NCBI GenBank assembly: GCA_018303445.1
Contig: JAGVYE010000004.1
Span: 1 to 45,759, forward strand
Origin: Candidatus Woesearchaeota archaeon
GTDB lineage: Archaea > Nanobdellota > Nanobdellia > Woesearchaeales > GW2011-AR9
Reading direction: 5' to 3'
Length of the DNA stretch: 45,759 nt
This document shows, piece after piece, positions 1 to 45,759 of the stretch (the stretch's first letter is position 1; every line of letters starts with the position of its first letter). The position numbers were made by a program, and so were the translations under genes. The notes under the pieces were generated by a model that did not search any database, was not told the DNA's origin, and saw only the letters and a program-made list of their open reading frames with translations.

Positions 1-30
1 CACGCCAGAGCTTTTCTTCCTAGATAGGGA

Positions 31-94
31 ATCCTCGCTCCGTAGCGAAGCGGAGGAGTTGCCCCGCAGGGCAACCCTTTAGGGTGAGGAGGAT
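31..94. repeat. GC-rich multi-hairpin element (possible dispersed repeat or structured RNA)
   Basis: Outer stem ATCCTC(31-36)/GAGGAT(89-94); hairpin CTCCG(38-42)/CGGAG(51-55); hairpin GTTGCCC-CGCA-GGGCAAC(58-75); CCCTTTAGGG(75-84). GC-rich compared with the AT-rich intergenic surroundings. Confidence 0.5.
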
Positions 95-137
95 GTCAAG
101 TAAATCGTAAAAACTTTCAATAATCCTTCTAGATAGT

Positions 138-153
138 CCCATCTAAAGATGGG
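138..153. other. Hairpin CCCATC-TAAA-GATGGG downstream of the TrmB-like gene (possible 3' end signal)
   Basis: Perfect 6-bp stem with tetraloop, about 70 nt past the stop of the minus-strand gene. Confidence 0.4.
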
Positions 154-221
154 TAAGAACCTTATTCTTAAGCTTTATTAATTTTCAAAGTAGCAAATAA
201 AAATGAAGAAGAAAAAAGAGT

Positions 222-1025
222 CTATAGTTCTTCTTTTAAGCCCCAGAAGTGGTTAAACATTTGATCGATGGCGGCAGTAAAGTAAGGTGTTTTTACCCAT
301 ACCCCCAAGTCATACGAAGGGTGGACATCTTTGTCATTAAGGGTCATAAATACCATATGCTGCCCATCTACGGTTACAAAGCGAGAATTCACTTTATCAC
401 TATGTTTAATTTCTGCAATTCCTTTCATATTTTCGGCAACGAGCTTACTCTCTTTAGTTAAAGGAGCAGCAATACGAATTTTAACTCCCCTCTTCTTTGC
501 TTTTTCTAAGCTGGCGCGAAGTCCTTCTGCTTTTCGGATGAATCCTTTCTCTGAAGTCATAATATTAATATTCTTTTTAGCGTCTTTGATTAAAAATTCG
601 AGATGGTTATATAAATTATTTCTCCCTCTCAGGCATCCATTCATCTCGGACGGATCAACTAAATTAATGCCATTCGTATGGAGGCTTTCTAATTCACCAA
701 GAAGAGGCGACGCTTTTACGCTTTCAAGGCGCCTGATTTTTTCTTGAGCATCAGTGTGCATGTTTTTCCTTACTCTATCTACAACTTCACTGGGGGGAAT
801 GGCAATATATTTAATGGGCTTTCCTAATTTCATGACCACAAAGCCTTTCTTTTCTAAACTTTCCAGAACGTCATAACTTCGAGAACGAGGAACATCAGCA
901 ATATCCGATAATTCTCCTGCCGTAGATACCCCTCTACTAAGGAGTGCAGTCCATAACTTTACTTCATATAAATTTAAGTCGAAGTAACGGCGTAGTTTGC
1001 TTAACAATTCGTCTTTTACAATCAT
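222..1025 (-). CDS. TrmB family transcriptional regulator
   Basis: N-terminal wHTH (LYEVKLWTALLSRGVSTAGELSDIADVPRSRSYDVLESLEKKGFV) followed by TrmB-type C-terminal region. Confidence 0.85.
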   Translation of the reverse strand: MIVKDELLSKLRRYFDLNLYEVKLWTALLSRGVSTAGELSDIADVPRSRSYDVLESLEKKGFVVMKLGKPIKYIAIPPSEVVDRVRKNMHTDAQEKIRRLESVKASPLLGELESLHTNGINLVDPSEMNGCLRGRNNLYNHLEFLIKDAKKNINIMTSEKGFIRKAEGLRASLEKAKKRGVKIRIAAPLTKESKLVAENMKGIAEIKHSDKVNSRFVTVDGQHMVFMTLNDKDVHPSYDLGVWVKTPYFTAAIDQMFNHFWGLKEEL

Positions 1026-1160
1026 TTTTCAACCCCCCTTTTTAACGTTAACTCTGTAAAGAGCTTTTTGTTACTGGGTTATCAGTAAACTTAACTACTA
1101 TTAAAAGGTTGTGGTTTTCCAAAATATAGGCTTAGTCTCCTCTTTTACAAAAGGAATTTT

Positions 1161-2210
1161 TTACCATTGAAGTTTATAGCGCAGCACCGCGGCAATGCCG
1201 CCAAGACCTTGCAATTTTCTTCCACTCTCTAATTCGGAAGTGAAAATATGGACTTCTCCTCGCAGATTGTCAACTCGGGTCATTATTTCGTCTAATAAAA
1301 TGTATTTTCCTTCTTCTTTTAGTTTGTGTATGAAATTATCAGTGACAAGAAGATGTTGGACGGCGCCAGCAGCAACGGCTCGCTGCACTTCATCCCATCC
1401 GTAACAAGCCAAGGTATTTTTCTGAAGGTGTTCTAATAACAAATCTAAAAGTATTTGTTCTTCCCGCGCTCTGCTTTCCTTCAAAATAATTGCAAGTTCA
1501 GGTCTTTTGATAACTTCGTCAATTCCGCGTTCGCTCACGTCCGAGCAAGGGACAAGAACTATTTTTTCTTTAATGGTGGGGCTATTAATTATTTTGAAAA
1601 GATCATCTTTGTAGAATGCTGGCGAAGCAATAATTATTTTTTCAGGAGTGAACCGTTCGTTGTATTCAACGATTTTTTTTATAAGCTCTTCCTGAAAATT
1701 ACCTTTCACTTCCGTTTTCTGAGCTTTTTTGGGCACATCTCCCTGCAAGTTAAGGAGAAGGGCATAGCCACGTTTTTTAGTGAGGGCGAAAAGGGCCTCT
1801 TCCCGATCAAGGAGACACAATAAATAAGAATATTTTTTAAGGCAGGCTTCTTGTAACTTTTGTCGTTGGTATGCTAACCATTGTGGCTTTTCCAAAGTGA
1901 ATTCTGTTCCAACTTCAAGGGAAAGAGCATGGTAACTTTCTTTGGGAACTTCTTCTAATCCTTCTTGCACTTTTCCATTTATGCGCAGAACCTGTTCTTG
2001 GAAGTCGATGGTTTCCGCTTCGATTTTAAGGATAAGAGTTTTTTTTACAGTCTTGGCATTTTCACTTTCTCCGATCTTAATTTTTCGGGTGGTCTTCCCT
2101 TTGACAATATCGCCAGGATCAATGAGGTGGCTTAAATACCAAAGATCATCAGAGTCAGTTACGCGGAGGGTTACATTTCCTTTTTTGAAATCAGAATGAA
2201 GAAGATCCAT
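1161..2210 (-). CDS. pelA: mRNA surveillance protein pelota (aPelota/Dom34)
   Basis: N-terminus LLHSDFKKGNVTLRVTDSDDLWYLSHLIDPGDIVKGKTTRKIKIG and eRF1-like domains 2/3. Confidence 0.93.
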   Translation of the reverse strand: MDLLHSDFKKGNVTLRVTDSDDLWYLSHLIDPGDIVKGKTTRKIKIGESENAKTVKKTLILKIEAETIDFQEQVLRINGKVQEGLEEVPKESYHALSLEVGTEFTLEKPQWLAYQRQKLQEACLKKYSYLLCLLDREEALFALTKKRGYALLLNLQGDVPKKAQKTEVKGNFQEELIKKIVEYNERFTPEKIIIASPAFYKDDLFKIINSPTIKEKIVLVPCSDVSERGIDEVIKRPELAIILKESRAREEQILLDLLLEHLQKNTLACYGWDEVQRAVAAGAVQHLLVTDNFIHKLKEEGKYILLDEIMTRVDNLRGEVHIFTSELESGRKLQGLGGIAAVLRYKLQW

Positions 2211-2319
2211 TTTTGTCTGAGGCTCACATTTGAAGTTATAAATATTTTCTTTGTTTTGAGTTCCATTACTTACCGTTAGCCGAATATTTTATAAATATCA
2301 CTCTTATTCTTATAAAGAA

Positions 2320-3513
2320 ATGGATTTGAAAAAAAGAGGTCAGACTCAGTCTCCGGCATCAGGAACAGCAGTTCTTTTAGCGATTATTGCCGGGGTTATT
2401 ATCCTTTTTATTATGTTTATCCCTCCTGGAGAAAGGGAAGAGCTTTTGGGAGATGATGATAAAGATATCGATGATCCTACTCCTGAGACCGTTCGTAAAG
2501 TTCTTCTGAAGGAAAAGCCAGGGCGCATTGATTATTTAGCTACGGAAGTAATGGAACATCCTCTGCCGGTTATAAACATCTATACACGTACTGAAGGTCG
2601 CCTTTTGGTAGAGAAACCAAGCGCCTTTGCTAAGAAAGGAGTTTTTTCAGAACAAAGGGGGGAATTTACTTTTGTGATTCCTGATCTCGAGCATACGACG
2701 AATGTCTTGCTGAGTTTTAAAGTGACGGAAATTGCTGGTAATTTTATCATGATCTTAAATGGAGAAGAGATTTATAATCTCAAGACACAGTTAGGAGAGG
2801 CGCAAACGATAACCTTACCACAACATTTACTGAGTGGGGAAAATAAAATCATCTTCGCGGTTTCTTCGCCAGGATTAGCTTTCTGGAGAACAAATCGCAT
2901 CGCTTTACAGGGGCTTAAAGTAGCGGCTGATGTAACAAGCGTTGAAGCGCAATCCTCTACTAACATTTTTTTAATCTCGGAAACAGAGAAAAGAAATCTG
3001 GAAAAGGTCACCTTGCGGTTTGAGCCCGCGTGTAATTTTGCAGAAGTTGGCAAGCTTTTAATTATGGTGAATGGACGGCAAGTATACAATTCTATCCCGG
3101 ATTGTGATGTGGCTTTTGTGCCGATTGAGTTTTCACCAGAGTTAGTCAAGCAAGGCGAAAATGAGATCATATTTAGAACGACAAAGGGAGCATATCAATT
3201 ATCTCATGTTAACATTCTTTCTAAGCTTAAGGAGATAGAGTTTCCTACTTTCTACTTTGATGTTTCTCTGGAGCAATTCCAGGCGATTCTGGAAGGAGAC
3301 CTCCGGCTTAGGTTGACAATTCATTTTGTCGATGTTGTAACCCAGAAAGTAGGGGATATTGTCTTTAATGGAAATATTGCCCGTTTTGATACCAAAGAAG
3401 TGTCTTATGTGGTTGATATCAGTGAAGATGTGGTGCGGGGGAATAACGCTTTGAAGATTAAACCTCGAAAGACCTTGGAAATTAGGGAGTTAAAGGTGGA
3501 TTTACTCGATTAG
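2320..3513 (+). CDS. Predicted membrane-anchored beta-sandwich surface protein
   Basis: KKRGQ followed by a single TM segment (AVLLAIIAGVIILFIMFI), then repeated beta-rich domains with 'GENKIIF'/'GENEIIF' motifs. Confidence 0.6.
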   Translation: MDLKKRGQTQSPASGTAVLLAIIAGVIILFIMFIPPGEREELLGDDDKDIDDPTPETVRKVLLKEKPGRIDYLATEVMEHPLPVINIYTRTEGRLLVEKPSAFAKKGVFSEQRGEFTFVIPDLEHTTNVLLSFKVTEIAGNFIMILNGEEIYNLKTQLGEAQTITLPQHLLSGENKIIFAVSSPGLAFWRTNRIALQGLKVAADVTSVEAQSSTNIFLISETEKRNLEKVTLRFEPACNFAEVGKLLIMVNGRQVYNSIPDCDVAFVPIEFSPELVKQGENEIIFRTTKGAYQLSHVNILSKLKEIEFPTFYFDVSLEQFQAILEGDLRLRLTIHFVDVVTQKVGDIVFNGNIARFDTKEVSYVVDISEDVVRGNNALKIKPRKTLEIRELKVDLLD

Positions 3514-3590
3514 ATTCTTCTTCGCAAGATTTTTATAGGCAGAAGGTTTTGTTTTCTGAATAGACGTTAGTATAAAAAGAGGTTGATGAA

Positions 3591-5798
3591 GTGGTCTCGA
3601 GAGAAGAAAAGTTACGGAGAAGGTTATTAGAGAAGCAGGAGCTGGAGAGAAGAAGCGAGGCTGGAACAGCTAGTAATAGTGAGGCTGAACAATTAGGGAA
3701 GTTAGAAGCGAAGGAGGAGCGAAAAAAAGTTATTGTTGAAGAAAGGGACGTTAGAGGAAAGGAAGAAGAACGCGCTTTCTTAAAAAAATTAGGGGAAAGA
3801 GCTATTTCTGCTCTTGAAAAGTTAGATCAAAAAGAAAGTCAGGTAAAAGTGCCAGTGGAGATTCCTTCAAAAGAAAAAGAACAAGAAGAAGAGCACGAAG
3901 CGGGAGAAGAGGCTGAAGAAAGGGAGAGAAAGAAAAGACGTAGTGAATCTGATAACGATGAAGATGCTGAAGAAGAGGCTGATGAAGAAGAAAGACGAGA
4001 AAGAAGAAAGAAGATATCTCCGGAAGAAGACTTCTTTACAGCACTATTAAACAAAGATTCCGATAAAAAATCTCAACCAAAATGGCTCGCTCCTCTCATT
4101 ATCTTTCTCGGTGGTTTAATTTATTGGCTACGAGTGTCAACAGGGGGAGAAGTGCCTGGAACAATCGTTCCTGCCGCATTTATTCTCTCTCATTTTATAA
4201 TTTTCCCTTTAGCGGGATACGCTTTAGTTTATAAGTTAGGCAGAACGGAATCAAGGTATCCGATCCTTCTGCCGATGCTTTTTTTTATAGTTTGGTTTCA
4301 TCTTTTTGGCAGAAGCACAGAATTACCTTTTATTGTCATTTATCTCAGCATCTGTGCTCTTATTTTAGCCTTTCCAGCCTTGGTTTCAAAAGGGCAAGCG
4401 CTTAAACCAGAGTTATATGGACTTCTTCCAACGCTTTTTCTCTTTCTTGATAGCGGCCTTCTCCCTTATTTAACAGGAAATCTCCATCTTCCCATAACGC
4501 CGTTGACACAAGGTCTTCTTCTGTACATGCCTTGGTGGGTAGTGTATGGGGTGTTAATGCTGCCAGAACAGTTTAGCGAAAAGCATGAAGGGCTTAATTT
4601 TTTCTTTGGTTTGTTAAAAGTTCTGACGGTTCTTTACATTATCATTACGTTAGTGGTGCCTACACTTCCCAATATTGGTTACGAATCAATCGTTCCCAGT
4701 GCAGAAGAGTTAGAAGAAGCTCAGGCAAAAGTGCGTGAGCAATATGGGAAAAAAGAAAACCCTTTCATTTCCACTTTACGTTGCATCTGGAACCAGGAGT
4801 ATGGCACTTTACAGGCATGTGTCGATAAAAAGCAGCAACAATCAGAGTGGAAGTATGTCTGTGAAGAAATCGAAAAGCATAAACCAAGCGAAGATGAAGA
4901 TTCGCCTTTTCAAAAGTGTCTTCAAGAGCAAGAAAAGAAAGCAAAAAATAAAGTACTGCAAGTAGGGGGAACGATTGATCCTACAATACGAATTCCCACC
5001 ACTGCAAAGGTTCTCTTTGAGCAGCGAAAATTTGGAGAAGAGTATGATCCTCAGTTTGGCTATCCCTTTGGATTACAAGTTGAAAATCCACGAAAGCTGC
5101 AAATAAAAGCTGAAGCGTCTTGTCACTTCGATGGCAAGCGTGAAACTCCGGATATAGCAGGTGAAATCAAAGGGCAGAAGGCATTAGAAAGCGTGCAGAT
5201 TGTGGACTTCTCCGAGGAGCAATTTAGTACTCCTTTTATTTGCAATCCTTTAGAAGAATTAAATGGGGAATATGAACTGGTAGCTGAAGTTCGTTTGTTT
5301 AACTTAAAAACTATTTCAAGATTGCAACGCGCTTTTATCGGGGTAAAGCCTCCTGAAGATAAAGAGCGACTGCGAAAAGAAGAAATTTCTAAATCACTTC
5401 GAACTCCAGAGTCACTCGCTCCTGCAGATTTGTCTTACATTCAGTTTGATATTGGCCATTCACCTAAGGAGATTATAATTGAAGATAAGTCTAATCGAAA
5501 TATCCTCCTCAAAGCAAATGTACATAACGCCGGAGGAGGGAAGCTTCTTAATATCAAAAGTTATTTTATTGATGCGCAGAATATGGTTCCAGATAATTCA
5601 AATTGTCTGCAAGGTTCTCTTTTTAATACAGAAAAGTATACGACGGATATTCCTCTCCCTCCTTGTGTTTTAGAATACCCTTCAGACTTACAATTTATTA
5701 CGGATTGGGTGCCGCGGGAATTTCGCGCGGAATTGGTTTATGATTATTTAATCTCACAAAAAGCGGAAATTTCCCATAAAACAGAGGCATTAAAATAA
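3591..5798 (+). CDS. Multi-pass membrane protein with charged coiled N-terminus and C-terminal beta domain
   Basis: Long Glu/Arg/Lys-rich N-terminus, several TM segments, soluble C-terminal domain; GTG start. Confidence 0.6.
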   Translation: MVSREEKLRRRLLEKQELERRSEAGTASNSEAEQLGKLEAKEERKKVIVEERDVRGKEEERAFLKKLGERAISALEKLDQKESQVKVPVEIPSKEKEQEEEHEAGEEAEERERKKRRSESDNDEDAEEEADEEERRERRKKISPEEDFFTALLNKDSDKKSQPKWLAPLIIFLGGLIYWLRVSTGGEVPGTIVPAAFILSHFIIFPLAGYALVYKLGRTESRYPILLPMLFFIVWFHLFGRSTELPFIVIYLSICALILAFPALVSKGQALKPELYGLLPTLFLFLDSGLLPYLTGNLHLPITPLTQGLLLYMPWWVVYGVLMLPEQFSEKHEGLNFFFGLLKVLTVLYIIITLVVPTLPNIGYESIVPSAEELEEAQAKVREQYGKKENPFISTLRCIWNQEYGTLQACVDKKQQQSEWKYVCEEIEKHKPSEDEDSPFQKCLQEQEKKAKNKVLQVGGTIDPTIRIPTTAKVLFEQRKFGEEYDPQFGYPFGLQVENPRKLQIKAEASCHFDGKRETPDIAGEIKGQKALESVQIVDFSEEQFSTPFICNPLEELNGEYELVAEVRLFNLKTISRLQRAFIGVKPPEDKERLRKEEISKSLRTPESLAPADLSYIQFDIGHSPKEIIIEDKSNRNILLKANVHNAGGGKLLNIKSYFIDAQNMVPDNSNCLQGSLFNTEKYTTDIPLPPCVLEYPSDLQFITDWVPREFRAELVYDYLISQKAEISHKTEALK

Positions 5799-6679
5799 TG
5801 AGAAAGCTCACTTTCGTTGCGGCTTTATTAGTTATTTCTTTTCTTCTTACAAGTTGCGGGAGTTCTTCTGGTTCTGAAGGAGATATTATCCAACAAAATT
5901 TTAAACAAGGAGTTCAAGAAGTTCAGATTCGTCTTTTGGAAAATGCTCCTCCGGTAAAAATCTATCCAGGATCGAATTTTAAGATGGTTATCGATGTTGA
6001 TAATCAACTTGCCTATGACCTCCAGGATGTTACTTTAACGTTAACGGGGCTTAATGAACGATACGTGCAAATTGCGCCTAATCCACTTGAAGGCCATTAC
6101 CTTGACCAAATGTTAGGCCGTTCGCTTACAAATCCTTCTGGCGAGCGCAAGATTGTGGAATTTGATGGGAAAGCCGAAAGTCTCTTTCTTAACGCGGAAC
6201 AACATATGGAAACTTTTTTCATTAAACTGGCTTACCGATCAACCCTAGATTTTACGGACACGGTGTGTCTTAACACGAATGTTTATTCCATCTACGATGC
6301 TGGGTGTAAAGTAGAACCACAAAAAACATATTCTGGACAAGGGGCTCCTCTGGCGATAACTAAAATCGAGGAAATTATCTTTCCTGGTTCTGCAGCAGAC
6401 ATTGAATTTCGCATTAACTTGCAGAATAAAGGAAGAGGAAATGTTGGTGAAGTGCAACTCCTTTCTGCGAATTTGGGAAATGATCCTTTACAATGTGATT
6501 TCCGCGGCAGTGGATTAGAGACTAATAAAATTAAATTTGTTGAAAATAAGAAAGAACACACCCTCATTTGCCGGAAAGAAAGAATAACGGCGGGCAGATC
6601 GTATAAAACCCCCTTATCTCTTAGATTGGTGTATGATTATAAACTAGCGCAACAAAATAAACTTACGTTAGTGAGATAG
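5798..6679 (+). CDS. Predicted lipoprotein, paralogous at its C-terminus to the preceding protein
   Basis: Signal plus lipobox-like 'LLTSCGSS'; start overlaps upstream stop (taATG); C-terminal N-x-G-x-G ... VYDY motif shared with 3591..5798. Confidence 0.6.
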   Translation: MRKLTFVAALLVISFLLTSCGSSSGSEGDIIQQNFKQGVQEVQIRLLENAPPVKIYPGSNFKMVIDVDNQLAYDLQDVTLTLTGLNERYVQIAPNPLEGHYLDQMLGRSLTNPSGERKIVEFDGKAESLFLNAEQHMETFFIKLAYRSTLDFTDTVCLNTNVYSIYDAGCKVEPQKTYSGQGAPLAITKIEEIIFPGSAADIEFRINLQNKGRGNVGEVQLLSANLGNDPLQCDFRGSGLETNKIKFVENKKEHTLICRKERITAGRSYKTPLSLRLVYDYKLAQQNKLTLVR

Positions 6680-6777
6680 GTTTTTTATCACCGTGCATCT
6701 TAGTTGTGTTTTTGTTTTATCACATTTTAGATCTAATCTATGACTTTTATATTTAGAAAAATTCTAGGATATTTATT

Positions 6778-6790
6778 CCCGGGGGGGGGG
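6778..6790. repeat. CCC followed by a G10 homopolymer upstream of TATA-like element
   Basis: cccgggggggggg at 6778-6790, a few bp before 'agtttataaattc'. Confidence 0.8.
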
Positions 6791-6851
6791 TAACGCAAGT
6801 TTATAAATTCTTAATCATTATCTCTAAATTAACAAAATTTAGAGGTGTTAA

Positions 6852-7556
6852 TTGATGAAAAAATTAATTTTATTAGGACTATTAATAACTGCAGCTTTAA
6901 TGTTGATCGGTTGTACTAGCCAGCAGCCGGAAGGATTGCCTGCTCCGGCGGGGTCAGATGCGGCTATAGCTGGGCAGGGATTTGCAACCGGAACTTATGA
7001 CCGTGGGTATCAGTTATACAGTCATATCTATTCTAACGGATTTCTAGACAGTTATTTAGTGGAAAATGGAATCTGGAATTATTTGGGTAACTCAGGTGTA
7101 GGAGCAAAAGTTTCAAGTGGCGCATTTACATTAACAGTATTGCCGCGAAGGGAAGGAAACCTGCGAGATCCAGGAAGCAGGGTAAGATTGAATTCAGCTT
7201 GTTCTGGATATACCATAGAGTTTCAAAGGGGTAACAGGATGGGTACGTTTTGGATAACTACTCCTGCCGGCGTTATGGATAACTTTAGAGTTCGGGTAAA
7301 TACGCCGCAGCCAGTCCATCAAATTTTAGGAACCAACGATGCTATTACTATTCATAATATCGGTCAAAGTGTGGCTCCAACTAGAGACGATGTGGTTTGG
7401 TTTACCTTGCATTGTGATATACCTAGAAGCCAACCTCCAGCAACTACCAACACAATAGAACAACCTAATCAAGTTGTACCTACTAGCCAACCTCCAGCAA
7501 CTACCAACACAATAGAACAACCTAATCAAGTTGTACCTACTAGCGGCGCTACTTAG
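6852..7556 (+). CDS. Predicted lipoprotein with tandem Pro/Thr/Gln-rich C-terminal repeat; possibly frameshifted into 7531..7725
   Basis: Lipobox 'LMLIGCTSQQ'; C-terminus SQPPATTNTIEQPNQVVPT x2; TATA-like promoter upstream. Confidence 0.6.
   Translation: MMKKLILLGLLITAALMLIGCTSQQPEGLPAPAGSDAAIAGQGFATGTYDRGYQLYSHIYSNGFLDSYLVENGIWNYLGNSGVGAKVSSGAFTLTVLPRREGNLRDPGSRVRLNSACSGYTIEFQRGNRMGTFWITTPAGVMDNFRVRVNTPQPVHQILGTNDAITIHNIGQSVAPTRDDVVWFTLHCDIPRSQPPATTNTIEQPNQVVPTSQPPATTNTIEQPNQVVPTSGAT
7428..7541 (+). repeat. Perfect 57-bp tandem duplication (2 copies, 19 aa per unit)
   Basis: agccaacctccagcaactaccaacacaatagaacaacctaatcaagttgtacctact at 7428-7484 and 7485-7541. Confidence 0.95.
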
Positions 7557-7725
7557 CTGTTTTAGTTCTACTGAATGTCCGAATGGTGGGAATAGGTATT
7601 GTGATCCTTCAGCACCCAATGCTTTATCATATTGGACATGCGGCGATAATAGGCAATGTCTTAATTGGATAGGTGAGATCCATTGTCGAGCCGGTCAGAC
7701 TTGTCGTAATGGACAATGTGCGTAA
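7531..7725 (+). other. Cys-rich ORF, probably the frameshifted C-terminal domain of the 6852 protein
   Basis: CFSSTECPNGGNRYCDPSAPNALSYWTCGDNRQCLNWIGEIHCRAGQTCRNGQCA; only a TTG start, overlapping the upstream ORF in another frame. Confidence 0.5.
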
Positions 7726-7828
7726 TAGGTAAGGTGTTTGCAACAAATCAGTTGTCAATAATTTTTTTTTATAATCTTCTTTTTTTAATTCATAACTAAT
7801 TTAAACTTACTATCTTCCCAGTTAATTC

Positions 7829-8770
7829 ATGTTCATCACCATTCTCGGCGGAGGCAGCTGGGGTACGGCTTTAGCAGTTCATTTAGCCAAAAAGAATCAT
7901 CAAGTTAAGGTGTGGGAATTTGTAGAACAGCAGGCTAAAGAAATGCAGGAGCAAAGAGTTTGCAAATTGCTGCCGGAAGTTAAGTTGCCGGAAAATATTT
8001 TTATTTCTTCGCAAATGAAAGAAGTATTCCCCAGCGATCTGGTATTATTAGTCGTGCCTTCAGAACATGCTGAAAAAACGGTCCAGCAAGCTAAATCTTA
8101 TCTTAATCATCAGCCAGTAATTATCTGCTCCAAAGGCTTTGCCCCAAGGACAAGATTGCTTACTGAAGCCATTAGTGAAATCATTCTTAACCAATTATTT
8201 TGTTTATATGGGCCAACTCATGCTGAAGAAGTTGGCAAAAGCTTGTTTAGCGGAATAGTTTTAGCCGGCGGAGAAGGAAAAGAGAAATTGAAAAAAGTGT
8301 TTGAAAATGAACGTCTGAGAGTTGATCTATGCGATGACCTAATTGGCGTGCAAGTGGCGGCAGCATTAAAGAATATTATTGCTATCTTTGTTGGCGTTAT
8401 TGATGGTGCGGGATTGGGTGATAATGCGAAAGCGTATGTGATGACAAAAGGGTTAGAAGAAATAAAGAAAGCAGGCTTGCAGATGGGGGCTAAGGAAGAA
8501 ACCTTTCAAGGGTTGGCAGGAATAGGTGATATTATTGTGACGTGTATGAGCAAACATTCACGAAATCGTTTTGTAGGACTAGAGGTGGGGAAAGGACGCA
8601 AGCTTGATATTGTTCTTAAGGAAATGAAAATGGTGGCAGAAGGCGTAACAACCGTTAAAGAAGTGGTACAGTTAGAACAGAAATTGAAGCTGAAGCTGCC
8701 TCTTATTTCAGGACTTTATAAAATTCTTTTTGAAGGGAAAAAAGTAGAAGAAATCTTACGCAGTTTATGA
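7829..8770 (+). CDS. gpsA: NAD(P)-dependent glycerol-3-phosphate dehydrogenase (bacterial type)
   Basis: N-terminal GGGSWGTALA Rossmann motif; ALKNIIAI and GLGDNAKAYVMTKGLEE typical of GpsA. Confidence 0.93.
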   Translation: MFITILGGGSWGTALAVHLAKKNHQVKVWEFVEQQAKEMQEQRVCKLLPEVKLPENIFISSQMKEVFPSDLVLLVVPSEHAEKTVQQAKSYLNHQPVIICSKGFAPRTRLLTEAISEIILNQLFCLYGPTHAEEVGKSLFSGIVLAGGEGKEKLKKVFENERLRVDLCDDLIGVQVAAALKNIIAIFVGVIDGAGLGDNAKAYVMTKGLEEIKKAGLQMGAKEETFQGLAGIGDIIVTCMSKHSRNRFVGLEVGKGRKLDIVLKEMKMVAEGVTTVKEVVQLEQKLKLKLPLISGLYKILFEGKKVEEILRSL

Positions 8771-9154
8771 TTTCTCAACGGCGGATGGTCTTTTTATTTC
8801 TCTTATTTTACCAATAATTCTCCCGAAAAGAGCTCCAATAAAGGAAGAGAATATAAGCATGAGAATGGCAAAAGATTTTTTCATAACATGGAAAGCGTTA
8901 TTTCCGTCTGCCCATGGGAGAAAGTAAGTTATGGATTTAAGCAATATCGCTGATTTTGCTTCCCAAGAAAAAAAAGTGGCTCGGAGTCCTTCGTCAATAA
9001 AAGACATCAGAAGGAGGGCAGGATAGGAAAGTGGTTATAGGCGAATAGATCCCCAGAAGAAGCATACTTATGCTGATGATGAAAGGATAAATCATGCCGA
9101 GAGAACGCCACGCTGCCAAGAAGGTTGTTTCTTAAACCAGACAAAGAAAGTCAT
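8765..9154 (-). pseudogene. Small membrane protein gene, apparently frameshifted twice
   Basis: ATG at 9154 overlaps the glutaredoxin stop (ATGA); consecutive frames read MTFFVWFKKQPSWQRGVLSA / MIYPFIISISMLLLGIYSPITTFLSC / LLMSFIDEGLRATFFSWEAKS...FGRIIGKI. Confidence 0.4.
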
Positions 9155-9387
9155 TTTTTTCTGGGGAAAAGTTCTGTCAATTTCTTTTCATCGAAGCCGA
9201 TGATGATTTTTCCGTCGACATCAATAACGGGGACAGCCAGTTGGTTCGATTTTTCAAGCAATTCATCACGCCACTCACTTTCTTCCGTCGTATCGCGTTC
9301 CTCAAACTTAATTCTGTTTTTATGGAGCCATTCTTTTAGTTTTTTGCACCACGTACAGGTAGGAGTCATATACACAATGACAGTCAT
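9151..9387 (-). CDS. Glutaredoxin-like protein
   Basis: MTVIVYMTPTCTWCKKLKEWL, CxxC redox motif, cis-Pro (AVPVIDVDGKIIIGFD). Confidence 0.85.
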   Translation of the reverse strand: MTVIVYMTPTCTWCKKLKEWLHKNRIKFEERDTTEESEWRDELLEKSNQLAVPVIDVDGKIIIGFDEKKLTELFPRKK

Positions 9388-9439
9388 AATTCAGGTAAGA
9401 AAGATAGGTTTATATATATTTTTTGATTCATTTTTGCGC

Positions 9440-9790
9440 ATGTATGAAAAAAGAGTATTAATGGTTTTGAATGTTTCCCTTGCTTTCATGGCTTTTTTAT
9501 TATTGTTAGCCTTTTTTGATGTTACCGTGCCTAATTTTGGGGAAGTTGTCTATCGTCTCGATCAGCATACTCCTTTATGTGTTCTAGTATTGCCGGAAGA
9601 GCATCATAAGATGTCGGATCTCCCCCGCTGCTGTTTAGAAGCACGGCGGCAAGTTCTTTGTCAATGGAAAGTCGAAGAAACAGTTTTTGGTGAAACACAG
9701 TGGGAATGTCGCGCTTCAGGCAGCGAGATCGGTTATTTATTAAATAGTAAAGGGTATCACTACTGCACACAGCAACCCTACTGGCCATGA
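9440..9790 (+). CDS. Small membrane-anchored Cys-containing protein
   Basis: In-frame ATG at 9440 inside ORF 9125..9790; TATA-like 'ggtttatatatattttt' about 30 nt upstream; single TM then extracytoplasmic Cys residues; overlaps the start of the GH3 gene. Confidence 0.55.
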   Translation: MYEKRVLMVLNVSLAFMAFLLLLAFFDVTVPNFGEVVYRLDQHTPLCVLVLPEEHHKMSDLPRCCLEARRQVLCQWKVEETVFGETQWECRASGSEIGYLLNSKGYHYCTQQPYWP

Positions 9791-10875
9791 TGACAAAAAG
9801 AAAAAAACAAAGAGATTTACAGCAAACACTTTTTATTATCTTAATAACCATGGTTCTCTTTTTAGGAACCCTGAATATTGTGAAAGGGTTAGGATTCTTC
9901 ATTCCTTCTCAACCATCCCTTCTGGTGGTGAATAATACTATTAATCTCGAAGAGATGACGCTAGAACAAAAAATAGCGCAAATGGTAATTGTTCATGGCG
10001 GGCTTTATAATCTCCAAACTTGGAAGAAATTACAGTTGGGTGGGGTCCATCTTTTTGCGATGCAAAGAGAGGAACTTTTTCGCAAAACCATCAATGAGTT
10101 TCAAAAAGAAATGATGATCCCTTTTTTTGTGTCGGCAGATTTTGAAGGTTGCCTTAATCCTTTTTCTGCTTTTCGGCCCTCTATCCCTGTTCGTGAAATT
10201 ACTTCTGTGGGAGATGCATTCGAAAAGGGCAAAAGCGAAGGCAGTTATCTTCATACTTTGGGATTTAGTGTTAATTTTGCCCCCGTCGTAGATCTCAATG
10301 ACCAAATTTGGAAATGCCGTTCTTTTCCTGGCAATGCTACCACCATCGGAAAGCTGGCAGAGGCTTATACCTTAGGCTTGCAAAGAGAGGGAATAATCGC
10401 CACGGCAAAACATTACCCAGGGAAAACGCTGGTGATTCGGGATCCACATAAAGAAGTGGTTGCGGCGGTGATTGAGAAATCTGATCTTCTTCCTTATGAA
10501 AAATTGAATAAAGTCGTGAAAGGAGTGATGGTGAGCCATCTTATTGTCGAAGGGGCCATTGATTCTGAAGGAAAGCCTTCTGTTGCAGCGAGAGAAATTG
10601 TCGGCGAACTCAAAGAGAAGTATCCTGGACTTATTTTTACCGATGAAATTCAAATGTTAGGATTACGAAATTTTTATCCTTCTTTAGATGAAGTTTACAT
10701 TAATGTCTTCAAAGCAGGAAATGATATGATCCTTAATTTTGGGGAAGATCCGGAAGAAATGCATCGCATGATTCAGGTGGTAGCAGAAGCCGTACGACGG
10801 GGAGAAATTTCCAAAAAACAGATTGATGCTTCCGTCAGAAAAATTCTTATGGCGAAAGGGTTTAGAGTGAAGTAA
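9787..10875 (+). CDS. Glycoside hydrolase family 3 (beta-N-acetylhexosaminidase/NagZ-like), N-terminally anchored
   Basis: TM segment; MTLEQKIAQM; GFSVNFAPVVDLN; ATAKHYPGK...DPHK; predicted nucleophile region GLIFTDEIQMLGL. Confidence 0.88.
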   Translation: MMTKRKKQRDLQQTLFIILITMVLFLGTLNIVKGLGFFIPSQPSLLVVNNTINLEEMTLEQKIAQMVIVHGGLYNLQTWKKLQLGGVHLFAMQREELFRKTINEFQKEMMIPFFVSADFEGCLNPFSAFRPSIPVREITSVGDAFEKGKSEGSYLHTLGFSVNFAPVVDLNDQIWKCRSFPGNATTIGKLAEAYTLGLQREGIIATAKHYPGKTLVIRDPHKEVVAAVIEKSDLLPYEKLNKVVKGVMVSHLIVEGAIDSEGKPSVAAREIVGELKEKYPGLIFTDEIQMLGLRNFYPSLDEVYINVFKAGNDMILNFGEDPEEMHRMIQVVAEAVRRGEISKKQIDASVRKILMAKGFRVK

Positions 10876-11789
10876 GAGATAGATTTTGATGATTGATGAT
10901 GAGGAGCGTCCCTTGAGGAAGAATTTTCCACGAGGCATCTTTCTGTAATGGTTCTGAACAAATGATAATTCTTTCTTTTTTTGCAGTGCCATGGAAAAGT
11001 AACGTGGATATTTTTTGTGGCTCTGTAGAAAATCTCGAAAAAGTCGCCTTGGCCGTAACCTTCGTGCCGCTTTCATATCTTATTTTGAGTGGCGGCGCCT
11101 ACCAACTGGTCTTACGAATAGCAGTTCTCAGGTTACTTATTGGCCTAGGCGGCGACTTTTTCTACAGAGCCATTTTTTGTAATAGATATAAATAATAGTT
11201 TGCAAAGGCGAAGAGATAATAAAGTTAGAGCCGTTCTCTATCTTTAATTTTTCAATCAGATGGGGGGATACGTTGAGGATATTTTATGATCGTCTGGCCT
11301 AGTAAATAATACATTAGTTTTTTTGAATCTGTCGTGTCAAGAGGATGGAAATATTGTTTATAGGGGATTTCTCAGGAAATAGTTCCATTATGCGCAAGGA
11401 CGATATCTTCTTTTTTTTCTTTGAACTGGAAGGGGTGAGTATTGTGATATTCTAGGTCACTTTTTGATTTCTTTCTGGCGTGGAGAAGCAGAGCTGAACT
11501 TTGAATAAGGAGAATATTATTGGTTTGGGAATCATCTAGAAAAGAAGGGGGTAATTTTTTGAGGATCCAAGACTTATCTTGCAGGTAGGCAATACCAAAC
11601 CATCTTCATGACGATAACTTCCAAGTCCTTTTTCTTGGTTTAAATAACTTTTAAGCAAGAAATCCCCTGCTTTAGCATTGGGGAGGAGGTCAATTCATGG
11701 CTTTGATTTTGGTCAGCGGTAAGACGTTTAAATTCTTGATAAAGGCAAGAGGAATTTACTTTCCCTACGGCGAAAAGCATACGGCACAT
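10862..11789 (-). pseudogene. Decayed class II glutamine amidotransferase-like gene, interrupted by a MITE
   Basis: Minus strand: MCRMLFAVG (Cys2) ... KGLGSYRHEDGLVLP ... HARKKSKSDLEYHNTHPFQF..DIVLAHNGTIS*EIP ... [MITE] ... ERIIICSEPLQKDASWKILPQGTLLIINHQNLSLTSL*; several frameshifts and a TGA at 11372-11374. Confidence 0.75.
11019..11171. mobile_element. 153-bp MITE-like element with 9-bp target site duplication
   Basis: Termini GGCTCTGTAGAAAA... (11019-) and ...TTTTCTACAGAGCC (-11171); direct flanking repeat ATTTTTTGT at 11010-11018 and 11172-11180; no transposase ORF. Confidence 0.8.
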
Positions 11790-11968
11790 ATTAACGGAAG
11801 CAGGAGAGGTAGGAGAGAGGTTTTAAGTGTTTTGGCGTGAAACTTTCTGGATGATTATAGAGTCCCTCTTACTACTTTCTAAGCGACATCTTTTTAAATA
11901 AACACTTACTCGAAGCAACTTAGGGTATCTACATACACCTCATCCGGGCTTAGAATTTAACTTAAAAA

Positions 11969-12685
11969 ATGTCTAAATCAGAAAGAACGGGAAAAGTAAG
12001 CAGTCGAATTAAAACAAAGAAGAAAGCATGGTATCCTATTATTTCATCTAAGATTTTTGCTCAAAGGGAAATTGGGGAAAGTTACTTAGAAGCACCAGAA
12101 AAAGCGATCGGCAGAATTGTGCATAGCAACTTGAAAGACCTTACAGGGAATATTAAAGAGCAAAATGTTTATGTAAAATTTCGCATCACGAATGTGGAAA
12201 GAAATGTTCTGCATGCGACGGCTCTCGGCTATGAACTTACGGTGTCCTCAGTAAAACGCATGGTGCGAAAGAATGCAGACCGCTTAGATATTTATTGCCG
12301 TTTCAGCACTAAAGATAATCATGATGTGGTGCTTAAAGGCCTTATTTTGACGAAGAATAAAACCTATCGCTCTGTTCGCGCGATGCTGCGCCGTGATTTT
12401 TCTTCGTTTATGAAAAAAGAAGCTGCGGTATCTACGTTTGATGTTTTTTTAAGCAATATTGCGAGTAATAGACTGCAGACAACCATTAAAAAGATGTTAA
12501 CAAAAATTGTTCCCTTGAAAGAAGTTGCCGTGAGGGTTGTGGAGACGCGGGGAATTCTTCCTGCCATGAAAGGCGAGGGTTCGCCTGTTGAGAGTTCCAC
12601 CATTCAGGCCGAAAACCGTGAAGAAGGGGCAGCCACGCTAACTGACACTCCAAAGACAGAGAATGTAGAAGAAATAGCGCTGTAA
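11969..12685 (+). CDS. rps3ae: Ribosomal protein eS1 (S3Ae)
   Basis: KAWYPIISSKIFAQREIGESYLEAPEKAIGR; LTGNIKEQNVYVKFRI. Confidence 0.93.
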   Translation: MSKSERTGKVSSRIKTKKKAWYPIISSKIFAQREIGESYLEAPEKAIGRIVHSNLKDLTGNIKEQNVYVKFRITNVERNVLHATALGYELTVSSVKRMVRKNADRLDIYCRFSTKDNHDVVLKGLILTKNKTYRSVRAMLRRDFSSFMKKEAAVSTFDVFLSNIASNRLQTTIKKMLTKIVPLKEVAVRVVETRGILPAMKGEGSPVESSTIQAENREEGAATLTDTPKTENVEEIAL

Positions 12686-12705
12686 CCTCTTAATCTTTTT
12701 CCTAG

Positions 12706-13311
12706 ATGATCGTCATGAAATTTCTTACTTTTACTGATGTCCATGAAAACCAAGAGGCAATAGAGAAACTGGTGCAGCGTGCCAGCAAAAAGGACATTCA
12801 GTTTACGGTTTGTGCTGGTGATATTTCGACTTTTGGCCGAGGACTGAAGAAAATTTTAGGTAAGTTTAATGCTCTGAAAAAAACATTTTATTTCATTCCA
12901 GGGAATCATGAAGAAGGGATAGATCTTGATGATGCGGCAAAGGAATTCTCTCATTGCATCCCTTTACATCGAAAGGCAGTTCGTCTTGAAAATTATTGGT
13001 TTTTAGGCTATGGCGGGGGAGGGTTTTCTCAGGAAGATACTGAGTTTCGCAAACTTGCCAGGCAATGGTATGGTTCTTATAAAGGGGAAAAAATGGTCTT
13101 TGTTACCCATGGGCCACCTGCTGACACTAAGGTTGATCTTCTCCAGGAGCATCATGTAGGTAGCATTGATTATCGTAAATTTGTTGAAAGAATTAAACCT
13201 AAGCTTCATATTTGCGGGCATCTTCATGAAACTGTCGGCGTCACTGATAAAATTGGTGAGACAAAAGTCGTAAACCCTGGTTTGGATGGAATGGTTATTG
13301 AGTTGAAATAG
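12706..13311 (+). CDS. Metallophosphoesterase family protein
   Basis: FTDVHEN, AGDIS, GNHEE, THGPP, CGHLHE motifs. Confidence 0.88.
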   Translation: MIVMKFLTFTDVHENQEAIEKLVQRASKKDIQFTVCAGDISTFGRGLKKILGKFNALKKTFYFIPGNHEEGIDLDDAAKEFSHCIPLHRKAVRLENYWFLGYGGGGFSQEDTEFRKLARQWYGSYKGEKMVFVTHGPPADTKVDLLQEHHVGSIDYRKFVERIKPKLHICGHLHETVGVTDKIGETKVVNPGLDGMVIELK

Positions 13312-13321
13312 TGATGAGGAA

Positions 13322-13708
13322 TTACTTCTTCAGAGAAAGAAGATGTTCTAGTCCGACTTCTTTTGTGGCCAGTTCAAGCCCTCTTCGACCGCAATATGAT
13401 GTTCTGTGCTCGGAAATGAAGTGTTGTAATTTGCTTTCTCCGCCTTCGGCGATAATTCTTCTAACTCTCCGGTATTTCTCCATTGTTTCAATGCCAAATA
13501 ATGTTGTCAAGCTGAGCAAAAAAACCGTATGTATTAAGTCTTCTTTTGGCTTTAGCATCGGTTCGCCTTTGGATGAGTATAAGCAAAGGCAAAAATTCCT
13601 TTTGGAACATGAAAATAAACAGAGATTTATTTTCAGTACTGAAATGTGATATTTTTCACATTTCATGAATCTCCTTTTTGCTTGATGTGGTTTGACGAAG
13701 AGGCTCAC
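13322..13708 (-). CDS. Hypothetical small protein (true start may be the MLKPKEDL Met)
   Basis: Long minus-strand ORF; protein-like C-terminal segment KYRRVRRIIAEGGESKLQHFISEHRTSYCGRRGLELATKEVGLEHLLSLKK. Confidence 0.4.
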   Translation of the reverse strand: MSLFVKPHQAKRRFMKCEKYHISVLKINLCLFSCSKRNFCLCLYSSKGEPMLKPKEDLIHTVFLLSLTTLFGIETMEKYRRVRRIIAEGGESKLQHFISEHRTSYCGRRGLELATKEVGLEHLLSLKK

Positions 13709-13738
13709 GGATTGATGCTAAAGCCCCAGACTTAATAC
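13531..13738. repeat. Imperfect inverted duplication (~28 bp arms) spanning the 5' part of the minus-strand ORF
   Basis: gtattaagtct(13531-13541)..ggctttagcatc(13548-13559) is the reverse complement of gatgctaaagcc(13714-13725)..agacttaatac(13728-13738). Confidence 0.7.
13640..13665. promoter_or_regulatory. 10-bp perfect hairpin TGAAATGTGA-TATTTT-TCACATTTCA
   Basis: Arms 13640-13649 and 13656-13665. Confidence 0.6.
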
Positions 13739-13849
13739 GTACCTTTTTGTTTCAAAGAAGGTTTGTCGGTAGAAAGTGATTTAAAAATTCAAATTTCTAA
13801 TTTTAGCTTCTCGAAAGTAATATAAACAAAGCAAGGGTATTAAATAAAC

Positions 13850-14788
13850 GTGAAAAAAAGATATAAAGTATTCCTGATTTTTTTAGGATTACTTTTCTTG
13901 CTTCTGTTCTTTGCTACTTATGAATTATTAGTGTATCCTACAATTGAGATCATCGACGATAAATCTGTATTAGGAGCACATCGAGGAAATTCTGTAGATT
14001 ATATCGAAAACACCTTGCCGGCATTCAAAAGTGCTGCTAATGAAGAGATTTACTCTTTTATCGAGTTTGATGCTCAATATACAAAGGACAAAGTTCTCGT
14101 TATTCACCACGATTTAAGTTTAAAGCGATTACAACAGAAATTAGATAAAATTTCTGATTTAACATATAGTGAATTAATACAACTTAGTGATTATCATATT
14201 CCTATATACGAGGAAGTCATGGAAGTTGTTGCAGGAAAGAAACCACTAAATGTAGAAATAAAATCTCAAGGAAATTTTGAAGATGATAAGCAGTTAGTTG
14301 ATTTTATCATTTTAGATTTAACAAAAAGAGGACTCATTAATTCCACTCTTATCAGTTCAATATCGGCTGAATTAATACAATATGTTAATGATAAATATAA
14401 TCAAAGATCGAATTATCCGTGGTATCATCTTTTCTGGTCAAAAAAACGAATGATTGACACCGGAATAATCTATTATGTAACAGAACAAAGTTTTACCAAA
14501 CGAATTCCTCTCATTAATGAGATTACCGAATTAGCAAGAGATTCGGGATTTTTTACTACCATGATAAGCGAAATGTACGTTATCGGGGCAAACCATTTAA
14601 TGATCCATGGAATGAACATAAATCAATATAAGCAATTACAGACGGATCTTCCATTTAATTCTAGAGTGGTCTTATGGACTTTTGATGATAAAATGTATCT
14701 AATTTTGCCAAATAAACACATTTGGGACTGGGTAAAAGAGACAAATGGTTTTGAGCTTCCCGACGTTGTACCCTGGTGGGAAGATTAG
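13850..14788 (+). CDS. Membrane-anchored glycerophosphodiester phosphodiesterase family protein
   Basis: N-terminal TM; LGAHRGNSVDYIENTLPAF..IEFDAQYTKDKVLVIHHD; LNVEIKS; start codon is GTG. Confidence 0.88.
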   Translation: MKKRYKVFLIFLGLLFLLLFFATYELLVYPTIEIIDDKSVLGAHRGNSVDYIENTLPAFKSAANEEIYSFIEFDAQYTKDKVLVIHHDLSLKRLQQKLDKISDLTYSELIQLSDYHIPIYEEVMEVVAGKKPLNVEIKSQGNFEDDKQLVDFIILDLTKRGLINSTLISSISAELIQYVNDKYNQRSNYPWYHLFWSKKRMIDTGIIYYVTEQSFTKRIPLINEITELARDSGFFTTMISEMYVIGANHLMIHGMNINQYKQLQTDLPFNSRVVLWTFDDKMYLILPNKHIWDWVKETNGFELPDVVPWWED

Positions 14789-14806
14789 TTTTAATGATTC
14801 AAAATT

Positions 14807-14830
14807 AAGATTTTGTGATGATCTTTAATT
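14807..14830 (+). repeat. 24-bp direct repeat copy 1 (island boundary)
   Basis: aagattttgtgatgatctttaatt, identical to 16430-16453. Confidence 0.95.
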
Positions 14831-14962
14831 AAATTTTTTAAGAAAGAATTGGGATTAAAAGTTAGGATTGTTTCGGGAATGAAAAATCGAGATAAGATAA
14901 TTGATATAGAATAATTAATTACAGTTTTCAAGTTTTGTGTTAAAAAACATAGAAACGTTTAT

Positions 14963-14988
14963 ATATCAATTGATATAACAGGCTGTTA
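14963..14988 (+). promoter_or_regulatory. Promoter/operator of the TA-like operon: two adjacent palindromes
   Basis: ATATCAATTGATAT (14963-14976) overlapping a TATA-like tttatata; TAACAG-G-CTGTTA (14976-14988) next to the ATG at 14988. Confidence 0.55.
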
Positions 14989-15266
14989 TGCAAACACAAA
15001 CCGTAGAAAATCCCTTTGTACGTTCACCTACTTTGGATACGGTATTAATGGTAGAAAAAACTATAGAAGAAAATAGTGGAGAATACAACAGAACTGAATT
15101 GTGGAAAAAGCTTCCTCGGCAGGTAATGTGGCAAACTTTCTTAGTTATTTTAGATTATTTAGAAAGTATTAACAAGATTGCTTTTGATAGAGACAGTAAA
15201 ATCGCTTATATTTGGAATCCAAAACTTGCTCAACTGCTTAGAAAGAGAAAAGAGATTGTTGTTTGA
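14988..15266 (+). CDS. Putative antitoxin, wHTH-like
   Basis: Small ORF, helical wHTH-like pattern (ELWKKLPRQVMWQTFLVILDYLESINKIAFDRDSKIAYIW), coupled to RelE-like ORF. Confidence 0.6.
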   Translation: MQTQTVENPFVRSPTLDTVLMVEKTIEENSGEYNRTELWKKLPRQVMWQTFLVILDYLESINKIAFDRDSKIAYIWNPKLAQLLRKRKEIVV

Positions 15267-15589
15267 TCAAACCATCCAAGGTTGTATTTATTTCTGACGA
15301 TCTAGAAAAAAACTTTAATTCTCTGAAAGAGGATGATCCTATTAAAAAAGCGATGGTTAGAGCTATTCAAGATTTGAAAGAAAATGCTTTTTCCGGTATT
15401 CAGATTCCAAAAAGGCTCTTTCCTAAAGAGTATGTTCAAAAGTATTCCATTAACAACTTATGGAAATATGATTTGCCACGCGGTTGGAGACTTTTGTATA
15501 CTGTTGCCCCAAATAATGAAGTAGAATTAATATCAGCTATTTTGGAATGGTTTGATCATAAAAATTACGAAAGAAGATTCAGGTATTAA
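15263..15589 (+). CDS. RelE/ParE-type toxin-like protein
   Basis: AIQDLKENAFSGIQIPKRLFPKEY...NLWKYDLPRGWRLLYTV...ILEWFDHKNYERRF; TTG start overlaps upstream TGA (TTGA). Confidence 0.7.
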   Translation: MIKPSKVVFISDDLEKNFNSLKEDDPIKKAMVRAIQDLKENAFSGIQIPKRLFPKEYVQKYSINNLWKYDLPRGWRLLYTVAPNNEVELISAILEWFDHKNYERRFRY

Positions 15590-15821
15590 TTAAAATTGGA
15601 AAGTTATTTTTCTTGTTTAAGACTTCTTCAATTCTATCAACGCATTTAGTCACATCTTTATTTATATCACTTTCCCAGAATCTCATTAATATCCAACTAC
15701 CATTGTCATATTTATTAATGTATGAATTTTTTGGTTTATCTCTAGAAACAGTTCTTTTTTGTTGTGGTTTTAAATTATTGGGATCAAAAATTACAGAGAA
15801 AAATTTATTCAATTTTATCAT
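15579..15821 (-). pseudogene. C-terminal remnant of a Vsr/DUF559-like endonuclease
   Basis: VSRDKPKNSYINKYDNGSWILMRFWESDINKDVTKCVDRIEEVL matches the C-terminal pattern; N-terminal catalytic part absent. Confidence 0.5.
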
Positions 15822-16190
15822 GACCTTAAGAAAAATGGTTTTTGGTGTCTTAATGCTGAAAGTGATGATGAATTAGGCGATTATCTGGAAGAAGGAATTG
15901 CTTTACGATTTGCTATAAAAAATCAAACTATACCTAACTTTGAAGTCAAGGTTGCTAAAAAAAAATTAGATTCTGAAGTTTTCGATGATTTTATCACGGT
16001 GAGGACAGTTGCCGGCACATTAAACATTTCTTCTTTAGAGCGACAAATTGCTTTTAAGAGATATTTCTTAAAATCAGATAAAGATCTAGAAGATGCTCGA
16101 CATATTGAAAATGTATTTAGGGAGCACTTAAAAAAAGAAAAAATTAAAAAGTATAAAGCCCTCATAGAACAAGAACATGGAATCTCTTAA
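15774..16190 (+). pseudogene. 5'-truncated nucleotidyltransferase (AbiEii/MNT-like) C-terminal fragment
   Basis: Open frame IIGIKNYREKFIQFYHDLKKNGFWCLNAESDDELGDYLEEGIALRFAIK...TLNISSLERQIAFKRYFLKSDKDLEDARHIENVF; no usable start upstream of the fragment. Confidence 0.45.
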
Positions 16191-16398
16191 ATCTTCGTCA
16201 GATAATAAGCAAGCCAGATTACTTTTTGTCGATTTCTGGGCTAATTTTATTAGAACACATCCTGATGAAGAATGGGGCAGGGAACATACTAATTTTATCA
16301 ATTCTTTAATGCATAGCGCTAAACATTATCCCCTTACTGCTAAACAGTATTTGGAAATTAAAGAAGAAGTCAAGAGAGATACTGCTAAACCGAAATAG
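16177..16398 (+). CDS. Small hypothetical protein overlapping the nucleotidyltransferase fragment
   Basis: ATG inside the preceding ORF end; 73 aa, charged. Confidence 0.5.
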   Translation: MESLKSSSDNKQARLLFVDFWANFIRTHPDEEWGREHTNFINSLMHSAKHYPLTAKQYLEIKEEVKRDTAKPK

Positions 16399-16424
16399 TT
16401 TAAGAAGATTTTTGCATCCCGATT

Positions 16425-17513
16425 TCATAAAGATTTTGTGATGATCTTTAATTCCGTCTCAAAGAAGATTTTGCGGCAAGTACAGTAATTCCCGAGATAA
16501 CAAAGTGCTAGTCTTGATGCCTTAAATCTGATCGGAAAAGGGATGTTTGGGGTCATGGGGCCAAGTCCGAGCGTGATATGTGGATAGAAATTTCTAAAAC
16601 TAAATTTTTCTCTGTAATTATTGATCCAAAATAATGTTCTCTCTTCTGGAGTTGGGGGTGTAAAGAGCATCTCCAGTGTGGCTTCGTTTGAAGTAAAAAA
16701 CTCAAGTTTCTTCATAATTTTTTCGTGGAGTTGTTGTAGTTCTTCCGTTTTTTTGATAGCGAAATTGGAATTATCTTCTTTATTTCTTATTTCATAAATT
16801 TCTAGGTTCAGAATGGCACCTGGTCGTGAAATAGCTCCGATGATTTTTCTAACTTTAGGGATATCTTTTTCATCTAAAGTTCCCATGCATAAAGATATAT
16901 GTGGTAAACATTTTTCTTTGTCTAACTCGATCTTTCTAAAGCCAGTTATAGTTTTATTCAGTTTAATACATAAATCCATAATCTCTTTGGGAGGAAGAAG
17001 TACAACATCAATAGCAATTTTTGACATCTTGTAGATACCTCTTAAAGGTGTTGATAAATCCGGAACTAAAATGGTTTGGATTCTCTTTTTTATTTCGTCA
17101 GGAAAAAACCATTTTCCTCCGCTTACTTCTTCATTAAAAACTAGTTTTCCATCATGCTTAGCAATAAATAAAGTGTCGTAACTTCGCAACACTCTTTCTT
17201 CCCATGGTTCTTCATCGTAGTAGCTTATTTCTTGGTTGAATTCAATATTTTTAATGCCAATTTATTCTTCTAATTCTCTTTTTGCCGCCTTTGTATAATC
17301 TTCACCAGGGTCAACATGACCGGTGGCGGAAGAGTCCCAGCGTCCAGGATAAATACGAACTTTTTGGCTTCGTTTTTGGAGAAAAAGTTGCCCTTTTTTG
17401 TTAAAAACAAAAACGCGAATAATTCTTCGTATCATTCCTTGTTCTAAAGCAATCTTAAACTCTTCTTCTCTCACAAAGTTCCCTTTCTTGCCGACAATAA
17501 CGACGCGGCTCAT
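16425..17513 (-). pseudogene. Nudix hydrolase fused to a 2H phosphoesterase (2'-5' RNA ligase-like) domain, split by an in-frame TAA at 17262-17264
   Basis: ORF 17262..17513 ends GHVDPGEDYTKAAKRELEE*, then IGIKNIEFNQEISYYDEEPWEERVLRSYDTLFIAKHDGKLVF in the same frame; HISLCMG and HITLGLG 2H motifs downstream. Confidence 0.75.
16430..16453 (+). repeat. 24-bp direct repeat copy 2 (island boundary, in the 3' end of the Nudix-2H gene)
   Basis: aagattttgtgatgatctttaatt; on the minus strand encodes LKIITKS at the C-terminus of 16425..17192. Confidence 0.95.
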
Positions 17514-18184
17514 TTTTTCTTAATGATAATCATACAATGGTCTTTTTCGTAGGGATCGAGAGTTTTATAATCAATAACAGTGAAGATCTTTTCCAGTTTC
17601 TGGCGAATTTCTAAAAAAATGTCCTTTGATCTTCTCTTGATGTCAATGCTTCTGGCCTTAACAGCGAGTAAACCATACCCTCCTGGCTTTAAAAAAAGAT
17701 GGCAGTTTCGCGTGAAAATTTCTTCCTGATTTCTCTGAGCAACATCTTGGTAGACAACATCGACCTGACAAATTCTTTGCAGATACTCTTCGGGGTGATT
17801 TGCATCAGCCAAAAGAGGAACAATGTTTTTTCTTTCTTCTGCGAGAAAAACCAAATCTCTCATGACTCTGGGGGCGGGATCAATGCCAAAGATTAGTCCT
17901 TCTTTCCCAACCATATCGGAAATAAAAGAAATTGTATAGCCATGAGAAGCTCCGAGATACAGAATAACATCTTTAGCACGAATACCGGCATTAGTGCAGC
18001 CTTTCATGACCATGGCAGCTAATTTGCTGCGTCGTGGGTTAAATTCACGGAATTCAACTCCTTTCTCATTTACAATTTCTTCTTGGAAAGGCGCTTTTCC
18101 AGGAAGGACGCTTTTCGTGAAAATTTTTCTTCCACGGTCGTCTTGGTAAATTTCAAAAATTTTGTGCGGTAGTATTTTACTCAT
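17510..18184 (-). CDS. flpA: Fibrillarin-like rRNA/tRNA 2'-O-methyltransferase
   Basis: EFREFNPRRSKLAAMVMKG; VILYLGASHGYTISFISDMVG; VDVVYQDVAQRNQEEIF. Confidence 0.93.
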   Translation of the reverse strand: MSKILPHKIFEIYQDDRGRKIFTKSVLPGKAPFQEEIVNEKGVEFREFNPRRSKLAAMVMKGCTNAGIRAKDVILYLGASHGYTISFISDMVGKEGLIFGIDPAPRVMRDLVFLAEERKNIVPLLADANHPEEYLQRICQVDVVYQDVAQRNQEEIFTRNCHLFLKPGGYGLLAVKARSIDIKRRSKDIFLEIRQKLEKIFTVIDYKTLDPYEKDHCMIIIKKK

Positions 18185-18683
18185 GTTTCTTTTTATACAA
18201 CTCCTCCACTTCTGCGCTAGTCTTATTTGTCGTTTGTTCTAGAGTATAACCTAATTTCTCGATGTAATATAAAACTTCTTTCTCGGTCGGAGCTTCTATT
18301 TCTAAGAAAGGAGGTACATTATCCAAAGAATCAATTTCAAAAGAAATTCTTTTTAATTTATATGTTTCTCGATGTTTCTTTCCTTCATAAACAATATTAA
18401 AGCCAAGTTTTTCAAAAATTTTTTGTGTGGTAGCAAAATCGTTGCTAATAATCTGCACTTCTTCTTGAACTTTAAACAGGGCCTTTTCTTTTTTTCCTTT
18501 GAAACATAGTTCACAGTTATCTCCTACTTGACGAATTCGTAACAGTTCTCCTCTTTTCTTTAAAGTAAATTCTGGGAAATCTAACTTGATAATCTTCATT
18601 TCACCAGAGAATACTTTCTTAGCTCCAAACTCTAGCAATTTCTGTCTTATTTTTTCTGGAATCTTAGTTTCAATTTCTTTCAT
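18177..18683 (-). CDS. CYTH domain protein (CyaB/ThTPase-like)
   Basis: N-terminal EIETKI; LLRIRQ; FEIDSLDNVPPFLEIEAPTEKEV. Confidence 0.85.
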   Translation of the reverse strand: MKEIETKIPEKIRQKLLEFGAKKVFSGEMKIIKLDFPEFTLKKRGELLRIRQVGDNCELCFKGKKEKALFKVQEEVQIISNDFATTQKIFEKLGFNIVYEGKKHRETYKLKRISFEIDSLDNVPPFLEIEAPTEKEVLYYIEKLGYTLEQTTNKTSAEVEELYKKKHE

Positions 18684-19056
18684 TTTTCTCTCGCACTTTC
18701 ACTTCCTGCCAGATTCTAATTTCTTCTTCTTTAGTTACCTTTCTCCGTTCTTGCAGGAATAGTTTTCTTCGTTTAAATTTTTCATGAATCTCAGGCAATA
18801 ATTTATCCAGAGAGAGTAACTTTTGGTGTTCCGCTTTGGCAATTAGGCACAGCAAATCCCAGAGAACATCACCTACTTCTTTGCGGAATTCTTCATAATC
18901 GCTTTTTTCTAATTCCACTTTCATTTCCTGAATTTCTTTTTGCAGTTCTTCAATTCTTTCTGTAAAAGTTGTTTCTCTTGCCCAAGGCGATAGTTCATCA
19001 TCAAGTCTGATAAAGTTATATAATTCTTCAAATTCGTCTTTCATGGATCTCTTCAT
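18670..19056 (-). CDS. MazG-like nucleotide pyrophosphohydrolase
   Basis: KEIQEMKVELEKSDYEEFRKEVGDVLWDLLCLIAKAE (EExxE...ExxD pattern). Confidence 0.82.
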   Translation of the reverse strand: MKRSMKDEFEELYNFIRLDDELSPWARETTFTERIEELQKEIQEMKVELEKSDYEEFRKEVGDVLWDLLCLIAKAEHQKLLSLDKLLPEIHEKFKRRKLFLQERRKVTKEEEIRIWQEVKVREKNERN

Positions 19057-19988
19057 CGAAATCTCTCCTCGAGTTCTTTTTTATAATTTGGAGCTTTAAA
19101 TTCTCCTTTAAAATAATCTAAGCGTACACATAAAGATAGTTTGTCTGCTAAGGAGCGAGCAGCTTTTCCTCTCTCTTGTTTTTTTGCTTTTTGCACGAGA
19201 GAATGTTGGAATAAGATTCCATATTTAGGGCTCCTAGAACCTGTTTTAATGTGGCGGAAAAGAGCTTTCTCAGCCCCTAAAAGCTGGATCGTAGAAGCGG
19301 GCAGGACAGCAAGATGTTTTAACCCTTTTCCGAGTTCCAAAAGCTTGGCTCCAATGGTTACTCCGGCAAGCTCTAAAAGATTTGGACAGTATCGTTTCAT
19401 TACGGTGGTAAGATATTCTTCATGTCGTGTGCGAAGAAGATAGAGCTGCTGAAGTTGGATGGCCAAAAGCTTAATCTCTTCTAGATCTTCTTTTCCTAAG
19501 TCGCTCCCCATGGTTTCCTTAATTGAGAATTGTTGCATTAACTCTTTCTTATTTTTTTTTAAAATAAACTCAATCAGTTTTTCATGAGAAGCGATTTTTT
19601 CTCCTATTTCTGGAAAGTAGAGACCATACCATTCACGGAATCGTTTTGATAGAAGATTAGTTATTTTATCCAGTTCACCCATATTAGCGATGGCTTGGGT
19701 GATGAGATTATCGTCAGATACAGAGGCCTTCAAAGCTTTTTTTGTTATCCTTAGATTACGCTGATGGAATAATTCATAGTATTTTTTTTCTTTTACAAGA
19801 GAAAGGAAGAGATGATATTTTTCTTGAGGAAGAGGGATACTTTGTTTGTATTTTTTTTGGAGAAGATCTTCACTTTTTTTTTCTGTGAACTCTTTGAGGT
19901 CTGTAAACAAAATGGAATCCATCATTTTTCCTTGTTCATCGAGGACAAAACTGCCAAGAATGTTTGTAAAAAGGAATTTCATGCTCAC
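19053..19988 (-). CDS. nop5: Nop5/Nop56 family C/D box RNP protein
   Basis: WYGLYFPEIGEKIASHEKL; NLLELAGVTIGAKLLELGKGLKHLAVLPASTIQLLGAEKALFRHIKTGSRSPKYGILFQHSLV. Confidence 0.93.
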   Translation of the reverse strand: MSMKFLFTNILGSFVLDEQGKMMDSILFTDLKEFTEKKSEDLLQKKYKQSIPLPQEKYHLFLSLVKEKKYYELFHQRNLRITKKALKASVSDDNLITQAIANMGELDKITNLLSKRFREWYGLYFPEIGEKIASHEKLIEFILKKNKKELMQQFSIKETMGSDLGKEDLEEIKLLAIQLQQLYLLRTRHEEYLTTVMKRYCPNLLELAGVTIGAKLLELGKGLKHLAVLPASTIQLLGAEKALFRHIKTGSRSPKYGILFQHSLVQKAKKQERGKAARSLADKLSLCVRLDYFKGEFKAPNYKKELEERFR

Positions 19989-20076
19989 GTTCCAGAAGGG
20001 CGGTCTATTTAAACCTTGTTGCCGTCAGAGATAAGAAAAATAGGAAGTTAGACAAATACTAGACTTCACCATAATC

Positions 20077-20279
20077 TTTATAAATAACCCATTGTCTTGC
20101 AGTGAAAGAAAGATGATGGCAAAGTTAAACTGCTCAAAATTGAGTAAATGACTCTGTCATGAATGGCCTGCAAAGGTGATCATCAAGGAAATTCTTCTCT
20201 GATGGGATCCAGATAAAGGCTGTTGTTAAGTAACTTAGGTGTTGTAGATTGATATGCACACTTTAGGTGAAATTAAATA
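20077..20279 (+). promoter_or_regulatory. Promoter and long (~170 nt) 5' leader of the ribosomal superoperon
   Basis: tttataaat at 20077-20085; uL3 ATG at 20280; contains ATGACtctGTCAT hairpin and box C/D-like words. Confidence 0.45.
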
Positions 20280-21236
20280 ATGTCAAATATACGTCACCCC
20301 AGAAGGGGAAGCCTACAGTACTGGCCTCGAAAGAGATCCAGACATTCTTTAGTGAGAGTTAGATCTTGGGCTCGAGAAGGGAAAGCTAAACCTTTGGGGT
20401 ATATTTGTTATAAAGTGGGGATGGCTCGCGCCATGGCGACAGATAATAGGACTAAATCAATGACGAAAGGAGAAAGCATTGTTCTTCCCATAACTCTTGT
20501 TGACTGTCCTCCTATGACGGTCATGGGTGTTTCGTTCTATAAATTTAGGCAAAAGGTTTCGAGTATTCTTGCTGAAAAGTTGGATAGTCATGTGGCAAAG
20601 CATATGCCACTTCCTAAGAGGCCTAGCAAAAAGAAATTTGAAGATATAACTGATTTTGAAGATCTGCGGTTATTAGTTCACTCTAATCCTTCGAAGGCGG
20701 GGATAGGTGTCAAGAAGCCAAAATTATTAGAAATTGCCCTTGGTGGTTCAAAGGAAGGGAAGATTGCCTATGCCAAGGAAATGATGGGTAAAGAAATTAC
20801 AGTTAAAGATGTTTTTGCGCAAGGCGGGTTGGTTGATATTCATGGCGTGACGAAAGGGAAAGGATTTCAAGGTACGGTAAAGAGGTTTGGTGTTCCTATT
20901 CGCCAGCATAAGGCAGAGAAAACAAAACGTGGTATTGGAACTTTAGGGTCTTGGACGCCAAAAAGAGTTGAATACACCGTTCCACAAAGCGGTAAAATGG
21001 GTTATCATCAGCGTACGGAATATAACAAACAAATTTTGAAGATCGGTGAACAAGGGAAGGAAGTAACTCCTCAAGGAGGGTTCGTTCATTACGGCGAAAT
21101 TTATAATCCTTATTTACTCATTAAAGGCTCACTGGTTGGCCCGACAAAACGGGCTCTGGTTTTGACACAGGCCATACGCCCTTCTAAAAAACTCGCTTCG
21201 GCTTCGTATGAATTAACGGAGGTTATTGTCCGATGA
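20280..21236 (+). CDS. rpl3: Ribosomal protein uL3
   Basis: RHPRRGSLQYWPRKRSRHS; DIHGVTKGKGFQGTVKRFG. Confidence 0.95.
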   Translation: MSNIRHPRRGSLQYWPRKRSRHSLVRVRSWAREGKAKPLGYICYKVGMARAMATDNRTKSMTKGESIVLPITLVDCPPMTVMGVSFYKFRQKVSSILAEKLDSHVAKHMPLPKRPSKKKFEDITDFEDLRLLVHSNPSKAGIGVKKPKLLEIALGGSKEGKIAYAKEMMGKEITVKDVFAQGGLVDIHGVTKGKGFQGTVKRFGVPIRQHKAEKTKRGIGTLGSWTPKRVEYTVPQSGKMGYHQRTEYNKQILKIGEQGKEVTPQGGFVHYGEIYNPYLLIKGSLVGPTKRALVLTQAIRPSKKLASASYELTEVIVR

Positions 21237-22039
21237 AACTTCCAGTTTATACTCTCGCCAAGGAGAAGACAAAAGAGAGAAACTTACCTGTTCATTTTAA
21301 TGAGGAATATCGTCCTGACTTAATTAAACGAGCCGTACTTGCTCTTCAGAGTGCGGCGCAGCATGTTTACGGCGCATATCCTAATGCCGGACAGCGGCAT
21401 TCTTCTAAAACTCGAAAGAGACGGCGGGATTATCGGGGAACATACGGTTTTGGTATTAGCAGGGCGCAACGAAAAATCCTTTCTAGAAGAGGAATGCGGA
21501 TGTTCTGGGTCGGAGCAACTTCTCCTCAAACTGTAGGTGGTAGACGATCACATCCCCCTAAAGTGGAAAAGATTCTTCAGGAAAGAATTAATAAAAAAGA
21601 AAACAGGAAGGCAATTCGCTCGGCAATCGGGGCAACAATCAATAAAGGCTTAGTGGCTAAACGTGGGCATAAAGTTCCTGCAGAATATCCTTTTATTGTT
21701 GACAGTGATGTAGAAAAAATTACAAAGACTAAAGAGTTGCAAACCATTTTAGAAAAATTTGGTCTAGTAGAAGAACTAGCGCGTTCCTCGATAAAAAAAA
21801 TTCGCTCTGGCAGAGGAAAATTGCGGGGCCGGAGATATCACCGTAAAAAAGGTCCTTTAATTGTCGTGAGTGGAGAATGTCCTTTATCAAGGGCGGGGAA
21901 AAATATTGCCGGGGTTGATGTTGTGGCAGTAAAATCGCTTAATGCTGTGCATCTTGCTCCTGGTTCTCTTCCAGGACGACTGACATTATGGACAGAAGGA
22001 GCGATCGAGGTCTTAGAGAATGAAAAACTATTCCTTTAA
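21233..22039 (+). CDS. rpl4: Ribosomal protein uL4
   Basis: Family pattern, position after uL3; YGISRAQRK-like segment GFGISRAQRKILSRRG. Confidence 0.94.
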   Translation: MKLPVYTLAKEKTKERNLPVHFNEEYRPDLIKRAVLALQSAAQHVYGAYPNAGQRHSSKTRKRRRDYRGTYGFGISRAQRKILSRRGMRMFWVGATSPQTVGGRRSHPPKVEKILQERINKKENRKAIRSAIGATINKGLVAKRGHKVPAEYPFIVDSDVEKITKTKELQTILEKFGLVEELARSSIKKIRSGRGKLRGRRYHRKKGPLIVVSGECPLSRAGKNIAGVDVVAVKSLNAVHLAPGSLPGRLTLWTEGAIEVLENEKLFL

Positions 22040-22040
22040 A

Positions 22041-22403
22041 ATGGCTGTCAACAAGAAAGTGAAAATGAAGAATGTAGATCAGAAGAAAGCGGCAATAGCA
22101 TCAAAGAAAGAAAAAGAAGTTCCTACGGCAACGGCTTCAGACTTTGATCCTTATCATATACTTAAAGCTCCCCTCTCGACGGAAAAAGCCATTCGCTCTA
22201 TTGAATTTGAAAATAAGTTAACTTTTGTTGTTAATCCTGAGGCGACGAAACAAGAAGTTAAAAAAGCAGTGGAAGTGTTATTTAATGTTAAAGTACTTAA
22301 AGTAAATGTGCAAAATTCATTTAAAGGTCAGAAGCGGGCTTATGTGAAGCTCTCTTCAGAGCATTCGGCATCAGACATCAGTGCCGATTTGGGGCTTATT
22401 TAG
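22041..22403 (+). CDS. rpl23: Ribosomal protein uL23
   Basis: LKAPLSTEKAIRSIEFENKLTFVVNPEATKQEVKKAVEVLFNVKV; ATG at 22041 preferred to 22020. Confidence 0.93.
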   Translation: MAVNKKVKMKNVDQKKAAIASKKEKEVPTATASDFDPYHILKAPLSTEKAIRSIEFENKLTFVVNPEATKQEVKKAVEVLFNVKVLKVNVQNSFKGQKRAYVKLSSEHSASDISADLGLI

Positions 22404-22410
22404 GTGAACA

Positions 22411-23112
22411 ATGGGTAAACAACTTATACAACAACGACGGGGACGGGGAACAAAAACGTTTACATCGCCTAGCTTCCGTTTTAAAGGGGAAGTAAAACAC
22501 CCTTCGTTTGCGGCTGAAGGTATGATTCTTGATTTTGTCCACTGTGCCGGCCATACGGCGCCTTTAATGGAAGTGAAATATGAAAATGGTGCGAAGGCAC
22601 TTACCTTTGCGCCTGAGGGAGTAAAGACAGGAGATCATATCATGATTGGAGGTTCCGTAGCAGGAATGGGAAATGTACTTCTTCTCAAAGATATACCTGA
22701 AGGAACACTTATTCATAACGTTGAATTAAGTCCAGGAGATGGAGGAAAGTTGGTCCGCTCTTCTGGTGTATTCGCAAAAATTATTTCTAAGACTGAAGAT
22801 ACCGTACGTGTCTTATTACCTTCTCATAAAGAAAAGGAGCTTCAGGCTGACTGCCGCGCGGCCATTGGCATTTTAGCAGGGTCAGGAAGATTAGAAAAAC
22901 CGTTCCTTAAAGCAGGGACACGATATTGGAAAATGCATGCACGTAATAAAAATTATCCTAAAGTATGTGGTGTCTCTATGAACGCAGTTGCTCATCCATT
23001 TGGGGGAAAATGCTCCCACGTTAAAGGACGCCCTACACAAGCTCCACGCAACGCTCCGCCAGGAAGGAAAGTAGGGAAAATTGCACCTCGAAGAACGGGG
23101 AGAAGAAGGTAA
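22411..23112 (+). CDS. rpl2: Ribosomal protein uL2
   Basis: GKQLIQQRRGRGTKTFTSPSFR; GVSMNAVAHPFGG. Confidence 0.95.
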   Translation: MGKQLIQQRRGRGTKTFTSPSFRFKGEVKHPSFAAEGMILDFVHCAGHTAPLMEVKYENGAKALTFAPEGVKTGDHIMIGGSVAGMGNVLLLKDIPEGTLIHNVELSPGDGGKLVRSSGVFAKIISKTEDTVRVLLPSHKEKELQADCRAAIGILAGSGRLEKPFLKAGTRYWKMHARNKNYPKVCGVSMNAVAHPFGGKCSHVKGRPTQAPRNAPPGRKVGKIAPRRTGRRR

Positions 23113-23122
23113 TAAAGAGAAA

Positions 23123-23503
23123 ATGGCAAAAATCTTTACTTGGAAAGGAAAAACAGAAGATGAACTTAAGCTTATGGATATTCAAGCTTTTACAGCCATA
23201 GCACCAGCACGAATGCGACGTTCCTTAAAACGTGGTTTCACGGAAGCACAGCAGTCGCTGTTGCAGCGCATTGATGCGGGAGATAAGAATATTAAAACTC
23301 ATTGTCGTGATTTAGTTGTTATCCCTAAAATGATCGGCTTGACCTTGCGTGTCTATAATGGGAAAGAATTTGTTCCCGTCATAATTACCGCGGAAATGCT
23401 GGGGCATTATCTGGGAGAATTCTCACATACCAGAAAAGCAGTAACGCATAGCGCTGCGGGTATTGGGGCAACAAGATCAAGTAAGGCTGTGTCAGCGAGG
23501 TAA
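23123..23503 (+). CDS. rps19: Ribosomal protein uS19
   Basis: IKTHCRDLVVIPKMIGLTLRVYNGKEFVPV; ATG at 23123. Confidence 0.94.
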   Translation: MAKIFTWKGKTEDELKLMDIQAFTAIAPARMRRSLKRGFTEAQQSLLQRIDAGDKNIKTHCRDLVVIPKMIGLTLRVYNGKEFVPVIITAEMLGHYLGEFSHTRKAVTHSAAGIGATRSSKAVSAR

Positions 23504-23905
23504 ATGAAAATGGCAAGAATACTACAAAGTATAGGACTAGGATTGGGAATTGGTCTAGCGGGTATAGCGACAGCCTTTGGGATTGAGAAACTGGCGCGTG
23601 AACTGATAGAATATTCTGTTACCAGAACTTTCGTTGAAAGAAGGAACTGTAATTTGGAACTAGAAGATAACGGCCTTGGAGATCATACTCACGTGGTGTA
23701 TGCGTCTAATGTTCCAGTATTTCTTAAAAGAGAACACTTTCGACAGGGGAATAATCTTCAACCTTTTTATGATGTGCTTATATCGACGAATTGTGATGTA
23801 CCTTGCCCAGCACCGGCATCGGAGACTGATGGGAGAATCTCTCCTTCATCAATACCTTTAGTAACATGTAGCCAAAGAGGAAATTATATCGGGAGATTTG
23901 AATAA
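23504..23905 (+). CDS. Unknown N-terminally membrane-anchored protein inserted in the ribosomal operon
   Basis: ATG directly abuts the uS19 stop; hydrophobic N-terminus (SIGLGLGIGLAGIATAFGIEKL) plus Cys-containing domain; not a recognised ribosomal protein. Confidence 0.65.
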   Translation: MKMARILQSIGLGLGIGLAGIATAFGIEKLARELIEYSVTRTFVERRNCNLELEDNGLGDHTHVVYASNVPVFLKREHFRQGNNLQPFYDVLISTNCDVPCPAPASETDGRISPSSIPLVTCSQRGNYIGRFE

Positions 23906-23908
23906 ACT

Positions 23909-24436
23909 ATGTCAGTAAAATCATCATTGGAAACAGAACACACGGCGATGGCCAAAGGATTAAACTTACCAATCTCTCCAAAGCAAAGTGTTGAATTAAG
24001 TAAGTGCTTGCGCTATAAAAATACTTCTTATGCGACCAAATTTCTGCAGGAAGTTATAGATATGCAGCGAGCGGTTCCTTTCCCTACCTTTAATAAGGAT
24101 ATGGGTCACAAGCCAGGAATGGCCGCGGGAAGATATCCTCAAAAAGCGGCAAGGGAATTTTTGCGTCTCATAAAAGCAGTAGAAGCAAACGCGCAGGTGA
24201 AGGGTTTCGATACAACTGTTCTCAAAATTACCAAAATCGTTGCTAATAAGGCTTCAACCCCTCAAACGGGTGGGAGAAAACGTCATGCTAAGAAAAGAAC
24301 CCATGTAGAGATCATGGTCATGGAAGACGCGAAAAAAGCTTCAAAAAAAAATCTTTCCAGCAAAAAAACAGAATCAGAGAGTAAGAAAATATCAAGAACA
24401 AATTTAAAAAACGTGCGTCAAGGGGAAGCAATATGA
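23909..24436 (+). CDS. rpl22: Ribosomal protein uL22
   Basis: SPKQSVELSKCLRYKNTSYATKFLQEVIDMQRAVPF; HAKKRTHVEIMV. Confidence 0.93.
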   Translation: MSVKSSLETEHTAMAKGLNLPISPKQSVELSKCLRYKNTSYATKFLQEVIDMQRAVPFPTFNKDMGHKPGMAAGRYPQKAAREFLRLIKAVEANAQVKGFDTTVLKITKIVANKASTPQTGGRKRHAKKRTHVEIMVMEDAKKASKKNLSSKKTESESKKISRTNLKNVRQGEAI

Positions 24437-25263
24437 TTGAGCGCGAATTTATCAACCAAAAAACAAAAGAGTTTTACATTAAGAAGTATATAGAAGATTC
24501 TCTAAAAGGCGTTGGCATTTCACAAATTAAATTACAGAAAATTCCTCTAGGAGAAAAAATCATTATTTTTACGAATAGACCTAGCCTTATTGTTGGCTCG
24601 AAAGGCGCTAATATTAGAGACCTTACGAAAGTGTTAAAAACAAAATTTAAATTGGAAAACCCACAAATAGAAATTAATGAAGTTAAAGATATTTTCCTTG
24701 ATGCAAAAATCGTTGCCCAGCGTATTGCCGGTTCTTTAGAGCGTTTTGGATCGGCACGTTTTAAAGGGATCGGGCATAAAGTAATGGAAAATGTTCTGAA
24801 CTCAGGCGCCTTGGGAGTGGAAATCATCATTTCCGGGAAACTTCCCAGTGCGCGGGCACGCAGCTGGCGTTTTTATCAGGGATATCTTAAGAAATGCGGG
24901 GAAATAGCTGAAACGGGGGTTCGTAAAGCCCAAGCAAGCGCCTTGCTTAAAAGTGGTGTCGTAGGCGTTAAAGTAGCGATAATGCCTCCTGATATTATCT
25001 TGCCCGATCATATCGAGATTTTGTCAGAGCCAGTGCAAATAATAGAAGTCGTACAAGACGAGAAGAAGCCTTCGTCTAAGAAGTCAACTTCTTCTAAAGG
25101 AAAATCAAGAAAGAAGAGCGCTCCAAAGAAGAAAGCGAAGGAAAAAGAGGAAGAAAAAGTGAACATAACAACGGAAGCAGTCGTTTCAGAAACAATATCT
25201 GCTCCCGAAACAACGTCTACTCCACAACAAGAACAAAAGGAAGAATCCGATGAAAATAACTAA
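24433..25263 (+). CDS. rps3: Ribosomal protein uS3 with Lys/Glu-rich C-terminal tail
   Basis: KH domain SLIVGSKGANIRDLTKVLKTKF; GVEIIISGKLPSARARSWRFYQGYLKKCGE. Confidence 0.94.
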   Translation: MIEREFINQKTKEFYIKKYIEDSLKGVGISQIKLQKIPLGEKIIIFTNRPSLIVGSKGANIRDLTKVLKTKFKLENPQIEINEVKDIFLDAKIVAQRIAGSLERFGSARFKGIGHKVMENVLNSGALGVEIIISGKLPSARARSWRFYQGYLKKCGEIAETGVRKAQASALLKSGVVGVKVAIMPPDIILPDHIEILSEPVQIIEVVQDEKKPSSKKSTSSKGKSRKKSAPKKKAKEKEEEKVNITTEAVVSETISAPETTSTPQQEQKEESDENN

Positions 25264-25453
25264 AGAACTACGATCCCTTGGACGCGCAGAATTACCAGAG
25301 CGATTGAAAGAGTTTAAAAAGGAACTCTTGAAGTTGAACACTCAACTTGCTGGCGGGGCGGGAAGCAAGAGCCCGGGGAAGTTGCGTCAAACAAAAAAAA
25401 ATATCGCGAGGATTAAAACTATCCTTAACGAAGAAGAGGTCTTACCTAAATAA
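25250..25453 (+). CDS. rpl29: Ribosomal protein uL29
   Basis: ELRSLGRAELPERLKEFKKELLKLNTQLAGG..TKKNIARIKTIL. Confidence 0.92.
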   Translation: MKITKELRSLGRAELPERLKEFKKELLKLNTQLAGGAGSKSPGKLRQTKKNIARIKTILNEEEVLPK

Positions 25454-25759
25454 ATGATCGGCGTTTGCAATCAATGCGGTTTACCACAAGACTTATGTGT
25501 TTGTGAAACCATCGCTCGTGAACAGCAAAAAATCGTGGTGAAAGTTGAGAAGCGTAAATTCGGCAAAAAATACACCGTCGTGGAAGGAATAACAAAAGAA
25601 GCCAATCTCGAAGAGATATTCAAAAAGTTAAAATCAAAATTTGCCTGTGGCGGAACAATAAAAAATGGTCAAGTTGAATTGCAGGGGGATCACCTGTTGC
25701 GGATTAAGAAAGTCTTAGTGGATCTGGGCTTTCCAGGCGAAGCGATAGAAGTGGTATAA
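25454..25759 (+). CDS. Translation initiation factor aIF1 (SUI1)
   Basis: N-terminal CxxCGLPxxLCVC; KFACGGTIKNGQVELQGDHLLRIKKVLVDLGF. Confidence 0.93.
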   Translation: MIGVCNQCGLPQDLCVCETIAREQQKIVVKVEKRKFGKKYTVVEGITKEANLEEIFKKLKSKFACGGTIKNGQVELQGDHLLRIKKVLVDLGFPGEAIEVV

Positions 25760-25776
25760 ATAAAGCAAGAAAACAT

Positions 25777-25797
25777 CAGAATGGTTTTCCTATTCTG
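25777..25797 (+). promoter_or_regulatory. Hairpin CAGAATGG-TTTT-CC(T)ATTCTG in the rnp1 leader
   Basis: Stem 25777-25784 / 25789-25797 with one bulged T, 16 nt before rnp1 ATG. Confidence 0.4.
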
Positions 25798-25812
25798 CTG
25801 GGGTAGAAAAGC

Positions 25813-26061
25813 ATGAAAATTAGGATGTTCCCTTTTGAATTGATCGGGCAAGAAGTAGAAATTGTGGCTTCAACAAATCCGAGCCATATCGGAGTGAAAG
25901 GGAAAGTCATTGATGAGACAAAAGCAACATTAATTATTGAGGAAGGAGTAAAGCCTAAAACTTTCCTGAAGAATAATGTTACGTTTAAGATCTGTAAAAA
26001 TGGAAAAATTATCGTCGGATCCACAATTTCCAAGCGTCCTGAAGATCGAATAAAAGGATAA
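25813..26061 (+). CDS. rnp1: Ribonuclease P protein component 1 (Rpp29/POP4)
   Basis: ELIGQEVEIVASTNPSHIGVKGKVIDETKATLIIE; conserved position between aIF1 and uS17. Confidence 0.93.
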   Translation: MKIRMFPFELIGQEVEIVASTNPSHIGVKGKVIDETKATLIIEEGVKPKTFLKNNVTFKICKNGKIIVGSTISKRPEDRIKG

Positions 26062-26073
26062 AAAAAATAAAAA

Positions 26074-26541
26074 ATGGCAAAAATAAAAAAAACAGTACTG
26101 GGAGTAGAAGCTCCACAAAAAGCGTATGATCCTGTTAATTATGATAAAAAATGCCCTTTCACAGGAGAAATAACGGTTAAAAAGGAGTTATTACGCGGGA
26201 AGGTTATTAAGAAAGACACTAATAAATCAGCAACCATTGAATGGCTTAGCCATTTTTATGTTCCAAAGTATGAGCGTTTTGAAATGCGTCGTTCTCGTCT
26301 TCGCGTTCATAATCCTCCTTCTGTCAATGCGGATGTTGGGCAGGAAGTGTTAGTAGCAAGAACGAGGCCTTTAAGTAAAACTAAACATCATGTTATTCTT
26401 AAAATTATTGATGAAAAGAAGCGCTTGGCGCTAGTGGATCCTATTAAAATGGAAATAGTGGAGGAGACTGCTGGTGAAGAAGCTTTCCCTACTCCTAAAA
26501 AAGAAAAGAAAGCGACATCACCTCCTGCGGTGGGAAAATGA
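26074..26541 (+). CDS. rps17: Ribosomal protein uS17
   Basis: CPFTGEITVKKELLRGKVIKKDTNKSATIEWLSHFYVPKYERFEMRRSRLRVHNPP. Confidence 0.94.
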   Translation: MAKIKKTVLGVEAPQKAYDPVNYDKKCPFTGEITVKKELLRGKVIKKDTNKSATIEWLSHFYVPKYERFEMRRSRLRVHNPPSVNADVGQEVLVARTRPLSKTKHHVILKIIDEKKRLALVDPIKMEIVEETAGEEAFPTPKKEKKATSPPAVGK

Positions 26542-26939
26542 AAGCTGTTAAAGCTAGAATAACGAGAGGGCTCCCTCTGGGAGCTGAGGTACAAACCTGT
26601 GACAACTCTGGCGCAAAAGTGTTACGTATTTTTTCCGTCGTGGGACAAAAAACCGTGCGGGGAAGAATTGCCTCCGCGGGGATAGGTGATTTAGTTATGG
26701 CTTCAGTGAAAAAGGGGAAGCTGGAGATGAGAAAAACAGTAGTGTATGCAGTAGTTGTCCGTCAACGGCGTTCTTATAGAAGGCCAGACGGCACACACGT
26801 TTGTTTTGAAGATAACGCCGCGGTAGTTTTGAAGGACGATAAGGGAAATCCTAAAGGAACAATCTTTAAAGGACCAATACCTAAAGAAATATCAGAACGC
26901 TGGCCGCTTATTGCTAAGTTAGCAAGCAGTATTGTATAA
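26538..26939 (+). CDS. rpl14: Ribosomal protein uL14
   Basis: GAEVQTCDNSGAKVLRIFSV; GPIPKEISERWPLIAKLASSIV. Confidence 0.95.
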   Translation: MKAVKARITRGLPLGAEVQTCDNSGAKVLRIFSVVGQKTVRGRIASAGIGDLVMASVKKGKLEMRKTVVYAVVVRQRRSYRRPDGTHVCFEDNAAVVLKDDKGNPKGTIFKGPIPKEISERWPLIAKLASSIV

Positions 26940-26941
26940 AA

Positions 26942-27379
26942 ATGGTAAACAAAACTTTTTCCCGATCTTGGAAAAAAAGTGTACAACCACGTAAACAGCG
27001 TAAGTATAAGTATAACCTGCCTTTGCATTTACAACAGAAGTTTATCCATGTCCATCTTTCGCCAAGTCTCCGCGAAAAATATGGGCGGCGCAATTTTCAA
27101 GCGAGGAAGGGAGACAAGGTGAAAGTATTGCGAGGTCAGTATAAAAAAAAAGAAGGGAAGGTGGAGCGTGTTGATCTAAAACGCCAAAGAATCTTTGTAA
27201 GTGGCCTTGAATACTTTAAAAAAGATGGAACAAAAATCCCCGTTCCTTTTCATCCCACAAACTTAATGATCTTAGAATTAGATTTAAATGATAAGAAGCG
27301 GAAGGAAAAAATTGAAACAAAACAGACAAGTTCTTCCTCGACATCAAAAAAGAAAGAAACAAAGAGAGACATTAAATAA
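26942..27379 (+). CDS. rpl24: Ribosomal protein uL24
   Basis: SLREKYGRRNFQARKGDKVKVLRGQYKKKEGKVERV. Confidence 0.94.
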   Translation: MVNKTFSRSWKKSVQPRKQRKYKYNLPLHLQQKFIHVHLSPSLREKYGRRNFQARKGDKVKVLRGQYKKKEGKVERVDLKRQRIFVSGLEYFKKDGTKIPVPFHPTNLMILELDLNDKKRKEKIETKQTSSSSTSKKKETKRDIK

Positions 27380-27381
27380 AA

Positions 27382-28068
27382 ATGAAAAATCATCTTAAGA
27401 GACTCGCAGCACCACGAATGTGGTTTATTAAAAGGAAAGGAACTAAGTATATAGTAAAACCTAACCCCGGGGGGCATCCTTTTCAAATGGGTTTACCTCT
27501 AGCCTTGATCCTACGGGATATTTTGCATCTCGCTCACACTGGTGTAGAGGTAAAAAAAATCCTTCATAATAATGAAGTTCTTGTTGATGGAATACGCCGC
27601 CGGGATAATCGCTTTATAGTCGGATTATTTGATACGGTTAGTCTTCCGAATCTTAAATTATATTACCGTGTTGTATTAGATGTTAAAGGCCGTCTTTTCT
27701 TATGTAAAATACCACCTTCAGAACAAAATCTTAAAATCGGCAAGGTCATAGGGAAGACGGTTCTTTCAAAGGGAAAAATCCAACTTCATCTCCATGATGG
27801 AAGAAATATAATATCTACAACTAAAGTAGATATTGGCGAGAGCCTGCTCTTAACTGTACCATCACAAGAAATTAAAGAAGTTGTCTCACTACGGCCTGGG
27901 AATCTTGTTTTTTTAACACAGGGCAAGCATAGTGGTGAAATCGGCACCCTTAAAGAAATAAAAGAAGGGCTTGCAATCTGTGAAATGGAAGGTCAAACCG
28001 TGGAAACGTCACCTTCTCATCTTTTTGTTATCGGAGAAAAGAAAGAGAAAATAACACTTTCGGGCTGA
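27382..28068 (+). CDS. rps4e: Ribosomal protein eS4
   Basis: HLKRLAAPRMWFIKRKGTKYIVKPNPGGHPFQMGLPLALILRDIL. Confidence 0.95.
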   Translation: MKNHLKRLAAPRMWFIKRKGTKYIVKPNPGGHPFQMGLPLALILRDILHLAHTGVEVKKILHNNEVLVDGIRRRDNRFIVGLFDTVSLPNLKLYYRVVLDVKGRLFLCKIPPSEQNLKIGKVIGKTVLSKGKIQLHLHDGRNIISTTKVDIGESLLLTVPSQEIKEVVSLRPGNLVFLTQGKHSGEIGTLKEIKEGLAICEMEGQTVETSPSHLFVIGEKKEKITLSG

Positions 28069-28070
28069 CT

Positions 28071-28580
28071 ATGAATAAAGACAATATCATGAGAAAAATA
28101 AGAATTGCCAAGATTACATTAAACATAGGAGCTGGTAAAAATGAGGAAGCACTAAAAAAAGGCTTAAAACTTCTGGAGAAGATTTCTTCTATCAAGCCGG
28201 TTAAAACAGTTACAAAAAGGCGTATCCCCGGGTGGGGATTGCGCCCGGGATTAGAGATCGGCGGTAAAGTAACAGTACGTAAGAACGGCGAGTTATTGCT
28301 GAAGCGCCTTTTAGTAGCTAAAGAAAATAAATTATCCCTTACTAATTTTGATGAAAGGGGCAATTTTGCCTTTGGAGTTCCAGAATACATTGATATAGAG
28401 GGTCTTGAATATGACCCGGAGCTTAAAATTTTGGGCTTAGAAGTGGCAGTTACTTTGCAACGTCCGGGATATCGCGTAAAAGTGCGGAAAGTCAAATCTG
28501 CTCCCGTCGGTAAGCATCATCAGATCACGAAAGAAGAAGCCATTGATTTTGTCACGAAGCTAGGGGTTGATGTACAATGA
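28071..28580 (+). CDS. rpl5: Ribosomal protein uL5
   Basis: [37 protein letters not shown]. Confidence 0.94.
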
Positions 28581-28807
28581 CGACTAGTGATCATCGGAAA
28601 ATGTTTACGCAGTTAAATGCGAAACCCATCAAAAAAGCAAAGTTCATTAAATTTAATCAGCCTAAGAAACGATCTTGTGGGTTTGCTTTGCGCAAATGTC
28701 GCAATTGCGGCCGTACAGGAGCGCATGTCAACAAGTATGGGTTACACCTTTGTCGACTCTGTTTCAGAGAGATGGCTCCAGGGTTAGGGTTTAAAAAATA
28801 TAATTAG
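28577..28807 (+). CDS. rps14: Ribosomal protein uS14 (zinc-binding type)
   Basis: [36 protein letters not shown]. Confidence 0.94.
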
Positions 28808-28822
28808 CTTGAGGAACAAAAA

Positions 28823-29212
28823 ATGTTAAATGATCCATTAGCAGCGGCGTTGACAAAAGTCTTTAATGCAGAACGGATAGGAAAACAAGAAGTACTTTTA
28901 AAACCGGCTTCTAAAATACTTAAAAGAATATTAACCATTATGAATGAGCATCGCTATATTGGTAGTTTTGAAGAAGTTGAGGATGGAAAAGGAAATGTGC
29001 TTAAAGTTCATTTGTTGGGTAATATTAACAGATGCGGTGTTATTAAGCCGCGCTTTTCAACGAAAAAAAATGAGTTTGAGAAATGGGAGAAACGCTATCT
29101 CCCCGCGAAAGATTTTGGGATTATTGTCGTTTCTACGCCGCAAGGAATCATAACTCATATTCATGCCAAAGAAAAAAGCACGGGAGGGCGTCTTTTAGCG
29201 TACTGCTATTAA
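28823..29212 (+). CDS. rps8: Ribosomal protein uS8
   Basis: ILTIMNEHRYIGSFEEVEDGKGNVLKVHLLGNINRCGVIKPRF. Confidence 0.95.
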   Translation: MLNDPLAAALTKVFNAERIGKQEVLLKPASKILKRILTIMNEHRYIGSFEEVEDGKGNVLKVHLLGNINRCGVIKPRFSTKKNEFEKWEKRYLPAKDFGIIVVSTPQGIITHIHAKEKSTGGRLLAYCY

Positions 29213-29218
29213 CTTAAA

Positions 29219-29767
29219 ATGAAAGAAGAACTCTTGAAAGAAGAAGTTGCACTCATGGACAAAGTAACAGCGGAGTTGCATGGAAGTGTCCTTACAGTAA
29301 ATGGGCCTAAAGGCCAAGTTTCCAAGGAATTCCTCCATCGCATGGTGCGAATTAGTGTTGAGAAAAATAAAATTGTGATTACGGCACCGCAGGCAACAAA
29401 ACGTGAAAAAACGATGGTTGGATCATTTTATTCCCATATAAAAAATATGGTCCAAGGCGTCGTGGAGCCGTATGTCTATAAATTACAGATTTGCTCTGGG
29501 CATTTTCCTATGAGCGTCAGCGTCTCTGGCGATGAACTGATAATAAAGAACTTCCTGGGCGAAGTTGTTCCACGAAAAGTGGCATTACCGAAAGGAGCTG
29601 AAGTGAAAGTAACAGGGACGGAAATTACAGTTACAAGTCCTGATAAAGAAATAGCTGGTCAGACCGCGGCAAAAATTGAAAGTCTTTGCCGTATCACAAA
29701 TCGGGACCGAAGGGTGTTCCAAGATGGGTGTTATATTACCCAAAAAGCGGGGAATAATTTAGTTTAG
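29219..29767 (+). CDS. rpl6: Ribosomal protein uL6
   Basis: VNGPKGQVSKEF; VYKLQICSGHFPMSVSVSGDELIIKNFLGE. Confidence 0.94.
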   Translation: MKEELLKEEVALMDKVTAELHGSVLTVNGPKGQVSKEFLHRMVRISVEKNKIVITAPQATKREKTMVGSFYSHIKNMVQGVVEPYVYKLQICSGHFPMSVSVSGDELIIKNFLGEVVPRKVALPKGAEVKVTGTEITVTSPDKEIAGQTAAKIESLCRITNRDRRVFQDGCYITQKAGNNLV

Positions 29768-29787
29768 AGAATATTTACTAATATACC

Positions 29788-30411
29788 ATGATCAATAAAA
29801 GATTACTTGAACAGCGGAACAAAATGAAGAAAATTAAACCTCCTTTTGTCGTGAGGGAGTCTAATTTCGAAGCTCGCATTAAAGTGCGCTGGCGTTACCC
29901 TCAGGGGCGACATTCCGCGATAAGGCAAGAGCATAAGGGCAGGCCAGTGATGCCTACTCCCGGATATGGGTCGCCAAAGGTTGTTTATGGCCTTCATCCC
30001 AGCGGTTTGCAGATGGTGGTCGTAAGCAATGAAAAAGATTTAGAGAAAATTGATGCGGCGCAGCAAGGTGTTATTATCGCGAAAACAGTGGGAATGAGAA
30101 AGAGAACAGCTTTATTAGAAGCAGTGCAGAGAAGAAAAATAAAAGTATTGAATTGTAAAGATATCGTTCAAGAATTAGAGGCTATCAGGACTAAGTTAAA
30201 AGTTCGTCAGGAGGCGAAGAAACAGCTGGAAGAGCAGAAAAATAAGAAGGAAACGGAAAAGAAGAAAAAAGCAGAAGAGAAGAAAAAGAAAGAAGGGCAA
30301 GAGAAAGAAAATGTTGCTAAAGAAAAGGAAGAGGAATCTGTCGAGGAAAAAATAAAGAAGGAAGAAGAGGAGAAAAAAGAACTTGAGAAAACAATAACCA
30401 AAAGACAATAA
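29788..30411 (+). CDS. rpl32e: Ribosomal protein eL32 with Lys/Glu-rich C-terminal tail
   Basis: FEARIKVRWRYPQGRHSAIRQEHKGRPVMPTPGYGSPKVVYGLHPSG. Confidence 0.92.
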   Translation: MINKRLLEQRNKMKKIKPPFVVRESNFEARIKVRWRYPQGRHSAIRQEHKGRPVMPTPGYGSPKVVYGLHPSGLQMVVVSNEKDLEKIDAAQQGVIIAKTVGMRKRTALLEAVQRRKIKVLNCKDIVQELEAIRTKLKVRQEAKKQLEEQKNKKETEKKKKAEEKKKKEGQEKENVAKEKEEESVEEKIKKEEEEKKELEKTITKRQ

Positions 30412-30422
30412 AAAGGTCAATT

Positions 30423-30875
30423 ATGAAACAAAAAAAATTGCTGGCAGCAAAATTATTGGGGATTTCAAGGACTAAAGTACGGTTTGCTCCTGACGCGCTG
30501 GAAGAAATAAAAAAGGCTATTACTCGCTCTGACATGAGGGGGCTTATTGCGGTGCATAAAATAATGAAGGAAAATGTTAATCAACACTCTAGAGCACGAG
30601 CACGCAAGAGGGCTCAACAGAAAAGGAAAGGACGGCAGAAAGGTAAAGGAACAAAAAAAGGTTCAAAATATTCTGTCGTTACCAGGAAGAGAAACTGGAT
30701 TTTCCGTATGCGGGTACAACGCCGTTTTTTAAAAGAACTTCGTGAAAAAGGGTTGCTATCTCCGCAAAATTTTCGCCTCCTCTATGAAAAATCTAAAGGT
30801 GGTTTTTTCAGAAATCGACGGCACATTAAGCTTTACTTGCAAGAACACAATCTTGTTCAAAAGGGCCAAAAATGA
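30423..30875 (+). CDS. rpl19e: Ribosomal protein eL19
   Basis: QKKLLAAKLLGISRTKVRFAPDALEEIKKAITRSDMRGLI; HSRARARKRAQQKRKGRQKGKGTKKG. Confidence 0.95.
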   Translation: MKQKKLLAAKLLGISRTKVRFAPDALEEIKKAITRSDMRGLIAVHKIMKENVNQHSRARARKRAQQKRKGRQKGKGTKKGSKYSVVTRKRNWIFRMRVQRRFLKELREKGLLSPQNFRLLYEKSKGGFFRNRRHIKLYLQEHNLVQKGQK

Positions 30876-31450
30876 AACGAAATAAACCACAAACCGTTTT
30901 TTACAGAAGGAAAAGGGAAGGAAGAACTAATTATGTGAAGCGCTTACATTTTTTACTGGCAAGAAAACCACGTCTTGTAGTGCGCTTTACAAATACAAAA
31001 ATTATCGCGCAAGTAGTTAGTTTCGAAACGAGCGGGGATCGAATTCTGGTGGGAATTGATTCAACGCAATTACAAAAATATGATTGGTCTTATTCTTCTA
31101 AAAATCTACCTGCGGCTTATCTTACAGGCGTTTTAATAGGAAAAAAAGGAGTTGAGAAAGGCATTAAAGAAGTTATTTTAGATGCTGGGCTTATCACTCC
31201 ATTACATAAAGGTAAAATTTATGCTTTCCTTAGGGGAGTATTAGATGGTGGGTTGAATGTTGCTCATGGAGAGGAAAAAATTTTTCCTTCTCCCTCCAGA
31301 TTTAAAGGAGAACACATTGCTTCGTATCTCGCTTCTTCGCCAGAAAAAGAGAGAACATCACCGCAATTTGCACAATATTTAAAAAAGAGTAACAAAAGGG
31401 AAGAAATCGGTGTGCTTGTTGATAAAGTAAAAGGGAAAATTTTACACTGA
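30872..31450 (+). CDS. rpl18: Ribosomal protein uL18
   Basis: RRKREGRTNYVKRLHFLLARKPRLVVRFTNTKIIAQVV; NLPAAYLTGVLIGKK. Confidence 0.95.
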   Translation: MKRNKPQTVFYRRKREGRTNYVKRLHFLLARKPRLVVRFTNTKIIAQVVSFETSGDRILVGIDSTQLQKYDWSYSSKNLPAAYLTGVLIGKKGVEKGIKEVILDAGLITPLHKGKIYAFLRGVLDGGLNVAHGEEKIFPSPSRFKGEHIASYLASSPEKERTSPQFAQYLKKSNKREEIGVLVDKVKGKILH

Positions 31451-31452
31451 AA

Positions 31453-32226
31453 ATGGTTAACAAAGAAGGAAAGGAAAGTACAGCCGATATAGAAGAAGCA
31501 GTACCGGAGAAAAGAGCGGAATGGAAACCAGTGACGGTTCTGGGAAAAAAAGTTAAAGAAGGTATTATAACTGATATTGATGAGATTTTTGATGCCGGGC
31601 AGACTATTTTAGAAGCAGTGATTGTTGATGTGCTCCTTCCCGGAGTCGAGGAAGATCTTTTACTTATTGGCCAAGCAAAGGGAAAATTTGGCGGCGGACA
31701 GCGGCGCATTTTCCGGCAAACACAGAAAAAAACAAATGAAGGAAACAAAATTCAGTTCACAACATGTGCCGTAGTGGGAAATAGAAATGGGTACGTCGGC
31801 GTAGGAACAGGAAAAAGTAAAGAAACAGTTCCCGCAAGGGATAAAGCTAAAAGACAAGCGAGGTTAAATTTAATGCGTATCCGGCGAGGATGCGGCAGTT
31901 GGGAAACAGATGCGCGACAACCTACTTCTATCCCCTTTGCGGTAACAGGCAGATGTGGTTCTGTTCGCATCACGCTTATGCCTGCACCTAGAGGAAAAGG
32001 ACTGGTAATTGAAAAAGAGTGTGCAAAAATTTTGAGGTTAGCGGGAATTAAAGACATTTTAAGTAAAACAAAGGGGCAAACAAAAACAAAACTTAATTTA
32101 ATTAATGCTCTTCTTGATGCTCTTAAGAAATTATCTGAATTAAAAATAAAGCCTGAAGACATTCAAAAACTTGGAATTGTTGAAGGCAGGATCAAGGAAA
32201 CAGAGAAAACAGTCGGTGAAGCATGA
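31453..32226 (+). CDS. rps5: Ribosomal protein uS5
   Basis: FTTCAVVGNRNGYVGVGTGKSKETVPARDKAKRQARLNLMRIRRGCGSWE. Confidence 0.95.
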   Translation: MVNKEGKESTADIEEAVPEKRAEWKPVTVLGKKVKEGIITDIDEIFDAGQTILEAVIVDVLLPGVEEDLLLIGQAKGKFGGGQRRIFRQTQKKTNEGNKIQFTTCAVVGNRNGYVGVGTGKSKETVPARDKAKRQARLNLMRIRRGCGSWETDARQPTSIPFAVTGRCGSVRITLMPAPRGKGLVIEKECAKILRLAGIKDILSKTKGQTKTKLNLINALLDALKKLSELKIKPEDIQKLGIVEGRIKETEKTVGEA

Positions 32227-32678
32227 AGATGGTTGATACTAAAAGCAAAGAAAGAAAGAAATTGGCAGTGGTCCTCGTGAGGGGAAAGGCAGAGTTAGAA
32301 CATCATATGATTAGAACTCTACAACTCCTTCTGTTGACAAAAAAGAATCATTGCGTTGTGGTTGAAAACACCCCGGTCTATCAGGGAATGTTACAGAAAG
32401 TTAAAGATTATGTAACCTGGGGTGAAATTAGCGAAGAAACATTTGCGGAGCTTATCGCAAAGCGGGGAAAAGAATATAAAAACCCTATCTATGATGCAAA
32501 GAAGAAGTACACCTATACGGTGCTAGAGGTTAAAGGAAAAAAATATCTTCCTTATTTTACTCTTAATCCACCACGTAAAGGCTTTGCGAGGAAAGGAATT
32601 AAAGTTTCCTTTACGCAAGGAGGAGCGCTTGGTTATCGTGGAAGTAAAATAAATGACTTATTGGCAAGGATGATTTAA
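32223..32678 (+). CDS. rpl30: Ribosomal protein uL30
   Basis: LAVVLVRGKAELEHHMIRTLQLLLLTKKNHCVVVENTPVYQGMLQKVKDYVTWGEI. Confidence 0.94.
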   Translation: MKMVDTKSKERKKLAVVLVRGKAELEHHMIRTLQLLLLTKKNHCVVVENTPVYQGMLQKVKDYVTWGEISEETFAELIAKRGKEYKNPIYDAKKKYTYTVLEVKGKKYLPYFTLNPPRKGFARKGIKVSFTQGGALGYRGSKINDLLARMI

Positions 32679-33167
32679 ATGGTAGTGCGAAGGCATAAAA
32701 AAGTGACAAAGTATAGGGGATATAGCACTCACGGGGGCGGTGCCCGCAAGAAGCGGCGTGGTGCAGGAAGTCATGGAGGACGAGGTCGAGCGGGCACGGG
32801 AAAACGTGCTGGCCATCATAAGCAAGGGGTAGTGTTGGGAAAGAGGGGTTTCTTTCATCATAATCACCAAAAAATTAAAGCGATAAATGTTGGCGATTTT
32901 ACGATCCTATTTTTGAAGAAATTGCTTACGAAAGGACACGTAACTAAGGAAGGGGAAGTGTATGTGATAAATTTGCCAAAGATGGGGTTCCAGAAGCTCC
33001 TGGGAACGGGTACGGCACATACCAAGATGAAAATTATTACTTACTCTTTTACTGCTCAAGCTGAAGAAAAAGTAACTGCGGCCGGAGGTAGAATTGAATC
33101 TCTCCAAAAGGAACAAAAGGGTGTAATTCCTAGAGCAGAAAAAGGAGAAAAAAAAGAGATGACGTAA
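32679..33167 (+). CDS. rpl15: Ribosomal protein uL15
   Basis: RRHKKVTKYRGYSTHGGGARKKRRGAGSHGGRGRAGTGKRAGHHKQG. Confidence 0.94.
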   Translation: MVVRRHKKVTKYRGYSTHGGGARKKRRGAGSHGGRGRAGTGKRAGHHKQGVVLGKRGFFHHNHQKIKAINVGDFTILFLKKLLTKGHVTKEGEVYVINLPKMGFQKLLGTGTAHTKMKIITYSFTAQAEEKVTAAGGRIESLQKEQKGVIPRAEKGEKKEMT

Positions 33168-33174
33168 GAGAAAA

Positions 33175-34584
33175 ATGTCTTTCATTGATAATCTTATTAA
33201 TAATCTGCCGGAAGTAAAGAGGCCCAGCCAAAAGCGTCTTCCGTTTAAAGAAAAATTAAAGTGGACTATTGTTACTCTGGTTCTGTTTTACGTTTTGGGG
33301 TTAATTCCTCTCTTTGGTTTAGGACAAAATTCACTACAACAATTTGAATTTCTCTCGATAATCTTAGGAGCTTCTTTTGGTTCGATTATTAGTTTGGGGA
33401 TAGGGCCTCTGGTGACGGGGTCGATTGTTCTGCAACTGTTAGCAGGAACAGGAATTTTAAAATTGGATTTGACAAATACAGAAGATAGGCGACGTTTCCA
33501 AGGAATGCAAAAAATTTTTGGAATAGGTTTTATTATCTTGGAATCTTTTATTTACGTTTTTATGAGCGGTTTGGCTCCTCCTCAACTTGGTGAAGCCTGG
33601 AATGGCATCACTGTCACAAGCGGGTTGTTTTTCCAATTGGAACTGATGCTTATTTTCCAACTTATTTTAGGAGGATTACTGATTATGTTTATGGACGAAG
33701 TTGTTTCTAAATGGGGGTTCGGTTCTGGAATAAGTTTGTTTATCGTGGCGGGAGTGGCACAACAAATTTTTGTCCGCGCCTTTAATTTTCTTCCTTCCCC
33801 CACTAATCCGGATGTCGCAGCAGGAGCAATTCCTTCTCTCTTTCAATTTCTTTCTACGGGAGATGTTACAAATGCAGGATTACAGGTTGCAGCGCTCATT
33901 TCAACCATTATTGTTTTCTTAATTTGCGTTTACGGGCAAGCGATGAAAGTAGAAATCCCTCTCAGTTTTGGAAAAGTACGAGGATACGGCATGCGCTGGC
34001 CTCTCAACTTTTTTTACACTTCAAACATTCCTGTGATTTTAGTAGGAGCACTGATGGCTAATATCCAACTTTTTGCTTCATTGCTGGAGCGATGGGGGCG
34101 CCCTATTTTAGGGACGTTTTCTGGAAGTTCGCCAATCAGCGGTCTCGTGTACTGGCTTACTCCGCCAAACATTCCTCAGAGTATCATTACGGGCAGCTTT
34201 CAAGTTAGCCAACTGCTGCAAGCCTTGTTCTACGTAGTTGTGTTTATGATCGGAGCAGTTATTTTTAGCGTTTTCTGGGTACAAACGGCAAACATGGATG
34301 CGGCAAGCCAAGCCAAGCAAATCATGGCTTCAGGATTACAAATACCTGGATTTCGAAGAGATGAAAGAGTGTTAGAAGCCGTCTTGAAACGATACATCTG
34401 GCCTCTCACCATTGTCGGAGGAGCTTCTATAGGTTTATTGGCGGCGGTAGCGGATTTAACGGGGGCGCTCTCCAATGGAACGAGCATCTTGTTGTCAGTG
34501 ATGATTGTCTATAAAATGTATGAAGAAATCGCCAAGCAGCACATGATGGACATGCATCCGGCGTTAAGGAAAGTTATGGAGTGA
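33175..34584 (+). CDS. secY: Preprotein translocase subunit SecY
   Basis: Multi-TM; FQGMQKIFGIGFIILESFIYVFMSG; GFGSGISLFIVAGV; FYTSNIPVIL. Confidence 0.95.
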   Translation: MSFIDNLINNLPEVKRPSQKRLPFKEKLKWTIVTLVLFYVLGLIPLFGLGQNSLQQFEFLSIILGASFGSIISLGIGPLVTGSIVLQLLAGTGILKLDLTNTEDRRRFQGMQKIFGIGFIILESFIYVFMSGLAPPQLGEAWNGITVTSGLFFQLELMLIFQLILGGLLIMFMDEVVSKWGFGSGISLFIVAGVAQQIFVRAFNFLPSPTNPDVAAGAIPSLFQFLSTGDVTNAGLQVAALISTIIVFLICVYGQAMKVEIPLSFGKVRGYGMRWPLNFFYTSNIPVILVGALMANIQLFASLLERWGRPILGTFSGSSPISGLVYWLTPPNIPQSIITGSFQVSQLLQALFYVVVFMIGAVIFSVFWVQTANMDAASQAKQIMASGLQIPGFRRDERVLEAVLKRYIWPLTIVGGASIGLLAAVADLTGALSNGTSILLSVMIVYKMYEEIAKQHMMDMHPALRKVME

Positions 34585-34645
34585 GCTTAGTTTAAATATC
34601 TCTTCTTAGTTCTTAATTTGCAATAGATTCCATTCAGAAGGTTAG

Positions 34646-35122
34646 TTATCTCTGATATTTGGTGATATCAATCCCTAAGTCTTTTGGGCCAAAAGCACTA
34701 AGCAATAATTCTGATATTGTTGCTCTCAGAATTTTACTTCTGTTAGTGCTGGCGGAAATTATTTCCAGATCTTTCTCAGAAAGTTGAGCAAATTCATAGA
34801 TCCATTGTCGGCACGCTCCACAGGGCATCGTTGGTTCTTTAACATCAAATGTTTCTCCTCTGGTGCTTATTGCTACTTTCTCTAATTTTCGAATTCTCAT
34901 GGCATTTGCTCTTAGTAATGCCGCACGTTCAGCGCATATAGATAAACCATACGATGCATTTTCTACATTTGCACCAGTAATGATTTCCTTTGTTTGGGCA
35001 AGCAATGCGGCACCAACATAGAATCTGGAATAAGGGTTATAAGCATGCTCTCTTACTTTTTCTGCTTCTTCAACAAGACATCTTTCTGACCCGGTTAATC
35101 TTTCAAAAGTCGTTATTTCCAT
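34646..35122 (-). CDS. cdd: Cytidine deaminase
   Basis: YNPYSRFYVGAALLA; GANVENASYGLSICAERAAL; PCGACRQWIYEF. Confidence 0.93.
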   Translation of the reverse strand: MEITTFERLTGSERCLVEEAEKVREHAYNPYSRFYVGAALLAQTKEIITGANVENASYGLSICAERAALLRANAMRIRKLEKVAISTRGETFDVKEPTMPCGACRQWIYEFAQLSEKDLEIISASTNRSKILRATISELLLSAFGPKDLGIDITKYQR

Positions 35123-35250
35123 GTTCTTTTGGTCAGTTGTGCTGATATTTAAAGTTTATTTTATTGCGTTTATTGAAATCATTCTAGGACTTAACAACTC
35201 GAACTATCTACCAACAAGTTTATAAATTATCCTTTAGAGAAAGAAGGGAA

Positions 35251-36012
35251 ATGGCTTCATTTTTAGATCCTGTTCTGAATCCAGTTTTCCAGCCTTTGTT
35301 AAATAGAAGTCCGCTTTTTGTCATTCTTTTCTTGGCGTTTATCATTTCCTTTGTTATTGTTCTTGTCTATAAATACGCGACAAATCAGGAAGAAATGGGG
35401 CGGCTGAAAGGGCAGCAGAAAGAGTTTCAGAAGAAACTGAAGGAGCTTCGTGATAAACCAGAGGAAATGATGAAAGTACAGAAGGAAGCCATGAAAGTAA
35501 ACATGGATTACATGAAGCATTCTTTCAAAGCGACGTTAATTACGTTGCTGCCGATTCTGCTGATTTTTAGCTGGATGACTTCCCATTTAGCTTTTGAGCC
35601 GATTTACCCAGGAGAAAGGTATAGCATTACCTCAACGTTTGCTGAAGGGGTAACTGGTGAAACTGAACTGGTCGTTAATGAAGGAACGGAATTGTTCAGC
35701 GAGGCAAAACAGAACATTGGCAAAGAAGTTACGTGGAATTTACAGAGCACGGAGGGCGAGCATACTTTGTATGTAAAAGTGGGGAAAGATGAACAAGCAA
35801 AAAAAGTGTTGATGACGAAAGAATTAAAGTATGCTGAGCAAATTACCATTCCCAAACATTCCGATATTAAACAGATTAAAATAGATTATAAAAAACTACG
35901 GCCTTTAGGATCGTTTTCTCTCTTTGGCTGGCAGCCAGGATGGTTGGGATTGTATATTATTTTTTCTATAGTCTTTAGTATTGGGTTGCGGAAGATTTTC
36001 AAAGTGCATTAA
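35251..36012 (+). CDS. EMC3/TMCO1 (DUF106) family membrane protein
   Basis: Topology with coiled coil EEMGRLKGQQKEFQKKLKEL...QKEAMKVNMDYMKHSFKATLITLLPILLIFSWM; downstream of secY. Confidence 0.85.
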   Translation: MASFLDPVLNPVFQPLLNRSPLFVILFLAFIISFVIVLVYKYATNQEEMGRLKGQQKEFQKKLKELRDKPEEMMKVQKEAMKVNMDYMKHSFKATLITLLPILLIFSWMTSHLAFEPIYPGERYSITSTFAEGVTGETELVVNEGTELFSEAKQNIGKEVTWNLQSTEGEHTLYVKVGKDEQAKKVLMTKELKYAEQITIPKHSDIKQIKIDYKKLRPLGSFSLFGWQPGWLGLYIIFSIVFSIGLRKIFKVH

Positions 36013-36072
36013 GTTAAGAATATTATAAAAAACGGAGTTACATTTATATAAAATTGTGTTCTGATCTATTGT

Positions 36073-37365
36073 ATGAAGATAAGTTGTGTTATTCCCGCAT
36101 TTAATGAAGAGTCAACGATTATCAACGTAATCAGAAATGTAAAGAAGGTTAAGGTAATAAATGAAATTATAGTTGTTGATGACGGTTCTACCGACAATAC
36201 TTATAAAAATGCGAAATCAGAAAAAGTTAAAGTAATTAAACACCTCAGAAATGAGGGAAAAGGAGCGGCTATTAAAACAGGCGTATCACACTCATCAGGG
36301 GATATTATTTTGTTTCTTGATGCGGATTTATATTCAATAACACCAAAGAAAATTGCATCAATTCTTCAACCGCTTGAAAATGATGAAGCTGATTTTGTTA
36401 AAACTTCCTTTACAAGAGCAAGAGGTAGAGTTACAGAACTTGTAGTAAAACCATTGTTTAAAGTAATTTTTCCATTTATAACTTTTAATCAACCACTAAG
36501 CGGACAATTTGCGATTAAAAGAGAATTGCTAAAAGAATTAAAAATTAATGATGGCTGGGCGGTTGATATACAAATACTGCTTCAATTAGTAAAAAAAAGC
36601 GTGCGCATATCAGAAGTAGATCTAGGACTATTGAAACATAAAAAGCAACCTATAGAAAATTTAGCTATCATGTCTGAAGAAGTTATTAAATCCATATTAT
36701 CTGAATTGGGGATTATATCTAATAAACACAAACTGGTGATATTTGACTTTGATAAAACACTTATAAGAGAAAGCAGCATTGAAATAGTTGCAAAAGAATT
36801 TTTGTTTAAGAGAGAACTTCAAGAGTTGAGAGCAAATTATGAAAGCGGAAAAATCAAAAATTACAATATAACATTAGAACTTGCTAACCTCATTAAAGGC
36901 AGAACAGAAAAGGATTTCGAGAAAGTTTTTGAGAATATAAATTTAAGGAGGACGGCAAAAAGAGTGGTGGAGAGACTTAAAAAGAGGCAATATACAGTTA
37001 GTATTATTTCTGTTGCTTTTTCTCCAATAGTATGTTATTTTGCTGATAAACTAGGAATAGATAGAAGAAATATTACCTGTCCTGTTCTCGTAACTGATAA
37101 GAATGGAATATACACCGGAGAAGTTATTGCCAAAACAAAATATCATTCAAAATGCTGTGATACGATTATATGTAAAGCAGATGCAGCTAAAGAACTTATG
37201 AAGAAATTAAATGTTAAGCCGGAAGAATGCATAGCTGTTGGAGATGGAAAGTCGGATGAATGTTTATTTCGTGCGTGTGGTTTTTCTTTAGCCTATAAAC
37301 CACTTATTTCTATAGGAGATATTAAGATTTTAAATTTGGCAGAAGTGCTGATATATGCAGAATAA
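36073..37365 (+). CDS. Fusion protein: GT2 family glycosyltransferase + HAD-superfamily (SerB-like) phosphatase
   Basis: SCVIPAFNEESTI..IVVDDGSTDNT..LFLDADLYSI (GT2); KLVIFDFDKTLIRES..VSIISVAFSP..ECIAVGDGKSDECLF (HAD). Confidence 0.88.
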   Translation: MKISCVIPAFNEESTIINVIRNVKKVKVINEIIVVDDGSTDNTYKNAKSEKVKVIKHLRNEGKGAAIKTGVSHSSGDIILFLDADLYSITPKKIASILQPLENDEADFVKTSFTRARGRVTELVVKPLFKVIFPFITFNQPLSGQFAIKRELLKELKINDGWAVDIQILLQLVKKSVRISEVDLGLLKHKKQPIENLAIMSEEVIKSILSELGIISNKHKLVIFDFDKTLIRESSIEIVAKEFLFKRELQELRANYESGKIKNYNITLELANLIKGRTEKDFEKVFENINLRRTAKRVVERLKKRQYTVSIISVAFSPIVCYFADKLGIDRRNITCPVLVTDKNGIYTGEVIAKTKYHSKCCDTIICKADAAKELMKKLNVKPEECIAVGDGKSDECLFRACGFSLAYKPLISIGDIKILNLAEVLIYAE

Positions 37366-37505
37366 TTATAAAGAATACCCTTTTAGGTACGAAAAATGAA
37401 AGAAAAAATCTTTTAAGAAAACGTTAGTAGAAATGGGAAGCTGGTTTAAAGAGTGGCAGGAAGGTCGTAAAAATTCAACCGGCTGTGGGACAGTAAAACC
37501 ATATT

Positions 37506-37670
37506 CTAACTCTTAAGAATAATAACATAAGCCCTTCTTCCTAAAAATCTTCTTGGTACATCGGCTTTAGCTGATGTACCAATTGGTGTAACTATTCTTT
37601 CTAAAAAACCTTCCACTTTTTCATCTGTTAATGTCAATCGTTCATTCTTCAATTCAATTTTTCTTGCCAT
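37506..37670 (-). CDS. DUF2080-like transposase-associated small protein
   Basis: MARKIELKNERLTLTDEKVEGFLERIVTPIGTSAKADVPRRFLGRRAYVIILKS; hand-translated, not in the supplied ORF track. Confidence 0.65.
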   Translation of the reverse strand: MARKIELKNERLTLTDEKVEGFLERIVTPIGTSAKADVPRRFLGRRAYVIILKS

Positions 37671-37677
37671 ATTTGGA

Positions 37678-37693
37678 GTTATCTATAGATAAC
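37678..37693. promoter_or_regulatory. Perfect 16-bp palindrome GTTATCTATAGATAAC upstream of the DUF2080-like gene
   Basis: Self reverse-complementary; lies between a minus-strand TATA-like element and the ATG. Confidence 0.55.
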
Positions 37694-37780
37694 TATATAA
37701 ACCTTGCGGTATTCTTTTTGACTTATGACAAAATATTTATAAACAATAAAGATTTACTTAAATTATAGAGGTGTATTACT

Positions 37781-38206
37781 ATGTCTTCAAAACAAAATTC
37801 GAATTATATCATTTTAGCGATAGTCTTAGCTGTGGTTCTCGTCGCGGCGATCCTTTTTTTTAATAAGAATACGAACCTTGCTGATGAGAATGTTGCTGGA
37901 GAAGCTATGAGAGGTGCGCGTAGTGGCAGAGTATCAGTTGGTCTGGGTGGCAGTTGTAGACGAGATGACAACTGTAACAATCAAGTAAGAATAAATGGAG
38001 TGCTTACTCCATTGAATTGTTACTCTCGTCAATGTCTGCCTGGACCACGAGTGGTTCCAGAGGGAGGAGTATGTGTAGATAGTTTACAATGTGTCGTTGG
38101 AACAGCCTGTAGTAATGGGAATGTTTGTGTAGGATCACCTCCCAGTAGTGGGTCTGTACCTTCCAGTACTGGTGGTCCCAGCAGAGGTAGGACCTATCAA
38201 AATTAA
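37781..38206 (+). CDS. Predicted membrane-anchored Cys-rich extracytoplasmic protein
   Basis: N-terminal TM (YIILAIVLAVVLVAAILFF), then C-rich CRRDDNCNNQ...CYSRQCLPG...CVDSLQCVVGTACSNGNVC. Confidence 0.6.
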   Translation: MSSKQNSNYIILAIVLAVVLVAAILFFNKNTNLADENVAGEAMRGARSGRVSVGLGGSCRRDDNCNNQVRINGVLTPLNCYSRQCLPGPRVVPEGGVCVDSLQCVVGTACSNGNVCVGSPPSSGSVPSSTGGPSRGRTYQN

Positions 38207-38426
38207 TTGTAGAAAGAGAATTTTTTACAATTATTTAATTTTTTAGTGATATTTTATCTGTAATATCTTTAGTTGCAAGAGCAGTAAGGTAGTTGTAAAA
38301 ATTCAACCTAAATCTTTATAAAATAGAGCCTTTCTTGTCAACTAACATCCCTTTGGGATTGATCTTGGAGGCGACTCGGATCGAGGATAACTCTTTCTGA
38401 TCGTGCTCTTTCATCGTAGGTGTAAC

Positions 38427-38702
38427 ATGCCAGCAGGAAAGCATAAGTCAGGACATTATCGAAAAATCTTTGTACGAACACCAGGAGGTCGAGTTACAGT
38501 TCATTATCGGGAGCGAAAGCCGCAGCGAGCTATTTGTAGTACGTGTTTAAAACCTCTCTTAGGCGTGCCAAGAGAGCGTCCAGCTCAAATGCGAAATATG
38601 CCAAAAACGGCAAAACGGCCGGAACGCCCTTATGGCGGGGTTCTTTGTTCGGCTTGTATGAGATCATTTCTCCGAGAAAAAGCACGGAGGGAAGGGCAAT
38701 GA
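38427..38702 (+). CDS. rpl34e: Ribosomal protein eL34
   Basis: PGGRVTVHYRERKPQRAICSTCLKPLLGVPRERP; CSACMRSFLREKA. Confidence 0.93.
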   Translation: MPAGKHKSGHYRKIFVRTPGGRVTVHYRERKPQRAICSTCLKPLLGVPRERPAQMRNMPKTAKRPERPYGGVLCSACMRSFLREKARREGQ

Positions 38703-39100
38703 GTCTCTTTACCGTGGGAAGAATGTGCGTAAAAATTGCCGGGAGAGACGCAGGGCGTAAAGCCGTCGTAGTAGAGGAATATGAAAATGGTTTTGTTCTT
38801 ATTGATGGCGCTACCAGAAGGAAAAAGGTTAATATGAAGCATTTAGAACCTTTGGATCAGATTTTGGAAATCAAGACCAAGGCTTCTCATGATGAGGTGA
38901 GGAAAGTATTTGAGAAACTTGGTTTGAAAGTCTGGGATTCTAAAGCAAAAAAAGTTTCTCTGCGGCCTAAGAAACAGAAAGTGAAGAAAGAACGGCCAGC
39001 TAAAGAGGAAAAGAAAAAGCAGGGAAAGAAAGAAGAAAAAGCTGAGGAAGCACAAGAAAGAGAGTCTGTTGAAATAGTGGAAGAAAAGAAAGAGAATTAA
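38699..39100 (+). CDS. rpl14e: Ribosomal protein eL14 with charged C-terminal tail
   Basis: FTVGRMCVKIAGRDAGRKAVVVEEYENGFVLIDGATRRKKVNMKHLEPLDQ; ATG at 38699 overlapping eL34 end. Confidence 0.92.
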   Translation: MSLFTVGRMCVKIAGRDAGRKAVVVEEYENGFVLIDGATRRKKVNMKHLEPLDQILEIKTKASHDEVRKVFEKLGLKVWDSKAKKVSLRPKKQKVKKERPAKEEKKKQGKKEEKAEEAQERESVEIVEEKKEN

Positions 39101-39120
39101 GAAAGAGGAGTGATAATTTT

Positions 39121-40764
39121 TTATCTTCTTACAGCTTTCCACAGTTTCTCGGCATCTAATTCTAGGGCAACAAGAGGGGTGAGGATTTCCCATCTCGCGA
39201 GAACTTCCGGAGAAATCTCGCCAATGACGCCGATTTTTTCTTGCTCAATAGTAATTTCTCCAACTCTTCCGGTGATATAACTTGGGTGTTCCGCTTCCTT
39301 TACACTAAAGGCAATCGCAAGTTCTCTCATTAAACCATCTAAAATCTGGCGGATTTCCGTAAAATCTGTTTTTTCATGGCAAAGAACAATAGAAAGCGAT
39401 TCGTGTTCTGTAATCCCCGTCTCACTTTTTCCATAAGAAAAAATTCGGCCAATTTCAAAAAGGTTTTGGGGATATTCCTGGTGCTGATTTTCAGCCAGAT
39501 TCTTTATTAAACAGGGTAGAAGGGCATTTCGCAGGCGGTTATGTTCTCCTAAAGCATTTTGTAAGGGAATTATTTTTTCATTTAGATTCATAAGGTCATT
39601 GAGAATTTCTTTCGTGCTTAAATGGAGATTTTTGCATTCTAATAAGCCAAAACCAATAAGGATTTCTCTTACTTTTCGCAGGAAAGTTTCTAACGGATCT
39701 TCTTCTCCGATGGTGGCGACATTAGGAATAATTTCCTTAAAGTTTTCATATCCATAAGCAATAGCAATATCTTCAACAAGATCAATGGGATGGAGAATAT
39801 CGGCGCGATAGGCAGGAATGAGAACTTTATTCTTTTCACAGCCGTAACCCATTCTTTCTAATAGTTCAATAGCTCTTTTTTCATTTAAATTTAGCCCTAG
39901 AATTTTGTTCGCATAAGAGACGTCAAGCGTCATACTTTTTGAATTAAGATTAGGTATATCAAAAGTCTTTCTATCATGGTGAACTTCTATTGATAACACT
40001 TCTGCCCCCATATCAAGCAAGGTCGCGGCAAAAATGTTTAGGGCAATGTTAATGGTGTTAAAATCTGTTCCAGTGCATTCCACAAAGAGATTCTCTGTCT
40101 CTTCATCAATTTTTCCTACAACATGAGAGTTAATAATGGGAGGCATGGACATGATCGTTCCATTATGGTCGACAAAAATAGTGTATTTGCTCCATTTTTC
40201 CATTAAGTGACCATACTCTTTCCCTTTCTTATGTTTTTGAAGTATTTCTCTGGCGGGGAGAACGTCAGGATATTCTAAAGGACGAAAGGCGATTTGATCC
40301 GGATTACGCCCTTCGAAGGTAATAGGAAATTGTAATTTTTCTAAGGGATAAAGACCAATCCCGCCTTTTTTTCTATTTCTTAGCATGGTTACGCCGATTT
40401 TCTCTTGCAACTGTATCAATTCCCGCACTTTTTCTTCATTTAACTGAATATTCTTGGCGATGAAGGCGATGGCGTAAGGATAATAATCCGGTGTATTTTT
40501 AACAAAGAGTTTTTCACCACTTTTCTTTACGTGATATTTTCGCAGTCCAGTTTTTATGCCCATAAATGAGCTAAAGGCACGGGCAAAGCCTTGTTCTGAA
40601 AGCATATCTGGACGGTTGGGAAACACTTCCACTGTAATTTCGTTTCCTTCAATACTTTCGAGATCGGTGCCAAGCATGCTAATTCTGTCTTTGAGAAGTT
40701 CCAAGGGCAGTTTTTTTCCTATGAGTTCTTCAAAAACATCTTTGTTTAGTTTTATGGTTGGCAT
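39121..40764 (-). CDS. pheT: Phenylalanyl-tRNA synthetase beta subunit
   Basis: MPTIKLNKDVFEELIG; EVFPNRPDMLSEQGFARAFSSFMG; RADILHPIDLVEDIAIAYGYENF. Confidence 0.95.
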   Translation of the reverse strand: MPTIKLNKDVFEELIGKKLPLELLKDRISMLGTDLESIEGNEITVEVFPNRPDMLSEQGFARAFSSFMGIKTGLRKYHVKKSGEKLFVKNTPDYYPYAIAFIAKNIQLNEEKVRELIQLQEKIGVTMLRNRKKGGIGLYPLEKLQFPITFEGRNPDQIAFRPLEYPDVLPAREILQKHKKGKEYGHLMEKWSKYTIFVDHNGTIMSMPPIINSHVVGKIDEETENLFVECTGTDFNTINIALNIFAATLLDMGAEVLSIEVHHDRKTFDIPNLNSKSMTLDVSYANKILGLNLNEKRAIELLERMGYGCEKNKVLIPAYRADILHPIDLVEDIAIAYGYENFKEIIPNVATIGEEDPLETFLRKVREILIGFGLLECKNLHLSTKEILNDLMNLNEKIIPLQNALGEHNRLRNALLPCLIKNLAENQHQEYPQNLFEIGRIFSYGKSETGITEHESLSIVLCHEKTDFTEIRQILDGLMRELAIAFSVKEAEHPSYITGRVGEITIEQEKIGVIGEISPEVLARWEILTPLVALELDAEKLWKAVRR

Positions 40765-40766
40765 TT

Positions 40767-41387
40767 TTATTGTGCAAAGGCAATGGCTCTACAGGGAGCG
40801 CCATCGCCTTCTTTAATGGGAAGCGGGAAAAATAGAATAGTGAAAGTTCTGTTTACAAGTTTGTCTAAGTTAATGAGGTTTTCAATAATGAGAATATTTT
40901 TAGAAAGGAGAATTTTATGAATGGGAAAAGGCTCTTCATCCGGGCTAAAGGAGTCAATGCCGACGGCCTTTACATTTTGTTCTACAAGTTTTTTCGCCAC
41001 CTCTTTCGATAGAAATTTTGCGTTCTCGTAATACTTTTGGTATCTTTGATCCGCTTGACCAGTCAGAAAAAGAACAACACTTTTAGGAGGGAAAGTTATA
41101 TCTTTAAGGCAATGAAGTGTGATTTCTTTTTTTCGCACATCAATCACAATTCCTTTCCCTGAAAAAGCTTCTAAAGGAAAATCATCTAAAGTTCTTCCTT
41201 CAGAAATCATATGAGATGGCGCATCCAGATGCGTACCACAATGTGTGTTTATATGAATGCGCTTTTCATTCCAGCTATCCTTTTCAATCTCCGCAACCTG
41301 TTTAATCTCTAATGATGGATCTCCTGGATACGTTGGTGTTTTCTTGTCCAAAGGCATGGATAAGTCAATAATTTTCATTTTAGCCAA
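40767..41387 (-). CDS. Cyclase family protein (kynurenine formamidase-like)
   Basis: IDLSMPLDKKTPTYPGDPSLEI; HINTHCGTHLDAPSHM; VGIDSFSPDE. Confidence 0.88.
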   Translation of the reverse strand: MAKMKIIDLSMPLDKKTPTYPGDPSLEIKQVAEIEKDSWNEKRIHINTHCGTHLDAPSHMISEGRTLDDFPLEAFSGKGIVIDVRKKEITLHCLKDITFPPKSVVLFLTGQADQRYQKYYENAKFLSKEVAKKLVEQNVKAVGIDSFSPDEEPFPIHKILLSKNILIIENLINLDKLVNRTFTILFFPLPIKEGDGAPCRAIAFAQ

Positions 41388-42901
41388 ATCTTCTGTTCCC
41401 TTAATTGTTTGACATTGTTTTGGTTTAGTTCTCGGATGTCATTAATTTTCCAGTACTCGGCGATGATTCTTTCCATTCCCTGCCCCCAGGCGAGAACAGG
41501 ACATTCAAATCCCAACAAAGGTTTCGTTACTTCGGGACGAAAGATGCCAGCTCCTCCTAACTCTACCCATTCTTTTCGCAGGGGATGAAAGACGTCAACT
41601 TCTAACCCTGGCTCCACATAGGGGAAGAAACCAGGCCGCATCCTTACTTTAAGATAGCCCATTTTCTTGTAAAATTGTGTCAAGTAGCCTTTGAGATGCT
41701 GTAAGTTAGCATCGGGGTCGATAACAATACCGTCTACTTGATAAAATTCGAAAAGATGTTTCCAATCTAAAGTTTCATTTCGGAAGACTTTCCCTACCAC
41801 GAAAAACTTTGCCGGGAGATCTTCTCTTTTTAGTGCGGCTAAAGTTATGGCGGAAAGAACCGTGGTATGGGTGCGAAGAAGAATTTTAGCGGCTTCGGCG
41901 TGAGAATACTGGTATCCCCATCCTGAACTGGCAGTGCCTTCTCCCGTCTCATGAACTTTTTTTACTTCAGAGAGTACTTTCTCTGGCAGTTCGGCTGATC
42001 CTTCTAGGTAGTAGGTGTCTTGCATTTCTCGGGCAGGATGATCTTGGGGAACAAATAAAGCATCTAAATCCCAGAAAGCAGAATGGACATAATTCCCGGT
42101 CATTTCCTTAAACCCCATTTCTAACCAGATTTTTTTGATATCTTCAATGGCTTGATTGACAAAATGTTTCTTTCCGGGAAATTTGGCGGGAACGTTTACT
42201 TCAACATCATAGGCCCGGAAGATTTTATTTTTCCACTCTCCTGTTTTTAACATTCCTGTCGTTAACCGATTAATTACTTCTCCCCTTAAATCATGGGAAG
42301 CAAGCTTCTTCCCCAGATCTGTTAAGTCAATAGTGATTTTTTTCTTCTCTTCTAAAGCAATTATTTCCTTCCTCTTTTGTAATTCTTCAAGCACTTTTTT
42401 CTCTTTTTCTTCTATTTCTGTAAGGGAAAAAGGAAATGATTTTGCGAGAAAGTTCTCTTCAGGAAATCCTTTTTTAAGTAAGTCTTTACCTTGTTCTGTA
42501 ATTTTTATATGAAGAAAGTCGTCTGCTTTTTGAATTTCAATGGCTTTCTTTTGCTTTAACAAACCAATACAGGCGGTAGCCTCTTCCCGATTTAGTTTAG
42601 CTTTTTTGACAATAATATTTAATCCTTTAAATTCGTTAGAAATAACTTGGAGGAAACGCTTCTCAGGAAGACCTTCTTCTTTGTACTTTTTTCCATTTTC
42701 TCTCAAATCAATGACTTTATTTTTTTCAATTTTAATGGTTAATATTCCTTTATTTGCCAGCCATTGAATAGCGCGCATGGCTTCGACATCCTTAACTTTC
42801 GCCGCTTGGGCAATCTCAGAAATTTCCTGGTAGTTTCTCAGCACGGGAAGAACTTGGCGTTCAAAAGGATGCAACTTGGCAATAAGATCTCGGTGATCCA
42901 T
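41375..42901 (-). CDS. pheS: Phenylalanyl-tRNA synthetase alpha subunit
   Basis: GFKEMTGNYVHSAFWDLDALFVPQDHPAREMQDTYYL; FRPEVTKPLLGFECPVLAWGQGMERI. Confidence 0.95.
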   Translation of the reverse strand: MDHRDLIAKLHPFERQVLPVLRNYQEISEIAQAAKVKDVEAMRAIQWLANKGILTIKIEKNKVIDLRENGKKYKEEGLPEKRFLQVISNEFKGLNIIVKKAKLNREEATACIGLLKQKKAIEIQKADDFLHIKITEQGKDLLKKGFPEENFLAKSFPFSLTEIEEKEKKVLEELQKRKEIIALEEKKKITIDLTDLGKKLASHDLRGEVINRLTTGMLKTGEWKNKIFRAYDVEVNVPAKFPGKKHFVNQAIEDIKKIWLEMGFKEMTGNYVHSAFWDLDALFVPQDHPAREMQDTYYLEGSAELPEKVLSEVKKVHETGEGTASSGWGYQYSHAEAAKILLRTHTTVLSAITLAALKREDLPAKFFVVGKVFRNETLDWKHLFEFYQVDGIVIDPDANLQHLKGYLTQFYKKMGYLKVRMRPGFFPYVEPGLEVDVFHPLRKEWVELGGAGIFRPEVTKPLLGFECPVLAWGQGMERIIAEYWKINDIRELNQNNVKQLREQKIWLK

Positions 42902-43030
42902 GTCCTAGACTAAGGAGGGAGAGTATTTATAAAATTAATGATGATGTTTTGTGTGTACAGGAAAAGTTGGAGTTTAGTCTGGTTTGTTCACATCGTAATC
43001 CTGTATTTAAAAAGCTATAATTATATCCCA

Positions 43031-43465
43031 TAGCCAGCCGACCTTTAGGAATTACTCTCTGAAATATTCATCGCAACCAGCTGGCCTCATGCCTGTTGTT
43101 TCTTCACAACCAAAGAAATTATACACTGTATCAATTTTTTCATCAATATTACCATGATTAAATCTACCTTCTGGTGATGTATTTGAAAGTATAAATTTTC
43201 CCTCTTTACCTTGATATCTGAAATCAACAGTAGTTTCTTCTTTGGTATACTCAAATCTTGTAATCTCTGTTTCATCAAGGGGAGAATCGTGACTACCCAT
43301 ATGAAGTCGATATGATCTTGGCGTTCCAATTTTTTTCCCTTCGATTACAAGCCACATCAAATTAGCTTCTCTATGACTATAACTCACATACAATGGTTCT
43401 CTGTCTTCGGGAAGTCCTATTACATCGGGTCCTTCTGTTAGATAAATATGTCGGTCGGCTGGCTA
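43031..43465. repeat. 13-bp inverted repeats flanking a truncated ORF
   Basis: tagccagccgacc at 43031-43043 and its reverse complement ggtcggctggcta at 43453-43465. Confidence 0.7.
43052..43393 (-). CDS. Hypothetical protein, possibly 5'-truncated
   Basis: TTG-start ORF; frame stays open upstream (PADRHIYLTEGPDVIGLPEDREPL) to a TAG with no ATG. Confidence 0.4.
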   Translation of the reverse strand: MYVSYSHREANLMWLVIEGKKIGTPRSYRLHMGSHDSPLDETEITRFEYTKEETTVDFRYQGKEGKFILSNTSPEGRFNHGNIDEKIDTVYNFFGCEETTGMRPAGCDEYFRE

Positions 43466-43576
43466 CTCTTCACCAATTTTTGCTTTGCAAAAACCATTGC
43501 ACTTTAGCTTGATCTCCGCTACGATCCGAAGAATATAACAGAAGTCTTTAAGAATAAACTTTAGTTTTGTGAAAAG

Positions 43577-44644
43577 ATGGGCTGGGTTGATGGACATTGG
43601 CATGCACGTGATCTGCCAACACAACAACATAAAGAAACGGTGCGACATTCTTTAGAGTTAGCAAATATTTCTGGAGGGCAGGCTATTTTTGCCATGCCAA
43701 ATACAGATCCCCCATTAATTGACTTAGAAACATGTTGTGCTTATCTTAAATTAGCTGATAATGTTGGCGTTCCTGTACAGTTTTATGTTCATATCGGCCT
43801 TACACCGGATGTCGAACAAGTGAAGAGAGCCGTCGAAGCAACGCGTAAAGAGCCACGAATCGTGGGCATGAAAGCATTTTGGGGACGATCGACCGGGAAT
43901 TTGAGTATTATAAATTCAGATGAACAGAATAACGTGTTAGAAACGCTTGTTAAAGAAGGATATAACGGTGTTCTGGTAGGGCATTTTGAAGATGAGCTGG
44001 AAATGGATGATCAGGCTTATGATCCAGCAAATCCCATAACTTGGAGTACAAAAGCTAGACCAGAGAGTGCGGAATTCTTCTCGTTCGTTATTATTAAGAA
44101 GATGGCAAAAAATCTCGGTTTTAAAGGAAAACTTCATGTTGCTCATGTGAGTACGAGAGAAGTTGTTGAATCAGTTCATGTTTATACCAGCGGAACAAGG
44201 CCTTACAATGTCAAACTTAGTTGTGGAGTTACACCACATCATTTGTTTTTAGATAATAGTTATCTCACTCATCCTGATGGAGTTTGGTATAAGTGCAATC
44301 CACCATTACGTTCTCCGGAAACACAACAGCGGTTATTGCAAAAATTATTAGCAGGTCAGATTCCAATAATTGAAAGTGATCATGCTCCTCATACGGAAAA
44401 AGATAAAATGGAATCAGTTCCCGCTTCGGGAATTATTTCTGGTCTAGCCTGGCCTGATATGAGGGGATATTTACAAAAGATAGGAATGACTGAAGACAGA
44501 ATTAGAGCCGTGACTTTTGATAATGTCGTAAAGTTATATGGTTTAGAGGATCGTTTACAATTTGAAGATCGTCCTGTGCAATGGGAAGTTCTAAAAAGAA
44601 TGCGGACACAGTATCCTCATGATCCGTTTAGAGGCGTTTTCTAA
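43577..44644 (+). CDS. pyrC: Dihydroorotase
   Basis: VDGHWHARDL; FAMPNTDPPL; GMKAFWGRSTG; HVAHVSTREVVE; IIESDHAPHT. Confidence 0.9.
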   Translation: MGWVDGHWHARDLPTQQHKETVRHSLELANISGGQAIFAMPNTDPPLIDLETCCAYLKLADNVGVPVQFYVHIGLTPDVEQVKRAVEATRKEPRIVGMKAFWGRSTGNLSIINSDEQNNVLETLVKEGYNGVLVGHFEDELEMDDQAYDPANPITWSTKARPESAEFFSFVIIKKMAKNLGFKGKLHVAHVSTREVVESVHVYTSGTRPYNVKLSCGVTPHHLFLDNSYLTHPDGVWYKCNPPLRSPETQQRLLQKLLAGQIPIIESDHAPHTEKDKMESVPASGIISGLAWPDMRGYLQKIGMTEDRIRAVTFDNVVKLYGLEDRLQFEDRPVQWEVLKRMRTQYPHDPFRGVF

Positions 44645-44649
44645 TTTTC

Positions 44650-45726
44650 TTAAGCTTGATACTGTCGTAGCATTCTTACCATTTTTGGTCCGGAAAAGAT
44701 AAGAGGCGTATAAATTTGAATTCCTTTTGCTCCTGCGGTCGCCCTTTCTTTTACTCTCTCCAGAGAATTAATTCCGCCACAAGCGATAAATTCCCACTGA
44801 ACATCTGCTTCAGCGGCCATTCTGGCAAATTTTTTTTGCGTCTCTAAAGAACGTGAATAAACCGCATTCCCACTGGCTCCGCCAATTTGTTTTCCCTCTT
44901 TCATGGGAGAAAAGGGGATATAGTGTCGATCGTGCACGGTACTAGTATTCGTAGCCGTAATTCCATGAACACGATGTTTTTTGGCAATAGCAACGGTTTC
45001 CTTTATTTCTGATAAAGTTAAATTGGGAGAAACTTTTAGATACAATTTCTGATGCGGATTCATATTTTCTTCAACAACAACTAGCATCTCTTCTAGTTGT
45101 TGTTGGTATTGTTCTCGTGCATCAAGTTCACCAGTGGTACTATGGGTATTAGGACAACTGATATTTAATTCAAAGCGGTCTACAGAGTGCACGTTGCGCA
45201 TCGTGAGAACTGTCTTTTCCAAATCTCGAAGAACATCATCACTTTTTTTCTGTGGTGTTGACATGATATTAATGGTTAGAGGAACAGGATGTTCACCATA
45301 GGCGGCAAGGTTTTCGGCAACTATTTCTACTCCTTCTCCTGGCAAGCCCATCCAATTTATCATTGATTCGCTAGGGGAATATCTTCTGATCGTTGGCCGA
45401 GGATTTCCAAGCCATGGATCCATTGTTACAGTGCCAATAATAACGCGGTCAAAACCTAGGTAAAAAAGAACCGTGGGAGGAATATCCCCATTTTTATTAA
45501 AACCTGCGGCATTTGATAATTCGAAAGGAACATATTTGGTATTCGTAGGGTTATTCAAAAGAAAATCTTCTAGTCCTAGATGATATACGCCTCGAGATAA
45601 GTGTACAAACAGCTCATGAGCGATCTGAGGATCATGTTCCGTCACTTTAAAGAGAAGTGGTTTAAGAGTTTCTAGCCAGAAATCCTGTTCACTCAACCGA
45701 TGTAATGGTTGAGTGGACGAACGCAC
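44650..45726 (-). CDS. pyrD: Dihydroorotate dehydrogenase
   Basis: NAAGFNKNGDIPPTVLFYLGFDRVIIGTVT; FELNISCPNTHSTTG; LKVSPNLTLSEI; ITATNTS; GGASGNAVYSRSLE; ACGGINS. Confidence 0.92.
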   Translation of the reverse strand: MRSSTQPLHRLSEQDFWLETLKPLLFKVTEHDPQIAHELFVHLSRGVYHLGLEDFLLNNPTNTKYVPFELSNAAGFNKNGDIPPTVLFYLGFDRVIIGTVTMDPWLGNPRPTIRRYSPSESMINWMGLPGEGVEIVAENLAAYGEHPVPLTINIMSTPQKKSDDVLRDLEKTVLTMRNVHSVDRFELNISCPNTHSTTGELDAREQYQQQLEEMLVVVEENMNPHQKLYLKVSPNLTLSEIKETVAIAKKHRVHGITATNTSTVHDRHYIPFSPMKEGKQIGGASGNAVYSRSLETQKKFARMAAEADVQWEFIACGGINSLERVKERATAGAKGIQIYTPLIFSGPKMVRMLRQYQA

Positions 45727-45735
45727 TTTAGTGCG
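45690..45735. promoter_or_regulatory. Two adjacent hairpins at the pyrD 5' end
   Basis: CACTCAACC(45690-45698)/GGTTGAGTG(45707-45715); CGCAC(45722-45726)-TTTA-GTGCG(45731-45735). Confidence 0.5.
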
Positions 45736-45759
45736 AGGATGAATGGCGTAATCTATTTC

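Follow-up and report, generated by a model that had tools for sequence, protein, structure and literature searches.

In eukaryotes, short copies of nearby DNA at joints are a signature of template switching. A narrow literature search found no description of templated joint copies in archaea. Microhomology-mediated end joining operates in archaea that lack Ku (PMC7776575), the archaeal primase PriSL takes part in repair by annealing microhomologies and extending strands (PMC12019639), and the published outcomes of archaeal microhomology joining are deletions or mostly 1-2 bp indels (PMC7776575, PMC12019639).

The locus described here lies in a genome of Candidatus Woesearchaeota (1.22 Mb, 95% completeness, 54-contig draft assembly) in which Ku was not found. 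The window, meaning the whole stretch of DNA analysed, is a contig of 45,759 nt that carries the archaeal genes eS1, fibrillarin and NOP5 and no tRNA; together with genome size and completeness, these genes suggest an archaeon of DPANN type. A tandem duplication of a 57-bp unit (96%) is present at 7420-7533. Between two convergent genes, coding for a glycerophosphodiester phosphodiesterase (GDPD) and a 2H phosphoesterase-like protein, an exact direct repeat of 24 bp encloses several genes and gene pieces (Table 1). We propose, with a probability of roughly 0.6, that foreign linear DNA was inserted here by microhomology-guided illegitimate recombination with local copying, and that the repeat most likely arose by duplication during this insertion rather than as a mobile element's attachment site.

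Table 1. Positions of the repeats, gene fragments and flanking genes in the window.
Feature	Position	Strand	Remarks
GDPD, left neighbour of the insertion	13850..14788	+	PF03009, E 2.5e-24
Left copy of the 24-bp repeat	14807..14830	+	ends TTAATT, common to the DUF167 fragment
DUF167 (YggU) 3' fragment, 5' half missing	14825..14918	+	88% DNA identity to G030:C53 (L019 1186-1279)
Toxin-antitoxin (TA) unit, mobile-like	14932..15589	+	86.8% DNA identity to L045, from another genus, across precisely 14932-15589
Vsr/DUF559-like nuclease, C-terminal fragment, N-terminal part missing	15579..15776	-	46-47% identity to the C-termini of longer frames in G070 and G014
Inverted copy (28/30) of the 2H stretch 16601-16630	15778..15807	-	at the nuclease/NTase breakpoint; last 15 nt (15793-15807) look NTase-native
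Nucleotidyltransferase (NTase) 3' fragment	15793..16190	+	81% DNA identity to the intact L019 NTase; protein alignment
Small ORF (SM), intact	16177..16398	+	82% aa identity to L019 1883-2098; follows NTase in G030 and G068
2H phosphoesterase-like gene, source of both short copies	16425..17261	-	relatives 24-53% identity; PF13563, E 0.018
Right copy of the 24-bp repeat	16430..16453	+	codons of the 2H C-terminus ...ELKIITKS; begins AAGAT
Source stretch in the 2H gene	16601..16630	-	encodes FWINNYREKF; matched by 15778-15807

The 24-mer AAGATTTTGTGATGATCTTTAATT is exact in both copies, and the repeat reaches 27 nt with one mismatch (96%; 14804-14830 and 16427-16453). None of 100 dinucleotide shuffles gave a match at three or fewer mismatches, which upholds the claim of the preliminary description that a repeat at these two places is beyond chance. 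At the same tolerance the two copies are the total for the whole 1.22 Mb genome, and the GTDB genome collection, from which records of this genome or its very near relatives are possibly absent, yielded no exact match; the 24-mer is thus not a common genomic repeat, the case named at the outset as speaking against an inserted element. The left copy is intergenic, 18 bp past the GDPD stop. The right copy is coding and supplies the C-terminal codons (...ELKIITKSL*) of the minus-strand 2H-like gene, in agreement with the earlier assignment to a gene 3' end, and in both copies a stop codon comes directly after ...KS (KS* on the left, KSL* on the right). An insertion of transposase type with a target duplication of 24-27 bp would also leave a direct repeat flanking the insert exactly; a target duplication of that length is, however, unusually long, no transposase was recognised in the insert and no inverted repeat at its ends, and no second insertion was found at a like site, making this a very unlikely origin.

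The 2H part of the right-hand gene starts near the Met at residue 78. An in-frame TAA (17259-17261, minus strand) inside a Nudix box (RELEE*IGI) cuts the Nudix ORF (17262-17513) off from the Nudix-2H frame, and represents either a disrupted gene or a sequencing error. The 2H gene is present in five other genomes of the family and a distant relative of the GDPD in most, with GDPD adjoining 2H at none of the relative loci examined; neither an empty site nor an intermediate turned up among them, which counts against our proposal.

Most of the DNA between the repeats corresponds to a chromosomal cluster of relatives. The cluster Gins51-DUF167-NTase-SM-dCMP deaminase is intact in G030 and its order is kept, wholly or partially, in G068, G010, G035 and G001. 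The repeat-bounded interval coincides with the block homologous to G030 and is cut inside DUF167 on the left. This DUF167 3' fragment (about 14825-14918), which the preliminary description overlooked, has as its G030 counterpart a part of an intact 78-aa DUF167 gene. The NTase fragment is missing approximately 190 bp of 5' coding DNA (the full protein has approximately 194 aa), and the stretch 15798-16379, made up of the NTase 3' part and SM, has an 81% DNA identity to G030. The genome also has its own Gins51-DUF167 locus, on contig C41 and without an NTase, and the alignable DNA of this native locus is 65-76% identical to G030 compared to 81-88% for the inserted block. Because the native locus sits elsewhere and at lower identity, the interval is best read, from these comparisons, as an additional piece of the relatives' cluster that was imported and is broken. 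With 81-88% similarity, G030 does not single out the donor, a point against this reading.

The direction of the replacement could in principle be the opposite: DUF167-NTase-SM would then be ancestral beside the 2H gene, GDPD DNA would have replaced the part upstream, and the 24-mer would be templated filler from the 2H tail at this one junction. DUF167 is indeed cut exactly at the copy, a like copy stands at both junctions (the 24-mer and the copy at the nuclease/NTase breakpoint described below), and the GDPD gene is GC-poor (0.32) like the insert (0.30), with 0.386 for the window. This native origin is nevertheless unlikely, as the genome has its own DUF167 beside Gins51, the block is nearer to G030 than the native genes are, and 2H and NTase are not neighbours at the relatives' loci seen.

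The TA unit and the opposite-strand nuclease fragment occupy the place of the NTase 5' coding end. The unit consists of a TATA-like box (about 14954-14965), a small antitoxin-like gene (14988-15266) and a ParE/RelE-like toxin (15263-15589). Relatives were detected in six other genera of the family (G072, G035, G014, G017, G019, G034) with 74-87% DNA identity, the homology stops at the edges of the two-gene unit, and the toxin protein is 81-92% conserved across genera of one family, at unrelated places. Judged by this distribution the unit behaves as a mobile module. No family model scored above cut-off for the unit and the TA families in the PDB gave no convincing match; it is a candidate new archaeal TA family. 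Movement of the unit with target duplications of its own was considered and rejected: in the window, and in all but one of the six other genera, flanking repeats did not exceed chance. Repeats around the unit were found among those six in G072 only. There, the closest relative of the TA pair (L111, G072:C99) lies between two similar sites of about 67 bp (5209-5287 and 5994-6073, 798 bp apart), each with two hairpins whose TTTAT loop is conserved and whose stems differ by compensated changes, together with 15-bp perfect inverted repeats (TTAATTTGGAGTCCA). The sites fold into a pair of hairpins that are either adjacent or share a short stem, with no single long attC-like hairpin, and the setting in G072 may represent a mobile cassette that is non-autonomous, or else a divergent cassette of integron type.

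The genes named in the preliminary description were all recovered in this interval: the TA-like pair is intact and has relatives in six other genera of the family, the Vsr/DUF559 remnant is a C-terminal nuclease fragment, the nucleotidyltransferase is a 3' fragment of a protein of about 194 aa, and the small ORF is intact. Their interpretation as a reduced or satellite-type defence island was not supported, since the cargo is mostly chromosomal and PADLOC gave nothing beyond a marginal RelE-type match for the toxin, with the nuclease and NTase present as fragments.

A further copy of 2H sequence, absent from the preliminary description, was identified at the breakpoint between nuclease and NTase, where 15778-15807 repeats 16601-16630 in inverted orientation. 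The direct and the inverted copy both come from the last 210 bp or so of the 2H gene and stand at two breakpoints. Scored with +1 for a match and -2 for a mismatch, each copy reaches 24, compared to a maximum of 16 in shuffled inserts (n = 150), which places short copies of nearby sequence at the breakpoints beyond chance and rejects a chance likeness of coding sequences as the source of the two copies. When the insert was compared with approximately 230 kb of the genome, its best two matches were both in the adjacent 2H gene. In approximately 221 kb of genome sampled, no repeats in the window other than these two reached this strength at a spacing within 3 kb; of the five further hits in the sample, some reflect paralogy of PEP-utilizing domains, and a 100-bp repeat and a hairpin are also among them.

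The inverted copy is probably composite. The native NTase of G068 has ACAGAGAACAATTTA, which agrees in 14 of 15 positions with the 15-nt match ACAGAGAAAAATTTA, and 15793-15807 is, on this alignment, probably native NTase sequence. The truly copied part would then be approximately 15 nt (13 matching), joined via a 15-nt microhomology. With its two mismatches the inverted copy is perhaps older than the direct repeat, and two events are therefore possible.

Elsewhere, an exact 100-bp direct repeat (11333-11432 and 12256-12355 of L093, G000:C4) surrounds a pilin-like ORF, beside which lies an IS-like transposase remnant (judged by eye). At a gene end in L099 (G000:C10, 10995-11129), the arms of a perfect inverted repeat (61 bp) are separated by a 13-nt loop; this structure could be an assembly hairpin.

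The preliminary description had read the whole as a mini-island flanked by attL and attR. That repeats bound an insertion, that one copy belongs to a gene 3' end, and that a TA pair and fragments lie between them stands; the attachment-site element is not supported. Such an element would have the 24-mer as its att core and attB in the 2H 3' end, with its integrase lost or acting in trans, and would be consistent with direct repeats that are exact and have their anchor in the 3' end of a gene, with the stop after ...KS kept on both sides, and with three tyrosine-recombinase matches elsewhere in the genome (C54, C45 and C38). None of these three has the 24-mer nearby, however, and with no third 24-mer in the genome at three or fewer mismatches there is no site for them. 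The interval itself holds no integrase, as previously stated. The cargo consists for the most part of DUF167-NTase-SM, a chromosomal cluster in truncated form, with only the TA unit mobile-like, and an integrative element would leave unexplained both the inverted 2H copy and the cut of DUF167 exactly at the repeat. We regard this origin as improbable. An assembly artefact or chimera in the metagenome-assembled contig is more improbable still: the assembly is a draft and a 24-bp repeat can mislead assembly at small k, but the 24-mer must be present in the reads at either flank of the block, the inverted copy is internal to it, and the contig is 45.8 kb long with few other repeats.

Microhomology-guided insertion would account for the joints as follows. 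A linear chromosomal segment from a related archaeon (DUF167 3' part-NTase-SM), bearing the TA pair and nuclease fragment where the NTase 5' end had been, would have entered between the convergent GDPD and 2H genes. Its left end would have joined the target at TTAATT, which at the end of the repeat runs unbroken into DUF167 sequence, exactly as in G030 (TTAATTAAATTTTTTAAG). Its right end would probably have joined at AAGAT, with which the repeat starts; the window can be aligned, weakly (p 0.006), with the G030 downstream DNA (ATAAAGATATT). TTAATT and AAGAT mark either end of a single 24-bp segment of the 2H tail, and their use in crossed order would have duplicated that segment on both sides of the insert. 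A 24-mer that is target DNA spanning two microhomologies in crossed order would explain its length and exact ends, the right side being the weak point of this reading. Where nuclease and NTase meet, the 15-nt match probably allowed a strand to anneal to the 2H gene, and this strand would have copied about 15 more nt before switching, leaving the inverted copy. Going by sequence, we grade the TTAATT microhomology as clear, the 15-nt one as likely and AAGAT as weak.

The templated copies of 24-34 nt depart from the published outcomes of archaeal joining, and this counts against our proposal. A general route, in which Ku-less small-genome archaea assemble mosaics of foreign fragments at breaks and fill the joints, in a Pol theta-like manner, with 20-35 nt copied from nearby DNA, is a speculative and rather doubtful extension; if such templated joining were true, it would give these archaea a way to gain TA modules. 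If scars of this kind recur, the end-joining route of these archaea becomes testable by genome survey. The locus also indicates that origins other than an attachment site are possible for an exact direct repeat that ends in the 3' end of a gene, and its readable scar, with direct and inverted copies of one neighbouring gene and microhomologies, points to entry of foreign DNA into a small archaeal genome without an integrase.

Compared with the described systems, the locus as we read it would resemble archaeal microhomology end joining (PMC7776575, PMC12019639) in being Ku-independent with few shared bases at the joints, and differs from it in having 24-34 nt copies and 1.6 kb of foreign DNA where deletions or mostly 1-2 bp indels are known. 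Homology-facilitated illegitimate recombination (e.g., PMC3240628) likewise joins linear foreign DNA with little homology at one end, although its homologous anchor at the other end was not found here. Islands flanked by attL and attR share the direct repeat, the copy in a gene 3' end and the TA cargo, whereas this locus has no integrase, no attP elsewhere and truncated chromosomal cargo. Eukaryotic Pol theta-mediated end joining leaves similar marks at breakpoints, in that short pieces of nearby sequence are copied there in both direct and inverted orientation; here the host is archaeal and the process is known only as scars. The proposed insertion is ordinary in kind, foreign DNA joined via microhomology, with a scar that is unusually readable.
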